In this document: piece by piece, positions 1 to 64,000 of the stretch
How positions within the stretch are numbered: position 1 is the first letter of the stretch
How the letters are laid out: every line of letters begins with the position of its first letter
NCBI GenBank assembly: GCA_018266755.1
Contig: JAFDZW010000005.1
Span: forward strand, 434,001-498,000
Length of the DNA: 64,000 nt
From: Bacteroidota bacterium
GTDB lineage: Bacteria; Bacteroidota; Ignavibacteria; Palsa-1295
Reading direction: 5' to 3'
The notes under the pieces: model-generated
What the model was told of the DNA's origin: nothing
The model's database searches: none
The model's input: the letters and a program-made list of their open reading frames with translations, nothing else
Translations under genes and position numbers: made by a program

Positions 1-592
1 GAAGTTTGACGCGCCGCGACATCTGCTCGAGTGCCTTCATCAACTCTTGCGCCAGGTCCTCTGCATCGCGCTCCCCTTCGCTCTGGAAGCGGGCGACAAA
101 GTGAAGCGTAGCCTGCTCGTAAAACTTCTGACGTGCGTTGTATAGCTCACGCAACTTCGTCGTAAGCTCTTCAACGGAGTTCGAGCGTAACAGCGGCCGC
201 ATAGTCCCGGAGAGGACACCGGCAACAACATTCTTCGCGGCTTGACGCACTGTCACGTCGATCCATACGACCACGCCGCTCCCACGCATGATCTGGCGGT
301 TGAGCGAACTGACAGGAGTACCGCCTCCCGTTGCGATCACGTACGGCTTCTGATGAAAGTTCTGATCGGCAAGCTCGGCCAGCACATTCGTCTCAAACGC
401 TCGAAAGGCCTCTTCGCCACCACTGTCGAAGATCTCACTGATCGTTCGTCCCGCGCGCCGTTCGATCTCCGAGTCGAGATCGATGAACGAATAGCCGCTC
501 TTCGAGAGCTCGGAAGCAAGCGCGCGGCCGATACTTGTCTTGCCGGCACCGGGAAGGCCGGTCAGATAGATATGTCGTCCGCGCCACGTCAC
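1..592 (-). CDS. aroK: Shikimate kinase (3' end cut by window edge)
   Basis: Phosphorylates shikimate with ATP, step five of the shikimate pathway, in the cytoplasm. The reading frame opens with GTG at 592, inside the stop codon of aroC (GTGA overlap), and an AAGGAGGTG Shine-Dalgarno sequence lies about 9 nt upstream, which decides the start. Visible motifs are the P-loop GLPGAGKTS near residue 13, the shikimate-binding DLDSEIE, the ATGGGTP loop and the RPLL lid region. About 197 residues are present with no stop, already longer than the usual 165-190, so only a few C-terminal residues should be missing. Last gene of the aroA-aroE-aroC-aroK run visible here. Confidence 0.93.
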   Translation of the reverse strand, partial: MTWRGRHIYLTGLPGAGKTSIGRALASELSKSGYSFIDLDSEIERRAGRTISEIFDSGGEEAFRAFETNVLAELADQNFHQKPYVIATGGGTPVSSLNRQIMRGSGVVVWIDVTVRQAAKNVVAGVLSGTMRPLLRSNSVEELTTKLRELYNARQKFYEQATLHFVARFQSEGERDAEDLAQELMKALEQMSRRVKL

Positions 593-1764
593 GATCTCCG
601 CACCTCCTTCGCCCGGCGTGCATCGATTCGCTGCTGTAACTCAGCGAGGGTGTCGCCGCCGAATGTGTCGAGGATGGCGGCAGCAAGGGTGGTAGCAACG
701 ACCTGTTCCACAATGATCGCGAGTGCGGGCACCGCACACACGTCACTGCGTTCGATATGGGCGGCCACGGGCTCACCACTTGAAAGATCGACCGAGCGCA
801 GCGGACGCATCAGCGTCGAGATCGGCTTCATCGCCGCACGAACGATGAGTGGCATGCCGTTGGTCATTCCCCCTTCAAGCCCGCCTGCGTGATTCGACGC
901 TCGAGTAAGTCTGCCATCTTGCAATAGGATCTCATCGTGGTCTGCAGACCCGGGGTTCATCGCCAGCGAGATGCCGTCTCCGATCTCCACAGCCTTCACT
1001 GCCTGAATGCTCATCACCGACTGCGCGAGTAGCCCGTCGAGCTTGCGATCCCACTGGACGTGGCTCCCAATACCGATCGGCAGACCGTAGAACTCGGTCT
1101 GTACGATGCCGCCGAGGGTGTCGCCATCCTTCTTTGCTTGGTCGATCAACGCGCATGCGGATTCCGTCGCGGCCGCATCGAACATCCTGACGGCCGATGA
1201 CGAAACCGTCGAACGCAGGTCATCGACTGATGCCGGTCGCCTGTGTTCGTCAACAACAACTGGTCCGATAGAACGCACGAATGACACAGAACCGATGCCG
1301 ACTTCCGAAAGAAGCTTCGAACACACGGCACCGAGCGCCACTCTCATCGCGGTTTCGCGTGCACTCGCTCGTTCGAGGACGTTTCTCAGATCATCAGTGT
1401 GATCGTACTTGATGGCACCGGCAAGATCCGCATGGCCGGGGCGAGGAACGGTCACTCGAGCGACGTCAGTCTCAGTCGGAGTGACGGACATTTTCTCTGT
1501 CCAATTCTTCCAATCTTTGTTCTTGATGCGAACGGCGATCGGTGCACCTGTCGTAACGCCAAAGCGAACGCCGCTGAGTATTTCCGCCTTGTCGGATTCG
1601 ATCGTTTGCCTGTGTGAGCGGCCGTAGCCCTTCTGACGCTCGGCAAGTACAGGATCGATGTCACGATCTGCCACGAGCGACAGCCCAGATGGCAGCCCCT
1701 CGACGATGCCAATAAGCGCCTCGCCGTGCGACTCGCCTGCGGTCAGTATGCGGAGCGTGGCCAT
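589..1764 (-). CDS. aroC: Chorismate synthase
   Basis: Converts 5-enolpyruvylshikimate-3-phosphate to chorismate with reduced FMN, the last common step to aromatic amino acids. The 391 residues match the family length. The N-terminus carries the hallmark GESHG, and the central RASARETAMRVALGA block and a GGxxGGMTNG-type segment are present. Its ATG shares one base with the aroE stop (TGATG), and its own stop overlaps the aroK GTG, so translation of the three genes is probably coupled. No internal anomalies seen. Confidence 0.97.
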   Translation of the reverse strand: MATLRILTAGESHGEALIGIVEGLPSGLSLVADRDIDPVLAERQKGYGRSHRQTIESDKAEILSGVRFGVTTGAPIAVRIKNKDWKNWTEKMSVTPTETDVARVTVPRPGHADLAGAIKYDHTDDLRNVLERASARETAMRVALGAVCSKLLSEVGIGSVSFVRSIGPVVVDEHRRPASVDDLRSTVSSSAVRMFDAAATESACALIDQAKKDGDTLGGIVQTEFYGLPIGIGSHVQWDRKLDGLLAQSVMSIQAVKAVEIGDGISLAMNPGSADHDEILLQDGRLTRASNHAGGLEGGMTNGMPLIVRAAMKPISTLMRPLRSVDLSSGEPVAAHIERSDVCAVPALAIIVEQVVATTLAAAILDTFGGDTLAELQQRIDARRAKEVRRS

Positions 1765-2669
1765 CAGTCTGCGAGGTGCTTCGTGAATTTCTCCTTGAGC
1801 GAACGGTACTCGTCGTTCGTCAACGGTGACGTAGCCGGGATCATCCCATTTTGCCAGAACACCTGCGAGAGCGCAGCTTGCTCGATGAGCATCCCAAGTC
1901 CGTTCATGGTCTTTGCACCGGCGCTCGCAGCTGCGGCAAGGATAGGTGTCTGCGTAGGATTGTAGACAAGATCGATGGCCATGTCGCGGTCAGTCCATGC
2001 GAATCCGGCGAGCAGATTGCCCGGATGATTTCGCTGGCCAACCGGTGTAGCCTGAATGACGAGACGATGGCGCGATTCCGGAAAATGATTGACAGCATCG
2101 TTGATGTTCATCGTAGCGACCGAAGGCCCGGGAGCCTCGGCCACTGCAAATTCCGCAAGTGCTTTCGCGCTTGATGCAGTGCGGCTGACGATCGTCAGAG
2201 AAAGCGGCATCCACTTCGTACACAGCGCAAACGTAACGGCCTTTGCGGTGGCACCATCGCCGACGATGACAAGATGATATGGCTCCAGATCGAACTGAGG
2301 ATACTCCCGCAACAACGCAGAGAGAAACCCTGCGCCATCGGTGCTTCCGCATTCCGCCAGCGCTCCGGTGAACCGTACGGCATTCGCGGAGCCGATGCTT
2401 GCCGCTGCGCCGACGTGCATCGCGGCAGAACGGAACAACTGCGTCTTGTATGGGTACGTGACGTTCGCACCAAGGTAGCCGCTCGACGATGCAGACTTCA
2501 GCCAAGAGCTGACCGAGGATTCATCGGGACATTCGACGAGGTCATACTGTAGCGTAGCGACTCCGTCCGGAGCTTTCGGACCAACGAGCGGAAATATCTC
2601 TCGATGCAGCGCATCGGAGATGGAGTGGGAAAGCTCTCGACCAAGCAGTGCTGCTTTGAATGCGGTCAT
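1764..2669 (-). CDS. aroE: Shikimate dehydrogenase
   Basis: NADP-dependent reduction of 3-dehydroshikimate to shikimate. I start it at the ATG at 2669, which overlaps the aroA stop by four bases (ATGA), giving 301 residues; the frame stays open upstream but that part only shadows aroA. Recognisable motifs are SHSIS near the N-terminus, NVTYPYK, TDGAGF, DLVYNP and the C-terminal NGLGMLIEQAA. The dinucleotide-binding turn reads GDGATA instead of the usual GxGGA, and the ATPxG motif is preceded by Q instead of N. Both are mild departures in an otherwise standard protein. Confidence 0.94.
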   Translation of the reverse strand: MTAFKAALLGRELSHSISDALHREIFPLVGPKAPDGVATLQYDLVECPDESSVSSWLKSASSSGYLGANVTYPYKTQLFRSAAMHVGAAASIGSANAVRFTGALAECGSTDGAGFLSALLREYPQFDLEPYHLVIVGDGATAKAVTFALCTKWMPLSLTIVSRTASSAKALAEFAVAEAPGPSVATMNINDAVNHFPESRHRLVIQATPVGQRNHPGNLLAGFAWTDRDMAIDLVYNPTQTPILAAAASAGAKTMNGLGMLIEQAALSQVFWQNGMIPATSPLTNDEYRSLKEKFTKHLAD

Positions 2670-4021
2670 GTTATCGTTATCGTCTTGCCGGCGGCCGCGG
2701 CGATCCGCGTGAGTTCGGCAAAGAACGTAGGGAAAGAGATGGAAACAACGGATGCGTCCGGAATGGTTACCTCGCCCGGGGCGCGAAGTGCGGCCACCGC
2801 CATCGCCATCGCAATACGATGATCGCCGAACGCATCGATCTGACACTGACGCGGTACAAATTCGGTTCGGCCGTCGATCTCGAGCCCGTCTTCTCGCTCT
2901 CTGACCGGTGTACCGAATTTCGATATGTTTTCGACAAGCGCCGCGATCCGGTCGCTTTCCTTGCGTCGTAGCTCTGCGGCACCGGAGATGCTACTCGTTC
3001 CACCAGCGAACATCGCAAAGACAGCAAGGATCGGAATCTCATCTTGGAGATTTGCAAACACATCAGCACCAATCCCGATCGGCTTGTACGATTGAGCGGC
3101 ACGAGCGTTAATGGATATCGTCCCCCATCGTTCGCCATGAACTTCACACACGTCACTGAAGAAGATCGGCACACCGGCATCCGTGAGCACATCGAGAAAT
3201 GCCGTCCGTGTTGGGTTCAGCCCCACGTTCTTGATCTCGACGTCGAGACGGAGGATCGCTGCCGCAACGACGAAGAACGCAGCGCTTGAGAGGTCCCCTG
3301 GGACCGAATACTCGAACGAGTTCGGAGCAATGATGGAGCTACTTTTGCGTATTCCTGCCCTGCCCTCTTCTCGAGTGATGTCAATCCCGAGAGCACTCAA
3401 CATTCGTTCGGTATGGTCGCGACTTTGGGCGGGCTCCTCTATCCGCACCGCACCCCCGGCGACAAGGCCGGCCAATAACAACGCCGACTTCATCTGTGCC
3501 GAAGCGACGGGTAGGGTTATGTGCGCATCATGAAGTTCTCTCCCCGTGATCCGCACAGGCATCGTACCTTCATCCGAACAGGCGATCTGTGCACCAAGAT
3601 GGTCGTTGAGGATATTCGCGAGCCGCTGCATCGGTCTTCGCGAAAGAGATGCATCACCGATTAGTGTGCTATCGAACGATTGTCCTGCAAGGACACCCAT
3701 CAGTAGCCGTGCTGTCGTGCCGGAGTTCTCGCAGTTGATCGGTTGGTCGGGCGTACTCAAACCGCGAACCCCTACTCCATGGATGACAATTTCCGCATCA
3801 GACAGTTCGATGTGTACACCAAGCTGCCGCAGAGCCTTTAGCGTGGTTTGAACGTCATCGGCAATCGGCGCATTGGTCGGGACCGCCACAGTGCTCTGCG
3901 AGAGGGAAGCGATGACGAGAATGCGGTGCAAGATTGACTTGTCCTGCGGCACAGCACAGATCAGCCGCTCAGCCGAATGCTCAGCGACCGATTCATCGGT
4001 TCGGATGGATGCTGTTGCCAT
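2666..4021 (-). CDS. aroA: 3-phosphoshikimate 1-carboxyvinyltransferase (EPSP synthase, class II-like)
   Basis: Transfers the enolpyruvyl group of PEP to shikimate-3-phosphate. It has 451 residues. Motifs linked with class II EPSP synthases are visible: RDHTE, SAQMK and NPTR, together with NSGTTARLL, RKESDRI and GDHRIAMA. The substrate-binding loop reads PQDKSILHR where most family members have PGDKSISHR; codon CAG clearly encodes the Q. The ATG at 4021 has no good ribosome binding site, and a strong hairpin ends about 10 nt upstream of it. First gene of the aro operon, 45 bp after the gcvP stop. Confidence 0.95.
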   Translation of the reverse strand: MATASIRTDESVAEHSAERLICAVPQDKSILHRILVIASLSQSTVAVPTNAPIADDVQTTLKALRQLGVHIELSDAEIVIHGVGVRGLSTPDQPINCENSGTTARLLMGVLAGQSFDSTLIGDASLSRRPMQRLANILNDHLGAQIACSDEGTMPVRITGRELHDAHITLPVASAQMKSALLLAGLVAGGAVRIEEPAQSRDHTERMLSALGIDITREEGRAGIRKSSSIIAPNSFEYSVPGDLSSAAFFVVAAAILRLDVEIKNVGLNPTRTAFLDVLTDAGVPIFFSDVCEVHGERWGTISINARAAQSYKPIGIGADVFANLQDEIPILAVFAMFAGGTSSISGAAELRRKESDRIAALVENISKFGTPVREREDGLEIDGRTEFVPRQCQIDAFGDHRIAMAMAVAALRAPGEVTIPDASVVSISFPTFFAELTRIAAAAGKTITIT

Positions 4022-4031
4022 AGCCAGAAAT

Positions 4032-4058
4032 GCAAAGACGCCCGAGAGGCGTCTTTGC
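4032..4058 (-). terminator. Hairpin between gcvP and aroA
   Basis: Perfect 11-bp stem (GGCGTCTTTGC and its complement) with a 5-nt loop, 9 nt after the gcvP stop. The T tract after it on the minus strand is weak (ATTTCTG). The stem ends about 10 nt before the aroA start, so it could act as a terminator, an attenuator or an RNA-processing or stability element. Confidence 0.6.
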
Positions 4059-4066
4059 TGGAAGGG

Positions 4067-6964
4067 TTATGCCGCCTCGCTGTATTCCTCGATGGGCGGG
4101 CAGCTACAGACAAGCGTACGATCGCCGTATGCCCCGTTCACACGCCCAACCGGCGCCCAGAACTTGTTGGATCGGAGCCAATGTGCAGGATAGGCAGCCT
4201 TCTCGCGCGAGTATGCGTGCTTCCACTCATCGGCGATCACCGACTCCATCGTGTGCGGCGAATTCTTCAGAACGTTGTCCTCCTTGTCAGCCGTACCCGC
4301 TGCTATCTCCTCGATCTCCTTCTTGATCGAGATAAGCGCATCGCAGAAGCGGTCGATCTCATGCAGCGACTCGCTCTCCGTCGGCTCGATCATGAGTGTC
4401 CCGGCGACCGGGAAGGAAACGGTTGGCGCATGGAAACCGTAGTCGATGAGTCGCTTTGCGATATCCTCAACTTCTATGCCGACCGAATGCTTGAACTGAC
4501 GCATGTCCACGATCATCTCATGAGCCACGCGTCCTTGTTTGCCCTGATACACGATCGGGAAATGCTTCTCCAATCGAGTCTTGATGTAGTTTGCGTTGAG
4601 GATGGCGATCTTGGTCGCATCGGTCAGTCCATCATAGCCCATCATCGCAATGTAGGCCCATGAGATGAGCAAGATACTCGCGCTTCCCCACGGTGCTTCG
4701 CTCACAGCATGCGTACGATGTTCACCGCCAAGATCGACCACAGTGTGGCCGGGCAGGAACGGCGCGAGGTGAGCGGCAACGCAGATCGGTCCCATGCCCG
4801 GTCCGCCACCGCCATGCGGGATGCAGAATGTCTTGTGGAGGTTCAGATGGCATACGTCTGCGCCGATTGTCTTCGGACTTGTCAGACCGACCTGTGCATT
4901 CATGTTCGCGCCATCCATATACACTTGCCCACCATGCGAATGGATAAGCTCGCAGATCTCGACGATCGTCTCTTCGAACACGCCATGGGTCGACGGGTAC
5001 GTGACCATGAAAGCAGAGAGATCGTTCTTGTGCTCCTCGACCTTCGCCCGAAGATCGTCCATATCGATATTGCCGTTCCCATCGGTCTTCGAGACAACGA
5101 CCTTCATGCCTGCCATCACTGCGCTGGCGGGGTTAGTGCCGTGCGCCGACGCAGGAATGATACAGACGTTTCGATGTCCCTGGCCTCGTGACTCATGATA
5201 TGCCTTGATGACGAGCAAGCCTGCATACTCGCCTTGGGCACCTGAGTTAGGCTGGAGCGAGACAGCGTCAAAGCCGGTAATATCGCGAAGCGCTTTCTCG
5301 AGCGATTCGAAGACTTCCGTGTAACCCTGGGCCTGGTCACGCGGCACGAACGGATGGATCGCGCCGAATTCGGGCCACGTCACCGGGATCATCTCCGACG
5401 TTGCGTTGAGCTTCATCGTGCACGACCCGAGCGCGATCATCGAGTGAGCGAGAGAAAGGTCTTTGTTCTCGAGCTGCTTCAGGTACCGCAACATCTCCGT
5501 CTCGGAGTGATGGCTATTGAAGACGGGATGCGTCATGAACTTGGAACTGCGGCGCAATGCAGTAGGAATGGCATTGAGGTCGCCGTTGGCAAGGGCCTCG
5601 AAGCCGATCGCAGCAGCCGTCGTCTTGTTCGCGGCGGCAAAGATCTCGACGATCGCTTTGACGTCTTCTACCGTGGTTGTTTCGTCGAGCGAGATACCGA
5701 CGGCGCCATCGAAATAGCGGAAGTTCATTTCTTGCTTCAGCGCGGCAGTACGGATCGCATCAACGTTCGGTACCGATACCTTGATTGTATCGAAGTATGC
5801 ACCATCGGCGATTGGATATTTAGAAGCCTCCAACGCTTTCGCCAGCAGCACGGTCAGCGAGTGCACTCGCTGTGCAATCGTTGTCAGTCCCGCAGGTCCA
5901 TGATACACGCCGTACATCGCCGCCATGTTTGCCAGCAATGCCTGAGCTGTACAAATGTTGCTGGTGGCTTTGTCTCGCTTGATATGCTGCTCACGAGTCT
6001 GTAGCGCCATACGGAGTGCAGGCTTGCCATGAGAATCGATAGAGACGCCGATGATGCGGCCCGGCATCTGACGCTTGAACGATTCACGCGAAGCAAAGAA
6101 GGCCGCATGAGGACCGCCATACCCGAGGGGTACGCCGAACCGTTGTGCAAGACCGAAGACAATGTCGGCGCCAAGCTCGCCCGGGGGCGTGAGCAGTACG
6201 AGAGCCAGCAGATCGGTGGCGACGCTCACGAGTGCGCCATGTGCATGAGCCGTTTCAATAAACGCACGCGGATCACTAACAGTACCGTTCGAATCCGGGT
6301 ATTGAATGATTGCGCCAAAGACAGCATCGTCCCAGTTCTTTGCGAATTCCGTCGGATCAGCGACGATCACTTCAATGTCAAGCGGCGCCGTGCGCGTACG
6401 AATGACATCGATGGTCTGTGGGAAGAGCTTGTCACTGACGAACAGCTTCTCCGCGTTGCGTTTGACAAGTTCTTGCGAGCGCTGTGCATACATCAGATGC
6501 ATCGCTTCGCCGGCAGCCGTCGCTTCGTCCAGCAACGATGCGTTGGCAATCTCCATGCCGGTCAGATCCATGACCATCGTTTGGAAATTCAGCAACGACT
6601 CGAGTCGGCCCTGTGCGATCTCTGCCTGATACGGCGTGTACTGCGTGTACCAGCCCGGATTCTCCATGAGATTTCTCAGGATAACCGTCGGGGTGATTGT
6701 ATTATAAAACCCCATCCCGATGTACGACTTAAAGATCTTATTCTTCGAAGCGATCGCACGAAGGTCCTGAAGGAATTCGACCTCGGTGCGAGCCGTAAGA
6801 CGACTCATCGGTTGTTTCAAACGGATCGAGGCCGGGATCGTCTGGTCGATCAATTCGTCAACCGACGAGACTCCCATCATTTGGAGCATCAGATCCTGTT
6901 CTTCGTGAGAGGGGCCAAGGTGGCGGTTAGAAAAAGCTTCGAAACGGGTAATGGCTGTATTCAT
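4067..6964 (-). CDS. gcvP: Glycine dehydrogenase (decarboxylating), P-protein
   Basis: PLP-dependent subunit of the glycine cleavage system; decarboxylates glycine and passes the aminomethyl group to the lipoyl arm of H-protein. I start at the ATG at 6964 ([11 protein letters not shown]), giving 965 residues, in line with single-chain P-proteins; an in-frame ATG at 7006 would add 14 unconserved residues. Family landmarks are NRHLGPS near the N-terminus, [13 protein letters not shown] in the middle, and [14 protein letters not shown], whose Lys711 should bind PLP. The H and T proteins are not in this window. I see no glycine riboswitch upstream. A hairpin follows the stop. Confidence 0.97.
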
Positions 6965-7074
6965 CCTAAGAATCGTCGTAGCATAAATTGAGAAGAAAGA
7001 AAACAATAGAATTGGTGGAAAGATTTGATCGGTGCGAATCTGGATGTACCAGCGTTCGAACGGTATACTGAGAA

Positions 7075-7157
7075 GTCATTCTGAGCGAAGCGAAGAATCC
7101 CTTGATGAAACCTTGTGAGGCTCCGCCAAATGGATTCTTCGCTTCGCTCAGAATGAC
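7075..7157. repeat. 83-bp palindromic repeat, copy 1 (best copy)
   Basis: Begins GTCATTCTGAGCGAAGCGAA and ends with the perfect reverse complement: arms of 26 bp without mismatch around a core of about 31 bp. The core is asymmetric (GATGAAACC...GGCTCCGCCA), which gives the element an orientation. It lies in the gap upstream of gcvP. Four related loci occur at about 41.6, 43.8, 47.3 and 60.0 kb. Confidence 0.9.
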
Positions 7158-7388
7158 AACTTAACTACAATATCATCAATAATCCCCTCTATCGTGAATC
7201 TCTTGACCGTATCATTCCAAGTCTGTCCTCGGGGTATGTGTTTGTTGCTGATAATACAATGCATAGCTGTACACTCCGTTTAGAGATTCTGAAGTCCTGA
7301 CTTACTTTTCCTACCGCAATGACCATCGAAGCCACTCGGAATTCCCTCCCCCTCTCAAACGTTCTACCCCGCTCTGTAGCACAGGGAC
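7158..7388. other. Non-coding gap before tRNA-Ile2
   Basis: No convincing gene. It should contain the promoter of the following tRNA, but I cannot place it with confidence. One short open stretch reads plausibly as protein but has no start and no recognisable relative. Confidence 0.4.
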
Positions 7389-7462
7389 GGGCCCTTAGCT
7401 CAGTTGGTTAGAGCAGTCGACTCATAATCGATTGGTCGCAGGTTCAAGTCCTGCAGGGCCCA
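7389..7462 (+). tRNA. tRNA with CAT anticodon, probably tRNA-Ile2 (lysidine type)
   Basis: A 74-nt cloverleaf: acceptor GGGCCCT/AGGGCCC, D-arm GCTC/GAGC, anticodon arm GTCGA-CTCATAA-TCGAT (one G-U pair), T-arm GCAGG/CCTGC with TTCAAGT loop. CCA is not encoded. The anticodon is CAT. The body (CGACTCATAATCG, TTGGTCGC, GGTTCAAGTCC) resembles E. coli tRNA-Ile(CAU) as I remember it more than elongator tRNA-Met, so TilS probably converts C34 to lysidine. Elongator Met remains possible. Confidence 0.85.
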
Positions 7463-7543
7463 CTTAATAGAGAATGAACCTGGAAGGATCAATCACACTT
7501 GACCTCCGCAGAACAGACGACAGCCCCTATTCCTCATTATTCA

Positions 7544-8032
7544 ATGGAATCCAACCCGTTCGCACAACCACATGAGTATTGGATGCGCCTTGCGCTGCGA
7601 GAGGCGGGGCGTGCGTTAGAAGCAGATGAAGTACCTATCGGCTGCGTTATCGTACAGAACGGGAAGGTCATCGCGAAAGGTCATAATCAAACAGAGCAAT
7701 TACTCGACCCAACTGCGCATGCTGAGATTATCGCCATCACGTCCGCATGTGCAACCATAGAGAATAAGTTCTTGACCGACTGCACTCTCTACGTCACACT
7801 TGAACCCTGTCCGATGTGTGCTGGGGCGATCGTAAACTCCAGAGTTGGGCGTGTAATCTTCGGGGCATACGACCCCAAAGCCGGATCGTGCGGAACACTC
7901 TTTACCATTACGGAGGATGAACGGCTAAACCACCGTGCGCCAACACTCGGTGGTGTCCTTGACGGCGAGTGCGGTGCTATTCTGAAAGAGTATTTCCTAA
8001 AGAAACGAAAAGCGTCAGACAAGATGAAATAA
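7544..8032 (+). CDS. tadA: tRNA-specific adenosine deaminase
   Basis: Deaminates the wobble adenosine (A34 to inosine) of tRNA-Arg(ACG). A zinc-dependent cytidine-deaminase fold is shown by HAE (His59, Glu61 as catalytic acid) and PCPMC (Cys89 and Cys92 as zinc ligands). From the ATG at 7544 it has 162 residues, the usual length. A TTG at 7499 preceded by GGAAGGA could add 15 unconserved residues, so the start is not certain. It stands alone, directly after tRNA-Ile2, and ends at a strong hairpin. Confidence 0.94.
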   Translation: MESNPFAQPHEYWMRLALREAGRALEADEVPIGCVIVQNGKVIAKGHNQTEQLLDPTAHAEIIAITSACATIENKFLTDCTLYVTLEPCPMCAGAIVNSRVGRVIFGAYDPKAGSCGTLFTITEDERLNHRAPTLGGVLDGECGAILKEYFLKKRKASDKMK

Positions 8033-8033
8033 G

Positions 8034-8054
8034 AACGGGGCCGAGGCCCCGTTT
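8034..8054. terminator. Bidirectional terminator after tadA
   Basis: AACGGGG and CCCCGTT pair around a short CCGAGG loop, directly after the tadA stop and 16 nt before the stop of the converging barrel gene. Suitable for both strands; T-rich flanks are short. Confidence 0.75.
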
Positions 8055-8069
8055 GCATTTGATACCGTA

Positions 8070-9605
8070 TTAGAACGATCGTTGGAAGCGGAAGAAGAAG
8101 CGTCCGGTCTCCTGTTGGTCCGTCCTGAACGCAACACCGAGCTGCAAGCCATTTGCATGGCCGATACCGACCCCCCAAGTATAGAGGAATCGAGAGAATT
8201 TCATCCTTGTGAAACCGTCAAACACTCCGGCACCGGGTTCGACGAGGTCGATGTACCCGAAATCATTGAGCACAAGAATCTCGGCATCCGTTGCGTCGAA
8301 AATTGAGGACAACTGTTCCAACGACAACCGAAGTTCGGTATTCAAGAGCAGCATGCGATTACCTCCGAACACTTTGTTTTTGTAGGCCGGAAGCGTCGAG
8401 GGGCCACCGAGGAAGGAGAGTTTTTGCCACGGAACGTCGCCTGTCTCGCTTTCAAGTCTCAGTCGTGTATCGATATTCAGTCCGGTGAAAACCGGAGTAA
8501 AATCACGAGCATCGAGGATATAACGAACATACGAAGTGCCGGTATTCATCGGCACGACATTCAGTGTGTCGTGATGATCGCCGAACTCCACTTGCAACAG
8601 ATACGCGCGTCCTTTAAGATTCTCAATCGACACCTTATCACCAAAGATATTTTCCACCCTGGTGTTTTCGGTCGATACCTTTTCTTCGCCAAGTGTCATC
8701 ACCCACGAATTGATACGGCCCGTCGAGACCATCGGGTTATCCGGGAGATCTTTCATCCCACCCCATCGTCCGTGGAATACTACTTGCGGCAAATTATAGT
8801 ATATATCGCTGCGATATTCCACCTGAAGCTCAGTCTGTGGGTCTGGGCGGAATGCCAGGTGAGCATTCCATCCGTCTACCTTGAAGTAATCGCGGAAATC
8901 TTCGCGTACGAGAAACGCATACGCAGCATTTTCCATCCGTCCAGTACGCCACTCGTCCTCAGTGGATGTTTTATCATGATATTCGGCGCCAATCGCGATC
9001 GTCGGCAGCCAATGCCAATGTTCGACGGCCGCCGCTGTATCTCCGGTCTTGCCGAGCGGAATTCGGTATTCGCCGCCTACAACCGACTGCCCTTTGTGTT
9101 CGGCAAAGCCATACCCAAGACCGAACTTGATCCCGATCTCATCGTGCCGCCCGAGATCGATATAATCCGGGCTGCCGAGCCCGAGGAAAAACCCGTTCAC
9201 GCGATTGAAATCGAGCATCGAGAACGATTCGCCGAACGGCAAGAACCGATCATACGGATCATGTGTGATAATAAACGAATGGTGTCCGCGTCTGAGACGC
9301 TTGAACATCTTTCCGACGCGCAGCTCGTACATCAGCGAGTCGTCGGTGGAGTCGAGCGCATGGTCAACGCTGTCGAACTCGGAGTATGAATTCGGATGCA
9401 GGAGCTGAGTGAGTGACTGATTCAGGAGGGCACCTCGGAGCAAATCGTGAAGAAATGTCGTGTCACCGACCGAAAGGTCGAGGTGGACACCATCCGAGCC
9501 GGTTTCGGAACTCACGGAAGATTCTCGGTTGAGATAGGACTGGGCGGAAACTGTGGATACCGCTATCGTGACGATCAAAGCGGCCAGAAGTGTCGATCGA
9601 CGCAC
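8070..9605 (-). CDS. Outer-membrane beta-barrel protein, Omp85/surface-antigen (D15)-like
   Basis: A 511-residue exported protein. A signal peptide of about 21 residues (Lys/Arg then hydrophobic, ending VSAQ) is followed by a region rich in alternating hydrophobic strands with many Trp/Tyr/Phe, ending in aromatic FRFQRSF, typical for barrels. Near the C-terminus LGGPSTLPAY plus GGNRMLLLNTELR resembles the bacterial surface antigen domain of BamA/FhaC-type proteins. I see no clear POTRA repeats in the N-terminal half, so it is probably not BamA itself but a barrel of the D15 superfamily, perhaps patatin- or TamA-related. Monocistronic between two other transcription units. Confidence 0.7.
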   Translation of the reverse strand: MRRSTLLAALIVTIAVSTVSAQSYLNRESSVSSETGSDGVHLDLSVGDTTFLHDLLRGALLNQSLTQLLHPNSYSEFDSVDHALDSTDDSLMYELRVGKMFKRLRRGHHSFIITHDPYDRFLPFGESFSMLDFNRVNGFFLGLGSPDYIDLGRHDEIGIKFGLGYGFAEHKGQSVVGGEYRIPLGKTGDTAAAVEHWHWLPTIAIGAEYHDKTSTEDEWRTGRMENAAYAFLVREDFRDYFKVDGWNAHLAFRPDPQTELQVEYRSDIYYNLPQVVFHGRWGGMKDLPDNPMVSTGRINSWVMTLGEEKVSTENTRVENIFGDKVSIENLKGRAYLLQVEFGDHHDTLNVVPMNTGTSYVRYILDARDFTPVFTGLNIDTRLRLESETGDVPWQKLSFLGGPSTLPAYKNKVFGGNRMLLLNTELRLSLEQLSSIFDATDAEILVLNDFGYIDLVEPGAGVFDGFTRMKFSRFLYTWGVGIGHANGLQLGVAFRTDQQETGRFFFRFQRSF

Positions 9606-9834
9606 TGCTACCTCCGGGGTTATGTGGTGAAACGCTACAGGCCCTACGCACCCGTTAGTTTGAATGTTACAACTATTTACGCGAATTTTGGTTCGGCATA
9701 TTCGCTTTTCCTATCCTTCCTTCGATGCCGTTTCTCCTCGTGCAGTAGGATTTTTCCACAACTATCTATCCTATTTCGGGTTTTTCAATAAAATATACGA
9801 GTTGTAGGATACGGACCGAAGTTATTACTGATCT

Positions 9835-12648
9835 ATGCGAACCCTTACCCTGTGTGCGCTGCTGATACTCGCAGCGACAAGTCTTTTCGCACAACCGGCC
9901 TCGCAGTGGGTTGTGGTACAGCGAAGCTCGAATGGAATTCCATCGGTATTGGTACCTCGTACCCCCGTGCCGCTTGCTCAGCACCCCATCTCAACGCAAT
10001 CAACGCGAACTCTGACGGATGATGTACGGGAAATGGCGGCTTCTTTGTCGAGCAGTGTTCTCAATATTCCATCTGGCATTTCGCTTATCGAACCGGCTGC
10101 GACCACAATCAACAATACAACAGATTTTACCATTGCTGCTGCCGCGAACGGGATTGCGATCCGCGATGCACACTTGATCCTGACGGTCGGTTCTCTCAAT
10201 CGCTCGGTGATCGCCGTCCGGAATTCCATCCCCACATATTCGCCTGTCTCACAAGAGGCTTCGGTGTCGGCGGTCGATGCGACTCGCACTGCTCTCGACG
10301 CGCTCGGTGCAGGTGCCGTGGTCTCTTCAGATCCTGCGTTGGTCTATGTTCGCAACGACTCGCATCGGATGCTTGATCTGTGCTATGATATTCGCACGAA
10401 GGATAGTAATGGGATGAGCTGGCGAATCACTGTCAATGCGACAACCGGAGCGGTCACAGAACGCCGGCAACTTGCCCATTTCTTTGGTGGTGATGAAGCG
10501 GCGACCCCGCTCGCCCAGACAGCAGTTGTGCAAGGAAAAGTACATTTAAAGATTCCTACCGATACACTCACACTGGTAACGTTGCCGTTCGTCATGGTCG
10601 CCAATGGAGCAGACACGATCGTTGCAGATTCAGCAGGCCGTTTTAGCGTCCCCGCGAAGGGGTCGAATTTGATCGCGTCATTGCGTTCGCCATATACAGC
10701 CGTCGTAAACAACGTTGCCGGATCGAAATCGGCATCGCTTAGTGCGAATCTGCCGCTTGCCGCAACGAACCTACTCTTTAACAATACCAATAGTGACGTT
10801 GCGGAGCTCGATGCGTACCATACCGTAAACGGAGCTCGCAGCTATATCCACCGCATCGATACGGCATTGCATCGTATCGATCAGTTCTTGCTGGTTAATG
10901 TCAACTTCAATTCGGCATGTAACGCATTTTACGACCCGCCCACCGTCTCGCTAACGTTCTTCTCCGCCGGCAACGGCTGCGTCAATACAGCGGAAATCGC
11001 CGATGTCGTCCAGCATGAGTTTGGGCATCGGACACAGCATGCCATTTATGCGACGGTTTTCGGTCAGGATAGCGACATCGTGAATTCGTCGCTCGGTGAA
11101 GGCTTTGCAGATGTGTATAGTGCGTTTATGCGCGACGAGCCACAAATTGGCATCGGGTTTCAAGGTACCGGAACAGAGTTACGTAACTGCGATAACACTC
11201 TAAAATGGCCGACCGATTTGTCTATCGATCCGCACGCCAATGGCAGCATCGTAGCCGGTGCGTTTTGGGATCTGCGCAAGTTGATCGGGCTCGACACGGC
11301 GACGCATTTATTTCAACAAGCACTTTGGCATACGCCGGACGCACCGGACGTATTCTCCGACCAAGCACTACAGGAAGCGTTTGTGAATACGCTGCTGGCG
11401 ACACTCATCGCCGATGACAACGACAACAATCTGACGAACGGAACCCCGCATACCAAACAGATTCTGACCGCCTTTGCCAAGCATAATATCACGCTGAGCA
11501 GCCTGATCTCTCTCGACGTGCCGCAGCTTCCCGATCAAGATACCGGCTCGTTCCCCTATCCCATCAGTATTGGTGCAACATATAGCGGACCGGTAGGATC
11601 GATCGACACGAACTCGCTGACGCTTTATTATAGTATCGACAAAGGCAAAACATATAGTCACATTGCTTGTGCCCCGCATCAATCATCCTTTATCTCGTTG
11701 ATCCCTCCTCAGCCGGCAGGGTCAGTCGTACTATACTACGTCGCTGCAAAACTGAATATCAGCAACGACAGTATCGTTGCACCTACGATTCCGTATTCGT
11801 TTCTGGTCGGATACAAGACGCTCGTAAGCGATCCGTGTGAGACGAACACGGGATGGAGCACGAGCTTACCGAACGACGCTGCATCAACCGGACTTTGGGA
11901 ATTGGCGAAGCCGGTCGGCACATATCAATACCCTTCGACACCGCCGTTTTTCATCCAGCAGGATACCGACCATTCTCCAAATGGAGTAATGTGTTACGTG
12001 ACTGGCAATAAGAACGCGCAACAAACAGACATACGGAATCCGTCAACAGACGACGTCGATGGTGGAGCAACAACCCTTACAACCCCCAATTTCCAATTCG
12101 ACACCCTGCGCAATCCCGTATTCCGTTACTGGTACTACTATTCGAACGACCAAGGTAGTAATCCGGGATCGGCCTCATGGGTAGTCAAAGTAAGTTTTGA
12201 CAGCGGGGCTCATTGGCGGACCGTTGTCAACTCTCCTACGTCGACCGACGGGTGGACACAGGTCGCTCTGCGTTTATCCGATTATGGAAAGCCGACCCGA
12301 CAGGTACAATTCCAATTCGTCGCAAGCGATTATCTCGGCTCTCTCGTCGAAGCCGGTATCGACGACATCGAACTGCTCGATGTCATTCCCCCGACTTCGG
12401 GAGTTCCGAATACGATTGGCGAGAAAGCGCTCGCAGTCTTTCCTAATCCCGTCGTCTCAGGCGCGGTGTTGCATGTGAATGATGAAGCCTCGGTTCTGAC
12501 GCTAACCGATGTTACAGGGCGACTTATTACCAGCGGTCGAGGTATTAGACTCCGGATCCCGGATACTACTCCGTCGGGTGCATATCTGCTACGCGTCGAG
12601 ACCCCGGACGGGCATTCAGCGCTCCGGTCGGTGATCGTAACGAAGTAA
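9835..12648 (+). CDS. Secreted zinc metalloprotease with T9SS sorting domain
   Basis: A 937-residue exported protein: signal peptide in the first 20 residues (cleavage near FAQ), a propeptide-like N-terminal half, then a gluzincin-type active site HEFGH (residues 394-398) followed by GEGFADVY with Glu422 as likely third zinc ligand. Spacing and surroundings recall the M36/thermolysin-like clan; I cannot fix the family. Downstream sequence looks like Ig/MAM-like beta-sandwich modules. The end carries a type A T9SS domain starting at VFPNP and finishing SVIVTK, so the protein should be exported by T9SS and anchored or released at the surface. Strong terminator after the stop. Confidence 0.85.
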   Translation: MRTLTLCALLILAATSLFAQPASQWVVVQRSSNGIPSVLVPRTPVPLAQHPISTQSTRTLTDDVREMAASLSSSVLNIPSGISLIEPAATTINNTTDFTIAAAANGIAIRDAHLILTVGSLNRSVIAVRNSIPTYSPVSQEASVSAVDATRTALDALGAGAVVSSDPALVYVRNDSHRMLDLCYDIRTKDSNGMSWRITVNATTGAVTERRQLAHFFGGDEAATPLAQTAVVQGKVHLKIPTDTLTLVTLPFVMVANGADTIVADSAGRFSVPAKGSNLIASLRSPYTAVVNNVAGSKSASLSANLPLAATNLLFNNTNSDVAELDAYHTVNGARSYIHRIDTALHRIDQFLLVNVNFNSACNAFYDPPTVSLTFFSAGNGCVNTAEIADVVQHEFGHRTQHAIYATVFGQDSDIVNSSLGEGFADVYSAFMRDEPQIGIGFQGTGTELRNCDNTLKWPTDLSIDPHANGSIVAGAFWDLRKLIGLDTATHLFQQALWHTPDAPDVFSDQALQEAFVNTLLATLIADDNDNNLTNGTPHTKQILTAFAKHNITLSSLISLDVPQLPDQDTGSFPYPISIGATYSGPVGSIDTNSLTLYYSIDKGKTYSHIACAPHQSSFISLIPPQPAGSVVLYYVAAKLNISNDSIVAPTIPYSFLVGYKTLVSDPCETNTGWSTSLPNDAASTGLWELAKPVGTYQYPSTPPFFIQQDTDHSPNGVMCYVTGNKNAQQTDIRNPSTDDVDGGATTLTTPNFQFDTLRNPVFRYWYYYSNDQGSNPGSASWVVKVSFDSGAHWRTVVNSPTSTDGWTQVALRLSDYGKPTRQVQFQFVASDYLGSLVEAGIDDIELLDVIPPTSGVPNTIGEKALAVFPNPVVSGAVLHVNDEASVLTLTDVTGRLITSGRGIRLRIPDTTPSGAYLLRVETPDGHSALRSVIVTK

Positions 12649-12673
12649 GGCTCCGCAAGTATTCTATACGACC

Positions 12674-12707
12674 CAGCCCGCGACCGATCTCACTCGGTCG
12701 CGGGCTG
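12674..12707 (+). terminator. Terminator after the metalloprotease
   Basis: Perfect 14-bp GC-rich stem (CAGCCCGCGACCGA and complement) with a 6-nt loop, followed by TTCGTCTTTT. It also lies just downstream of the converging small gene that stops at 12744. Confidence 0.85.
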
Positions 12708-12743
12708 TTCGTCTTTTCACCTCGATAACACAAAACGATAGTC

Positions 12744-13106
12744 TCAGATCATCGACTTCCGCGAACTCGACGGATAGACTCGATATACGATCTTGCGGAT
12801 CGTGTCGAACTGCAAGTATGGGTACATATCACGAAGTGCGGAAATGGCTTCGGCCGTGCGCATGTGCGATTCTGCTTTGAGCTTCAGAAACATCTGTCGG
12901 ATGATATAATCGCGAAGTGATTTCTCATTGAGCAAATCGTTTTGGCGCAACAACGAGTACACTTCGTCACTGACGAGTTCTGCCAGCGGATTGGAAATTC
13001 CATTCTGGAATTGGTTACGGACCGACCCGAGATCATCGGGAGTCGAGAAGGAGTTGACGATCGCCGCTTCGCGAGCGGCTACATCTGCACTGATTCGGGT
13101 TTGCAT
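12744..13106 (-). CDS. Small predicted helical protein of unknown function
   Basis: I do not recognise it. The start at 13106 is preferred because AAAGAGGA lies about 10 nt upstream; an in-frame ATG at 13148 would add 14 residues with no ribosome binding site. The 120-residue product has no signal peptide or membrane segment, is predicted mostly helical, and ends with a basic segment. Its last 50 residues (AISALRDMYPYL then FDTIRKIVYRVYP) could form a helix-turn-helix, which would fit a small regulator, but this is a guess. Single gene between two terminators. Confidence 0.65.
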   Translation of the reverse strand: MQTRISADVAAREAAIVNSFSTPDDLGSVRNQFQNGISNPLAELVSDEVYSLLRQNDLLNEKSLRDYIIRQMFLKLKAESHMRTAEAISALRDMYPYLQFDTIRKIVYRVYPSSSRKSMI

Positions 13107-13342
13107 AGTCGTAGAATCCTCTTTGATTGATGAATGACGGTTCGACATTCAGTCCGCTATCCTGGACCGATCTGTGGCCTACCCACATCTCGGTTGTCAG
13201 TTCAATTCAACACCAGGCACAGACAGAAAAAACAGTATCAAAGAGAATAGTACGCTATCGATTGAATTTATTAAAAGCCTCGTGCGAGAAATACATATCT
13301 CCTCGCACATATATAAGTACCCACAACATGCCAATTTGTTAC
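13107..13342. other. AT-rich gap between small gene and BNR protein
   Basis: No gene seen. More AT-rich than the surroundings; it should hold the promoter of the small gene that starts at 13106, but no clear box is visible. Confidence 0.35.
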
Positions 13343-13374
13343 AAAAAAAATTAGGGCACAATACTGTGCCCTAA
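13343..13374 (-). terminator. Terminator for the BNR-propeller gene
   Basis: Perfect 10-bp stem TTAGGGCACA/TGTGCCCTAA, 4-nt loop, followed on the minus strand by eight Ts. It lies about 97 nt after the stop at 13471, leaving an unusually long 3' untranslated region. Confidence 0.85.
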
Positions 13375-13470
13375 TTTATCTCGCAATTGTTTGGCTAAAC
13401 CAACCCATCTAACCGCTTATTTATCAGCCTATTAAGCGCGGCAACCTGAGAATCTCAACCTCCGGTTTGA

Positions 13471-16008
13471 TCAACTGCCGCTAACTACCAAGTGTGCTGT
13501 TACGGCCTTGCCGTTCTGCGTCATAACGATGGTGTATGACCCAGCGATCTCCGGTGTGGCGAATGCTACCGTATGGGAGCCTGTCTCGCTATACTCATTT
13601 GCAATCGTCCTGAGCTCGCGTCCGGCTTCGTCAAAGAGTCTCATGTTCATCCACCCAGGGTTGTTTGTGGAGTACCGGATTATCACATTTCCTGCTCGAA
13701 CCGCCGGATTCGGCGCAATCGTCGAAATCGAAAGAGGAACATCGGCGACAGTTTGTGGTACATCGACCGTGGTGCGCGGAAGGTCGGTAATGTTCAAGCT
13801 ATACATACCGCGACCGTACGTCGTTGCAAGCAGATAGGAAGGCGATGAACCACGAACGCGCAGCTTATTGACTTGGACAAGCGGAATCCCGTCGGTCAGA
13901 GCTTCCCACGTTACACCGCCATCAATCGAACGCATTACCCCGAGGGTATGGCCAAGGAATAAGTCTCCATTTGGCGCGCGTGCAATGGCACGGTAGTCGA
14001 GGTTTGGCAACCCCACCGCGGGATAGCTCCAGGTGCTGCCGTAATCGTTCGACTCCGCAAAATGATGTCCGCCAAATCCTGAGATCGCTACCCAAACGTG
14101 TCCTGCATCTTTGGGATCACTTGCCCAATCGGAGATCGTCCCGAGCGAGCTAACGGTACTCTTGGTCCAAGCGCCAAGGGTGGCTTCCTTCGTCACGTAT
14201 GACGTCCCACCGGCGCTGCAATACACCACCGCAGAGTTGGCAGCGGGAACGTGTACGGTAGACGTAGTATTTAGTGAAGGCTTCGTCCCACTCTTTGAAA
14301 TCGAGTTCAACGTGTTCGCTCCGTCTGTGGTATAATAGACATTCGCTCCGCCGGCGATAGCAACTACCGAAGGATCTGACTCGCATACGTCATAGTACAT
14401 GTAGAACGGGACCCCTTCGTTTAGCAATGGGCAGCCGTTTGGAATCACGTTATGATCGCCTCGCGGTCCGATGTCCCATGTTTCGCCGCCATCAGGAGAG
14501 CGTTGCAGTGATGCACTCACATACGTTGAGTAGCAGACAAGGCCATCGATCTGATCAACATAGCAACGGCCACCGTCGCCACCTACTTTCTGTGTGAAGG
14601 TCGTACCAGTCATCGCGTTTGTCTTGCTCACGCCATTATCCTGCGCACCGCCAAGAGCGAACGTGAAGTTCTTATCGGCATCACCACCGACAAACAGTAG
14701 TGTAGCGAGCCCCGAATTGCGCGGAGACCACGTCTTGCCATTATCACCGCTTTGAAATACACCACCGTCAGTGAGTGCCCAGAGGCCGCCACCGCCATAC
14801 GTCAGCACGTGAATATCTGCGTGGGTGTAGTTGGTCCCGCCCGGAGCAGAGGTCCAGTCGGTCTTATACGGGAATGATGTGCCACCATTCGCCGAAGCAT
14901 AGATGTCCAGCCCGCCGACAATCACATAGTTCGGGCTCGATGGGCTCACTGCACATGCATTGTCATAGAACGACTGCTGAGACATATACCCGCCCCCCGG
15001 GTTCGTAGTGATTGACCAAGTCTTACCCGAATCGACGGACATCGCTACACCAAGTGAGTTACCGCTGCTAATCGGAGGCGGTGGCAATCCGATGCTTGCA
15101 TAAATAATCGCGGAGTTCTTCATTGACATTCCTAATGTCACTGTGTATTTCGAAGTAAGATTAGCGGCAACATCTCCTGTCCACGTATCGCCATAATCAG
15201 CGGATATCTTGATCACCCCCGCGCCGCCGGCGATCAAGCGATTCGGATTGTTCGGATCGATGATCATGTGCGTCGTACCGCTCTGAGGAAGCACTTTCTT
15301 CCATGTCTGACCACCATCCTCGCTACGACGGATACCATCGTTTGCGGTGGTATAGAGTCGTGAAGTGGTCACCGGATCGATCAAGACCTGGTAAATTAAT
15401 GAGCCGACCTGATTGGTACTGGCAATGTGAGTCCAGTTCAAGCCACCATCAACCGACTTGAACATACCGTCACCTTTGCTAAGCTCACCGTCGTTGCCAG
15501 TGTATAGATCGCCGGTTCCCACATACACAATACTGTCGTTGGTCGGATCGACGGCTACGCTACCCATGGCATTCGTGGTGAAATTCGGATCGTTGACCGG
15601 CACCCATTTGCCACCGCTGTTCGTGGATTTGAACAGTCCTCCGCCGCTCGTAGTGAGATAGATATACGCAGGGTGCTGCTTTGAAAATCCCAGTCCGGTC
15701 GGACGTCCGCTCACGACTCCGTCAAGTGCTCCACCAACCTGTTTCCACGCCGGCGTCACAGCCTGGAGCATCATCGCTTTTGAACGCGGAATGGCTGAGA
15801 ATTCCTTCTGTGCTTGGCGACGCGCTTCGGCAATGTTGGTGTCCGGCCCGGACTTTTCCCACGTTGCCCAATATTCTGCCGCCTTTTGGAAGTTCTGATG
15901 CTCGCCCCAATCTTCATCAGGCATAGCAACCCCTTGGGCACCCGCAATACGAGCGAAGAAACTCAATGACACAACAAGGACCGTAACGATTGACGTTTTT
16001 TTCTTCAT
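13471..16008 (-). CDS. Secreted BNR/sortilin-type beta-propeller protein with T9SS sorting domain
   Basis: An 845-residue exported protein. The ATG at 16008 (MKKKTSIVTVL) has GGAG eight nt upstream; the ATG at 16041 lacks one. The signal peptide ends near AGA-QG. The body contains many repeats of the BNR Asp-box type (S-x-D-x-G-x-x-W, for example SVDGGLNWT, SEDGGQTWK, SVDSGKTWS, SPDGGETWD), which build two-propeller sortilin/VPS10-like folds. The C-terminus is a type A T9SS domain beginning APNPAVRAG. Catalytic activity is not evident; such proteins are usually annotated as glycosyl hydrolase-like or photosystem-stability-like. Confidence 0.85.
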   Translation of the reverse strand: MKKKTSIVTVLVVSLSFFARIAGAQGVAMPDEDWGEHQNFQKAAEYWATWEKSGPDTNIAEARRQAQKEFSAIPRSKAMMLQAVTPAWKQVGGALDGVVSGRPTGLGFSKQHPAYIYLTTSGGGLFKSTNSGGKWVPVNDPNFTTNAMGSVAVDPTNDSIVYVGTGDLYTGNDGELSKGDGMFKSVDGGLNWTHIASTNQVGSLIYQVLIDPVTTSRLYTTANDGIRRSEDGGQTWKKVLPQSGTTHMIIDPNNPNRLIAGGAGVIKISADYGDTWTGDVAANLTSKYTVTLGMSMKNSAIIYASIGLPPPPISSGNSLGVAMSVDSGKTWSITTNPGGGYMSQQSFYDNACAVSPSSPNYVIVGGLDIYASANGGTSFPYKTDWTSAPGGTNYTHADIHVLTYGGGGLWALTDGGVFQSGDNGKTWSPRNSGLATLLFVGGDADKNFTFALGGAQDNGVSKTNAMTGTTFTQKVGGDGGRCYVDQIDGLVCYSTYVSASLQRSPDGGETWDIGPRGDHNVIPNGCPLLNEGVPFYMYYDVCESDPSVVAIAGGANVYYTTDGANTLNSISKSGTKPSLNTTSTVHVPAANSAVVYCSAGGTSYVTKEATLGAWTKSTVSSLGTISDWASDPKDAGHVWVAISGFGGHHFAESNDYGSTWSYPAVGLPNLDYRAIARAPNGDLFLGHTLGVMRSIDGGVTWEALTDGIPLVQVNKLRVRGSSPSYLLATTYGRGMYSLNITDLPRTTVDVPQTVADVPLSISTIAPNPAVRAGNVIIRYSTNNPGWMNMRLFDEAGRELRTIANEYSETGSHTVAFATPEIAGSYTIVMTQNGKAVTAHLVVSGS

Positions 16009-16153
16009 GAATCCATCTCCATTTAAGATTATTGCAAACAATACACCGTAAAGAACGGTTTATTGCATGTTCAGCGGTAGTGCTTCAATCTGACGTGCGG
16101 GCGGCTCCCGTGATTGTTGTACTCCCTACTCTAAAGACACAAATCTCGATCAA

Positions 16154-17815
16154 ATGTCTCATCGAATTGGTACACCGATCGATCGCTCTCGTGAGCCATA
16201 CTCGTTATATTACGATTTTCACACCAACGAGTTACGAAAGCTTTCAGCGCTCGAAGCTACCACACGGCTCGGGGGCGGAAAGAAAAACATTGAGAAACAG
16301 CATGAAAAAAATAAGCTAACGGCCCGTGAACGCATTGATCTGCTTATCGATGCAGATAGCAGATTCGAAGAGATCGGTCTATTTGCCGCTCACGGAATGT
16401 ATGAAGATGAGGGCGGCGCTCCTTCTGCAGGCGTTGTAACCGGCATCGGCCGCGTTGGCGGGAAATTATGCGTCATCGTCGCCAACGATGCGACCGTCAA
16501 GGCCGGAGCTTGGTTTCCGATGGCTGGGAAAAAGAATTTACGGGCTCAGGAAATTTCGATCGAGAACCGTCTTCCGATCATCTATCTGGTTGATTCTGCA
16601 GGGGTTTACCTCCCAATGCAGGACGAGATCTTCCCGGATAAGGAGCATTTCGGGCGCATATTCCGCAATAACGCGGTCATGAGCAGCATGGGAATCGTCC
16701 AGATCGCTGCCATAATGGGCCCTTGCGTAGCCGGCGGGGCGTATTTGCCAATAATGTCGGACGAAGCTCTCATTGTCGAAGGCACCGGCCACGTTTTTCT
16801 CGCCGGAAGCGCGCTGGTCGAGGCGGCGATCGGAGAAAAGATCGATAACGAGTCGCTCGGGGGTGCACGCGTGCATTGTGAAATTTCCGGCGTGACCGAT
16901 TACAAGATGCCAAATGATCAAGTCTGTATCGAAACAATCCGCTCGATCATGGACAAAATGGGTGATAAACCGCGAGCCGGTTTCAACCGAATCGCGTCCA
17001 CCCCTCCCCTCCTTCCGGCTGACGACCTTCTTGCGCTCTTGCCAACAGCGACGAACAAGCCATACGACACGCATGAGGTTATTGCCCGAATTGTCGACAA
17101 TTCGGAGATCGACGAATATAAAGCGGACTACGGCAAGACAATCGTCACTGCGTATGCCCGCATCGATGGTTGGGCAGTGGGGATCGTCGCAAATCAACGA
17201 AAGATTGTCAAGAACGCCAAAGGTGAAATGCAAGTCGGCGGCGTGATCTATTCCGATTCCGCTGACAAGGCCGCTCGGTTTATCATGAACTGCAATCAGC
17301 AGATGATCCCGCTTGTGTTTTTGCAGGACGTCACCGGCTTCATGGTCGGTTCGCGAAGCGAGCACGGCGGCATCATCAAAGATGGTGCAAAAATGGTGAA
17401 TGCCGTTGCCAACTCCGTTGTACCGAAGTTCACGTTCATGATCGGCAACTCCTACGGAGCCGGTAATTATGCCATGTGTGGAAAGGCGTATGACCCACGG
17501 CTGATTTTTAGCTGGCACAATGCACAGCTTGCGGTGATGGGTGGTGCGCAGGCTTCGAAGACATTGTTGACACTCAAGGTCGCAACCTTGGCCAAGCACG
17601 GCGAGAAAATCACCCCGGAGAAAGAGCAAGCCCTTCTGGCCGAGATCCAGCAACGATATTCCGATCAGTCCGGTCCGTTGTATGGTGCTGCTCGCCTATG
17701 GACCGACGGGATTATCGACCCACGCCGAACACGAGAAATCATCTCGCTCGGTATCGAGATGGCCTCTCACAATCCGGACATCCCGAAGTTCAATCCGGGC
17801 GTGATCCAAACCTGA
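16154..17815 (+). CDS. Acyl-CoA carboxylase carboxyltransferase (beta) subunit, MccB-like
   Basis: A 553-residue carboxyltransferase of the crotonase superfamily that moves CO2 from biotin to an acyl-CoA. The sequence (GGGKKNIEKQHEKNKLTARE, LPMQDEIFPDKEHFGRIF, GPCVAGGAYLP, GNSYGAGNYAMCG) fits methylcrotonyl-CoA carboxylase beta subunits best, with propionyl- or geranyl-CoA carboxylases as alternatives. No biotin carboxylase/biotin carrier gene and no leucine catabolism genes are nearby, so the partner must be elsewhere. It converges with the MFS gene with only 8 bp between stops and no visible terminator. Confidence 0.88.
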   Translation: MSHRIGTPIDRSREPYSLYYDFHTNELRKLSALEATTRLGGGKKNIEKQHEKNKLTARERIDLLIDADSRFEEIGLFAAHGMYEDEGGAPSAGVVTGIGRVGGKLCVIVANDATVKAGAWFPMAGKKNLRAQEISIENRLPIIYLVDSAGVYLPMQDEIFPDKEHFGRIFRNNAVMSSMGIVQIAAIMGPCVAGGAYLPIMSDEALIVEGTGHVFLAGSALVEAAIGEKIDNESLGGARVHCEISGVTDYKMPNDQVCIETIRSIMDKMGDKPRAGFNRIASTPPLLPADDLLALLPTATNKPYDTHEVIARIVDNSEIDEYKADYGKTIVTAYARIDGWAVGIVANQRKIVKNAKGEMQVGGVIYSDSADKAARFIMNCNQQMIPLVFLQDVTGFMVGSRSEHGGIIKDGAKMVNAVANSVVPKFTFMIGNSYGAGNYAMCGKAYDPRLIFSWHNAQLAVMGGAQASKTLLTLKVATLAKHGEKITPEKEQALLAEIQQRYSDQSGPLYGAARLWTDGIIDPRRTREIISLGIEMASHNPDIPKFNPGVIQT

Positions 17816-17823
17816 GGGGCAGA

Positions 17824-19014
17824 TTATTTCTTATCTACAAGGAATACGAGCAATACGCTCGCCAATACAGCGCACCCTGCACCGACGGAGAACGCGGCCG
17901 CAGGACCAAGCACCTGCCAGAGTGCCCCAAAGCCGACACTCGCCGGAAGTGCACTCAGACCAATCACCATATTGAAGTAGCCATATGCCGCTCCGCGCCT
18001 GTCTGCCGGCACCAAATCGGCCACAAATGCTTTCTCGACCCCTTCTGTAAGCCCGTAATACAGCCCGTAGAGCACAAAGAGCAGCGATACGATCGACGAA
18101 GATTCAGCGACCGCAAACCCGAGGTAGATCGCTCCGTAAAGCATCCATCCGAGAACAATCACTCGCTTCTTTCCGAGGCGGTCAGCGATGAGACCTGCAG
18201 GATACGCCGACACGGTCGTAACGAGGTTAAAGAGTGCAACTAACAGAAAGATCTCGCTCGGATGCAGCCCCGCAGCACTCGAGCGCAGCAACAGAAATGC
18301 ATCGCTCGACATCCCGAGTGAGAACACAAACAGTATCAACAGATACCGTTTAAAGTAGGATGAGAACCCATCTCGCATGTTGGCTCGCTGCCTACTCCCA
18401 CCGGAACTCCCGTGGAGCTTAACATCACGGACGAATAGCGCAAGGAGTATGACGGAAATAACGGACGGGACGGACGCTACAATGATCAGCGTCTTAAATG
18501 TGTCTCGCGAGATTGACAGTGACGAATCGCTCGTAAACAACGCAGCCACTGCTGCCGCGAGCAATGCGCCGATCACTGCGCCGAGCGGATCGAGCGTCCG
18601 TTGAATGCCAAATGCGCGACCTCGGTTACGTGAATCGACCGAATCGGCGATCAAGGCGTCACGCGGAGCGGTCCGGATGCCCTTTCCCGCGCGGTCGAGG
18701 AAACGGCTGACAAGCGGAAGTACCCAGGTGTTTGTCCAAAACAGCAGTGGCCGAGCCACTGCTGTAAGCGAATAGCCAAACAGAGTCGGCCCCTTCCGTG
18801 TCCGGAAACGGTCGCTATACCATCCGGAGACGAGCTTTAGCACAGAAGACGTCGTGTCAGCGATCCCTTCGATCAATCCGACAATCGTTGCGCTCACACC
18901 AAGCGTCGCCGAAAGGAACAGCGGGAGTGCACGAGTAACGATCTCGCCGCTAATATCATTGAACAGGCTCGCGATACCCAGCCAGATAATATTCGGATGG
19001 AGTCGTTCTTTCAT
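17824..19014 (-). CDS. MFS transporter
   Basis: A 396-residue inner-membrane protein with about 12 hydrophobic segments and the MFS signature loop between segments 2 and 3 (GWYSDRFRTRKGP), echoed between segments 8 and 9 (GLIADRLGKKRV). The N-terminal block (ASLFNDISGEIVTRALPLFL) is typical of a bacterial MFS subgroup often annotated as permease of unknown substrate. Substrate cannot be read from the sequence. Stands alone. Confidence 0.88.
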   Translation of the reverse strand: MKERLHPNIIWLGIASLFNDISGEIVTRALPLFLSATLGVSATIVGLIEGIADTTSSVLKLVSGWYSDRFRTRKGPTLFGYSLTAVARPLLFWTNTWVLPLVSRFLDRAGKGIRTAPRDALIADSVDSRNRGRAFGIQRTLDPLGAVIGALLAAAVAALFTSDSSLSISRDTFKTLIIVASVPSVISVILLALFVRDVKLHGSSGGSRQRANMRDGFSSYFKRYLLILFVFSLGMSSDAFLLLRSSAAGLHPSEIFLLVALFNLVTTVSAYPAGLIADRLGKKRVIVLGWMLYGAIYLGFAVAESSSIVSLLFVLYGLYYGLTEGVEKAFVADLVPADRRGAAYGYFNMVIGLSALPASVGFGALWQVLGPAAAFSVGAGCAVLASVLLVFLVDKK

Positions 19015-19042
19015 TGATAGAATCTAACAACCCATAGAAAAC

Positions 19043-19076
19043 AATAAAGCCGAGGTCAAACGACCTCGGCTTTATT
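19043..19076. terminator. Strong terminator after the DUF4397 lipoprotein gene
   Basis: Perfect 15-bp stem AATAAAGCCGAGGTC with a 4-nt loop (AAAC). It lies 23 nt past the stop at 19099 on the minus strand and before the MFS gene. Confidence 0.85.
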
Positions 19077-19098
19077 CGAAACAATCACTTCTACGACG

Positions 19099-20715
19099 TT
19101 ACCATTTCGGGTTGGTGCGAACAACCATGAAATGTGGTGCATACGCACTATTTCCATCCGGCCGATTGCGCTGACCTACGCAAATGACTTCATAGACCGC
19201 ACCTTTTTGCGGTGAAAATTTAAAGTCTGGGATGGTCTCAGCACCAGAGTTGATCTTCCCACTAATAGTGATTTGTTGATCCGCGGGAATACCAGTGAAC
19301 GGCTGCGGAGCACCTGCGGGTCGCGGCTGCATTGTAATCGTATTGGAGCCGATTGTGAAATCACCCTTCAGCACTGTTGGTGTCGATTTTGTACCGACTA
19401 AACAGTTCACGAAGATAATTGTCGCGCTATTGGCATCCGACTGGTCAGGCACCGGAAGAGTGAACGCAAACGTAGAATCATACGGAGCCACTGCCGTTTG
19501 AGCACTCTTGCTCGAATGCGTTGTATCGTTGATAATAAACGATACCAACTGGTCGGTCTGAATGCGTGCTGATGTTCCATAGAAGCGGAACAGAATACTA
19601 TCCGAAAAACTCGGATTCTGTCCCACCGGCTTTACCAATTTGATATATGCCAAGCCGGTGTACGGAATTGCTTTCGGGTCGCTGATTAATACCTTGTTCG
19701 CTGAATTATCCGGATCGACTTGCTCAATATTACCCCAAAACGGAAGCGGGGTAAACGGCATGACATTCTTATAATCGTACACCGTATTGTTGTTAATCAC
19801 GACATTCAGACCACCGGAAGCTGTATAGTCCGGGAAGCCTGCCGCGTGTGCGCCGGCGTTCGGGGGCATCAACGCATTAATAATGTTATAGCGCATCGTC
19901 ACCGGCACCGGAAGCTGGTCATTGCCACTTTCGTTATCGTCAAACATGTGGACACGGATAGAATCGTCCGGGATATGATTTCCGTTAAAATCGGTCAACC
20001 GGCACGTCTGGTCCAACTGTCCTCCCCATGTGATCGTATGGTACGACCCCGAGGTAAGCGATACACCCGAAAGACGACCAAGAATATTATTGTTCGCATC
20101 CGTTACGAAGAACGTAACAGTGGTATCGAAACTCGTGGGGATGCCTTTGTAGTCAGAGATATGCCCGAAATCAACAGCGCCGCTGAAGTCCGTTCCGTTC
20201 GGATCTCCTAAGTACAGGTGTTCCGGTCCGCCTGGGTTGACATTCATAAAACGGAAATACGCCGTATTCGCAGTCGGATTCGAGACCGGAAGATCCTGAA
20301 TCTTCACAGAATGGTAATTCCCTCCGTCAGGCTGGAAAAGCACCCACGTCCACTTATCGCCGGGCTTGAGTGTAATATCGGTGTGATCGAGTTCAGTCGT
20401 CGTCCCAGCCACCAGTGCAACGACGCGGTACGTCTGGCCGGCACCGCGGCCGGTCGACAGATTATTCACGTATGGCGTCGAGACTCCGTACGTCACCGGC
20501 GTGGGGGTATTGAGAACCGTATCGCTGATATTGTCCAACGGATACGCGATGAACCGGACGGCCGTGCACTGGATGAAATGCATGACACGGATCGACCCGA
20601 AATCGACATACGACGGGTCGGGAGCTGTGTCCTTACACCCTGAAAGTATCGATCCGATTGTCAACGCACCCAGTGCAACACACAGACTTAAAAGACGAAT
20701 AGAATGCTTCATCAT
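19099..20715 (-). CDS. DUF4397-type lipoprotein
   Basis: A lipoprotein of about 538 residues. The start is one of two adjacent ATGs at 20715/20712; 25 further in-frame residues upstream are unlikely. The lipobox is SILSGCKD. The body shows repeated beta-sandwich units (SIRVMHFIQC..., AYFRFMNVNPGG..., AYIKLVKP..., ATIIFVNCLVG) with the pattern R-x-x-N/H-x-x-P that is typical of DUF4397 domains found in Bacteroidota surface lipoproteins. Function unknown. It is preceded by a candidate TAnnTTTG promoter at 20816-20849 and closed by a strong terminator, so it is probably transcribed alone. Confidence 0.8.
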   Translation of the reverse strand: MMKHSIRLLSLCVALGALTIGSILSGCKDTAPDPSYVDFGSIRVMHFIQCTAVRFIAYPLDNISDTVLNTPTPVTYGVSTPYVNNLSTGRGAGQTYRVVALVAGTTTELDHTDITLKPGDKWTWVLFQPDGGNYHSVKIQDLPVSNPTANTAYFRFMNVNPGGPEHLYLGDPNGTDFSGAVDFGHISDYKGIPTSFDTTVTFFVTDANNNILGRLSGVSLTSGSYHTITWGGQLDQTCRLTDFNGNHIPDDSIRVHMFDDNESGNDQLPVPVTMRYNIINALMPPNAGAHAAGFPDYTASGGLNVVINNNTVYDYKNVMPFTPLPFWGNIEQVDPDNSANKVLISDPKAIPYTGLAYIKLVKPVGQNPSFSDSILFRFYGTSARIQTDQLVSFIINDTTHSSKSAQTAVAPYDSTFAFTLPVPDQSDANSATIIFVNCLVGTKSTPTVLKGDFTIGSNTITMQPRPAGAPQPFTGIPADQQITISGKINSGAETIPDFKFSPQKGAVYEVICVGQRNRPDGNSAYAPHFMVVRTNPKW

Positions 20716-20815
20716 GTTCGTTGTAAAAATCGCTGTGAGATGACACAACAAAATATCGATTGCCATGTAGGTAACACGCAACCGGTTCAAAAGTAGCAGC
20801 GAGAAATTCAGACTG

Positions 20816-20849
20816 CAAAGATACGCTTTTTCAGGCCGATTTGAGCAAA
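20816..20849 (-). promoter_or_regulatory. Candidate Bacteroidota-type promoter of the DUF4397 gene
   Basis: On the minus strand TATCTTTG (20823-20816) fits the -7 consensus TAnnTTTG, with TTTG (20849-20846) 22 bp upstream as a possible -33 element. This leaves an untranslated leader of about 95 nt. Confidence 0.5.
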
Positions 20850-20858
20850 ATTCGGCAC

Positions 20859-22580
20859 TCAGAGCGAATCCGTCGCAAAGTTCTCCAGGTAGTATTTTAC
20901 CCGCTCGGTAAACTGCACCCCGTACATGCCGTCGATCATACGGTGATCGTACGACAGTCCGAGGAACATCATCGAACGGATTGCGATGTAATCGTCCCCG
21001 TTTGCATCCGTTTTCACAACCGGACGCTTCACAATAGCGCCGGTTGTCATAATCGCCAGTTGCGGCTGATTAATGATCGGCGTCCCGAACAGGTTGCCAT
21101 ACATACCCGGATTCGTCAGGGTAAATGTGCCGCCGGAAATATCATCCGGGGTCAATTTCTTTGTACGGGCCTTGTTTGCCAGATCGGCGACGGCGTGTGC
21201 GATCCCGACGTAGTTGAGGTTCTGCGCACGCTTGATCACCGGCACGATGAGTGCCGGCGGCAATACCGAGCCTTCGGTCGGCGGGACGCTCACGGCAACG
21301 CCGAAATTAATGTCCTTGCGGACGATGACGTTCGTGCCGTCGATCTGTGCATTGATGAACGGGAAATCCTTAATCGCGCGAACCATCGCTTCGATGAGGA
21401 TCGGCGTGTACGTCAGGTTGATCCCCTCGCGACGCTTAAACTCGTCCTTAAACTTCTCGCGGAATTTCACCAGCCCGGTTACATCGACTTCGCTGACACT
21501 CGTCACATGCGCGCTTGTATGCTTGGAGCGAACCATGTGTTCGGCGATCTTTTGACGGATGTTATCCATCGGGATCGTCATGTCGCCGGTGAAGACAACT
21601 GCCGGAGCGCTCGGTGCTGCCGGGGCCGGAGCTGGTGCCGGAGCCGCTGGTTTTGCTGCAACTGCAGCTACCGGTGCGGCGGTCGCGACGATGTTGCCGG
21701 AACCACGTTGTGCGGCATAGGTAAGAATATCATTCTTATTCACTCGTCCGCCGAGGCCGGAACCAGTAATCGCTTCGAGTTCTCCGAGTGAGATACCTTC
21801 CTTTGCAGCAATCGAACGAACAAGCGGTGAATAGAATCGTCCCGACGGGCCGTGTGCGGTTACCGGGCCGCTCACTGTAACGGGAGCGCTCATGACGACT
21901 GGGGCTGCAACTGGAGCAGCCGCAATCGGGGGTGCCGGTGCGGCAGCGGGAACCGCAGATGCGACGGCGTTTACAGCAGCACCAACACCGGCGATGTACG
22001 CAACGACATTACCAACCGGCACGACCTGTTTTTCTTCCGCGACGATCTTGGTTAATGTCCCAGCAATCGGAGATGGTACTTCGGTATCGACTTTATCGGT
22101 CGAAATCTCAAGAATCGGCTCGTCTTTCTTTACCGTGTCACCGGGCTTCTTGAGCCAACGGAGGATCGTCCCTTCAGTGATACTCTCGCCCATCTTAGGC
22201 ATGACCACCGCTTGCTCGCCTGCAGCGGCCATCGTTACAGGGGCCGGAGCGGGTGTTGCTGTAGGCGCTGGTGCTGGTGTGGGTGTGGGACTTGGAGCGG
22301 CGGCTGCCGTAGGTGTGACAACAGGAGCACTTGCGGTCTCGCCGGCTTCGCCAAGCACTGCGATCGGAGTACCGACGGCAACCGTCTGCTGTTCCTGAAC
22401 GAGTTGTTGGAGCAGGACGCCCGCAGCAGGTGCCGGGACTTCGGTATCGACCTTGTCGGTCGAGATCTCGAGGATCGGTTCGTCCTTCTTCACGGTATCA
22501 CCCGGCTGCTTCAGCCAGCGAAGGATCGTCCCTTCGGTGATACTTTCGCCCATCTTGGGCATTACAACGTTCGTTGCCAT
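20859..22580 (-). CDS. Dihydrolipoamide acyltransferase (E2) of a 2-oxoacid dehydrogenase complex
   Basis: A 573-residue E2 core enzyme: two lipoyl domains (lysines 43 and 163 within STDKVDTE), an Ala/Pro-rich linker, a peripheral-subunit-binding domain at about 249-287, a second Ala/Pro linker and the acyltransferase domain with DHRMIDG (His546, Asp550) near the C-terminus. Two lipoyl domains and the catalytic sequence suggest a branched-chain or 2-oxoglutarate E2; pyruvate is possible. No E1 or E3 gene is adjacent. The alkyltransferase-like gene lies 96 bp upstream on the same strand and may be cotranscribed. Confidence 0.9.
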   Translation of the reverse strand: MATNVVMPKMGESITEGTILRWLKQPGDTVKKDEPILEISTDKVDTEVPAPAAGVLLQQLVQEQQTVAVGTPIAVLGEAGETASAPVVTPTAAAAPSPTPTPAPAPTATPAPAPVTMAAAGEQAVVMPKMGESITEGTILRWLKKPGDTVKKDEPILEISTDKVDTEVPSPIAGTLTKIVAEEKQVVPVGNVVAYIAGVGAAVNAVASAVPAAAPAPPIAAAPVAAPVVMSAPVTVSGPVTAHGPSGRFYSPLVRSIAAKEGISLGELEAITGSGLGGRVNKNDILTYAAQRGSGNIVATAAPVAAVAAKPAAPAPAPAPAAPSAPAVVFTGDMTIPMDNIRQKIAEHMVRSKHTSAHVTSVSEVDVTGLVKFREKFKDEFKRREGINLTYTPILIEAMVRAIKDFPFINAQIDGTNVIVRKDINFGVAVSVPPTEGSVLPPALIVPVIKRAQNLNYVGIAHAVADLANKARTKKLTPDDISGGTFTLTNPGMYGNLFGTPIINQPQLAIMTTGAIVKRPVVKTDANGDDYIAIRSMMFLGLSYDHRMIDGMYGVQFTERVKYYLENFATDSL

Positions 22581-22676
22581 CTGATCAAATGATTCTAAGA
22601 AGGGCTAATAACAGCATTCGTCTGGAGTTTGCTCCGAGAAACTCCGGCGATGTTCGTGCAGGCCTTCGGCAACCGA

Positions 22677-23054
22677 TCATTCGGAAGGATCCCAGAAATG
22701 CTTCTGCATATCGACATGGCGCCCCTTGAAGGTCACGCCTTCGCGTTCGAGACGCTTACGCATCGGCTCATACCCGCCAAACTTATGGGCTGCAGAAAGC
22801 TCTCCGAGCCGGTTTAGGACGCGATGAGCAGGCAATGACGGATCGTCAGGGATCAACCCCATCGCATAGCCAACGACGCGGGCTGAGCTCCGTAAGCCCA
22901 GAGCCTGGCCAATTGCGCCGTAGCTTGTCACCTTCCCTTTCGGAATTCGAGCAACGACCTCGTATACTCGCGCATAGAAATCCGCCTGCTTCGGCGATTT
23001 TTGTTTGGCCAGATCAAAATAATCCGGCAGTGTTCGTTGTTTAGTCCTTCTCAT
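22677..23054 (-). CDS. Alkyltransferase-like protein (MGMT family without the acceptor Cys)
   Basis: A 125-residue member of the MGMT DNA-binding domain family (VARIPKGKVTSYGAIG, then GYAMGLIPDD). The active-site motif PCHR reads PAHR (residues 75-78), so the methyl-accepting cysteine is missing. That is the defining feature of ATL proteins, which bind O6-alkylguanine and hand the lesion to nucleotide excision repair. Its ATG is 16 bp from the GTG of the divergent hpnE gene. Confidence 0.88.
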   Translation of the reverse strand: MRRTKQRTLPDYFDLAKQKSPKQADFYARVYEVVARIPKGKVTSYGAIGQALGLRSSARVVGYAMGLIPDDPSLPAHRVLNRLGELSAAHKFGGYEPMRKRLEREGVTFKGRHVDMQKHFWDPSE

Positions 23055-23070
23055 TTCGATACAAATCTAC

Positions 23071-24420
23071 GTGAAGGCTCCGTTTCGAGTTGCGGTAATC
23101 GGTGGTGGTGTGAGCGGCCTTGCAGCCGCAACGGAGTTAGCGCTTGCCCCGAGCGACCGGAAGATCGAGGTCACGCTTTTCGAGGAGCGTGCGATCTTCG
23201 GCGGACGTACGCGTTCACTGACTGAGCGCACGACCGGCGACATCATCGACAACGGCCAGCATCTAATGATGGGTTGCTACACCTCCACGATGCGGTACCT
23301 TCGGAACATTGGAACGCTGTTAAAGGTAGACAGGATATCTCCGCTCGACATTCCGTATTTCAAAGCAGGTCATGGGAACGTTGGTTCACTGACGGTCTCG
23401 ACGACAATACCCTCACCAACGAACCTACTCGTTGGTCTGCTCCGAAGTGAATTACTTGCATCGTTCGAGAAATCAGCCGCGATACGATTTGGTCTGGGCA
23501 TCATGCTCTTTCGCTTCGACAAGGCGTTTGCGCACCGAACATGCCGACAACTCTTCGCCGCCGCCAAACAGCCGGACTCTGTCATCGCGAAACTGTGGGA
23601 GCCTGTCGTACTGGCGACAATGAATGCGTCGATCGACGAAGCAAGTGCCCAAGTGTTTTTGAATACGATCCGAACAGTCTTTTTGATGGACCGCCGCTTC
23701 CCTGCTCTCGTTGTACCCCGGTGTGGACTTTCGGAGCTTCTTGTCGATCCGGGAGTCGAGTTACTTCGTTCGCAGGGACACCACCTCCGTCTTGGCACGG
23801 GTATCCTCGAAGCCGACGAACGTTCTGGCGTTGTCTATGTCAAAACGGTTGGAAGAGACGACTACGAGGTATTCGACGCGGTCATCGTAGCGGCGTCACC
23901 GTTTCCCGAGTGGGTGCCGGTCGCAGGCAAGCGCCCGACGTTACGATTTTCACCGATCGTCAACGCGTTTCTCTGGACCGATACACCTATACTCGATCAC
24001 CCGATCAATGGTTTTGTAGAGACAACGCTCCAGTGGGCATTTCCAAAGAAATCGAACCGGACCCGGCAGCTCATTGCATGCACCGTAAGTGCGGCGAAGA
24101 CGCTTGTTGACGAACCGTCGGAACGCATTGTGGCAACGTTGACCGGCGACCTTCGTTCCGCTCTGCCGCATACATTGTTCGGGTCGATCGAACACTCCGT
24201 GGTGATCAAAGAAAAGCGCGCTACGTATCTGCTCGATCCCGATACCGAGGCAAACCGACCACCGATGCGCTCGACAAGTGCGCACATCTACATCGCCTCG
24301 GATCTCGCCCATAATGGCCTTCCGATGACGATAGAAGGTGCAGTCCGAAACGGCCAACGGGCGGCAATCAAACTGGTGCATGATCATTTGTTCATCCGCA
24401 TCCCGGAAACACATCCATAA
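23071..24420 (+). CDS. hpnE: Hydroxysqualene dehydroxylase (HpnE-like FAD enzyme)
   Basis: A 449-residue flavoprotein. N-terminal GGGVSGLAAA is the FAD dinucleotide-binding motif, followed by GGRTRS and DNGQHLMMGCY, which with LWEPVVLATMNAS and PRCGLSELLVDPG are characteristic of HpnE. Together with HpnC and HpnD it makes squalene from farnesyl diphosphate; HpnE removes the hydroxyl from hydroxysqualene. HpnC, HpnD and hopene cyclase are not in this window. The start is GTG at 23071; no ribosome binding site is obvious. Other FAD amine oxidases or phytoene desaturase-like enzymes are less likely. Confidence 0.85.
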   Translation: MKAPFRVAVIGGGVSGLAAATELALAPSDRKIEVTLFEERAIFGGRTRSLTERTTGDIIDNGQHLMMGCYTSTMRYLRNIGTLLKVDRISPLDIPYFKAGHGNVGSLTVSTTIPSPTNLLVGLLRSELLASFEKSAAIRFGLGIMLFRFDKAFAHRTCRQLFAAAKQPDSVIAKLWEPVVLATMNASIDEASAQVFLNTIRTVFLMDRRFPALVVPRCGLSELLVDPGVELLRSQGHHLRLGTGILEADERSGVVYVKTVGRDDYEVFDAVIVAASPFPEWVPVAGKRPTLRFSPIVNAFLWTDTPILDHPINGFVETTLQWAFPKKSNRTRQLIACTVSAAKTLVDEPSERIVATLTGDLRSALPHTLFGSIEHSVVIKEKRATYLLDPDTEANRPPMRSTSAHIYIASDLAHNGLPMTIEGAVRNGQRAAIKLVHDHLFIRIPETHP

Positions 24421-24428
24421 CTCGTGCG

Positions 24429-24436
24429 TATTTTTG
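24429..24436 (+). promoter_or_regulatory. Candidate -7 box of the MacA-like operon
   Basis: TATTTTTG matches TAnnTTTG and lies 52 nt before the ATG at 24489. No matching TTTG -33 element is seen at the usual distance. Confidence 0.35.
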
Positions 24437-24488
24437 ACTTCCCCCGAACGCAGCCATTTATATTGACCACCACATTTTGTACGAATCA

Positions 24489-25865
24489 ATGAGTACTTCT
24501 CAGAGCGATCAGGCGATGCAGGCATTCCGGCAGAAGCAGAAGAAACAAGTCGTGCGTCGGTGGGTCTCGATCGTGATTCTCCTGCTTGTTGCCGGCGCTG
24601 CCGTCTGGTATTTCGTCTTCAATAAGAAAGATGCTGCGGCCATCACCGTCTATCGTTTTGCTGCAGTCGAGCATGGCGATATCATCAAAGCGATCACTGC
24701 CACCGGGACGATCCAGGCGACGAAGACAGTACAGGTTGGCACCCAGGTGTCCGGCGTGGTCCGAGAGCTCCATGCGGATTTCAATTCGAAGGTCAAAAAG
24801 GGCGAGTTAATCGCAGTGATCGATCCGACATTCTACGAGGCGGCGATCAAACAATCCGAGGCTAACTACCAGAAGGCGCTTGCCGACCTCAACAAGACAA
24901 AGCTCGATGCTGAACGAGCAGAGGCGCTCTTCAAAAAAGATCTGTTGTCGAAGGCCGACTACGACGCTGCCATCGCGGCAAGAGCTACCTCCAGCGCAAC
25001 GGCTCAGCAAGCAGAGGCGGCGCTCGAACAAGCAAAGGTGAATCTTGGATACACCCAGATCCACGCACCGATCTCCGGGACGATCGTTTCTCGCAATGTC
25101 GATGTCGGCCAGACAGTTGCGGCATCGTTGAATGCGCCGGTGCTCTTCGTAATCGCAGAGGATCTCGAAAAGATGCAGGTCTGGGCAAGCGTTGACGAAG
25201 CCGATATCGGCGGTGTCAAAGCGGGTCAGCCGGTGAACTTCACGGTGGATGCATACGGCGACGAGAAATTTCACGGAGTAGTAAATGAGGTTCGACTGAA
25301 CGCCACAATTACACAGAATGTGGTCAACTATACAGTGATCATCGATGCCGACAATCCGGATCTGAAGTTATTACCGAGCATGACAGCAACGGTAACGATT
25401 ATCAATGCTTCTAAGCAGAATGTTCAGCGTATCCCGGTCGCAGCATTGCGTTTCACTCCGCCGGATATGGAACGTCAAGGCGGCGGTCAGAAAGGTCAAC
25501 ACGGCGGAGGCATGCGACAAGGCGGCGGCCAAGGACAACATAAGCCGGAAGGCGGCGGTGGGGGGCAAGCCATGGCAGCAGCCGAAGGCGAGGATAGTAC
25601 TGGCACGAAGGGTGTAGTGTTTGTAAAGTCAGGGGTCAAACCGGACGGTACTCCGAAGTTCGAGCCCGTACCGGTGATGACAGGCATTTCAGACGGTCTC
25701 TACGTCGAGTTGATCTCATCGGCACGACAACTGCAGCAGACGGATAGTCTGGCCGTCGGTTCGTACACGCTTACCTCAGGCGGCGCAGCGGGCTCTTCCG
25801 GTCAACCTGGCACGAATCCCTTCGGCGCCCCGGGCGCTCGCGGCGGCGCAACAAGGAGAATGTAA
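24489..25865 (+). CDS. Periplasmic adaptor (membrane-fusion) subunit, MacA/HlyD-like
   Basis: A 458-residue membrane-anchored periplasmic protein. After a basic N-terminus comes one transmembrane helix (about residues 24-44), then a split lipoyl/barrel-sandwich domain (QVGTQVSGVVRELHADFN... and YTQIHAPISGTIVSRNVD) interrupted by an Ala-rich helical hairpin, then beta-barrel and membrane-proximal domains. Unusually, a Gly/Gln/His-rich stretch (about residues 320-360) is inserted near the C-terminus, and the tail is Gly/Ala/Pro-rich. It links an inner-membrane ABC permease to an outer-membrane channel. Its stop overlaps the permease ATG (TAATG). Confidence 0.9.
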   Translation: MSTSQSDQAMQAFRQKQKKQVVRRWVSIVILLLVAGAAVWYFVFNKKDAAAITVYRFAAVEHGDIIKAITATGTIQATKTVQVGTQVSGVVRELHADFNSKVKKGELIAVIDPTFYEAAIKQSEANYQKALADLNKTKLDAERAEALFKKDLLSKADYDAAIAARATSSATAQQAEAALEQAKVNLGYTQIHAPISGTIVSRNVDVGQTVAASLNAPVLFVIAEDLEKMQVWASVDEADIGGVKAGQPVNFTVDAYGDEKFHGVVNEVRLNATITQNVVNYTVIIDADNPDLKLLPSMTATVTIINASKQNVQRIPVAALRFTPPDMERQGGGQKGQHGGGMRQGGGQGQHKPEGGGGGQAMAAAEGEDSTGTKGVVFVKSGVKPDGTPKFEPVPVMTGISDGLYVELISSARQLQQTDSLAVGSYTLTSGGAAGSSGQPGTNPFGAPGARGGATRRM

Positions 25866-27088
25866 TGCTGAAGAACATCTCCTCGTCGATCTCGATGGCG
25901 TTCGAATCGCTCGGACATAATAAGGTCCGAGCGTTTCTGACCATGCTTGGTATTATCATCGGCGTGGCTGCCGTCATTACGATGACGGCAATCGGCCAAG
26001 GGGCCAAACAAGCGGTGAACGATCAGATCGCCTCCCTGGGAACGAACGTGCTGACTATTTTCCCCGGCGCAACATTCGGCGGCGGTATCAGCTTTGGCGC
26101 CGGAACATCGAATCGGCTTACCGAAGCGGACGCCGATGCGCTTCGAAAACTTTCACTCATTACCACCGTTGCTCCAATCGTGACGGCATCGTCGCAGATC
26201 GTGGCCGGTAATAACAATTGGTCCACACGTGTCAACGGGACCAACGAAGATTACATCGCGGTTAGAAATTGGGGGCTGATCAGCGGTTCCGACTTCACAC
26301 CGAATGATCTGAAGCACGAGACGAACGTCTGCCTGTTGGGGAAGACCGTCGCCGATCAACTCTTTCCGGACGGACAGCAACCGGTCGGACAAACGATCCG
26401 CATTCGCAAGCTCCCCTTCCGAGTCGTGGGTGTGATGCAACCAAAAGGGTTTAATTCGTTCGGCGTCGACCAGGACGATATCATTTTGGCACCGCTTACT
26501 ACAGTACAAAAAAAGATACTTGGTGTGACGTGGCTCAACGTGATTATTGCCAGCGCCGCGAGTGCCGAGCAAACTCAGGCAGCCATCCAGGAAGTTAATC
26601 AGACGCTCCGTTCGCAGCACAAGTTATTGCCGAGCGAAGCAGACGATTTCAACGTTCGCTCCCAGCTCGACCTCGCACAGGCCGCCGACCAGAATGCCAA
26701 TACTTTGACAAGCCTGCTCCGCAATGCTGCAATCATCTCATTGCTTGTCGGTGGTATCGGCATTATGAATATCATGCTCGTCACGGTAACCGAACGCACG
26801 CGCGAGATCGGCATCCGTAAGTCGCTCGGTGCGAAAAATATGGACATCATGGTTCAGTTTCTCACTGAAGCAATGACACTCTCGCTTGTCGGCGGACTGC
26901 TCGGCCTCGGTCTTGGGTACGGCATGAGCGCATTCATCTCCGCAAGCAACGGTTGGACACTGTCGATCTCGCCGGTGGCGACAGGTCTCTCGTTCGGAGC
27001 CGCCGCGCTTGTTGGCGTATTCTTCGGTTTTTATCCTGCCCGCAAGGCTGCAAAACTTAACCCGGTCGAAGCGCTTCGATATGAATAA
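25865..27088 (+). CDS. MacB-like ABC transporter permease without ATPase domain
   Basis: A 407-residue inner-membrane protein with the MacB layout: one N-terminal transmembrane helix (TMLGIIIGVAAVITMTAIG), a large periplasmic domain and three C-terminal helices of the FtsX domain (ISLLVGGIGIMNIMLVTVTE onwards, with the coupling-helix REIGIRKSLGA). It contains no Walker motifs. E. coli MacB carries an N-terminal ATPase domain; many other bacteria encode the ATPase in an adjacent gene, but here none follows or precedes. Likely exports a peptide, lipid or small molecule with the adaptor upstream. Confidence 0.9.
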   Translation: MLKNISSSISMAFESLGHNKVRAFLTMLGIIIGVAAVITMTAIGQGAKQAVNDQIASLGTNVLTIFPGATFGGGISFGAGTSNRLTEADADALRKLSLITTVAPIVTASSQIVAGNNNWSTRVNGTNEDYIAVRNWGLISGSDFTPNDLKHETNVCLLGKTVADQLFPDGQQPVGQTIRIRKLPFRVVGVMQPKGFNSFGVDQDDIILAPLTTVQKKILGVTWLNVIIASAASAEQTQAAIQEVNQTLRSQHKLLPSEADDFNVRSQLDLAQAADQNANTLTSLLRNAAIISLLVGGIGIMNIMLVTVTERTREIGIRKSLGAKNMDIMVQFLTEAMTLSLVGGLLGLGLGYGMSAFISASNGWTLSISPVATGLSFGAAALVGVFFGFYPARKAAKLNPVEALRYE

Positions 27089-27974
27089 GCTCGGGGACGA
27101 TCCTCGATTCGGCGATCTCATTCGGTCCGATGTAGCATCCGCTCAAGCGGGCGATGTTGTCATCGTTGGTGTTCCTACCGATGAAGGCGTACGCCGCAAT
27201 GGCGGCCGTGTCGGTGCTGCGCAGGCGCCGGATGAGATCAGAAAGTATCTTCGTAAGATTGCCCTGCCGCTCTCTATGTATGGCGATCATCAAAAGCAAA
27301 TTTTTGATCATGGAAACATCAGCGGCGCGACGCTGGAAGAAATCCATGACAATGCATGTGCAGCAGCAGCAACATACTCCCGCAGGGGTTGCTTCGTGAT
27401 CGGTCTGGGCGGCGGACACGACGTCACGTATCCGCTCGTCAAAGGACATCGTGAAGCCGGTGCACCGTTCGGACTCATGAATATCGACGCGCACCTCGAT
27501 GTACGGCAGAAGAAGAACGGACTTCACCATTCCGGGAGCAGTTTTCGATTGCTCATCGAAGAAGGCATTGTCTCTGGGACAGACTTTGTAGAGTTTGGCA
27601 TCCAACCGCTCGCTGCAGCGAAGGCACATGCCGACTGGGTCACAGATCAAGGCGGCCACATCCACTACCTCTACGCCATACAAGCGGAAGCAGTAGAAAG
27701 GAATTTTGGTATTGCCACCGCCGCACTCGAGAGCTATTACCTCTCGTTCGACATCGACTCCGTCCGAGCCTCGGACGCCCCCGGTTGCAGCGCACCTTCA
27801 CCCGTTGGCTTCACCGCAGAGGAAGCACTGGCGATGTGCGCGATAGCTGCTGCCTCCGGCAAGTTGCGTGGCTTTGATATTGTCGAGACGAATCCCCTGT
27901 TCGATATTGACGGGCATACGTCACGCCTGGCTGCGATGATGATCGCGACGGTAATAGCGTCTATTCCCCAGTAG
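27081..27974 (+). CDS. hutG: Formimidoylglutamase-type ureohydrolase
   Basis: A 297-residue binuclear manganese hydrolase of the arginase/agmatinase superfamily. Metal-binding motifs are GGGHD, NIDAHLDVR and SFDIDSVRASDAPG. The form DxDxVRxSDAPG is typical of formimidoylglutamases, which release formamide from N-formimidoyl-glutamate in histidine breakdown; agmatinases and arginases usually show DxDxxDPxxAP. No other hut genes are seen. The ATG at 27081 overlaps the end of the permease gene by 8 nt, so the three genes appear to form an operon although their roles seem unrelated. Confidence 0.82.
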   Translation: MNKLGDDPRFGDLIRSDVASAQAGDVVIVGVPTDEGVRRNGGRVGAAQAPDEIRKYLRKIALPLSMYGDHQKQIFDHGNISGATLEEIHDNACAAAATYSRRGCFVIGLGGGHDVTYPLVKGHREAGAPFGLMNIDAHLDVRQKKNGLHHSGSSFRLLIEEGIVSGTDFVEFGIQPLAAAKAHADWVTDQGGHIHYLYAIQAEAVERNFGIATAALESYYLSFDIDSVRASDAPGCSAPSPVGFTAEEALAMCAIAAASGKLRGFDIVETNPLFDIDGHTSRLAAMMIATVIASIPQ

Positions 27975-28019
27975 GACCCGGGGCTTCTATCTCACAATTA
28001 AATATCTTGGCTGTAAACT

Positions 28020-28055
28020 CAAACGCCGCAGTAGTGCGAACTACTGCGGCGTTTG
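28020..28055. terminator. Bidirectional terminator between hutG and the choice-of-anchor gene
   Basis: Perfect 15-bp stem CAAACGCCGCAGTAG with a 6-nt loop, between two converging genes, 45 nt after hutG and 20 nt after the other stop. Confidence 0.85.
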
Positions 28056-28075
28056 AACGAAAAACATGATTTCTA

Positions 28076-30208
28076 CTATTCGTTCGTCACCACAACCCGC
28101 TTCGAGGTCACGAACGGGATACCATCGGTGCTCACGCCGCTGATGCGGACGATATAACTGCCGGAAGCGACACGAGCCCCTGCATCGGTCGTTGCATTCC
28201 AGACCCACGTGCCAGTAGTCGCTGACGACGTGAGCTGTTTGCCGAGCATATCGTACACTTCGATCGTTGCAGACGTCGTGCCCGTCACAGTTGCGACCAG
28301 TCTCGATGACATCGGATTCGGCGTCAGGCTGATCGTCACCCCTGAAGGGATCTCCGCACGAACCGAACTCGTCGCTGCTCGTACTCCCTGAAGCTGGAAG
28401 CCGGTGCCGAGGAGATTATGTGTGGAGTTGATGACAAGAGTATCGTAGTGAACATCTTTGTCGTTCGCCGTATAGATCACGGTGACGGTCATATTGTCGC
28501 TCGGGTGTAGAACAAACGGCGTCGTTGCAGGCGTCGTGCTCTGAATTTGGAAGTACGTACCGTTTTTCAGCGTCACTCCGTTGACCGTAACGTCCACCGT
28601 GAGGTTATTAGTGAACGTAAACGTCTTCGTCGGACGATCGCCATGCGACTCGATTGAGATCACACGCGGCTCGTTCGGATAGAGTTCGCGAATGACCGTA
28701 TCGTTCGTGTGCGTATCCGCATCATGAACCGCAAAGCCTACCAGCGTTCCTTTCGCTTCGTGGCAGGTAATGCTGTCGCCGCTAAGCCAAAAGATCACAC
28801 ACCCGCTGTAGACTCCCTTCGGGTCGCCGTTATTCAATGCGAACGGCGTAAACGTATAGTTGAGGTTCGCCGTACCATGCGCAGGTACGGTGATCGGCAG
28901 CGAGGAGGTCAGAGTGAATGCACGAGCATCTTCGCAAGCGACGCTATCGTTGGTGATTGTGATATCGGCGCCGGTCTTGTTAATGAGCTGCAACGCACGA
29001 TTTGCACTGGCCCCGATCACGATCGGATCCTTGTACCCGGCTGTCTGCTCCGTGCGCAAACATGCATCGCCGCTATTGTTACTTCCCTGTGAGGTTGCCC
29101 CAAATCCGACGACCAACTGCTTTGTGGCGCTACCGATCGTGTAGTTCACGGTCAGATTACATTTCGCTGAGCCAGCAGTGCTCGATGCAGTATAGCACAT
29201 CGTGATCGTGATCGACGATCCCGGAGCAAGCGTATCGTTTCCGGAGAAGCTCGGCCTGAGTGAAAATTGCTGTCCGTCGCAACTCGTCCAGCCAGTAATA
29301 ACGATCGACTGAGAAGACGAATGATTCGTGATGACAATATCTTTACAAGCGCTTGCGCCAGCTGCCAGTGCTCCGAAACTATATTCGCCCGGATCTGCGA
29401 CCAGACCGTCGCTCGTCCCACCTCCGCCGTTACCCGAATCCGTCTTCTTATAGGCCGCTGTTACCGCGAGATCGGTATGATGAGTATCATTCTGTCCATC
29501 GTAATGCCATGTGACATCCAGTGAATCGACGACTTCATGACGGGATGAATCCGACGTATAGCACACGGTAAACTGTTTCGTTTCTCCGGAATCGAGCGTC
29601 ACATTATCGGTAAATGACGGGTCGACACTGAATCCACGATCATGCAACATCGACCAACCTGTTAAGACGATCGTCTTCCCGGTCCAGTTGATGAGCGTGA
29701 ACGTATGGCATGAATCCGCTCCCTGAGCAAGCGCTCCGAAGCTCCACTTACCCGGGTCAAAGATCACGACAGCATCGTGACCGCCATTGCCGCCACCGTT
29801 CGATCCTGTTACTTTGCCCACGAGCCCCAATGTCTTTCTACAGTCGCTGCCGACCTTCGAGATGGTGATTGTCCCATGTACCGAGCTCCCTGCTGACGCG
29901 CCGGAGCCGGGATGGAAGACGACGGTAATCTGGACGCTATCGCCCGCCGCAAGTGTATCGATATGCGGAGTGACCGAGAATGCGTCGGTACCACTTAAGG
30001 AGATCTCGAGCGTGATCGTAGTCGAACCGGTGTTCGTCACCCAGAAGGTTCGAGTTTGCTCGGAGCCTGCATTCGCCGAGAACGACCATGCCGAGTCTGC
30101 CGTTGAAAGCGAATACGCACAATCCGCCTTGGACGATTGTGCGGTTACGGTAGCTAAGAGCAGCGCCAACAAACTAAGCACTGCGGATCGAAGTAGAATT
30201 CGTGTCAT
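28076..30208 (-). CDS. Secreted choice-of-anchor/Ig-like repeat protein with T9SS sorting domain
   Basis: A 710-residue exported protein starting at the ATG at 30208 (MTRILLRSAV); the 8 upstream in-frame residues have no support. The signal peptide ends near VTAQ. The body holds four or five Ig-like beta-sandwich repeats of the HYDIN/choice-of-anchor D type, each with the pattern F-G-x-L-x-x-G followed by ...I.L.G-W and L.PG...I.I.Y (SFGALAQGADSCHTF, SFGALAAGASACKDI). The C-terminus is a type A T9SS domain starting TPNPMSS and ending KRVVVTNE. Probable surface or adhesion protein; no catalytic motif seen. Confidence 0.82.
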   Translation of the reverse strand: MTRILLRSAVLSLLALLLATVTAQSSKADCAYSLSTADSAWSFSANAGSEQTRTFWVTNTGSTTITLEISLSGTDAFSVTPHIDTLAAGDSVQITVVFHPGSGASAGSSVHGTITISKVGSDCRKTLGLVGKVTGSNGGGNGGHDAVVIFDPGKWSFGALAQGADSCHTFTLINWTGKTIVLTGWSMLHDRGFSVDPSFTDNVTLDSGETKQFTVCYTSDSSRHEVVDSLDVTWHYDGQNDTHHTDLAVTAAYKKTDSGNGGGGTSDGLVADPGEYSFGALAAGASACKDIVITNHSSSQSIVITGWTSCDGQQFSLRPSFSGNDTLAPGSSITITMCYTASSTAGSAKCNLTVNYTIGSATKQLVVGFGATSQGSNNSGDACLRTEQTAGYKDPIVIGASANRALQLINKTGADITITNDSVACEDARAFTLTSSLPITVPAHGTANLNYTFTPFALNNGDPKGVYSGCVIFWLSGDSITCHEAKGTLVGFAVHDADTHTNDTVIRELYPNEPRVISIESHGDRPTKTFTFTNNLTVDVTVNGVTLKNGTYFQIQSTTPATTPFVLHPSDNMTVTVIYTANDKDVHYDTLVINSTHNLLGTGFQLQGVRAATSSVRAEIPSGVTISLTPNPMSSRLVATVTGTTSATIEVYDMLGKQLTSSATTGTWVWNATTDAGARVASGSYIVRISGVSTDGIPFVTSKRVVVTNE

Positions 30209-30327
30209 GTCGGTTGAGATGAGATGATACAACTCACTGTACGCACTCAGGGTAGCTGCGTGCTTCTGTAAAATGCCATTATTGTCAAAAAGTTACAGTG
30301 CGGAAAAATAAAGTAGGAACCGCATTC

Positions 30328-30344
30328 AAATAATTTATGTATTT
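30328..30344. promoter_or_regulatory. AT-rich dyad upstream of fur, possible autoregulatory operator
   Basis: AAATAATTTATGTATTT has outer arms AAATA/TATTT and a partly symmetric centre, 20 nt before the fur start. It is roughly the size of a Fur/PerR operator but matches the classical consensus only weakly. Confidence 0.3.
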
Positions 30345-30363
30345 AGATTGAGTCTTAATAACG

Positions 30364-30927
30364 ATGACAGACGAACCTGCTCAAAAACTGACTCGGCTCC
30401 CCAAAAAGGAGCCCGCGGCGGAGGTCGTGGCAAATCCGCACGATGTATTCCGAAAGTATCTCAAAGACGGTGATTACCGCATCACCCCGGAACGCTTTGA
30501 AGTGCTCGATGCCGTCTTGAAATGGGACGATCACTTCGATGCCGATAATCTGTTCATCTATTTAAAAAACAGTGGTTCGAAGGTCTCCCGTGCCACCGTA
30601 TATAAGACACTCAATCTTCTGCATGAATGCGGGCTCGTCTCCCGCTATCGGTTTTCACAGGGGCACGCCCAATACGAAAAAACCGTTGGCCGCCCGCACC
30701 ACGATCACCTGATCTGTACTACGTGCGGCAAGATCATCGAGTTTGACAATCAGCGCGTCGTGCAGATGCAGAACGACATCTGTATTGCGTATGGCTTTAA
30801 GCCGCTCTACCACTCCTTCCAGATTTTCAGTCAATGCCTCGATGGCGCGGCTGATATCCAGGACTGCGAGTATGCGCGGCAGTTCAAGTCCGCCCTGATG
30901 AATCCGGAGAAGCGTCACAAACATTGA
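30364..30927 (+). CDS. Fur-family metal-responsive transcription repressor
   Basis: A 187-residue Fur-family protein with an N-terminal extension of about 30 residues. The winged-helix domain (YRITPERFEVLDAV, VSRATVYKTLNLLHECGLV) is followed by the metal-binding segment HHDHLICTTCGK (His112, His113, His115, Cys118, Cys121). The second structural zinc pair normally reads CxxC or CxxxxC; here the cysteines are at 158 and 168, nine residues apart, which is unusual. Position directly before an FTR1 iron permease supports an iron regulator; PerR- or Zur-like roles remain possible. Confidence 0.88.
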   Translation: MTDEPAQKLTRLPKKEPAAEVVANPHDVFRKYLKDGDYRITPERFEVLDAVLKWDDHFDADNLFIYLKNSGSKVSRATVYKTLNLLHECGLVSRYRFSQGHAQYEKTVGRPHHDHLICTTCGKIIEFDNQRVVQMQNDICIAYGFKPLYHSFQIFSQCLDGAADIQDCEYARQFKSALMNPEKRHKH

Positions 30928-30944
30928 TCGAAGGAATAGCAGCA

Positions 30945-31742
30945 ATGTACGGCAAATTATTCAACCAGTTCATCATCAGTTTCCGCGAGTCGATCGAGGC
31001 ATCACTCGTTGTTATGGCCGTCATGGTGGCCCTGAAAAAGCGCGGAGACGAACGTATCCGCAAAGCGGCTCTGTGGGGGATCATTACCGCAGTCGCGACA
31101 TGCGCTGTCGGTGGGTACATGCTCGGGACGATCGCTCTTGTCAATAACCATGGTGTAGAACTTGCACTCTATATCTCTGCCGCCGTCGCCGTCACGACCA
31201 TGGTCATCTGGATGATGCGCTCCGGCAAGAAGATTCGTCAGCAGATCGACGATCGCATCAATTCGACGATTAGCAAAAGCGGCTTCCTCCCGATGCTCGG
31301 TATTTTCCTCTTCGTGTTCTTTATGATCACACGCGAAGGGTTCGAGATGGTGCTGCTGTTGCTCGCATTCGGAGCTGGGGTCGGTGGCGGCTATTACGTC
31401 AGCGCCATGCTCGCAGGCATCAGCCTCGCTGTGATCCTCTCCTATTCAATCTCGAAGGGACTGATCAAGGTCAATATTGGAAAGTTTTTGCAGCAATCGG
31501 CGTATGTGCTGATGATCCTCGTTGTCCAGCTTGTCTTCGACTGTCTGCACGAAGCATACGAGGGTAATTTCCTAGCGCAACCCTCCAATCAAACGTATGC
31601 GAATTTCGTCGACTACGTTCACGACCAGGTGCCGGTGTTTTCCTACGCGGCACTCGGGTTATTCGCGATTATTGTGATCTATCATCTGGTCACAAATCTC
31701 GGCGCACGACGTGCGGCGAAGTCCGAGCCGGCTCGCGCCTGA
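30945..31742 (+). CDS. FTR1-family iron permease
   Basis: A 265-residue inner-membrane protein with seven hydrophobic segments and both iron-binding REXXE motifs: RESIE (residues 14-18) in the first helix and REGFE in a later helix. The start at 30945 is chosen for GAAGGA nine nt upstream; a TTG at 30924 overlapping the fur end is less likely. Its close position behind fur (17 bp) suggests cotranscription and iron control. No multicopper oxidase, EfeO or EfeB partner is seen nearby. Confidence 0.9.
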   Translation: MYGKLFNQFIISFRESIEASLVVMAVMVALKKRGDERIRKAALWGIITAVATCAVGGYMLGTIALVNNHGVELALYISAAVAVTTMVIWMMRSGKKIRQQIDDRINSTISKSGFLPMLGIFLFVFFMITREGFEMVLLLLAFGAGVGGGYYVSAMLAGISLAVILSYSISKGLIKVNIGKFLQQSAYVLMILVVQLVFDCLHEAYEGNFLAQPSNQTYANFVDYVHDQVPVFSYAALGLFAIIVIYHLVTNLGARRAAKSEPARA

Positions 31743-31812
31743 GAGAAACTCCACTCTGCCTAAACTTAGTATCCCGTAGAGGGTGTTTAGTGCTCTCACA
31801 TTCTTTACGTGT

Positions 31813-32985
31813 ATGAACGACCGTATGCACCGTATCATATTTGCTACTACCACTGTCATTCTCACAACAACAGCGGTATTCGCTCAACCCCAAAAGAGTC
31901 CGTACGAGATCAAGGACCCAAAGATCAGCATCGTGACCTACCGGCCCGAACACGATAACTCTGGGATCGATATGGCAAAGCAATTTCAGGGCGCGAAGCC
32001 GCTGCCAACCTCGCAATATCTCAAGGAAGAGAAGCACCTTCGCAATATCCGGCAACTGAGCTTCGAAGGTGAAAATGCAGAGGCGTACCTCAGCCCGGAC
32101 GACAGCCACCTCTGTTTTCAGGCGCGAGGACGAGGTGAAGGTCATTGCGATCAGATCTTCACGATGACGCTCGATGGAAAGAATGTAAAACACATCTCGA
32201 CGGGGACGGGACGTACAACGTGTTCGTACTACATGCCCGACCAAGCGCATATTCTTTACGCATCGACGTTTAATAGTGACGATGCCTGCCCGCCGGAACC
32301 AGATCACTCGCTCGGGTACGTATGGCCGCTCTATCGTTCATACGATCTCTATATTGCCGACACTAACGGGGTGACGATTGGCCGTCTGACCGCCGATACT
32401 ACCTTCTATGACGCCGAAGCTACCATCTCTCCGGTCGGAGACCGAATTGTATTCACCAGCACACGTGACGGAGATATCGACCTCTACTCGATGAAACTTG
32501 ATGGGACCGGCATCAAACGCCTGACAACAGAACTTGGCTACGATGGTGGCGCATTCTACTCGCTCGACGGAAAACAGATCTGCTTCCGTGCTGCACGCCC
32601 TACGGGCAAAGACGCCGATGAATACAAGGCCTTACTTGCGAAGGGACTTGTCAAACCCGGCGACCTGGAAATTATGGTCATGAACGCCGATGGCACCGGC
32701 AAGAAACAACTCACACACAATGGCAAAGCCAACTTTTGTCCGTTCTTCTACCCGGACGGCAAACGTGTAATCTTTTCATCGAATATGGACGATCCGCAAG
32801 GACGCGAGTTCGACCTTTATGCCGTCAATACCGACGGTACCGGGCTCGAACGGATTACGTATGCAAAGGGCTTCGACGGTTTCGCGATGTTCACCCGTGA
32901 TGGTAAACATTTGGTGTGGTGTTCGAATCGAAATGGCTCACACCCCGGCAATACCAATATTTTCGTTGCCGACTGGGTCAACTAA
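31813..32985 (+). CDS. Secreted PD40/TolB-like beta-propeller protein
   Basis: A 390-residue exported protein. The signal peptide (MNDRMHRIIFATTTVIL... ending VFAQ) may start at 31813 or at the second Met, 31825. The body consists of WD40-like PD40 repeats with the pattern D-G-x-x-I-x-F-x-S-x-R-x-G-x-x-x-L-Y-x-x-x-x-D-G (SPVGDRIVFTSTRDGDIDLY, YPDGKRVIFSSN, TRDGKHLVWCSNRNGS). No protease domain is attached, so it is likely a periplasmic or surface binding propeller. It converges with the next gene with only 6 bp between stops. Confidence 0.82.
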   Translation: MNDRMHRIIFATTTVILTTTAVFAQPQKSPYEIKDPKISIVTYRPEHDNSGIDMAKQFQGAKPLPTSQYLKEEKHLRNIRQLSFEGENAEAYLSPDDSHLCFQARGRGEGHCDQIFTMTLDGKNVKHISTGTGRTTCSYYMPDQAHILYASTFNSDDACPPEPDHSLGYVWPLYRSYDLYIADTNGVTIGRLTADTTFYDAEATISPVGDRIVFTSTRDGDIDLYSMKLDGTGIKRLTTELGYDGGAFYSLDGKQICFRAARPTGKDADEYKALLAKGLVKPGDLEIMVMNADGTGKKQLTHNGKANFCPFFYPDGKRVIFSSNMDDPQGREFDLYAVNTDGTGLERITYAKGFDGFAMFTRDGKHLVWCSNRNGSHPGNTNIFVADWVN

Positions 32986-32991
32986 CAACCA

Positions 32992-35715
32992 CTACTGTAC
33001 TGAGAGGATATCGACGCTACCCGGTGTGAGCTTATAGACACCGGGTGCTCTGCGGGCAAGTGCGGTAATACGGAGGTCGTGCAGTTTCAGTTGTACGAGC
33101 AGATCTCCCTCACCTCCATGAATCTCAAGTGTCCCGTCTTTACTGAGACCAGACGTTAACCATGCAGTAAAGCTCTCTCGGTCTGACGGCGGTACGGAAA
33201 TGATCAGATGCGGAATCTCCGGCACAATCACGGTATTCCCACCTGTCACTTGTGTGATCTTCTGTTTGAGCGTGAATGATTCTATTTTATTCACCCGCTT
33301 ACTCGCTTCATCGAGACCGGAAATATCCAGCTTGAAATTCGCAGGAGACCACTTCTTGGCCGCCGACGAATGATCTCCCGGATGAGCAACCTCAGTACCC
33401 GCCTGACTAGAACGAACGATTTCCGGCGAAAAAAGAACTGACAAATACGCCGGATCTTTCGAACCAGCGTCGAGCGCCGGAAATCCAACCTCCGTGATCA
33501 ATGCATTTGTAAACTCTCTGGTCGAACGTGCTTTTGTATTGAAATCTGCGGCAACGATAGCACCATCCTTACGCTGATGAGACTTCGAAAAGGAAGCCTG
33601 GATCCACTCGTAGATCGGTGACCCTTGTACCGAAAGCCGCGCAGAAATATCTTCATACTTTACCGGTCCCAGATGCTTCCGCACGAGCGACGCAGGTGCA
33701 GCATCGTTGTTGAACCCCGGGCTTGCTACCGTAAAATCGAGCATCCCTGAACGTATTTTCGAACGCAGCGCCGACGAACCCGGCGCAACCCCCTGGCTGC
33801 CACCGGTACCGCCGGCAAGCAGATCGGCTCCCTGAAAATTTTGGCTTGCGGCTTCATCGTTCAGCAACACGTCACCGATAAGAATCAACGTCGCCGAAGT
33901 GCCGCCAACCGTGATTGGTTCTGTGAGTGCCATGTGACCGGTGATCGGTGCATTTGCGGACGAAGACCGAGTGAACTGCAGCTGACCAGAATACCGCTCG
34001 AGCGGGATTGTGAGATCCAGTGAACCTCCTTGCGCTCCTACGCCTGAGACAATCAAATGGTCTGTTGTGCCACAGAGTGCACGTTCGATCTCGAGCAGAG
34101 CACTATCATTCAAAAGCCGTGTATCCAGCGAGATATGGACCAATGGGACGCCTGCGTTTGCATTGGTAGTACCACCAAATTGCGACGGGTCGATCGATAG
34201 TTCACGCGATGACGTAGTGGCAATCGAGTGCCAGAGATCATTCTCTGCCGACGCGAAACGGCTGTCACGTAACAGCGGCGACGGTGGGGCATTGAGCTGA
34301 TGAAAAACTGTACGATCAAATGGACTCGAGTGCGCATTGACGACAAACCCTTCGAGCGCGCCACCGTGAATTGGTTGATCGGGCGGCAGAAGTATAATGT
34401 CGTTCGTCGCATTGTCGGACGGTACCTGTGGCGTCGAGAAGGTCAGGTTCAACTCCTCCCCATCCGACCCATGGGCCACGGCGGGTAGTATACGCGGTGC
34501 AAAATTTCCACCGCCTTCGGTAGCCGACGCCTCTGTCGCACCGTTGCCCGAAAGCCAATCGCGCAGGACATTTGCTCCATCGCCAGGAATCACCGCACCT
34601 GCCCGCGGATAGAAGAGCAACGACGAATTCGCAAGACTCAGATACAACGGACTCGTACCTTGTGTGGACGACACGAATCCGATCATCCCTTGATCGCCGC
34701 CTGCACCACCCGTGCCGCCAGAACCACCACCAACCAGTCCGGTATTTGTACGTCCCGTTGTACCATTGCTGTCAGCACCAGTCGCTGCCCCGACGCCGGT
34801 GCTGCTGTCTGAACTGCCGCCGTGGAGCGTATCGCAATTCCACGACACGGTAAACAAATACGGCTGAGCCCACCCGTCGTTGCTGAGCACAAACGCGTTG
34901 CCTGCCTCATCCAATGCTCGAACACTCCAGATATATCGTTTTCCGACTTCCGGAAAAAAATATTGGGCGGGCCAAAGAATTGATGTCTGCATGAGCAGAT
35001 CGCTTTCGACGAGTGCACGATTTCCTCTGATCGCAGCAATGGGTTCTTGTCCCGGATATACCTCGAATATTGCGAAATGGTATCGAACAGTCTGTGTCGG
35101 AGACGGCGAGATGGGCGTCCACTGAAAGAATGGCATCGGAGAGCCATCCCGTGTGAAGATGACATTGTTCGCCCCTGCTCTGCAGAGCACTGAACCATCC
35201 TCCGGAAGCATCAACTGCGGCGGCGAGTAGGCAAAGATTTGTGTGCAACCGGCCTGATCGGGGCTCGAGGCGATCGGCGCACCAGTTGCCGCATCCAGCA
35301 CCGTAACTTTCAAGCATAACAGTCCTTCCGGTACCCTACCGGATCGTTGGGAATTGGCATCGATGGCATTCTCATAATGCATTGCATTCATCGGGACCAA
35401 GTCCTCGCCGTTGAAAATTGTCAACCCCGTAGGATTCGATGTAGAAGGTCCGTTCAGAGTGATCGGCGGAAGCTTTGCGGGATCGGAGTTTGCGACGTGC
35501 TGACCATTGAGCGTGAAATCGGTGCGAATTTTTACCAGTCGTGTCGGTCCGGCATTACGCACCATGACCGTAGCCGTTGAGGCTCTGCTTTGCCAGTCGG
35601 AGAGAAACTGTGACGGTCGGGTTATGATTGGGGCATCGACCTGCACCTGTGCGAACGCAAAACGCGCCGAACAAAGCAGAACAATGACAAAGAGATGATG
35701 TAGCGCCCGTCTCAT
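32992..35715 (-). CDS. Large secreted protein of unknown function
   Basis: I do not recognise this 907-residue protein. It starts at 35715 (MRRALHHLFVIVLLC) with a signal peptide ending near FAQ. Visible parts: an N-terminal segment with beta-sandwich patterns (ATVMVRNAG...LVKIRTDFTLNGQ; VPEGLLCLKVTVLDAATG), somewhat like the TANFOR-type proteins of Bacteroidota; a fibronectin-like unit (QWTPISPSPTQTVRYHFAIF, YIWSVRALDEAGN); a long Gly/Ser/Thr-rich linker near residues 300-360; and a C-terminal half full of beta strands. There is no T9SS domain. TANFOR assignment is weak. Confidence 0.6.
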   Translation of the reverse strand: MRRALHHLFVIVLLCSARFAFAQVQVDAPIITRPSQFLSDWQSRASTATVMVRNAGPTRLVKIRTDFTLNGQHVANSDPAKLPPITLNGPSTSNPTGLTIFNGEDLVPMNAMHYENAIDANSQRSGRVPEGLLCLKVTVLDAATGAPIASSPDQAGCTQIFAYSPPQLMLPEDGSVLCRAGANNVIFTRDGSPMPFFQWTPISPSPTQTVRYHFAIFEVYPGQEPIAAIRGNRALVESDLLMQTSILWPAQYFFPEVGKRYIWSVRALDEAGNAFVLSNDGWAQPYLFTVSWNCDTLHGGSSDSSTGVGAATGADSNGTTGRTNTGLVGGGSGGTGGAGGDQGMIGFVSSTQGTSPLYLSLANSSLLFYPRAGAVIPGDGANVLRDWLSGNGATEASATEGGGNFAPRILPAVAHGSDGEELNLTFSTPQVPSDNATNDIILLPPDQPIHGGALEGFVVNAHSSPFDRTVFHQLNAPPSPLLRDSRFASAENDLWHSIATTSSRELSIDPSQFGGTTNANAGVPLVHISLDTRLLNDSALLEIERALCGTTDHLIVSGVGAQGGSLDLTIPLERYSGQLQFTRSSSANAPITGHMALTEPITVGGTSATLILIGDVLLNDEAASQNFQGADLLAGGTGGSQGVAPGSSALRSKIRSGMLDFTVASPGFNNDAAPASLVRKHLGPVKYEDISARLSVQGSPIYEWIQASFSKSHQRKDGAIVAADFNTKARSTREFTNALITEVGFPALDAGSKDPAYLSVLFSPEIVRSSQAGTEVAHPGDHSSAAKKWSPANFKLDISGLDEASKRVNKIESFTLKQKITQVTGGNTVIVPEIPHLIISVPPSDRESFTAWLTSGLSKDGTLEIHGGEGDLLVQLKLHDLRITALARRAPGVYKLTPGSVDILSVQ

Positions 35716-35853
35716 TCCATGTAAAAATACAACAAATTCGCCCCCTGCCACATAGACGCCAAAATCAACCACTGTGTGACAGTTTCAACCAAATATTTAC
35801 GAGTTTTATCACTACCGAATCATAGGAAACCCTAACAGTGTTTAGTACAAACG

Positions 35854-36486
35854 ATGGACCAACGATCCACTTTCCGAACTACTATACCAACACTGCTTAG
35901 GATCCTGGGCAAGAGAGTGTTGCTCGTGACGACACTCGTACTCTTGAATTCGGCTGTAATGGCTCAAGAACGAGAGGTTAAACATCCCCCACAAGCTGGA
36001 ACGGGACTGCCCGGGCTGGTACGTCCCCTCTCGCTCGCACTCGCACACTACATCATTCCGCTGCATCCGGGGTGGAGGGTCTCAGAAACGCTGGATACAA
36101 TACGGGGACTTACCAGGCTGGTCTGCACTCTCCCGCCCGACTCGCTGGATCTACAATTGCAGTGCATTTCACGACCTGTCAATGGTGCAGAGATGACCAG
36201 CCACGAGTGGGACAACTTAAAGGATCAACTTCGCAGCGAATACGGTGACCGCAAGATCGGCACAATGGTACTCTTGGATACGACCATGATCGGGCATCCG
36301 ACGAGTGAAGGGATTGTGGGCAGACTCGAACTGTTGGCTCGCATGCCGGATCATCTTGAATTTGCAGCCGCAGTCGTCACCACACGCGAGATTCTGCTGC
36401 TGACAGCTCCCATCCCAAATGAAGAGATAACCTCGAAGGTACCATTCTATCGTTCGATCGTCGCAGAGATCAGGGTGCAGAAGTAA
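35854..36486 (+). CDS. Exported hypothetical protein
   Basis: A 210-residue protein with a long basic N-terminus and a hydrophobic segment at about 18-37 ending VMAQ, so probably exported. The remainder is a compact alpha/beta domain without a motif I know (SRPVNGAEMTSHEWDNLKDQ, FYRSIVAEIRVQK). It is followed by a repeat-like region and a terminator, so it is likely monocistronic. Function unknown. Confidence 0.6.
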   Translation: MDQRSTFRTTIPTLLRILGKRVLLVTTLVLLNSAVMAQEREVKHPPQAGTGLPGLVRPLSLALAHYIIPLHPGWRVSETLDTIRGLTRLVCTLPPDSLDLQLQCISRPVNGAEMTSHEWDNLKDQLRSEYGDRKIGTMVLLDTTMIGHPTSEGIVGRLELLARMPDHLEFAAAVVTTREILLLTAPIPNEEITSKVPFYRSIVAEIRVQK

Positions 36487-36501
36487 TTTAAATCCACAAC
36501 A

Positions 36502-36601
36502 CGGTTTGAGGCGTAATGGCTTGTAGGTAACAACCTTTTATGCCGGTGAACTTGTTGTGGGAATGTCACCGGTTTGAGGTTGTAACCCATTGTGGGTAAA
36601 T
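36502..36601. repeat. Pair of degenerate direct repeats with an internal hairpin
   Basis: CGGTTTGAGG at 36502 and again at 36570 (68-bp period), each followed by a TGTxGGTAA block and then ATGCCGG. Between them CCGGTGA/TCACCGG (36543-36549 and 36666 region equivalents at 36566-36572) can pair around a 16-nt loop. Looks like a decayed repeat element or structured RNA; no protein is encoded. Confidence 0.5.
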
Positions 36602-36633
36602 GCCGGAGCCTCAAGCTCCGGCTATTTTTTTTT
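36602..36633 (+). terminator. Intrinsic terminator
   Basis: Stem GCCGGAGC/GCTCCGGC with a 5-nt loop, followed by TATTTTTTTTT. A textbook plus-strand terminator, about 115 nt after the stop at 36486 and 20 nt before the next gene. Confidence 0.88.
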
Positions 36634-36653
36634 AAGTTCAGTTCTGAAAACTG

Positions 36654-37121
36654 ATGCGCATTGTACTTGTACTCACACTCGTATCGACTCTCACCTGCAC
36701 GCTTGCAGCCCAGCAGCGTCCGAATGTCGATACACTTACCCTTGGAGGTGTAAAGACATCGATCCCGCTGAATTCGGCCCCACAATTGGCTCACTTCGAT
36801 ACGATCTTTTGGAGTGCGGACATGGGAGCAGGGATGTTGCGCCATCCGGACAACGCGTTCGGTCACACCGGCGAGTACCGCGTTGCCATTCAGGACGGCA
36901 AAGTACAACAGATCACGTTCGCGATCGGCGCGCACAACAAAGCCGAAGCGAAGAAATTCTATGACGAGGTATATGCGCGACTGACGGCCGCGTATGGACA
37001 ACCCGATGGCAGCAGTGCGACGGAGTTTCGCTGGGAAGGCGTCGAACAATTTTTTGCGACTCGCTTGTCAGACGATGGCAATGCAGTGAGCATTGTCCTC
37101 TCCAAGTTCGAAGGCCGGTAA
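36654..37121 (+). CDS. Exported hypothetical protein upstream of lolC/E
   Basis: A 155-residue protein with a signal peptide (first 19 residues, ending LAAQ). The rest is a single small domain with alternating strands and helices; EAKKFYDEVYARLTAAYGQP resembles segments seen in small periplasmic proteins of unknown function. It lies 5 bp before the LolC/E permease and probably shares its transcript, starting just after a terminator, so a link with lipoprotein sorting is possible but unproven. Confidence 0.65.
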   Translation: MRIVLVLTLVSTLTCTLAAQQRPNVDTLTLGGVKTSIPLNSAPQLAHFDTIFWSADMGAGMLRHPDNAFGHTGEYRVAIQDGKVQQITFAIGAHNKAEAKKFYDEVYARLTAAYGQPDGSSATEFRWEGVEQFFATRLSDDGNAVSIVLSKFEGR

Positions 37122-37126
37122 TTCGA

Positions 37127-38368
37127 ATGTCATTCGAATTCTTTATCGCCAAACGATACGCGCTCTCGAAGCGTCGCGAGCAATTTATTACGATCATTAG
37201 TGCCCTGTCTGCGCTTGGGATCGTTGTCGGGGTTGCTGCGCTAATCTGTGTGCTTTCGGTCTTCAATGGGTTTTCACGCGTCGTGACGGATATCCTCGTT
37301 AATTTTGACCCGCATATTCGTGTTACAGCCCTTTCCGATTCGACTACAACGAACGCTCGGTATCTCAATGGCATCGACAGCTTGGTACGAATCGCAAAAC
37401 AATTTCCCGGAGTCCATGCAGCGGCAGCCGTCGTCAAACAAAAGGCGGTGATCGTCCACTACACACTGCCCCGCGTTGCTGTCATTAGCGGGATCGATAT
37501 CTCCGATGTCGATCGTGTCTCTGGCCTTGCCAAGACCGTTCAGGCCGGCTCGATGCAACTCGACTCACAGGGGATTGTCCTTGGCCAATTACTTGCGGAT
37601 AATCTTGCCATCGCGACGGGCGATACCATTCAGGTCTTCAGTTCGACCGGAATGGAGCGCATCCTCTCGGAGCCGGTCACTCCGAAGACGCGATACTTTA
37701 TCGTGCGCGGAATTTTCGCCGCGAACAACCGCGACTACGATGGCAATAACGCATACGTCAACCTTGCTGCGGCGCGTGACTTGTTCGACGTCCCGAACGA
37801 CGCGGCGACCCAGATCGACATCCGGTTGAATAATATCGACGAATCGCAAGAGGTGAAAACCGAGATGACGAAGCGCTTCGGTCTGCATGGCGTCTCGATC
37901 GACACGTGGTACGACCTCCATCACGACCTCTATAATGTGATGGAGATCGAGCGATGGATTGCGTATGTCATTCTCATCATGATTGTCGCCGTCGCGTCGT
38001 TCAGTATCTTCAGTGCGCTCACGCTCACCGTGTTCGAGAAGCGCCGGGATATCGGACTCTTAGTCGCACTTGGAGCCGATCGGAACCAGATCCGAAAGAT
38101 ATTCCTGTCACAGGGCCTCATTACAGGTGTCACCGGCGTACTCATCGGATGCGTACTGGGTCTTGCTGTCGTTTCGGCGCAACAGCAGTTCGGATTTTTC
38201 AAACTCGATACGAGTGTGTATATCATACCTGCCATGCCGGTTGAGTTACACGCGCTTGACTTCCTCGCCGTAAGTATCGGAGCATTGGTGCTTGTGGTGC
38301 TTGCGGCCATTTTCCCTGCGCGTCGCGCAGCGGAAACGCTTCCTGCCGATTCTCTGCGTTGGGAATAG
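37127..38368 (+). CDS. LolC/LolE-family ABC transporter permease
   Basis: A 413-residue inner-membrane protein with the lipoprotein-release permease layout: N-terminal FEFFIAKRYALSKRREQFIT, first membrane helix with ALGIVVGVAALICVLSVFNG, a periplasmic domain, and three C-terminal helices (AYVILIMIVAVASFSIFSAL; KRRDIGLLVALGAD coupling region; a last pair near residues 330-400). With the ATPase gene 29 bp downstream it should release outer-membrane lipoproteins from the inner membrane. A second such permease starts at about 63.3 kb. Confidence 0.92.
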   Translation: MSFEFFIAKRYALSKRREQFITIISALSALGIVVGVAALICVLSVFNGFSRVVTDILVNFDPHIRVTALSDSTTTNARYLNGIDSLVRIAKQFPGVHAAAAVVKQKAVIVHYTLPRVAVISGIDISDVDRVSGLAKTVQAGSMQLDSQGIVLGQLLADNLAIATGDTIQVFSSTGMERILSEPVTPKTRYFIVRGIFAANNRDYDGNNAYVNLAAARDLFDVPNDAATQIDIRLNNIDESQEVKTEMTKRFGLHGVSIDTWYDLHHDLYNVMEIERWIAYVILIMIVAVASFSIFSALTLTVFEKRRDIGLLVALGADRNQIRKIFLSQGLITGVTGVLIGCVLGLAVVSAQQQFGFFKLDTSVYIIPAMPVELHALDFLAVSIGALVLVVLAAIFPARRAAETLPADSLRWE

Positions 38369-38397
38369 CGGCGAACAACGATCATTGTTGTGATTCC

Positions 38398-39072
38398 ATG
38401 GCTACAATATTAGCAGTTCGAGGACTCGGCAAACTATACCGTTCAGGCACCACGTCAGTCGAGGTGTTCTCTAATATTACGTTCGATGTCGCACAAGGCG
38501 AGGTCGTGGCACTCACCGGCGCCAGCGGCTCCGGCAAAACGACGTTACTAAATATTATCGGCACGCTCGATCAGGCGACGTCCGGTACAGTAGGAATCAA
38601 CGGACAGGACATCTCAAAGCTCTCGCCGGCGGCGATGGCGTCATTCCGCAATACACACATCGGATTCATCTTCCAATTTCATCATCTGCTGCCGGAGTTC
38701 ACCGCCACCGAGAATGTCGCCATGCCGTCGATCATCGCGGGTGCATCATACGACAAGGCGACTAAACGAGCAACGGAGTTACTTGACGAGGTAGGATTAG
38801 CCCATCGGGCAACCCATCGTCCTTCGGAGCTTTCGGGCGGCGAAGCGCAACGAGTGGCAGTTGCCCGTGCATTTATGATGCAACCAACGCTTGTCCTGGC
38901 AGATGAACCGACTGGTAACCTTGACCCGGAAAATTCCGACAAACTGTTTTCGCTGATCCTCTCGCTTGCAGCGCGTCACAATCAAACATTTCTGATCGCA
39001 ACCCATAACCTCGATCTTGCCAAGAGCGCAACACGAACGCTCCATATCGAGAAAGGCGGGATTCGCGCATAA
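38398..39072 (+). CDS. lolD: LolD-like ABC transporter ATPase
   Basis: A 224-residue ATPase with Walker [11 protein letters not shown]-loop, signature [14 protein letters not shown], Walker [13 protein letters not shown] and a switch histidine (ATHNLD). The family (LolD/MacB/FtsE) and its place behind a LolC/E permease support lipoprotein sorting. The start at 38398 is used because the 13 in-frame residues upstream overlap the permease gene's end and look spurious. It ends 36 bp before the converging TSUP gene. Confidence 0.92.
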
Positions 39073-39108
39073 CGAGCGAGGGGTGCGTAGCGTTGACCGT
39101 CTGTTCCG

Positions 39109-39876
39109 CTATTTAAAAAAGATATCGTACCCAAAACGCAACAGGGTCCCGACAATAACTACAAGAAAGAAGACTCGTATAAAGGTATTGCCCTTCAGGA
39201 TTGCAAGCCGTGCACCGACGAATCCACCGAGCGCATTGAACAACGCCATCGGTAATGCGATCATATATAGTATCCGCCCACTGAGCAGGAAAAACGTGAT
39301 CGAACCAAGATTCGTCGAGAGGTTCAGGAATTTTGCGTTCGCGCTCGCACGCAAGAAATCGTATCCAAGCAGCGTGATCAACGCCAGAATAAAAAAGCTC
39401 CCGGCCCCGGGACCGATAAAGCCGTCATAAAAGCCAATGAAGAGGCTAATCGATACTGTGTAGAGCAACTCCAGCAGCGGTGAATGCTCTTTATGCGTAT
39501 GGCTCCCAAAATCTTTCTTACTATACGTATAGATCGCAACGAGGCTCAACACAACTAGCAGTAATGGCTTCATGAAGCCATTACTGACGACCGTCAACAA
39601 TTTGGAACCGGTAAATGCGGAGATACACGCGATTGACGTCATGATCGCCAATCGCTTGATGTTGAGTGTTACGTGGCGCGAGTATTGATATGCTGCGATG
39701 CTTGTCCCGCAGAACGAGGGCAGCTTTGTAGTCCCGATAACCGTCGCGACAGGGTAGCCAGGAAGCAGGACGAGCGCGGCTGGGATTTGGATCAATCCTC
39801 CCCCTCCGACGACAGCATCAACGAGCCCCGCACAGAAGGCGGCGGCGCACAACAGAACGAGTTCGGTGGTAAACAC
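39109..39876 (-). CDS. TSUP-family (TauE/SafE, DUF81) permease
   Basis: A membrane protein of 255 residues from the GTG at 39876 (272 if the ATG at 39927 is used) with about eight hydrophobic segments and the family's GLVDAVVGGGGLIQIPAAL and GFYDGFIGPGAGSFF repeats. TSUP proteins move sulfite, sulfoacetate, sulfate or other organosulfur anions; the substrate here is not known. A TATCTTTG box ends 5 nt before the GTG, which would make the transcript nearly leaderless. Confidence 0.87.
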   Translation of the reverse strand: MFTTELVLLCAAAFCAGLVDAVVGGGGLIQIPAALVLLPGYPVATVIGTTKLPSFCGTSIAAYQYSRHVTLNIKRLAIMTSIACISAFTGSKLLTVVSNGFMKPLLLVVLSLVAIYTYSKKDFGSHTHKEHSPLLELLYTVSISLFIGFYDGFIGPGAGSFFILALITLLGYDFLRASANAKFLNLSTNLGSITFFLLSGRILYMIALPMALFNALGGFVGARLAILKGNTFIRVFFLVVIVGTLLRFGYDIFFK

Positions 39877-39881
39877 GGCTG

Positions 39882-39889
39882 CAAAGATA
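39882..39889 (-). promoter_or_regulatory. TATCTTTG -7 box at the TSUP gene
   Basis: TATCTTTGCA on the minus strand, identical over ten bases to the box at 20.8 kb. The GTG codon begins 6 nt downstream, near where transcription would start. No matching -33 TTTG seen. Confidence 0.42.
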
Positions 39890-39946
39890 CGATTCGCGGT
39901 GCTTTCACGTGGAGGAACGTGGAACAACCCTACCCTATGCGCCGTT

Positions 39947-39954
39947 TAACTTTG
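39947..39954 (+). promoter_or_regulatory. TAACTTTG -7 box of the DUF3098 gene
   Basis: Matches TAnnTTTG, 21 nt before the ATG at 39975. Together with the minus-strand box at 39882 it would make this a divergent promoter pair. Confidence 0.38.
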
Positions 39955-39974
39955 GCACTAATACAACGACTTAC

Positions 39975-40304
39975 ATGGCACAACCAACCCGTCAGGCCAC
40001 GCGCCCCAGAACCGCTCAGTCCTCAACCCGCACGCGTTCGTCACAAAGTTCAGGCGGTGCCGCGCGTCCGTTCAGCATGCCGCTGGAGCGCCAGAATATC
40101 ATCTATATTTTGGCAGGCGTGGCTATTGTAACGCTTGGGTATATCCTCATGGGTAGTGGCGATGCACTTGGGTTCGTGCCGTTGAATGTTTCACCATTCG
40201 TTCTTGTCCTCGGCTACCTTGTCGTCATTCCGATGGGCATTATGTACGGAGCACGTCGCAAAAAAAGCCCGGCGACGATGGCCGAGCAGCAACACAGCGC
40301 GTAA
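39975..40304 (+). CDS. DUF3098 small membrane protein
   Basis: A 109-residue protein with a Ser/Thr/Arg/Gln-rich N-terminal tail of about 40 residues and two transmembrane helices (IIYILAGVAIVTLGYILMG and FVLVLGYLVVIPMGIMYG). This matches DUF3098, a family found mainly in Bacteroidota, which is useful for placing the organism. Function unknown. Its stop is 6 bp from that of the converging rimM. Confidence 0.82.
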   Translation: MAQPTRQATRPRTAQSSTRTRSSQSSGGAARPFSMPLERQNIIYILAGVAIVTLGYILMGSGDALGFVPLNVSPFVLVLGYLVVIPMGIMYGARRKKSPATMAEQQHSA

Positions 40305-40310
40305 ATCAAC

Positions 40311-40823
40311 TCAAAGCTCCTCCAGGAGCCGTACGGTTACCGTTCTCGTTTCGCGATCGACCCCGACGAATTCCTCGCCGGCCATTGTCATTAATCGTTC
40401 GCTGCCATCTCGCATGGTCAGAACGAGTATATTCCCAGCCGGCATTTCCAAATGTTGCCGGACGGTCCCGATCACTTCCTTCGAATCGGCATCCACGACG
40501 TTCATGCCGGGATATTCATGGTAATAGGCTTTCCCTTTCGGCGGGGGGAGGGTTTCGGACTCAGGGATCAGGACTTGTGCTTCACGATAGAGGTCTGCCG
40601 TATCGCGGTCGGTAATCTCTTTGAACTTCAAGAGGATCCCTTTAACCGTCTCGCGTGTGGACAACAGGGTCAGTTCGGAGACGTCTCCGTTTTCTTTTCG
40701 GACCGTTACCGTCTTGAGCTTCTTGAACCGCCGGTTGTCGTAGGTATACGAATCGGCTGAAAGCTCGCCGGCTACGCCATGCGGCTTTCGGATAACGGCA
40801 ACGAGTATGAGCGCTTCGTTCAC
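40311..40823 (-). CDS. rimM: Ribosome maturation factor RimM
   Basis: A 170-residue protein needed for 16S processing and 30S assembly; binds S19. The start is GTG at 40823 (VNEALILVAVIRKPHGVAGE), the usual N-terminus; TTG at 40838 is possible. The RimM N-domain is followed by a PRC-barrel-like part (AYYHEYPGMNVVDADSKEVIG...LEMPAGNILVL). It follows rpsP, the conserved order, but trmD and rplS are missing: a converging gene lies directly downstream. Confidence 0.9.
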   Translation of the reverse strand: MNEALILVAVIRKPHGVAGELSADSYTYDNRRFKKLKTVTVRKENGDVSELTLLSTRETVKGILLKFKEITDRDTADLYREAQVLIPESETLPPPKGKAYYHEYPGMNVVDADSKEVIGTVRQHLEMPAGNILVLTMRDGSERLMTMAGEEFVGVDRETRTVTVRLLEEL

Positions 40824-40837
40824 GGGCCTAAGATGCA

Positions 40838-40865
40838 AAAGGCGGGCCTGTGAAGACCCGCCTTT
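40838..40865 (-). terminator. Hairpin between rpsP and rimM
   Basis: Nine-bp stem AAAGGCGGG/CCCGCCTTT with a 10-nt loop, 30 nt after the rpsP stop and 15 nt before the rimM GTG. Without a long T tract it may reduce, not stop, read-through into rimM. Confidence 0.6.
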
Positions 40866-40894
40866 CGCGGTGACATTGGTGTTCTATACCAAGC

Positions 40895-41419
40895 TTATTC
40901 AGCAGCCGGCGCTTCTGCTTCGGCAACCGGAGCCTCGGCCGCTGCAGCTTCCGCGGCAGCAGCAGCAGCAACTTCCGCAGCCTTTGCAGCTTCAGCATCG
41001 GCGATCGCCTTTGCGGCAGCAGCAGCTTCCGCTGCTTTCGCGTCGGCCTTCTTCTTCGCAGCTTCCTTCTGGCTAACGAGCTTCTTGGCGTAGGATGCTT
41101 CCTTGTTCGCCTTCCACGTATTGAAGATCTCTTCTGCGCGAGCCGGATCGATCTTCTTCTTTTCGAGGTGGAATTTCAGCATGATGCCCTTCGAGGAAAG
41201 AAGCGAACGGACCGTGTCCGTCGGCTGTGCTCCGACACGGAGCCAATACATCACGCGTTCTTCGTTGAATTCAATCTTCGTGCCCGGCTCGCTCTTCGGG
41301 CGATACTGGCCGAGGGATTCGATGAATCGGCCATCACGGCGGTTACGTGAATCGGTCGCAACCAGCTTATAGATCGGAAGTTTCTTTCTTCCCTGCTTCG
41401 CAAGGCGTAGCTTTACCAT
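40895..41419 (-). CDS. rpsP: Small-subunit ribosomal protein bS16 with long Ala-rich tail
   Basis: Residues 1-85 are standard S16 (MVKLRLAKQGRKKLPIYKLV, then GRFIESLGQYRP). The remaining part, out of 174 residues, is a Lys-rich helix followed by an Ala/Glu-rich low-complexity tail. Many Bacteroidota S16 proteins carry such tails, but it doubles the usual length of 80-90. It is first in the rpsP-rimM pair. Confidence 0.95.
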   Translation of the reverse strand: MVKLRLAKQGRKKLPIYKLVATDSRNRRDGRFIESLGQYRPKSEPGTKIEFNEERVMYWLRVGAQPTDTVRSLLSSKGIMLKFHLEKKKIDPARAEEIFNTWKANKEASYAKKLVSQKEAAKKKADAKAAEAAAAAKAIADAEAAKAAEVAAAAAAEAAAAEAPVAEAEAPAAE

Positions 41420-41587
41420 AGTTTGTTCTGATTTTGGTACTGAATTCGGCAGAGGAAGTCTGACGGGACGAACAACTATGAAAGCCCCAAGACAGAGTCT
41501 CTACCACGATTTCGAGCCGCATACAACACAATTTGGCCCGAAAAATTTCCCTATTCCGACCTCCGGCAATGCCCAACTTATCCAGAC
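41420..41587. other. Gap upstream of rpsP
   Basis: No gene seen. It should contain the rpsP promoter, which I cannot place. Confidence 0.35.
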
Positions 41588-41687
41588 GTCATTCTGAGCA
41601 AAGCGAAGAATCCCTTCATGAAACGCAGTGAGACCCCGCCACAGCCATTCTTCACGGAGCGTACATGGAGAATATGCTCAGAATGAC
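41588..41687. repeat. Palindromic repeat, copy 2 (degraded right arm)
   Basis: Left arm GTCATTCTGAGCAAAGCGAA and core TCATGAAACGCAGTGAGACC in the same orientation as copy 1. The right arm is diverged and carries extra bases (about 100 bp in all) but still ends GCTCAGAATGAC. It begins about 30 nt past the zapE stop. Confidence 0.82.
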
Positions 41688-41716
41688 AGTACTACACCAT
41701 AAGTACAAATGAGCCC

Positions 41717-42793
41717 TCACCCAACCTCACCCCGGGTCATCTCCCCCAGCCGCGATATCGTCCGCAAATACTTCTTCGTATCGCCCCCGACAAAATAATA
41801 CCGCTGAAAGAGATCCTTCGGCTCGACCGAGGCTGAGGCAAAGAGCCGGATGTTATTATCATACGCCTTGTCCACGAAGTAGACGAACCTGAGCGCTTTA
41901 TGAGGATGATCGATCGGAGCGATACCCCGCAACACTACCATCTCGAAATCGGAGAGCGCTTTACGGATTCGCATCGGATGAACCTTCCCAAGCACTTCGA
42001 GAAATTCCTTAAATGATGCACTCAACCTATTACATGACAATATACTAACGCCGTCCAGGATCAGATCAAGCTCAGTTTCGGATTCTACCCAAGTGCTTGC
42101 TTTACCCTCACCCAAATGGTGCACCGTACGATAGTCTTCGCCGTCAATCCGGACGGTCTCGAAGCGATTCGTCAGAGTCCCCAACTCGCGCTGGAAATCT
42201 TCAACTGAGAACTTCCCTTCGCCCAGGGCACCGGGCGGAGTATTGGAGCTCGTCAGGATCGAGACTCCGTTATCGAAAAGCTGGCCGAGCAGATTGGTCG
42301 TGATCCTCGTATTGGCCGGATCGTCCAATTCCAATTCATCCAGAACCAGTAGTGTATAGCCCTTGAATGCCCCGACAACTCCTTGAAGCGTCTGCAACCC
42401 AACCAGAAACATTAACTCTTGAAAGGACAGATATGCTTTGGGGCCATTAAATGCGTGGTATGCGGACGCCAGTAAGTGAGTCTTACCCACCCCAAAACCA
42501 CCATCGAGGTAGAGGCCATTTCCCGACTGCTTCGTTTTTGTAAAGAACTTCCCCAAGATGCCACTCGAAGGCTTCGACGTTCCTGCTAACTTCTCAACAA
42601 ACGACTTCACCCGCCGTAAAGCATCCGATTGCGAGGGGTAGTCCGGCTCCGGGACGTAGTTGCCGAACCTAGCCAGATCGAAATGCTTCGGCGGCACCAA
42701 GTCCGTTAGCATTTCCTCCACACTGAGCGGCCGCAACGCTTTCTCGAGGAGAGAACTCGCTTTAAGTGCGGTCTGAATATTATTATTTATCAA
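41717..42793 (-). CDS. zapE: AFG1/ZapE-family ATPase
   Basis: A 358-residue P-loop ATPase with Walker A GGFGVGKTHLL (Lys104) and Walker B LLVLDELELDDP, and family segments YLSFQEL, TSNTPP and FVYFVDKAYD. ZapE acts at the division septum in proteobacteria; mitochondrial AFG1 in protein quality control. The start is TTG at 42793 overlapping the ispH stop (TTGA), implying translational coupling. No E. coli-like division genes are nearby. Confidence 0.88.
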   Translation of the reverse strand: MINNNIQTALKASSLLEKALRPLSVEEMLTDLVPPKHFDLARFGNYVPEPDYPSQSDALRRVKSFVEKLAGTSKPSSGILGKFFTKTKQSGNGLYLDGGFGVGKTHLLASAYHAFNGPKAYLSFQELMFLVGLQTLQGVVGAFKGYTLLVLDELELDDPANTRITTNLLGQLFDNGVSILTSSNTPPGALGEGKFSVEDFQRELGTLTNRFETVRIDGEDYRTVHHLGEGKASTWVESETELDLILDGVSILSCNRLSASFKEFLEVLGKVHPMRIRKALSDFEMVVLRGIAPIDHPHKALRFVYFVDKAYDNNIRLFASASVEPKDLFQRYYFVGGDTKKYLRTISRLGEMTRGEVG

Positions 42794-43746
42794 GCAACTA
42801 CCGGAAGTAAACTTGCCTTTTCCGGTTCGCCGACCATTTTATAGATGGCATCGCTGACCCGCTCCATTAACCACATCGGCGTACTCGTCGCACCGGTAAT
42901 GCCGACCGTCGAAGCGCCCGCAAACCATTCGGATTGTAACTCCTCTTCCTTCTCGGCGAAGTACACTCGTGGGTTCACCGACTTTGCAATATCATGCAGG
43001 ACTTTCCCGTTCGAGCTCGTGCGGCCGGCGACAAACACGATCACGTCGTTCGCCTTGGCAAACTCGATCAGTTTCTTCTCACGGCCCGAAACCTGTCCGC
43101 AGATCGTATCTTTCGCATGAAATTCGACTGCGTCCTCCTCCATTTCCGCGATAACCAATTCCTTCAACCGCCCTTTCAACTCGTCGCGGATGGCATAGAA
43201 TGTCGGTTTATCCATCGTGGTCTGGGAGAACAGGACCGTCGGCTTGTCGAGCGTCACCTTCTCGGTCGCTTCGGCCAACGTCTTGACCACGATCGCCTCG
43301 TCATTGACGACGCCCCGAAGACCGATCACTTCGGCATGGTCTCTCTTCCCGAAAATAACGATTTGGTAGCCTTTGTCGTAGAACTTCTTGATCCGCTCCT
43401 GGACCTTCGTCACCACAGGGCACGTTGCGTCGATGACCTCGATCCCCAATCGTTTCAGATCCTCGTAGGTCTTAGGCGGCTCGCCGTGGGCACGGATGAG
43501 TATCTTGGTTGCGACATTCTTTGTCGCGTTTTCCTGGGCGATGCGCTCGAAATCCTCGTGATGGATTGTCTTCAGACCTTTCTCGCCCAGACGCTCGATC
43601 TCCATCGGGTTATGGATGATATCCCCCAGCGAATAGAGCTCGGCGTTCTGCCCAAGCTCTTCCTCGGCGAAATCTACCGCCCGGACCACGCCCCAGCAGA
43701 ACCCGCTATTTCTGTCGATGTGTACTTCCATTGGAGTATCAAACAT
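42790..43746 (-). CDS. ispH: 4-hydroxy-3-methylbut-2-enyl diphosphate reductase
   Basis: Final step of the MEP isoprenoid pathway, giving IPP and DMAPP. It has 318 residues and the three cluster-binding cysteines Cys17 (GFCWGV), Cys109 (DATCPVV) and Cys216 (DTICGQVSGREK). The conserved RAHGEPP, TTMDKP and GATSTPMWLME segments are present. The start may be 43746 or the Met six codons on. Upstream is a 420-bp gap with tandem repeats. Confidence 0.96.
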   Translation of the reverse strand: MFDTPMEVHIDRNSGFCWGVVRAVDFAEEELGQNAELYSLGDIIHNPMEIERLGEKGLKTIHHEDFERIAQENATKNVATKILIRAHGEPPKTYEDLKRLGIEVIDATCPVVTKVQERIKKFYDKGYQIVIFGKRDHAEVIGLRGVVNDEAIVVKTLAEATEKVTLDKPTVLFSQTTMDKPTFYAIRDELKGRLKELVIAEMEEDAVEFHAKDTICGQVSGREKKLIEFAKANDVIVFVAGRTSSNGKVLHDIAKSVNPRVYFAEKEEELQSEWFAGASTVGITGATSTPMWLMERVSDAIYKMVGEPEKASLLPVVA

Positions 43747-43812
43747 GACTTGAAAGGCCGTCGTTCACCCGAGGAATGCCCGTAACCGCCCCTTCGAACC
43801 ACCCAACCAATC

Positions 43813-44034
43813 GTCATTCTGAGCAACGCGAAGAATCCCCCAATGAAACGCAGTAAGCCCCCTTTGAACCTCTCAAACCGACGTCATTCTGAGCGAAGCG
43901 AAGAATCCCTCGATGAAACGCAGTAAGCCCCTTCGAACCACTCAACCGAACGTCATTCTGAGCGAAGCGAAGAATCCCTTTGGCGGAGCCTTTCAGGGTT
44001 TCAGCAAGGGATTCTTCGCGTTGCTCAGAATGAC
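43813..44034. repeat. Palindromic repeat, locus 3: three tandem left halves plus one right arm
   Basis: Left-arm units start at 43813, 43883 and 43952 (periods 70 and 69): GTCATTCTGAGC followed by GCGAAGAATCCC. The first two are followed by ATGAAACGCAGTAAGCCCC and a short A/C-rich spacer. The third continues into a core in the opposite orientation (GGCGGAGCC...) and the right arm ending GCTCAGAATGAC at 44034. Arm ends vary (GCAACGCG in the first copy and in the right arm). It lies between ispH and the XRE gene. Confidence 0.88.
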
Positions 44035-44094
44035 AGCTTGTTTGGTAAAGAATCGGTCTCGACATCGCACACCCCTCCCACAACCATACAATCC

Positions 44095-44129
44095 CGGCGG
44101 CTGCCCCATCAACAAGTAGGCAGCCGCCG
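44095..44129. terminator. GC-rich hairpin after the XRE gene
   Basis: Eleven-bp perfect stem CGGCGGCTGCC with a 13-nt loop, 41 nt past the XRE stop. No T tract on the minus strand, so termination is uncertain. Confidence 0.5.
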
Positions 44130-44169
44130 TCGGGTGTTTGCTTGATCCCCCGTGGCGAGGGGTTATTCG

Positions 44170-44412
44170 TTAGTCCCCGGAAGGCCCCTCGTCACCGGGA
44201 GAGACCATATCCGTGACAAGTTGCGGTGCGGGCACACCGAGACACTTCGCGATCCGCTCCAGCGAATCCGCGCTTACATTCGCATTTCCACGTTCGAGAT
44301 TCCCGATGAAGTTCAGGCTCAGCCCGCTCCGCGTCGCAAGCCGCTCCTGTGTCCATCCTTTTCGGTTTCGAATACGTCGAATGTTCTCACCAATGGTTTT
44401 GCGCAAATGCAT
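44170..44412 (-). CDS. Small XRE-family DNA-binding regulator
   Basis: An 80-residue helix-turn-helix protein. Residues about 7-62 form the Cro/C1 domain (IGENIRRIRNRKGWTQERLA, SGLSLNFIGNLERGNANVS, ADSLERIAKCLGV), followed by a short acidic tail. Size and lack of a ligand domain resemble regulators of restriction-modification or toxin-antitoxin modules, but no such partner is adjacent. Palindrome ACCTATAGGT at 44574-44583 in the gap upstream could be an operator. Confidence 0.82.
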   Translation of the reverse strand: MHLRKTIGENIRRIRNRKGWTQERLATRSGLSLNFIGNLERGNANVSADSLERIAKCLGVPAPQLVTDMVSPGDEGPSGD

Positions 44413-44677
44413 CGATGCAAATTATGAACAATCCCCGAAAATCCGTACCACGTATGGTTTGTAACATATACTGTGGAAAAGATTTGGGCACTAATACGTG
44501 AGCCCGACACTCACGAATAGGTGCCTATACTTTCGACGATATAATATACTGGTGAGAAGAAGGAAACCGTATGACCTATAGGTTATAAAGCCAGCAACAA
44601 CTCCAAAATAAACTGTAGGGCCAGTAACGGCCCCATCACTGCACCGATCCCCTCACCCGGGTGTTCGATTGATACCC

Positions 44678-46111
44678 ATGACGAAACTACTACCCCTCTT
44701 CTCTGTCTTCGCACTGCTCGCAACCACCGCGCATGCTCATGTGTGGCAGGTCGGCCCTACTCGGATGTACACGCTTCCGAGCCAGGTTGCTGCGCTGGTT
44801 TCGAGCGGGGATACGGTGGAGATCGATGCGGCGGCGTATGACGATTGCTGTACGTGGTCGGCGGACAACTTGCTCTTGCGAGGCGTCGGCGGCAGGCCGC
44901 ATCTTAAGAACAAGACGTGCTCCAATAAGGGAATCTGGATCCTCTTCGGGAATAACACGACGATTGAGAACATCGAGTTTTCAGGCGCGGTATCGTCGGA
45001 TTGGAACGGCGCTGGGGTTCGCGCGCAGGGCGGGAGTTTTACGATCCGTGGGTGCTACATCCATCACAATCAAATGGGTGTGCTCGCGAGCATGACCGAT
45101 AGCGCCAACGTGCTGATCGAACACTCGGTCTTCGATGCGAACGTCAGTCCGAACGAATCGCTCTTTGCGCATAATATCTATATCAATACGTGCGACACCT
45201 TCACGCTGCAATACTGCTATGTGCACGGAGCGCAGGTCGGACACGAGGTCAAGAGCCGCGCGTATGTGAACTTCGTTCTCTACAACCGGATCACCAACGA
45301 AGACGACAGCGCCAGCCGCGATATCGATCTGCCGAACGGCGGGCAGGCGTACGTGATCGGCAACATGATCGAGAAAGGACCGAACGCCGACAACACCAAT
45401 ACGCTGGGGTTCGGACTCGAAGGAATGAAGAATCCCGGACCGCAGAATCTCTACGTCGTGAACAACACGTTCGTCAACGACCTACCGGCCAAAGGCATTT
45501 ACTTCATTCTCCCGAGCAGCGGTTTTGATACGCTGCTGGTCAAGAATAATATCTTCGCCGGGACCGGAGTACTGCTCAACGGCTCGCCTTCGTATATCGA
45601 TAGCACGACGAATCTGTTCACGTCCGATATTCCGTCGGTGGGGTTCGTCGATCATGGACATTTCAACTACCATCTCACAGTCGGTTCTCCTGCGATCGGC
45701 GCAGGCAGCCCCGCAGGGTTCGCACGCGGGTTCTCGCTCACGCCAGAGTTCGAATATGCTGACACCGCAAACGCGGTCGCTCGTGTGCATCTCAAGAGCC
45801 AACCGATCGCGCAGGGGGCGTATGAGTATAACGGATCGGAAGCAGTCCGGTCCCCGTCGCGTCCCGACGCTCAACTTCATGCAGTGTATGACCGCGAGCG
45901 ATCGCTGATCATGATCGATCTTCCCCCGGAAGCCGGTCTCGGAAGTACAGTCACAGTGTATGATATGCTCGGCCATGCACTGGCGGCAATCGCGGCAGAT
46001 GGCAGAACCAACATCACCATCCCCGTGGCGAACATTCCGTCAGGTCTCTACTTCATTCGTTTGGTATCGCCCACGAGCGTCCTGACGACATCACTTGCCG
46101 TCACAAGATAA
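44678..46111 (+). CDS. Secreted right-handed beta-helix protein with T9SS sorting domain
   Basis: A 477-residue exported protein starting with ATG at 44678; a TTG three codons before is less likely. The signal peptide ends near AHAH. The body shows parallel beta-helix coils (LLLRGVGGRPHL, TTIENIEFSG, FTIRGCYIHHNQMG, VLIEHSVFD, FTLQYCYVHG, LYVVNNTFVN, LLVKNNIFAG), as in pectate lyase-like and polymorphic-toxin-free surface proteins. The C-terminus is a T9SS domain (VTVYDMLGHALAAI...GLYFIRLVSP). No catalytic residues can be assigned; a polysaccharide lyase or binding role is possible. Confidence 0.84.
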   Translation: MTKLLPLFSVFALLATTAHAHVWQVGPTRMYTLPSQVAALVSSGDTVEIDAAAYDDCCTWSADNLLLRGVGGRPHLKNKTCSNKGIWILFGNNTTIENIEFSGAVSSDWNGAGVRAQGGSFTIRGCYIHHNQMGVLASMTDSANVLIEHSVFDANVSPNESLFAHNIYINTCDTFTLQYCYVHGAQVGHEVKSRAYVNFVLYNRITNEDDSASRDIDLPNGGQAYVIGNMIEKGPNADNTNTLGFGLEGMKNPGPQNLYVVNNTFVNDLPAKGIYFILPSSGFDTLLVKNNIFAGTGVLLNGSPSYIDSTTNLFTSDIPSVGFVDHGHFNYHLTVGSPAIGAGSPAGFARGFSLTPEFEYADTANAVARVHLKSQPIAQGAYEYNGSEAVRSPSRPDAQLHAVYDRERSLIMIDLPPEAGLGSTVTVYDMLGHALAAIAADGRTNITIPVANIPSGLYFIRLVSPTSVLTTSLAVTR

Positions 46112-46112
46112 T

Positions 46113-46136
46113 TAGCACGGGGTATTTATCGTGCTA
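46113..46136. terminator. Small hairpin between converging genes
   Basis: Seven-bp stem TAGCACG/CGTGCTA with a 10-nt loop, directly after one stop and including the stop of the converging lipoprotein gene. Weak. Confidence 0.4.
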
Positions 46137-47219
46137 CTTCAAAAAGTATCCATCGAACGTACCGGCAGCGATAGTCTTGCGTTGCTTCGTTGCGAGTTCG
46201 ATACGCACGAGCGAGGCATTGCCATTGCCGAATCCGTTCGGCCAGGAGTTGCAGAGGATCGAGGCGCCATCGCTGCTCCAGGCGCAGAGCACTTCGGCAG
46301 CGTTCCCAGTCGTCAGATCGATCTTCGTGGAGCCTTTGTCCGGCGTGACGATCAAATGATGGCTTGTGCTTTCGTAGAGAAGCTTCGAGCCGTCAGGCGA
46401 CCATGAAGGAGCAAAACCGCTATCGACGCGCACCGCCGGCGTCCCGGACAAATTGAGCGTGAATACCTGTTCGGCGTCGGCGTAGGCAATTGTCGATGTA
46501 CCATGCTGCAAACTTACCTGTCCTTCGTCGAACGGGCCCGGATGCACATACGAATTGTAATGTATTGTCTTCTGATTGAGCCCGCCGGTATTCGTACTTG
46601 CGAAAGCGGAGCCGCCCGCCGGATCGACAATTTCATAGTAATCGATCATACTATGGTCGTCCGAAAAGCATGGGATCGTTAGTCCGTTGAAATTATCGCT
46701 GATCTGCGTGAGCACGGTGCCGTCGGTATTCGCAACATACAGGGTCGCCTTGATGGAGGAGGAATCGTAGGTAGCGAACGCGACTTTCGCCCCGTCGACG
46801 GAAAGCATCGGTAGCAGCGCGAGGTTTTTCTCGGTCGGATAGATGAACGAATAGATCGTATGTGGCGACGAGTTATCGTTGTTTGCGACAATGATCTTTA
46901 CTGTATACGCCGTACCGGCCGTGTCGAGCGTAAGATACGCGACCTTGCCATTCTCTGCGCTGGTCACAAAGCCGACGCCCCAATCGCCGATATAGGCTCC
47001 GTCGACATCGGCCGCCTGAATCTTCTGCGGGATCGACCCCTGGGTCGCCCGAAGTGCCGTTAAGAGAGAGAGCATGTTATCCGGCACGTCGCTTTGTGCA
47101 ATCTTATTGTACACGATGTTGCCGGTACCAGTGGTCGATGGCGTCAACGTCGTGTTGCTTGAGCATCCTGCAACTACAGAAACGGCAAGCAACAATAGCA
47201 AATGGCGGTAACGGTTCAT
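46134..47219 (-). CDS. PD40-type propeller lipoprotein
   Basis: A 361-residue lipoprotein with lipobox SVVAGCSS. The body has PD40/TolB-like repeats (SVDGAKVAFATYDSSS, APSWSPDGSKLLYES, WSSDGASILCNSWPNG). The sequence is not related closely to the PD40 protein at 31.8 kb. Probably anchored to a membrane and involved in binding; function unknown. Transcribed alone. Confidence 0.75.
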   Translation of the reverse strand: MNRYRHLLLLLAVSVVAGCSSNTTLTPSTTGTGNIVYNKIAQSDVPDNMLSLLTALRATQGSIPQKIQAADVDGAYIGDWGVGFVTSAENGKVAYLTLDTAGTAYTVKIIVANNDNSSPHTIYSFIYPTEKNLALLPMLSVDGAKVAFATYDSSSIKATLYVANTDGTVLTQISDNFNGLTIPCFSDDHSMIDYYEIVDPAGGSAFASTNTGGLNQKTIHYNSYVHPGPFDEGQVSLQHGTSTIAYADAEQVFTLNLSGTPAVRVDSGFAPSWSPDGSKLLYESTSHHLIVTPDKGSTKIDLTTGNAAEVLCAWSSDGASILCNSWPNGFGNGNASLVRIELATKQRKTIAAGTFDGYFLK

Positions 47220-47314
47220 ACTGCGATCGGAATGAAAGGAATCACAACGGGTGAGGATACAAATAGTTCGTATCCTACATGTCGGGAAGTGGCTCCGTGC
47301 GAACGGTGTTGGCT

Positions 47315-47397
47315 GTCATTCTAAGCGAAGCGACGAATCCTGTTGGCGGAGCCTCACAGGGTTTCATCAAGGGATTCTTCGCTTCGCTCAGAATGAC
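47315..47397. repeat. Palindromic repeat, copy 4 (inverted orientation)
   Basis: Eighty-three bp, same length as copy 1. The core TTGGCGGAGCCTCACAGGG is the reverse complement of the core of copy 1, so the element sits in the other orientation. The left arm has two changes (TAAGCG, CGACGAA). It lies 38 nt past the cmk stop. Confidence 0.88.
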
Positions 47398-47434
47398 GCC
47401 TGGGGTGGGCAAATACCCACAAAACTATTCTCGC

Positions 47435-48106
47435 TTATACGCTGCTGGCAGCATGCGCAAGTTCTACGACACGTTCTACTTGCTCGTCGAAGGTCAACGT
47501 ACTGGTATCGATCTCGACGGCATCGGGGGCTTTGCGCAGAGGGCTCAACGCACGTTCGCTGTCGCGTCGGTCGCGTTCGGCGATCTCGGTTTCGAGATTA
47601 ACGAGGTCGGCGGCAATCCCCTTTTCGGCAAGTTCGCGATAGCGCCGTTCGGCCCGGACCTTCGGACTGGCGATGAGAAAAATCTTCAGTTCGGCATCCG
47701 GAAAGACAACAGTTCCGATATCGCGGCCGTCGAGCACAACGCCGCCGCTGGCACCGATCTCCTGTTGCATCTCGACCATCTTTGCGCGAACATCCGCCCG
47801 GCTCGAGAGTGCGCTCGCAAGTAGCGCCACATCGGGCGCGACGATCTCTGCCGCAACGTCCTTGCCTTCGAGCAGAACGTTCGCAGATTCGTCGACATCG
47901 ATGTAGACACGTTCGAGTAGTCTGCCGACCTCATCGGATGCAGGATCGACGACTCCCCACTGCTTGCAATAGAGCGCGAATGCGCGGTACATCGCTCCGG
48001 TATTGAGGTGTTTATACCCGAGCCGCTTCGCAACCGTTTTCGCTGTCGAGCTCTTGCCCGAAGCGGTTGGTCCGTCGATCGCGATAATGATGCCGTTGGG
48101 TCGCAT
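47435..48106 (-). CDS. cmk: Cytidylate kinase
   Basis: Phosphorylates CMP/dCMP. It has 223 residues, a P-loop GPTASGKSS (residues 12-20), the substrate motifs LNTGAMYRA and VLDGRDIGTVVFPDA, and the lid RDRRDSERALSPL. A monofunctional enzyme with no rpsA gene behind it, where many genomes have one. The palindromic repeat copy 4 follows the stop. Confidence 0.95.
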   Translation of the reverse strand: MRPNGIIIAIDGPTASGKSSTAKTVAKRLGYKHLNTGAMYRAFALYCKQWGVVDPASDEVGRLLERVYIDVDESANVLLEGKDVAAEIVAPDVALLASALSSRADVRAKMVEMQQEIGASGGVVLDGRDIGTVVFPDAELKIFLIASPKVRAERRYRELAEKGIAADLVNLETEIAERDRRDSERALSPLRKAPDAVEIDTSTLTFDEQVERVVELAHAASSV

Positions 48107-48165
48107 GTGGTAGTCGTTCGTCAGCAGCCGAGAGCCGATGCGTGCAGAAATCTGCTCGCCAATAC

Positions 48166-48801
48166 TCAGTTTGAACGGAACTCGGTACTAACGATCGTCA
48201 ATTCCTTCGGATAGGTCATTGCACCGATCGGCGTCGAGAGTTTTGGCTGTGCTTTGAGCTGTACGTGCGAGACGCCACCCTGGCCGCTGATCGCCATTGC
48301 AAGGTTGACAAGTTCTTCGTAGCCTTTGTCGGCGAAGAAGTGTTTCAGATCAACCGATGCCTGCAGCGGGATGATGACGGTTTGTCCGCCGTTCGGCAAC
48401 GAGACGGCGCTGCCGATTCCACCCGTGATGGTCTCTTTCCCATCGAGAAGCAGCTTGTACGGAAATTCGGTGAGCGAAAAACCCGAGAGGTTTGCCTTCG
48501 GATCCGGTTTGTTCGGGTTGCGAGCCGCGACATTCAGTGTGAACGTCAGCGGGAATTTGCCCGACTTGAAATTCGAGAGTAGGTTGATACCATCCATCAC
48601 ACTGAGGTCCGAGACGGAATGCTTGCCGGAGAGGTTCACCCCCATCAGGCTCACGTTCACAGCATCCTGTAGTTTAAACTCTGCGCGGGTCAGCCCTGCA
48701 AGGGCATTGAGCGTAGCGCAAGAGTTGAGGTTAAGCAGCGCCGCAACACCTGCGGCAAAGATCGCCGTGATGGCGACAAACGAGAAAAGTGACTTCTTCA
48801 T
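48166..48801 (-). CDS. LEA14/WHy-like lipoprotein
   Basis: A 211-residue lipoprotein with lipobox LNLNSCAT. The remainder resembles a LEA type-2/WHy beta-sandwich (LTFTLNVAARNPNKPD, GFSLTEFPYKLLLDGKETITGG). Such proteins in bacteria are usually stress- or envelope-associated. It ends 59 bp before the cmk start on the same strand, so they might share a transcript. Confidence 0.65.
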   Translation of the reverse strand: MKKSLFSFVAITAIFAAGVAALLNLNSCATLNALAGLTRAEFKLQDAVNVSLMGVNLSGKHSVSDLSVMDGINLLSNFKSGKFPLTFTLNVAARNPNKPDPKANLSGFSLTEFPYKLLLDGKETITGGIGSAVSLPNGGQTVIIPLQASVDLKHFFADKGYEELVNLAMAISGQGGVSHVQLKAQPKLSTPIGAMTYPKELTIVSTEFRSN

Positions 48802-48908
48802 ATTCGGGATAACGTGTTAGAATAACAGATGTTCCCGCAACCACCGATTATTATTTCTTCACAAAATGGATCTTCCCTCAAATTGCATCAGAATAGACAG
48901 GCCCGCAG

Positions 48909-48925
48909 GTAACAGTAACTTAACA
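48909..48925. promoter_or_regulatory. Candidate Pho box upstream of pstS
   Basis: GTAACA-GTAAC-TTAACA, two hexamers with a period of 11 bp, 113 nt before the pstS start. It resembles the TTAACA-N5-TTAACA boxes of PhoP in Bacillus and is similar to the site upstream of pstC. Confidence 0.45.
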
Positions 48926-49038
48926 ATACGATATTGCCGAGGTAACGGCACATTGAATCGCTTGTATGGCCTCCCAATGTTTGGTACACGAACAGTTCAT
49001 ACTGTTCATTGCATTCTTCACAACCATTTGAACAAACA

Positions 49039-50073
49039 ATGTCAAAGCGAATCATAGCATCGATCTTGGCCCTCGCTGTTGCCGTGGGCTGCGGGAAGAA
49101 ATCGGACACGGCACCAGGAGCCGACTCGACAAAGACAATGTCGACGGCGCTGACCGGTGCAGGCTCGACGTTCATCGAACCGATCATGACCCACTGGGTA
49201 AGCGAGTTCGCCAAAGCAGGCAACCCGAACGTAAACTACCAGGGAGTCGGCTCGGGCGCTGGAATTAACAATCTCATCGATCACACGGTAGACTTCGCAG
49301 GCTCCGATGCTCCGATGAACCAGGGTGAACTCGATCGCGCAAAGGCGCCGGTCGTGCATATCCCGGCAGTCATCGGCGCGGTGTGCGTCTGCTATAACAT
49401 CAAAGGTGTCGATAGCGGACTGAAACTCGACGGCGATGTACTCTCGAAAATCTTCATGCAGACGGTTACATACTGGGACGCCCCCGAGATCAAGGCAATG
49501 AACCCGGGCATGAAGCTCCCGCACGAGAAGATCTTCACGGTCCACCGTTCCGACGGTTCGGGTACGACGGCAATCTTCACGAATTATCTGACGAAGGTCA
49601 GCGATACCTGGAAATCGAAGATCGGCGAAGGCAAGACGGTCAACTGGCCGGAAAGCGCACTCGGCGGCAAGGGAAATGCAGGCGTTGCCGGCATTCTGAA
49701 GGAACATGCCAATTCGATCGGCTACGTCGAACTCGCGTATGCGGAGCAGAACAAGATTCCGTATGCGCAGATGAAGAACAGCGCGGGCAACTTCGTCAAC
49801 CCGAGCGTCGAGTCGGCCAGCGCGGCTGCCGATGGTGTCGATATGGGTGCAACCCTCACCCCGATGATCACCAACACTGCCAACCCGCAGGGCTACCCCA
49901 TTACGGGCTTTAGCTGGTGCATCATGTACAAGAACTCGCCGAAGGGAACGGACGTCAAGAAGTTCATGCACTGGATCATCTCCGACGGGCAGAACGACTG
50001 CAAGGCGCTCTACTATGCTCCGCTTCCGGAGAGCGTTCGTAAGCTGGCATCCGCCGCAATCGACGCGCAGTAA
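49039..50073 (+). CDS. pstS: Phosphate ABC transporter substrate-binding lipoprotein
   Basis: A 344-residue lipoprotein from ATG 49039 (10 in-frame residues upstream lack support), lipobox VAVGCGKK. Phosphate-binding motifs are LTGAGSTFIEP, YQGVGSGAGINN, DFAGSDAP and HRSDGSGTT. It should deliver phosphate to PstCA, whose genes converge on it from the other side of a terminator. pstB, phoU and phoBR are not in this window. Confidence 0.95.
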   Translation: MSKRIIASILALAVAVGCGKKSDTAPGADSTKTMSTALTGAGSTFIEPIMTHWVSEFAKAGNPNVNYQGVGSGAGINNLIDHTVDFAGSDAPMNQGELDRAKAPVVHIPAVIGAVCVCYNIKGVDSGLKLDGDVLSKIFMQTVTYWDAPEIKAMNPGMKLPHEKIFTVHRSDGSGTTAIFTNYLTKVSDTWKSKIGEGKTVNWPESALGGKGNAGVAGILKEHANSIGYVELAYAEQNKIPYAQMKNSAGNFVNPSVESASAAADGVDMGATLTPMITNTANPQGYPITGFSWCIMYKNSPKGTDVKKFMHWIISDGQNDCKALYYAPLPESVRKLASAAIDAQ

Positions 50074-50109
50074 ATTTCCCGGGAAAGACAAGAGAAGCCT
50101 CAACCTCGC

Positions 50110-50145
50110 AAAAGCCCCTTGAGACGAAAGTCTCAAGGGGCTTTT
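50110..50145. terminator. Bidirectional terminator between pstS and pstA
   Basis: Sixteen-bp perfect stem (AAAAGCCCCTTGAGAC) with GAAA tetraloop and Ts on both sides. Serves both converging genes. Confidence 0.92.
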
Positions 50146-50184
50146 GTTATGCCCTAAGCGTACGATACTCGAACGGTCTCCACA

Positions 50185-51075
50185 CTATCGTGCCATCCGA
50201 TTGCGAAGCGCAAAGCGTGTCAAAAGGCTGAGCGAAAGAATAAAGAATATTAAGATCATCGCACCCGCCAGCGCCAGATGATGCAGTGACTCATATGGGG
50301 ACGTGGCATATTTGTAGATGTTGAGCGGAAGCGCATCGATCGGCTGGTCGAGCGCCGTGCTGAATGTCATATTCCCGAATGCCGTAAACAACAGTGGCGC
50401 CGTCTCCCCTGCAATGCGCGCGATAGCAAGAACGACCCCAGTGATAATACCATCACGCGAGGCCGGCAGGATTACCGAGAACATCGTACGCGCTTCTGTC
50501 GCCCCAAGTGCGAGCGACGCCTCTCGCAATCCGTTCGGGACCAGCCGCAGAATCTCTTCCGTTGTGCGCATGATCGTCGGGATCATCAGTATCCCGAGTG
50601 CAAATGCACCGGCGACAACCGTGAATGCATGCCCTGGCATCATCTCTGCCGTCGGCAGAACGACAACCACGTACGCAAACAGACCAAGTACGATACTCGG
50701 AATGCTGTTGAGAACGTCGGTTAGCAACCGTACAATGCCGGCAAGCCGCGAGCGCGAGCCGGAGAGATAGACGCCGCCGAGGATCCCGAGCGGAATTCCG
50801 AACACACTCCCGAGCCCTAGCAATTCGAGCGTGCCGACGATGCCATTGAGCAGTCCGCCTCCGGGCTCTCCCTGCGGCGCCGGACCTTTGGTGAATACAT
50901 CGAGGTTGATCGACGATATTCCCCCGACAACGAGATAGCCAAGAACGGCAACGAGCGCCCCAACCGATACGATCGTTGCTGCAGTACAGAGGCCGATCAT
51001 TAGCCCGTTAACGATCCGTTGTCGACCGGCAAAGGTCCGCGGGTCGAGCCGTGCGCGTGTAAAGGAATGTGTCAT
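50185..51075 (-). CDS. pstA: Phosphate ABC transporter permease PstA
   Basis: A 296-residue inner-membrane protein with about six helices and the binding-protein-dependent permease motif (EASLALGATEARTMFSVILP). The segment SSINLDVFTKGPAPQGEPGGG is typical of PstA. Its ATG overlaps the pstC stop by 4 bp (ATGA). Confidence 0.95.
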   Translation of the reverse strand: MTHSFTRARLDPRTFAGRQRIVNGLMIGLCTAATIVSVGALVAVLGYLVVGGISSINLDVFTKGPAPQGEPGGGLLNGIVGTLELLGLGSVFGIPLGILGGVYLSGSRSRLAGIVRLLTDVLNSIPSIVLGLFAYVVVVLPTAEMMPGHAFTVVAGAFALGILMIPTIMRTTEEILRLVPNGLREASLALGATEARTMFSVILPASRDGIITGVVLAIARIAGETAPLLFTAFGNMTFSTALDQPIDALPLNIYKYATSPYESLHHLALAGAMILIFFILSLSLLTRFALRNRMAR

Positions 51076-52049
51076 CCGTTGATATTCTGGGCAGTGTAAC
51101 GTACTAGCAGTTTCGCGATGATATTCACCACCAGCGTGACGACGAAGAGTGTCAGACCAATCTCGATCAGCGCCGAGCGATACAATCCGGAGGCCTCCGC
51201 CAATTCGTTGGCAATCACACTCGACATCGTGTACCCGGAGTTGAAGAGTGACGCAGTGAACCGAGGCGAATTGCCGATGACCATGGTAACTGCCATCGTC
51301 TCACCCAGAGCCCTACCAAGGCCCAGAATGACCGCTCCGATGAAGCCGGACCGTGCATACGGCAGCACTGCATGCCAGATCGTCTGCCACTCGTTCGCGC
51401 CGAGTGCATACGAACCTTCGCGGATGGCCTGTGGGATGTTTCGCAAGATATCGCGTGAGACCGAGGTGATATACGGGATGATCATGATCGCCAGAATTAT
51501 CGAGGCGCTGAGCATATCATACCCATTTGGCGTGTCGCCGAAGATCGGCAGCTTCGAGAGCAGCCCATTCGCAGCGATCGGGGTCTCGACATATTTGACA
51601 AGGAACGGCTGCAAAACGAACAGCCCCCAAAGACCATAGACGACGCTCGGAATCGCCGCAAGCAGTTCGACCAGAAACGAGATCGGTCGGTACAGTCGTG
51701 GCGGACACATCTCCGAAAGAAAAATCGCCGAAAGTAAGCTGATCGGTACCGCGATCAAGAGTGCCCAGGCCGAAGAGTAGAGCGTGCCCAGAATGAACGG
51801 CAGTGCTCCGAATCGCTCACTGCCGGGATCCCACGTCTTATCTGTGAAGAAATGAAACCCATACCGATGGAGCGAAGCCGCCGAGCCGCTAAAGAGCTCG
51901 ACAAAGATCCCCACGATGATCGCCAATACGCTCAGCGCACACGCGGCCAGAATCGCATAATAGATCGTATCGATCGTTTTGCTTCCGAGGCGCCGCCGGG
52001 TCTTGTTGCGCAGGCTCGATTTCGATGTCGAGATGCCGGTATCAGACAT
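51072..52049 (-). CDS. pstC: Phosphate ABC transporter permease PstC
   Basis: A 325-residue inner-membrane protein from the ATG at 52049; a further 16 in-frame residues upstream are unlikely. Six helices, the WDPGSERFGALPFILGTLYS segment characteristic of PstC, and the permease loop EGSYALGANEWQTIWHAVLP. First gene of the pstC-pstA unit. A candidate Pho box lies 83 nt upstream. Confidence 0.95.
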   Translation of the reverse strand: MSDTGISTSKSSLRNKTRRRLGSKTIDTIYYAILAACALSVLAIIVGIFVELFSGSAASLHRYGFHFFTDKTWDPGSERFGALPFILGTLYSSAWALLIAVPISLLSAIFLSEMCPPRLYRPISFLVELLAAIPSVVYGLWGLFVLQPFLVKYVETPIAANGLLSKLPIFGDTPNGYDMLSASIILAIMIIPYITSVSRDILRNIPQAIREGSYALGANEWQTIWHAVLPYARSGFIGAVILGLGRALGETMAVTMVIGNSPRFTASLFNSGYTMSSVIANELAEASGLYRSALIEIGLTLFVVTLVVNIIAKLLVRYTAQNING

Positions 52050-52131
52050 GGGATATGGATATAGTTCTCCCCGAGATCGGGTTGCATGGGAGCACAACTA
52101 ATCCGCACGGAACATCGGTTCTCCCGGCAAA

Positions 52132-52148
52132 TTACCAAATCATTAACA
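52132..52148. promoter_or_regulatory. Candidate Pho box upstream of pstC
   Basis: TTACCA-AATCA-TTAACA on the plus strand: two hexamers with an 11-bp period, as at 48909. It lies 83-99 nt upstream of the minus-strand pstC start, so the repeats face away from pstC, opposite to their orientation at pstS. Confidence 0.42.
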
Positions 52149-52223
52149 ATTGGACACGACTATAAATCGGTGGAGACTATAGACCAGAAAATACAGTGGC
52201 GGGACCACAATTTAAAAAGAGTG

Positions 52224-52297
52224 CGGAGCGGACGGGACTCGAACCCGCGACCTCCTACGTGACAGGCAGGCGTTCTAACCAGCTGAACTACCGCTCC
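52224..52297 (-). tRNA. tRNA-Asp(GTC)
   Basis: A 74-nt cloverleaf on the minus strand. Acceptor GGAGCGG/CCGCTCC, D-arm with TTCAGCTGGTTAGAA, anticodon loop CTGTCAC (GTC), T-loop GGGTTCGAGTCCC. Discriminator G, no encoded CCA. Confidence 0.96.
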
Positions 52298-52359
52298 ATC
52301 CGCATCTCGAAAGTTGCGGGCATATAACTGTTATTTAATGCCAGAAGTTCGGCTACGGC

Positions 52360-52388
52360 AAAAAAAATGCCCGCCGGGTAGGCGGGCA
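52360..52388 (-). terminator. Terminator of the susC-susD operon
   Basis: Eight-bp stem TGCCCGCC/GGCGGGCA with 5-nt loop, followed on the minus strand by seven Ts, 23 nt after the susD stop and before tRNA-Asp. Confidence 0.88.
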
Positions 52389-52410
52389 TAGGATTCGGTA
52401 TCTCAAAGCC

Positions 52411-53616
52411 TTAGTGCAGATTCGGGTTCGCCGTGCGTTCACGCTGTGTGATCGGCAAATACTGCCACGTGTCCGCGCCCAAATGCCACTTGTTGAAGCG
52501 GCGTTCGTCCGCCAGACGCGCGCCAGTACAGAAGAGCTCCTTGTCTCGCTCGATGTAAATGCTGTCGAGCGAAATAGACGTTAACTGATCGAGTCCGTGC
52601 GAGGTACGTACCGAATTCACGTGGCCAAGCGCCCCGTTGAGGTCGTTTGCCCGTGCAGCACATTCGGCAAGGATCAACTCGTTCTCCTGCCAGGTAAGGA
52701 AGGAGATCGACGATGCGTCCTCCGGGTATTTATCCTGCTGATAGAGCGTCAGCGTGCTGTCGATCGGTACGGGTACCATCGGAAGACGGGCCGCCTCTTT
52801 CGGGTCGTCCTGAACATACTGATGGAAGCGCGGATCGAGCGTGAATTGCAGACGGCCGTTCCCCGCTGTGCTCCACCAGAAGTTGCTTGCTTCCGACGAG
52901 AATTTGCACAGCAAATCGCTCGCACCCGATTGCATGCCCATGCCAGCATCTGTTGCCGCCGTAGTATAATCACCCGTCAGCAAGTGAATGCGGGCGATGA
53001 GAGTATGGGTCTGGGCTGCTTGGTCCGGCGTTGCGTATTGCAATGCAAGATTCAGACGTTCCAGCGCAAGCGCATACATCTGGCTCGACGGAATGAAGGG
53101 GCTGAGGTTAATCACCCCTCCCCCTTCGGTCGGGTTCAACGCGAAATACGTTGCATAATAGTAGCGGGCCACGCCACCGTAGAAGTATCCGGTGAACATT
53201 GCCAAATTACGCAGCGAGGTATCTTTGTAAGTAATCCCCTTTGCACGCGATACCAGCGTGTCGGCATACAGCCTCAACTGACCTAATGCCAATTCTGCAT
53301 CCTCAACACTGCCGTTGTTGATACGGATGTTCCCCATATCGACTTCGAGATACGTCGGATATGTGGCTGTGCTTAAGCGTGTATCGAATACCAAGGCGTC
53401 CGATAAGCCATCCGAAAGGCAGGTCAGCTGTGCCGTCGTGTTGTTGAACGTCGCAATGACGCCCGTAACGACGAAATTGGTCTGGCTCTCACTGCTGAGC
53501 AGTTTATCGTCGACCGAACTGATCGGCGCCTGAATGTTCTGTACGAAGTCCTTGCAGCCGAAGAGCGACAGCGACGCAAGGCAAGCGATCGAAAGAATAA
53601 GTCTGTTCATAGTCAT
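52411..53616 (-). CDS. SusD/RagB-family outer-membrane lipoprotein
   Basis: A 401-residue lipoprotein; the start at 53616 has AAGGAAGGGA just upstream. The lipobox is LSLFGCKD (Cys21). TPR-like helices (ALERLNLALQYATPDQAAQTH; HTLIARIHLLTGDYTTAATD) and the C-terminal RDKELFCTGARLADERRF segment identify the SusD fold. It is shorter than typical members (450-600), so loops around the binding site may be reduced. It forms the lid of the SusC channel encoded 13 bp upstream. Substrate unknown. Confidence 0.9.
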   Translation of the reverse strand: MTMNRLILSIACLASLSLFGCKDFVQNIQAPISSVDDKLLSSESQTNFVVTGVIATFNNTTAQLTCLSDGLSDALVFDTRLSTATYPTYLEVDMGNIRINNGSVEDAELALGQLRLYADTLVSRAKGITYKDTSLRNLAMFTGYFYGGVARYYYATYFALNPTEGGGVINLSPFIPSSQMYALALERLNLALQYATPDQAAQTHTLIARIHLLTGDYTTAATDAGMGMQSGASDLLCKFSSEASNFWWSTAGNGRLQFTLDPRFHQYVQDDPKEAARLPMVPVPIDSTLTLYQQDKYPEDASSISFLTWQENELILAECAARANDLNGALGHVNSVRTSHGLDQLTSISLDSIYIERDKELFCTGARLADERRFNKWHLGADTWQYLPITQRERTANPNLH

Positions 53617-53629
53617 AGTCGTCCCTTCC

Positions 53630-56629
53630 TTAGAATCCGAGTGTGGCCGTGAAATAGAAGACGCGCGGGTTCTGCAGCGTCAGGAAGTCCTGTCCGCGAT
53701 ATACCGTATATGTCGAGCCTTGCGTACTGAGTTCGACATCGGGCATGCGGTACGCCTTCGAGATCCATGCCAGATTCCGTACGCCGACCGAAACGGCCAG
53801 CGACTTCACCTGACGGCCCGGCAACACATCGCCGAGAACATCTCCAAAGTCATAGCGCAAGCTTACCTCGCGAAGCCGGACGTAATCCGACGATTCAAAA
53901 TATCCGACCGCACCTGGTGAGTTCGGATCAAGCTGGGCAAGACGATCGGCGGCAGCATTGTATGCGGCCGAACCGGGCGTCAGTGCTTTGATCGTCGTGT
54001 CGCCATGCACCGACGGGAAAACGAAGCCCGGATTTCCTTGCAAACCAAGCTCACGGATAAGTGTATTGTATTCCTTGTCGTTGCCGTAGTATGTCTGGAA
54101 TTGGCGCGTCAAATTGTGGATCGTACCACCCATCTGCCAATCCGTCAGAACATTCAGCGTGAAGTTCTTTAGGAATCGGAAATTGATCGTGAACGAGCCG
54201 CTCGTTGGGGCAACCGGGTTACCCAGGTACGAACGAACTGTATCCGTCGACGGGCCGGCATACGTCCCGTCTGTATTGAATGATGCCTTCCGCACGGCGA
54301 AGGTATAGAACGCCGAACGTGGCTGGCCGACGGCAATCGCATTCTCGCCCGAATAGATCTCCGGCGCTCCTCCGAGGCTTGTCACCTTATTCTTCCCGTA
54401 ATTCCAGATAAGGCTCAAATCGAGCTGATAATCTGGTGTGTGAAAGAGCTGACCGTACAATGTCGCTTCGATACCGCTTCCTTCGATCGTACCGACGTTG
54501 CGCGGTGTCGCACTGGCAGTCAGACCGGTCGATGGACCGTTCGTGAAATTCACGATCGAGTTCGTTGCGTTCTGCATGTAATACGTGAACTCGAGTCCGT
54601 AGAGGTTCTTGTATTCGAGGTCAAGTCCCAATTCCAACTCACCGATACGCTCCGGCTGGATGGCATCGTTACCGATCGATACAATGACCGCCCCAGGACC
54701 GTCGCCGCTCGGCGTCGAACCCCAGCGAAGACCGGATGCTTGCAACGGGTCCGGGAGAATACCCGACTGACCGTAGGCAACACGGAATTTCGCGATATTC
54801 AAATCGGTCGGCAAAAAGTCTAATTTGTCGAGGCGAATCGCGCCACTGGCACGCGGATAAAAGATGCTCGGCGCTGCAGTACCGATCGAGGTTGCATATT
54901 CATTACGAACCCCAAGCGAAAGCAAATACTTGTCCTGCAACGAGAAATCCTGTAAGAGATAGATCCCCGCGCTCCGGCTTGCAGCGAGCCCTTCGTCGGC
55001 GGAAATAAACTTCGCGCCTGCACTTAGGTTGGTAACGATGTCCGTTGGGAAATTCTGTTTTGTAATGAAGAACGATTGGCTCGATTCATAGAACAACTGT
55101 GAGCCCAACGTAGTCGACGTCTTGATATCCTCGCCCACCGGCCAGTTGTATGCGGCAGAAAAATCGAGGTTCGTACGATCTTCGTAGTTATTGTTGAGCA
55201 TCCGCTGTCCGTTCGTCACCCCGAATGCGGAATAGTCGAGACTTGCAGGGTACATCTGTTGGATGCGGTATGCATAGCCATCGTATCCAACCGACGCACG
55301 CAGCGTGAGGTCGGAAACGGGGTTATAAATCCCTTCGATCGATCCGGTGAATCGGTGGCTACTATTGGTAGTCGAGATATTCGCCCCTAAGATACTATCG
55401 GCACCGGCGTATGAGCCAAGCCCACCGACCGACTTGGGTCCGAAGATCAACGTGCCACCGAGTGCACCGAGAATGTTATTATCATTCTGGGGGAGCGATG
55501 CGTCGACAAGCGAGTAGCTCATCGTGGTGTTGATCTTGACTTTATCGGAAGGAAACGCGCTGAAATTCGCTCGCAGGGTATTGCGCTCTTGCGAGTTATT
55601 GTACTGGATACCATCCTCGTTTCGATGGTCGAACGACGCGTAGTAATTGAATAGGTTATTGCTTCCGGCGATACTCAGTTCGTGTTCGGTGAACGGACCG
55701 GTACGAAATGTCTTGTTCGCATCGTCGAACGTCAGCGCCATATCCTGGGTGTACTTCGTTGCTTGCTCGTTCCAACCCGATATGATCTTGTACTGATACA
55801 TCGACCCACCGCCGAGCATCCCTGCCGACGGTCCGTTCTTGGTTTTGATCAGCACGACGCCGTTCGATCCCGATGTACCGTAGAGTGCGGCAGCAGCCGG
55901 ACCTTTGAGGATCTGAATATCCGCGATGTCGTCAGGATTCAATGTTGCAAGCGCACCAAACGCTTGTCCGCCGGTCAGACTGACGCCGTCTCCAAGTTCT
56001 CCATTCGGTACTCGGACACCATCGATGAATATTGCCGGTTGGCCGCTGCCATTGAGGCCGCCACCCGAGCGCATATCGAAGCGGATTCCACCTCCGACCG
56101 TGCCAGAGCCTGGCGTTATCTTCACACCTGGAGCCTTCCCATCAATCACCTGCGTCAGATCCTGGTAGTTTGCCGTTTGCGTCAGTTCGCCGGCGTTGAT
56201 CTTCACGACAGCGACATCGGCATCGCTCTTGAACCGTGTCTGCGCTTCGCCGGTCACGACAACGTCTTCCATACCACGTACATCTGGCAGCATTTTGATC
56301 GAGATGTCCGTCGCCTGCGATGCAGTAACTGTGAGTTTGTACCGATATTGTTTAAACCCGAGATAACTGACGCGAACAATATAGTCGCCTGGCGGCACCT
56401 CTACGAAACTAAACGAGCCGTCATCTTTGGTCCGTCGACCGATCTTTGGTCCGCTTTCCGGGACGCCTACTTGTTGAAGAATGACCGTAGCCGCAGGAAG
56501 GCCCTCTTCCGTCTGAGACGAGACTACCCTTCCGGTGACCGATCCATTCTGTGCGAAGACGGTGGAAACACCGAGCAACAACAGCGCGGCGACCATCCAC
56601 GATGATGCAAGATATCGAGTGTATTTCAT
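53630..56629 (-). CDS. SusC/RagA-family TonB-dependent outer-membrane transporter
   Basis: A 999-residue outer-membrane protein from ATG 56629. The signal peptide ends near VFAQ. It is followed by a carboxypeptidase-regulatory-like domain (about 20-105: VTGRVVSSQTEEGLPAATV), a TonB plug (about 110-230: GPAAAALYGTSGSNGVVLIK) and a beta-barrel that ends in an aromatic residue (FTATLGF). With SusD it should import a glycan, peptide or similar ligand. No glycosidase, peptidase or sigma/anti-sigma gene is adjacent. A weak TATTATTG box lies at 56715-56722; nothing else is visible in the 261-bp gap upstream. Confidence 0.94.
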   Translation of the reverse strand: MKYTRYLASSWMVAALLLLGVSTVFAQNGSVTGRVVSSQTEEGLPAATVILQQVGVPESGPKIGRRTKDDGSFSFVEVPPGDYIVRVSYLGFKQYRYKLTVTASQATDISIKMLPDVRGMEDVVVTGEAQTRFKSDADVAVVKINAGELTQTANYQDLTQVIDGKAPGVKITPGSGTVGGGIRFDMRSGGGLNGSGQPAIFIDGVRVPNGELGDGVSLTGGQAFGALATLNPDDIADIQILKGPAAAALYGTSGSNGVVLIKTKNGPSAGMLGGGSMYQYKIISGWNEQATKYTQDMALTFDDANKTFRTGPFTEHELSIAGSNNLFNYYASFDHRNEDGIQYNNSQERNTLRANFSAFPSDKVKINTTMSYSLVDASLPQNDNNILGALGGTLIFGPKSVGGLGSYAGADSILGANISTTNSSHRFTGSIEGIYNPVSDLTLRASVGYDGYAYRIQQMYPASLDYSAFGVTNGQRMLNNNYEDRTNLDFSAAYNWPVGEDIKTSTTLGSQLFYESSQSFFITKQNFPTDIVTNLSAGAKFISADEGLAASRSAGIYLLQDFSLQDKYLLSLGVRNEYATSIGTAAPSIFYPRASGAIRLDKLDFLPTDLNIAKFRVAYGQSGILPDPLQASGLRWGSTPSGDGPGAVIVSIGNDAIQPERIGELELGLDLEYKNLYGLEFTYYMQNATNSIVNFTNGPSTGLTASATPRNVGTIEGSGIEATLYGQLFHTPDYQLDLSLIWNYGKNKVTSLGGAPEIYSGENAIAVGQPRSAFYTFAVRKASFNTDGTYAGPSTDTVRSYLGNPVAPTSGSFTINFRFLKNFTLNVLTDWQMGGTIHNLTRQFQTYYGNDKEYNTLIRELGLQGNPGFVFPSVHGDTTIKALTPGSAAYNAAADRLAQLDPNSPGAVGYFESSDYVRLREVSLRYDFGDVLGDVLPGRQVKSLAVSVGVRNLAWISKAYRMPDVELSTQGSTYTVYRGQDFLTLQNPRVFYFTATLGF

Positions 56630-56890
56630 AATTAGCGATGAAGCTGGTGACACAACATCGTCACGTGGTACCCTTGAGGTACTTCGTCGTGGCGTGACAA
56701 GAACTAACCCAAGACAATAATACGACGTTTTTTTTCAGATTGTACTAAATTTATGGAAAGTAATTACATGGGGAGCGATGCAAGTATGTTATCTAATTTG
56801 GGTTGCGAGGCTCTCAAGATCGCAGTTCACCGCACATTTGCTCATTTTGCAGCCTTGAGATACCTGAACTTACGGGAGGAATCAGGAGGC

Positions 56891-58027
56891 TTAGATTCGG
56901 TCCATTTTCCAACAGTTCGTCGGCGAGACGAGTACACGAGTACGAGTTGAATCGGTAAAGGCGAGCCCGGCAATACTCTGGCAAATGTCGTCGGCCACAC
57001 GGCCACAAAGATAATAACTGTGCTCCACCAAGCCGGTCACGATCGAGGTGCAATCCACCTGATTGATCTTGTTGTGCAACATCATCGGCCGAGCCGCACC
57101 GCCCGTACCGAGCCGCTCCGGATTCCCCTTAGTGTAATCGGAGATATGCATGGCGAGGTCGTTGTGGTTATAATATACCGTCACGAACTTAGCCAGGTCG
57201 TCGAGATCCTGATATGGTTGACCCGGTTCAAAAATGTTATCGTCCACGTCCGGCGCACATAGAAAAATATGTTCGAAGACACGCGGCAGATTCGATGTGG
57301 GCGAGAAGTCTGCGATACGACCGATCGCATTCTGCAGCACGTAATTCCCCATCGAATGGCAAAGCAAATGGATATTCTGATTACAGAGTTGTTGCGAATT
57401 ACCGTCGACGTCCGGACGACGAAGTTTGATCAGGTAGTCGCGAAGTTTCAAGATGCCGCGACCAAATGCCAGACCGGATGCTGCGGCCTCGGTACGGTCG
57501 GACTTATAGGAAACGAACGGAAGCATCATCCCATCCGAGGGCCACGAGAATAGCACCACAAGCGTCTTTCCATTCTGCCGTGCGTTGATCGTCTCTTGCA
57601 ATGCAGACGCGGTACCGACTGCATCGTCCCACGAAACATTGAATCCGTGGATCATGACGACTACATTTGCCGAATCGATCATCGCCTGCCGAAGCTCGTC
57701 GAACATCGCTTGCGAACCATACACGGCGGCCGGTTGCGTTGCTTCCGAACGATTGCGATCAATATCTTCCTGAAATGCCTCGATCTTCCCTGTCTTCGAT
57801 TGAGCCGTTAAATATCCGGTGAGTTTATCACCGTCACCAAGACCAAAGCCGCAATCTTTCTGCAGATGCGCTTGCAAGGTCGCCTCGTCTGCTTGCAAGG
57901 TGACTTTTCCGAACCGTAGGTTTTCCGTGCCATCGTCGCTAAACTTCGTGCCATACGATGTGGGATTCCATTGGTCGGTTCCGAGATGATTTCGGTTGGT
58001 TGCGTAGTAGAGGGTAATAGTCTTCAT
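56891..58027 (-). CDS. DUF900-type alpha/beta hydrolase
   Basis: A 378-residue cytoplasmic-looking protein with an alpha/beta-hydrolase core: oxyanion segment VVVMIHGFNVSW, nucleophile elbow LLCHSMGN (Ser in C-H-S-M-G, with Cys replacing the first Gly of GxSxG), and candidate acid and His in CAPDVDDNIF and TGLVEHSYYL. This fits DUF900/esterase-lipase-like proteins of unknown substrate. No signal peptide. An N-terminal segment of about 100 residues (YYATNRNHLGTDQWNP...) is a separate domain I do not recognise. Confidence 0.82.
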   Translation of the reverse strand: MKTITLYYATNRNHLGTDQWNPTSYGTKFSDDGTENLRFGKVTLQADEATLQAHLQKDCGFGLGDGDKLTGYLTAQSKTGKIEAFQEDIDRNRSEATQPAAVYGSQAMFDELRQAMIDSANVVVMIHGFNVSWDDAVGTASALQETINARQNGKTLVVLFSWPSDGMMLPFVSYKSDRTEAAASGLAFGRGILKLRDYLIKLRRPDVDGNSQQLCNQNIHLLCHSMGNYVLQNAIGRIADFSPTSNLPRVFEHIFLCAPDVDDNIFEPGQPYQDLDDLAKFVTVYYNHNDLAMHISDYTKGNPERLGTGGAARPMMLHNKINQVDCTSIVTGLVEHSYYLCGRVADDICQSIAGLAFTDSTRTRVLVSPTNCWKMDRI

Positions 58028-58070
58028 AAGGCGCTGAAGATACGTAATGTCTGTGTGCCGGTCGGGGAGT

Positions 58071-58143
58071 GGAGCTGAGGGGACTCGAACCCCTCACCTT
58101 TTGAATGCCATTCAAACGCTCTACCAGATGAGCTACAGCCCCA
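58071..58143 (-). tRNA. tRNA-Ala(GGC)
   Basis: A 73-nt cloverleaf on the minus strand. Acceptor GGGGCTG/CAGCTCC (one G-U pair), D-arm GCTCATCTGGTAGAGC, anticodon arm TTTGA-ATGGCAT-TCAAA (GGC), T-loop GGGTTCGAGTCCC. Discriminator A, no encoded CCA. Confidence 0.95.
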
Positions 58144-58221
58144 GCATACACGTGCGGGACTTACCCGCAAATGCGCGAACTAAACGGGTTTTGAGCCAGA
58201 GACGGTTCCCGAATGGAGGAG

Positions 58222-58255
58222 AATGTAAAATGTAACATGTAAAATATAAAATGAA
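58222..58255. repeat. Short AT-rich direct repeats
   Basis: ATGTAAAAT occurs twice with variants (TGTAACATG, TATAAAATG) in about 34 bp between tRNA-Ala and comM. Low-complexity; may be part of the 3' region of comM. Confidence 0.4.
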
Positions 58256-58305
58256 GAAATCGTATTTCAGTCAATATCGATTGTACACTGTCCCTCGCGC
58301 AATGG

Positions 58306-59886
58306 TTACGCATTCCAGAACTGACGATCCAAGCTCCGGTACTGTATCGCTTCGGATAGATGCGGGATCTCGATATGCTCGCTGGAAGCAAGGTCGGCGA
58401 TCGTGCGTGCGACTTTGAGAATACGGTCGTATGCCCGAGCAGAATGCCCCATTTTCGTCATCGCCTGTTTGAGTAGTTGTCGGCCATCGTCGCCGATCTC
58501 ACAATACTCCTGAATTAACTTCGGTGACAGGTCGGCATTCTTGAATATCTTTCCTTTCGGATTAAGAGCATTGTGCGTTTCGTATCGCGAGCGCTGTATC
58601 TCACGTGCATGCTGGACGCGTTCGCGAATCGGCTTCGAGGGTTCGCCGCTCGATTTTTTCTGCAATTCCTCGATCTTCACACTCGGCACATCCACGTGGA
58701 TATCGATACGATCGAGAAGTGGCCCCGAAATCTTACTCATATAACGCGAGCGCATCTGCTCGGTGCATGTACATTGATGCAACGCCGAACCGAAATTGCC
58801 GCACGGGCATGGGTTCATCGCACACAACAGCATAAAATTCGCCGGGTATTCGACCGTGACTTTAACGCGCGATATCGTGACGCGCCCGTCTTCGAGCGGC
58901 TGTCGCAGTACCTCTAGAACATTCCGCTGAAACTCCGGCAACTCGTCGAGAAACAACACCCCGTGGTGCGCCAGCGATATCTCACCGGGACGAATATTGT
59001 TCATCCCGCCGCCGACGAGCGCTGCATCGCTGATGGTATGATGCGGTGCGCGAAACGGGCGATGAGTAAGCATCGGCGTGTCCGGTGGCAAGATACCGCT
59101 TACCGAGTGGATCTTTGTCGTTTCGAGTGCTTCGTCGAATGTCAGTGGAGGTAATACCGACGGAAATCGCTTTGCAAGCATACTCTTCCCCGAACCCGGA
59201 GAGCCGATCATGATCACGTTGTGCCCGCCCGCGGCGGCAACCTCAAGTGCTCGCTTCACGGTTTCCTGTCCTTTCACATCGGCGAAGTCGAGCAACGATT
59301 CATCGACTCGACGTCGGAACAGGTCTTTAATGTCAACGGTGGTACGTGCAAGCTGCGACGTCCCGTTGAGAAGTCCAACGGCTTCGCGCAAGGTACTGAC
59401 GCCGTATACTTCCAATTCAGGGACCAGCGCCGCTTCTTTCGCATTATCGTGCGGCAATATAATCCCCTTGAGCTTTGGCAGATCGACTCTCGAATCGCGG
59501 GCATGAAGCGCCACATTAAGCGCACCGTGGATTGGGCGCACCGTCCCGTCGAGGGCCAGCTCGCCGAGCAGTAGATATTGCTGCAAGGTTTCGGGATCGA
59601 TTCCTCCGGCTGCTGCCAGCAGGCCGAGCGCAATCGGCAAATCGAATCCGCTTCCCTCTTTTCGAATATCCGCCGGCGCGAGGTTGATCGTGATGCGTTT
59701 CGAGAAGTCGAATGCCAGGCCCGAATTCTTCATCGCGGCCATGACGCGCTCTTTACTTTCGCGCACGGCGGAATCCGGCAAGCCGACCATTACGAAGTTC
59801 GGCGACATATTTTCGATATGACATTCGATCTCGACCGTATAGGCTTCGATCCCCTGCGTCGTAGCAGAGTAACAACGTGAGAACAT
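58306..59886 (-). CDS. comM: YifB/ComM-family Mg-chelatase-like AAA ATPase
   Basis: A 526-residue protein with three parts: an N-terminal Lon-protease-like domain (GLPDSAVRESKERV, GSGFDLPIALGLLAA), an AAA+ module (Walker A GSPGSGKS, Walker B VLFLDELPEF) and a C-terminal Mg_chelatase region (NPCPCGNFG, zinc-like cysteines ...CTCTEQMRSRY). ComM is a hexameric helicase for branch migration during natural transformation. Other competence genes are not nearby, so this alone does not show competence. Confidence 0.94.
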   Translation of the reverse strand: MFSRCYSATTQGIEAYTVEIECHIENMSPNFVMVGLPDSAVRESKERVMAAMKNSGLAFDFSKRITINLAPADIRKEGSGFDLPIALGLLAAAGGIDPETLQQYLLLGELALDGTVRPIHGALNVALHARDSRVDLPKLKGIILPHDNAKEAALVPELEVYGVSTLREAVGLLNGTSQLARTTVDIKDLFRRRVDESLLDFADVKGQETVKRALEVAAAGGHNVIMIGSPGSGKSMLAKRFPSVLPPLTFDEALETTKIHSVSGILPPDTPMLTHRPFRAPHHTISDAALVGGGMNNIRPGEISLAHHGVLFLDELPEFQRNVLEVLRQPLEDGRVTISRVKVTVEYPANFMLLCAMNPCPCGNFGSALHQCTCTEQMRSRYMSKISGPLLDRIDIHVDVPSVKIEELQKKSSGEPSKPIRERVQHAREIQRSRYETHNALNPKGKIFKNADLSPKLIQEYCEIGDDGRQLLKQAMTKMGHSARAYDRILKVARTIADLASSEHIEIPHLSEAIQYRSLDRQFWNA

Positions 59887-59965
59887 AGGTGCACCTAATG
59901 ATTTCGTATAAGATACGACGTCGCGACGGGGGGAGGACTCAAATTTCGCTTATGGCTCTGCATTA

Positions 59966-60059
59966 ACCGCTATAAATAGCGGTCATTCTGAGCGAAGCGA
60001 AGAATCCCTTCGGCGAAGCCACACGACGTTTCATCAAGAGATTCTTCGCTCAGAATGAC
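59966..60059. repeat. Palindromic repeat, copy 5, with a flanking 18-bp palindrome
   Basis: ACCGCTATAAATAGCGGT (59966-59983) is a perfect palindrome and runs into the left arm GTCATTCTGAGCGAAGCGAA at 59982. The core (GGCGAAGCCACACGACG) has the orientation of copy 4. The right arm AGATTCTTCGCTCAGAATGAC has lost 5 bp. Total 78 bp for the element. It begins about 92 nt past the PBP2 stop. Confidence 0.85.
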
Positions 60060-60150
60060 AATAGGCATACCAGCCTACAGGAATGCACTACTAAAATTTC
60101 CCTTGAGGTCCCCCCTAGAGCCGAAATCTTCGTACACTCGGAAATACTAC

Positions 60151-62109
60151 CTATCGTTTGCCGTTTTCTACCGCTTCGGCAGCAGGTGGCGTAGAAACGG
60201 GCGGCTTCGGGGAAGAAGGGCCACTATGTTTTGCATATCGTGCCTCTCTCCACGCTTCGTACTGTGGAGTGTTGGGCAACATACTTGGCGCGGGATCTTC
60301 GCGTTCGTGATAGAGATACTCTTTGATGAGTTTGCGGGCAATCGGTGCCGAGACCGCTCCACCAAAGCCTGCGTTCTCAACCATCACGCACATTGCGATC
60401 TTTGGTTTATCGAACGGTGCAAAACAGATGAACCATGCATGGTCTTTCCCGTGCGGGTTCTGAGCTGTACCGGTTTTACCTGCGATATTACAATCGTGCG
60501 GCCCAGGTGTTTCGGCGGCATGGGCAGTTCCACCTGGCTCGTGGACGACACCCCACATGCCATTGCGGACGATCTCGATAATGGAATCGCTGACGGCAAC
60601 ATGGTGTCGCTTAGGCTGGTAATCCTCCCACTTCCCCGTCTTGTTATTATAGATTGCGCGTGCAGCGTGCGGTTGCACCCATACACCGTGATTGGCCCAG
60701 CATGACGCGTATGCAGCTTGCTGCAACGGTGTCACGCCGATCTCGCCCTGACCGATGCCCTGACTGACGATATATCCTTTCGTCCATCCGCGGGGGTAAT
60801 GTTTGTTCATCCATTGGGTATTCGGGACGCTTCCGTTTCCTTCGAATGCAAGATCGGCACCGGTCGTATGGTCGAACCCGAAATCTCGCGCATACTTCTG
60901 CATCGAGTCGATACCCAAGGCGAGAATCGCTCGGTAATAGAATACGTCGCACGATGCAACGATCGAGCGATGGAAATTCACTGCACCGTGCGTCGCATCG
61001 TCTTTGTACGTGTGATCGCCGTAAGTGAACGATCCGCCGCAGTTCAAAGAGAAATTCAGTGGCCAGGTTTTCGTTTGCATCGTCGCAGCGGCCATCATCA
61101 GCTTCCACGTCGATCCGGGCGGATAGCGGGTTTGTGTTGCGCGATTGAAGAGTGGATGGCTGGGATCGAGCATTACTTCCTGATACTCGGCTTTCGATGT
61201 ACGCCCGCTGAAAATATCAAGATCAAAATCGGGCTTGCTCACGAGTGCCAGGATATCGCCGGTATTCGGGTCCATAGCAACCACCGCACCGTGCATTCCT
61301 TCGAGAAGTTGCTCGGCATATTCCTGGAGATCCATGTCCATCCCAAGTTGGATACTTTGCCCATCGACGGAATTCTGATCGGATGCTCCTTCACGAAACC
61401 GGGCCTGTCGCTGTCCGCGCGCATCGACGGCAACATATTCGTACCCTTTCTGTCCACGAAGCTCCCGCTCGTGATAATTTTCGAGGCCGGTCGTACCGAC
61501 GATATCACCAGGATGATAGTAACTGCTGTCGGCCGTGGTGTCGAGCTCTTCGAGCTTTGTTTCCGAGATCTCCTTCGTAAACCCGAGCAGATGGGATGCC
61601 CTGACCGGAGCAACATACTGCCGCTTCGACTCGAAGGTCACATCAACCCCCGGCAACTGGTCGAAATGTTCTTCGATGGCTGCTATAACCCGTGCATCGA
61701 CATCGCTGATGATCTTGACCGGCTGGAATCTGGTGTAGGTACCCGATTGATTCAACCGATTCAAAATGTAGGTCGTATCTACCCCGATGAGCGATGCCAA
61801 CAGCGGCAACGTCGTCTTGCGGTAGGGTTGGAAGTCCTGCGGTGTGATGGTGATCGCGTAGGACGGAATGCTGGCGGCAATCACACGGCCATAGCGGTCG
61901 TAAATAGCGCCGCGAACCGGAATACGCTCAATGCGTTTAATACCTTGTGCACTTGCTGCACCTCGCAGTTCGGCTCCCTCGAGTATCTGCAGCTGCACAA
62001 AACGGGTGGTAAACCCGGCGAAGACGAGCGCAACGATTGTCGCGAAGATTCGTCGTCGGGTTGGAGATGCAAACTCGTGGTCGGAAAAGAAATCGAACAT
62101 GCGTAGCAT
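60151..62109 (-). CDS. mrdA: Penicillin-binding protein 2, elongation transpeptidase
   Basis: A 652-residue bitopic inner-membrane protein from the ATG at 62109, which has GAGGG a few nt upstream; the frame extends about 70 residues further but that part is unlikely. After one transmembrane helix (about 20-40) come the PBP dimer domain (IPVRGAIYDRYGRVIA) and the transpeptidase domain with STWK (Ser333), SCD and KTGT (Lys545). PBP2 cross-links peptidoglycan in the elongasome. The C-terminal tail is Pro/Ser/Ala-rich. rodA, mreBCD are not in this window. Confidence 0.93.
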   Translation of the reverse strand: MLRMFDFFSDHEFASPTRRRIFATIVALVFAGFTTRFVQLQILEGAELRGAASAQGIKRIERIPVRGAIYDRYGRVIAASIPSYAITITPQDFQPYRKTTLPLLASLIGVDTTYILNRLNQSGTYTRFQPVKIISDVDARVIAAIEEHFDQLPGVDVTFESKRQYVAPVRASHLLGFTKEISETKLEELDTTADSSYYHPGDIVGTTGLENYHERELRGQKGYEYVAVDARGQRQARFREGASDQNSVDGQSIQLGMDMDLQEYAEQLLEGMHGAVVAMDPNTGDILALVSKPDFDLDIFSGRTSKAEYQEVMLDPSHPLFNRATQTRYPPGSTWKLMMAAATMQTKTWPLNFSLNCGGSFTYGDHTYKDDATHGAVNFHRSIVASCDVFYYRAILALGIDSMQKYARDFGFDHTTGADLAFEGNGSVPNTQWMNKHYPRGWTKGYIVSQGIGQGEIGVTPLQQAAYASCWANHGVWVQPHAARAIYNNKTGKWEDYQPKRHHVAVSDSIIEIVRNGMWGVVHEPGGTAHAAETPGPHDCNIAGKTGTAQNPHGKDHAWFICFAPFDKPKIAMCVMVENAGFGGAVSAPIARKLIKEYLYHEREDPAPSMLPNTPQYEAWREARYAKHSGPSSPKPPVSTPPAAEAVENGKR

Positions 62110-62187
62110 CAGAACCCTCAGCCGCCGACTCCTTGTTCCATCTCGCTGTTTTTTCGTATTTTTATTGCCTAAATATCCCCACGGCTT

Positions 62188-62544
62188 ATGAAGCACATCG
62201 TACTCTTGATACTGGCTGGTTTGGTGATATCCTGCAGTCGTTCGAACGACGAACCGTGGGTGCTCACGAAGGACATTAATATCACTGCATACAAATCCGA
62301 CCCGGAGAACGGGAAGCAATATCTTGATGTCATTTACGAAAATGCGACCCCGTTCAATGTTCGAAAACTCAAGATCGAATTACTCGAACGAACGGGGACG
62401 AAAATCGATACGGTAGTCAAGGAGATCACGCCGGAACAGATACTCCACCCGAAGGACCGTCATCTTGCAAAGCGGCCGGTCGGCGAACCAATCGCCACCT
62501 TCGATGAGGTCAGCGTCGGTCGTGTCTGGCTCGTGAAGGAGTAG
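62188..62544 (+). CDS. Small hypothetical lipoprotein
   Basis: A 118-residue lipoprotein with lipobox GLVISCSRS. The rest is one small beta-sandwich-like domain (YLDVIYENATPFNVRKLKIE) with FxxxNxT features of FxLYD-type domains, but I cannot assign it. It begins 78 bp from the divergent PBP2 gene and is followed after 12 bp by the exonuclease gene. Confidence 0.7.
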   Translation: MKHIVLLILAGLVISCSRSNDEPWVLTKDINITAYKSDPENGKQYLDVIYENATPFNVRKLKIELLERTGTKIDTVVKEITPEQILHPKDRHLAKRPVGEPIATFDEVSVGRVWLVKE

Positions 62545-62556
62545 TCAAGTCAATCC

Positions 62557-63291
62557 ATGAGCCAAACATTTGTATTTGACATCGAAACCGTACCGCTTCC
62601 GTTCGACGAATCGTTCGACGACGTTCAGAAAGAATACCTGCTGCGCGGTGCGACAACCGAAGAGGAGAAAGAGAACCTCAAGCGTTTCGGCGCACTCAAC
62701 CCACTGCTCGGACGGGTAGTGTGTATCGGATTATACGTCCCCGAAGCACAAAAAGGCGTCGCATTATCTCTCGGTCCAGAGGAATCGGAAGATACCGTCG
62801 AATATGAAGGCCACAGCGTCAAGTACAAGACCTTCATTGACGAGTCTGCGATGCTCTCGCATTTCTGGCAGGGTCTCGAGGACTCGCGCTATTCCGCATT
62901 CGTCACATTCAACGGCCGCAACTTCGATTGCCCGTTTCTGATGCTACGTTCGGCCGTATTGGGGGTGCGCCCGAGCGTGAACATGATGGCTGGGACTCGG
63001 TGGTCGTTCCGGGTGTCGGGTAAACGCTCTGAGGCCGACCACATCGACTTGGCCGATAAACTGGTTTTCGGAGCAGGTTTCGACCGCAACGGGGCAACAC
63101 GTAAGTTCAATCTCGATTTCTATACCAAGAGCTTCGGCATCAGATCACCGAAGGCCGAAGGCGTCACCGGATACGAGGTGCCGGAGTATTTTGCTGAAGG
63201 CAAAATACGTGAGATCGCGGAATACTGCATGCGAGATGTTGTCGCGACGGCTGAATTGTATGACCGTTGGAATGCGTTATTACGGTTCTAA
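62557..63291 (+). CDS. DEDD-type 3'-5' exonuclease related to the PolB exonuclease domain
   Basis: A 244-residue ribonuclease-H-fold nuclease. The three Exo motifs are visible: FDIETV (Exo I, Asp and Glu), TFNGRNFDCPFL (Exo II) and YCMRDVVATAELY (Exo III with Tyr upstream of Asp: DEDDy). No polymerase domain follows. It corresponds to the DNA_pol_B_exo2 family of stand-alone proteins, thought to act in DNA repair; substrate not known. Part of a plus-strand unit with the lipoprotein before and the permease after it. Confidence 0.88.
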   Translation: MSQTFVFDIETVPLPFDESFDDVQKEYLLRGATTEEEKENLKRFGALNPLLGRVVCIGLYVPEAQKGVALSLGPEESEDTVEYEGHSVKYKTFIDESAMLSHFWQGLEDSRYSAFVTFNGRNFDCPFLMLRSAVLGVRPSVNMMAGTRWSFRVSGKRSEADHIDLADKLVFGAGFDRNGATRKFNLDFYTKSFGIRSPKAEGVTGYEVPEYFAEGKIREIAEYCMRDVVATAELYDRWNALLRF

Positions 63292-63310
63292 GTAACGCAT
63301 CGCACCTGCT

Positions 63311-64000
63311 ATTTTCTATCCATTCTTCATAGCGCGACGTTTTATCCGCCACCGTCGTCGATCGTCCGAGGCGAACGTGGGTGGCAAACGACGGTTTATT
63401 TCCGTCATCACGTTCATTGCGATCGGGGCAGTTGCACTCGGCACGGCGACACTGATCGTGGCGCTTGCGATTCTCTCCGGCTTCGAACAGACACTCACCG
63501 ACAATGTCGTCGGCTACACCGCGCATGCCGAGATATCGTCGTATGGCAACCGCCCGTTGCCGGAGTACCCGACGACCATTCGGAAATTAACAGCGAGAGT
63601 ACCCCAGATCAAAGCGATCACACCATTCGTCGAGCAGGAAGCGATCATCCGTAGTTCGAGTGGAATCGTCGGATCGGTCGTTCAGGGAGTGCCGATCGGC
63701 GATTCGATGACATACGCGTTCAAGAAGCTCATCAGCGGCCGCATCCCGAACGACGCCTTCACCGATTCGATCCCCGAGATCGTCATCAGCAAAGGCGCTG
63801 CGAAGGAGTTGCATACGACCGTCGGTAAAGTCCTTACCATCTTTCGGTTTATCGAAGGCATGCAGACACGCGAGGACATGCTGCGATTCCTCCAGCGATT
63901 CCGGGTCGTCGGTATTTTCGAGACCGGGATGAGTGAGTATGACAATGCACTGGCATATACCACACTTGCAAGTGCTCAGCATTTCCGCATGATCAGCCCG
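63311..64000 (+). CDS. LolC/LolE-family permease, partial, with uncertain non-standard start
   Basis: The frame continues to the window edge with 230 residues of a typical N-terminal half: FFIARRFIRHRRR, first helix FISVITFIAIGAVALGTATL, then a periplasmic part (LSGFEQTLTDNVVGYTAHAE, VPIGDSMTYAFKKLISGRIP, GAAKELHTTVGK). No ATG, GTG or TTG precedes the conserved FIARR segment in this frame after the stop at 63296-63298. ATT at 63311 (I-F-Y-P-F-F-I) is the best-placed candidate; the next standard codon, GTG at 63377, would remove it. Partner ATPase not seen; LolD at 38.4 kb could serve. Confidence 0.75.
   Translation, partial: MFYPFFIARRFIRHRRRSSEANVGGKRRFISVITFIAIGAVALGTATLIVALAILSGFEQTLTDNVVGYTAHAEISSYGNRPLPEYPTTIRKLTARVPQIKAITPFVEQEAIIRSSSGIVGSVVQGVPIGDSMTYAFKKLISGRIPNDAFTDSIPEIVISKGAAKELHTTVGKVLTIFRFIEGMQTREDMLRFLQRFRVVGIFETGMSEYDNALAYTTLASAQHFRMISP

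Follow-up and report, generated by a model that had tools for sequence, protein, structure and literature searches.

Predicted Pho boxes built on an 11-bp direct repeat upstream of pstS and pstC, and a candidate Pho regulon in a little-studied family of Bacteroidota

The two short repeats that precede the pstS and pstC genes described here are very probably Pho boxes, that is, predicted binding sites of a PhoB/PhoP-type response regulator, and both are best read as one and the same motif, a direct repeat NTAAY-N6-NTAAY with an 11-bp period. We have filed them as such on the strength of their architecture, their location and their conservation. In the window (the whole stretch of 64,000 nucleotides that was analysed), candidate box 1 occupies positions 48909-48925 of the + strand (GTAAC-AGTAAC-TTAAC; literal sequence GTAACAGTAACTTAACA), and its TAAY array, at 48910-48924, is found 115-129 bp 5' of the pstS ATG (49039). 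Candidate box 2 lies on the - strand at 52131-52148, between pstC and a tRNA-Asp gene upstream of it (52223-52297, - strand), and reads TTAAT-GATTTG-GTAAT on the pstC coding strand, the + strand letters of 52132-52148 being TTACCAAATCATTAACA; here the TAAY array (52131-52145) is 82-96 bp 5' of the pstC ATG (52049). The phosphate-binding protein PstS is encoded at 49039-50073 on the + strand (TIGR00975, 365 bits against a cut-off of 205), with an alternative start at 49009; the named relatives retrieved with it are mainly cyanobacterial and proteobacterial proteins of 36-47% identity, and a Bacteroidota affiliation is suggested instead by SusC/SusD-like proteins, T9SS-tail-like proteins and TAnnTTTG elements. 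The permease genes are both on the - strand, pstA at 50185-51075 (TIGR00974, 257 bits, cut-off 193) and pstC at 51072-52049 (TIGR02138, 327 bits, cut-off 196, from a family search that used the longer ORF 51072-52097). As pstS and pstCA converge tail to tail, they constitute two transcription units, and the sequence-only reading was correct in placing one repeat before each of them. It had also held that the orientation of the two sites differs relative to the gene, which is not the case: in the coding direction the pstS and pstC boxes point the same way, and they looked opposed in a + strand reading because TTAA is a palindrome. Only relative to phoB is the motif reversed.

The definition of the motif derives from an unguided scan in which all 4-letter words containing no more than one R/Y were tried as direct repeats at periods of 6 to 24 in 25 pst/phoB upstream regions of 11 family genomes, a set that was picked after the shared repeat had first been seen. 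TAAY at period 11 ranked first and was present in 25/25 regions, as against 9 in the best of 12 shuffled sets; TAAY at period 22 came second (16/25), and the next ranks were occupied by near variants. The figure becomes 25/28 when G004 pstB, G004 pstC and G007 pstC are added to the set, and none of 11 further regions, most of them inside operons (these three, six pstSb and two operon-internal genes), carries a site. The motif runs forward in 15 of 15 pst promoters (the porin promoter of the window's own genome has one reversed copy in addition) and is reversed relative to phoB in all 10 family genomes having PhoB. The proposal that the two window repeats are Pho boxes is thereby supported, the same motif and period being found before phosphate genes in the genome itself and, in 10 family relatives, before pst and phoB genes; it is conserved before orthologous genes, the exceptions being the three regions of G004 and G007 named above. 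Furthermore, in 22 relatives' sites the spacer letters are identical in 53% of pairs, as against 32% for the flanks (the TAAY letters were selected to match), and as such the sites are not simply undiverged DNA. At the level of the class, TAAYN7TAAY is present in 6 of 8 pst loci, some of these occurrences being before pstS; the operons are unannotated, and one locus has a GC content of 36%.

Elsewhere in the genome there is a second pst cluster, porin-pstS2-pstC2-pstA2-pstB-phoU (C5:1664000-1678000), which is 1.18 Mb from the window transporter and is followed by genes for a PhoU-like protein (PF01865) and a Pit transporter (PF01384). This second operon encodes both the genome's only PstB above the family cut-off and its only PhoU protein, and pstB is absent from the pstS/pstCA cluster of the window. 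The earlier description of the latter as one phosphate transporter in two units holds for pstS and pstCA, with the correction that the cluster has no pstB of its own. These observations suggest that the two pst permease pairs of this genome share one PstB and one PhoU.

A search of 13 family genomes for triple arrays, that is, three TAAY at period 11, returned 67 of them as against 51 for the backward pattern, a count which is weak when taken alone. Nearly half (32/67) stand before pst-cluster genes (porin, the conserved gene after pstA, and TonB-receptor/pstS were counted), in the pstB/phoB intergenic region, or before phoB, PhoU-like/pit, ppk or metallophosphoesterase genes, with four of the 32 reversed relative to the gene (phoB of G000, G002 and G004, and the porin of G009). 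The other 35 lie elsewhere or have no recognised phosphate link. Six triple arrays belong to the window's own genome, four of which precede phoB, the porin-pst-phoU operon, a gene for polyphosphate kinase (C11:54529, 25 bp upstream; ppk matches TIGR03705 at 762 bits) and one for a metallophosphoesterase lipoprotein (C5:1154341, 68 bp upstream); the remaining two are found before a glycosyltransferase-like gene and between small ORFs. The ppk gene is present in 5 of the 13 family genomes, and a site is found upstream of it in four (reversed in G005), the fifth being cut by a contig end.

The genome has three Trans_reg_C regulators, one of which (C1:64227-64937; L042 6225-6941) has the PhoB model TIGR02154 as its best NCBIfam match and is accompanied by a partner kinase (L042 5085-6146) closest to PnpS and PhoR models. 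We refer to the pair as PhoB-like and PhoR-like, and both fall below the curated cut-offs of all PhoB/PhoR models: the regulator reaches 246 of 296 bits for PhoB and 241 of 270 for Bacteroides PhoB, and the kinase 267 of 334 and 307 of 400 for the PhoR models. The DNA-binding domain of the PhoB-like protein matches the solved E. coli PhoB (1gxp, E 8e-23); over its full length, the solved protein that it resembles best is RegX3. This protein is the predicted binder of the boxes, and the sign of the regulation and its signal are likewise predicted. Orthologues occur in 10 of the 13 family genomes. In another genus (g3), all seven genomes have phoB divergent from pstB-phoU, and the array lies in the gap that separates the two. 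In G001, G005 and G006 no orthologue of this PhoB was found, the best matches being 37-38% identical, and nonetheless these genomes carry boxes before pst/porin operons, and this is the chief objection to naming this protein as the binder in every genome. Direct repeats with a period of about 11 bp are common targets of winged-helix regulators, and it is conceivable on both counts that the boxes are real regulatory sites whose reader, in some relatives at least, is a different OmpR-family protein paralogous to this one. We consider this improbable. The array sits within the phoB-pstB intergenic region in the seven g3 genomes, the other two Trans_reg_C proteins of the window's genome have a CusR/CopR-type model as their best match, and G001, G005 and G006 are drafts, 67-93% complete and in 190-430 contigs. 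Window-type PstS is likewise missing or weakly matched in these three genomes, and in G009.

With the PhoB-like protein as the reader of the boxes, the mechanism would be a conventional one. When phosphate becomes limiting, the PhoB-like regulator would be phosphorylated by the PhoR-like kinase and would then bind head to tail to tandem NTAAY half-sites that recur every 11 bp (one DNA turn). These half-sites number 2 to 4 and face the regulated gene, and from them the regulator would bring RNA polymerase to pstS and, independently, to pstCA. Boxes of the same type may also control the porin-pstS2-pstC2-pstA2-pstB-phoU operon, PhoU-like/pit, polyphosphate kinase and a secreted phosphoesterase, and the reversed box before phoB is consistent with autoregulation. 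Regulation as such is what a specialist would expect, and this type of switch is well known; what is worked out here is its form and its likely targets in a little-studied family. In effect, a hunch based on two sites becomes a testable operator consensus for the family, together with a short list of putative targets comprising polyphosphate kinase, secreted phosphoesterases, pit and a conserved glycosyltransferase-like protein.

The Pho box of Bacillus subtilis PhoP consists of TT(A/C/T)ACA repeats with 11-bp spacing, and is thus similar to the present one in its TTAACA-like core and its spacing, although it belongs to a different phylum. The cyanobacterial SphR box is a tandem CTTAACCT with 3-bp linkers and an 11-bp period, in three copies, before pst and phoA (from the accessible part of PMC1906773); the TTAAC core and the 11-bp period are common to both, whereas here an NTAAY half-site precedes a RATTTG-like stretch of loose conservation, and both phylum and regulator are different. 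More generally, PhoB/PhoP boxes comprise two 11-nt direct repeat units that are bound head to tail, with a consensus that depends on the species, as the accessible text of PMC4415409 describes. The present box shares this 11-nt direct-unit architecture with that of E. coli PhoB, while the half-sites given there, CTGTCAT for E. coli and GTTCACC for S. coelicolor, differ from NTAAY. Within the Bacteroidota, the DAP-seq motif of Riemerella anatipestifer PhoP has TTTAACA as its most conserved letters (PMC9603813, in part), a core close to that of the present box, but its link there is with hundreds of genes and with virulence, and the term 'pst' has 0 occurrences in that text. PhoB of Bacteroides fragilis binds a pstC promoter fragment in EMSA and is needed for low-phosphate expression of pstC, according to the available portion of PMC3547664, which gives no binding motif; neither 'motif' nor 'consensus' occurs in that text. 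In the accessible literature on Bacteroidetes, Flavobacterium and Bacteroides Pho boxes, a search mostly outside subscription papers, we found no defined pst box, and no such annotation for the present family.

Is it conceivable that AT-rich promoter DNA merely happens to carry two similar repeats? The literal pattern TTAACA-N5-TTAACA would permit it, as its count is at chance level in the window, where the two matches found at up to 2 mismatches are both box sites and shuffles give 2.03. In the whole genome there are 64 matches at up to 2 mismatches, below the 219 of the backward pattern, and 7 at up to one, two of which are the window sites; no phosphate gene was recognised at the other five, the ORFs there being judged by eye. 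The genome scan with this pattern, which had been proposed as a means of revealing clusters before phosphate genes, missed the remaining phosphate promoters altogether: even with 2 mismatches allowed, there is no match at the second pst operon, at the phoB promoter (C1:65024), or at the arrays before ppk and the phosphoesterase gene. What stands of the half-site first suggested is the 11-bp direct repeat, the literal TTAACA being too narrow for a half-site NTAAY. The general form TAAYN7TAAY occurs 138 times in the 3.55 Mb of the genome, and it is through position and conservation, rather than through pattern count, that the sites exceed chance. All five known phosphate unit starts carry it (pstS, pstC, porin-pstS2, phoB and PhoU-like/pit), compared with one control region out of 62 (Fisher p = 6e-7), the controls being the 250 bp upstream of automatic ORFs of at least 120 aa in the window and two other stretches. 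Together with the conservation, the exclusive signal at period 11 and the 0/11 further regions, this refutes coincidence on statistics, and we regard its probability as negligible.

A matrix made from relatives' sites only, by which 104 of the 138 sites were scored and 34 left unscored, ranks the window pstC site 1st among the 104, porin-pstS2 2nd, pstS 15th and PhoU-like/pit 26th, the genome's own phoB sites falling outside the top 45. Most of the 20 sites viewed in their context are intragenic or precede genes without a known phosphate link. When the 22 relatives' sites were condensed into a sequence-only profile of 31 positions and the genome was searched with it (150 of 378 candidates scored), none of the pst sites was recovered, such short motifs being too weak for this kind of search; the one place returned, with E 0.13, lies between coaE-like and outer-membrane-protein-like genes and not before a recognised phosphate gene.

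The geometry of the promoters bears upon a further alternative. The element TAnnTTTG, which is the sigma-A -7 element of flavobacteria (PMC9723704, as far as its accessible text goes), was sought in 45 distinct arrays, the same sequences from which the idea of phasing arose. Six exact copies lie at 10, 10, 11, 21, 32 and 32 bp after the last TAAY, and with one mismatch allowed 8 promoters have it at 10+11n bp, as against 1.2 expected from 2000 shuffles, in which the largest number was 7, and 9 for any residue class. Neither window promoter has an in-phase TAnnTTTG, and we treat the apparent helical phasing of boxes to this element as a lead and not a result. The repeats are no more than about 130 bp away from starts, and a number of them appear phased to TAnnTTTG, as might be expected if they were core-promoter (sigma factor) elements of the lineage and not an activator site, yet this is highly improbable given that 1 of 62 control upstream regions has them, that their copy number varies from 2 to 4, and that the distance to TAnnTTTG changes in helical-turn steps (10, 21, 32), a shift by one turn being compatible with an activator and not with a sigma contact.

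The present boxes are, then, very probably ordinary Pho boxes whose predicted regulon is extended, and may include a highly conserved but uncharacterised glycosyltransferase-like family, represented in the window's own genome at C2:173984-175132. A Pho regulon reaching beyond phosphate capture, with a phosphate-starvation glycosyltransferase whose remodelling of envelope lipids or surface glycans would save phosphorus, and with boxes helically phased at 10+11n bp from the Bacteroidota-type TAnnTTTG, is a tentative proposal that we judge somewhat doubtful as a whole; within it, envelope remodelling by this protein is something we infer. The family is present in 11 of 41 genomes, with a mean column identity of 57% over the 11 sequences. 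Forward arrays of 2 to 4 repeats are found upstream in 6 of the 11 (G000, G005, G034, G030, G039 and G018, from four families) and in none of the other five; three of the six are AT-rich, with 32-38% GC in the loci, for which the chance rate is higher. The genome's own member has no confident Pfam or PDB match, its best PDB relative being a TagF-like polymerase at E 0.023. Some members of the family weakly match Epimerase_2, Glyphos_transf and MGDG_synth, which are the models of UDP-GlcNAc 2-epimerase, CDP-glycerol glycerophosphotransferase and MGDG synthase, respectively.

The pst/porin operons of three members of the family (G001, G005 and G006, all draft assemblies, 67-93% complete) are preceded by arrays of the Pho type, and in these same three genomes no orthologue of PhoB was found, nor any close relative of the PstS encoded in the window. 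Outer-membrane genes lie within pst clusters on the genomic stretches L040 (11048-12631), L136 (7631-8902), L140 (2246-3472) and L142 (6928-8235); that of the own-genome cluster is of the Porin_O_P type, and the clusters of g3, another genus in the family, carry after pstA a conserved outer-membrane family with no Pfam match.

Pho-box arrays, which are predicted PhoB-type operators, also occur in 6 of 11 genomes upstream of a conserved, uncharacterised glycosyltransferase-like family, represented in the own genome on contig C2 (L232, 2485-3636) and by homologues on stretches L317-L326. The box at the organism's own phoB (L042, 6942-7136) is reversed and points to the divergent hprK, which encodes HPr kinase; no hprK homologue was found next to phoB in the stretches examined from the family members G002 and G004. 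Several g3 genomes have a second conserved element between array and phoB, a TTAAGAAAT-like stretch followed by GTAAA (pstB-phoB intergenic regions of L184, L186, L190, L191 and L192).

Separately, the window holds a dispersed repeat with the core GGGATTCTTCGCTTCGCTCAGAATGAC, in at least seven copies on both strands (7092-7165, 41605, 43789-44045, 47315-47408 and 59999). Three copies are arranged as a tandem of approximately 70 bp, and the repeat gives rise to spurious ORFs with an RFAQND ending.
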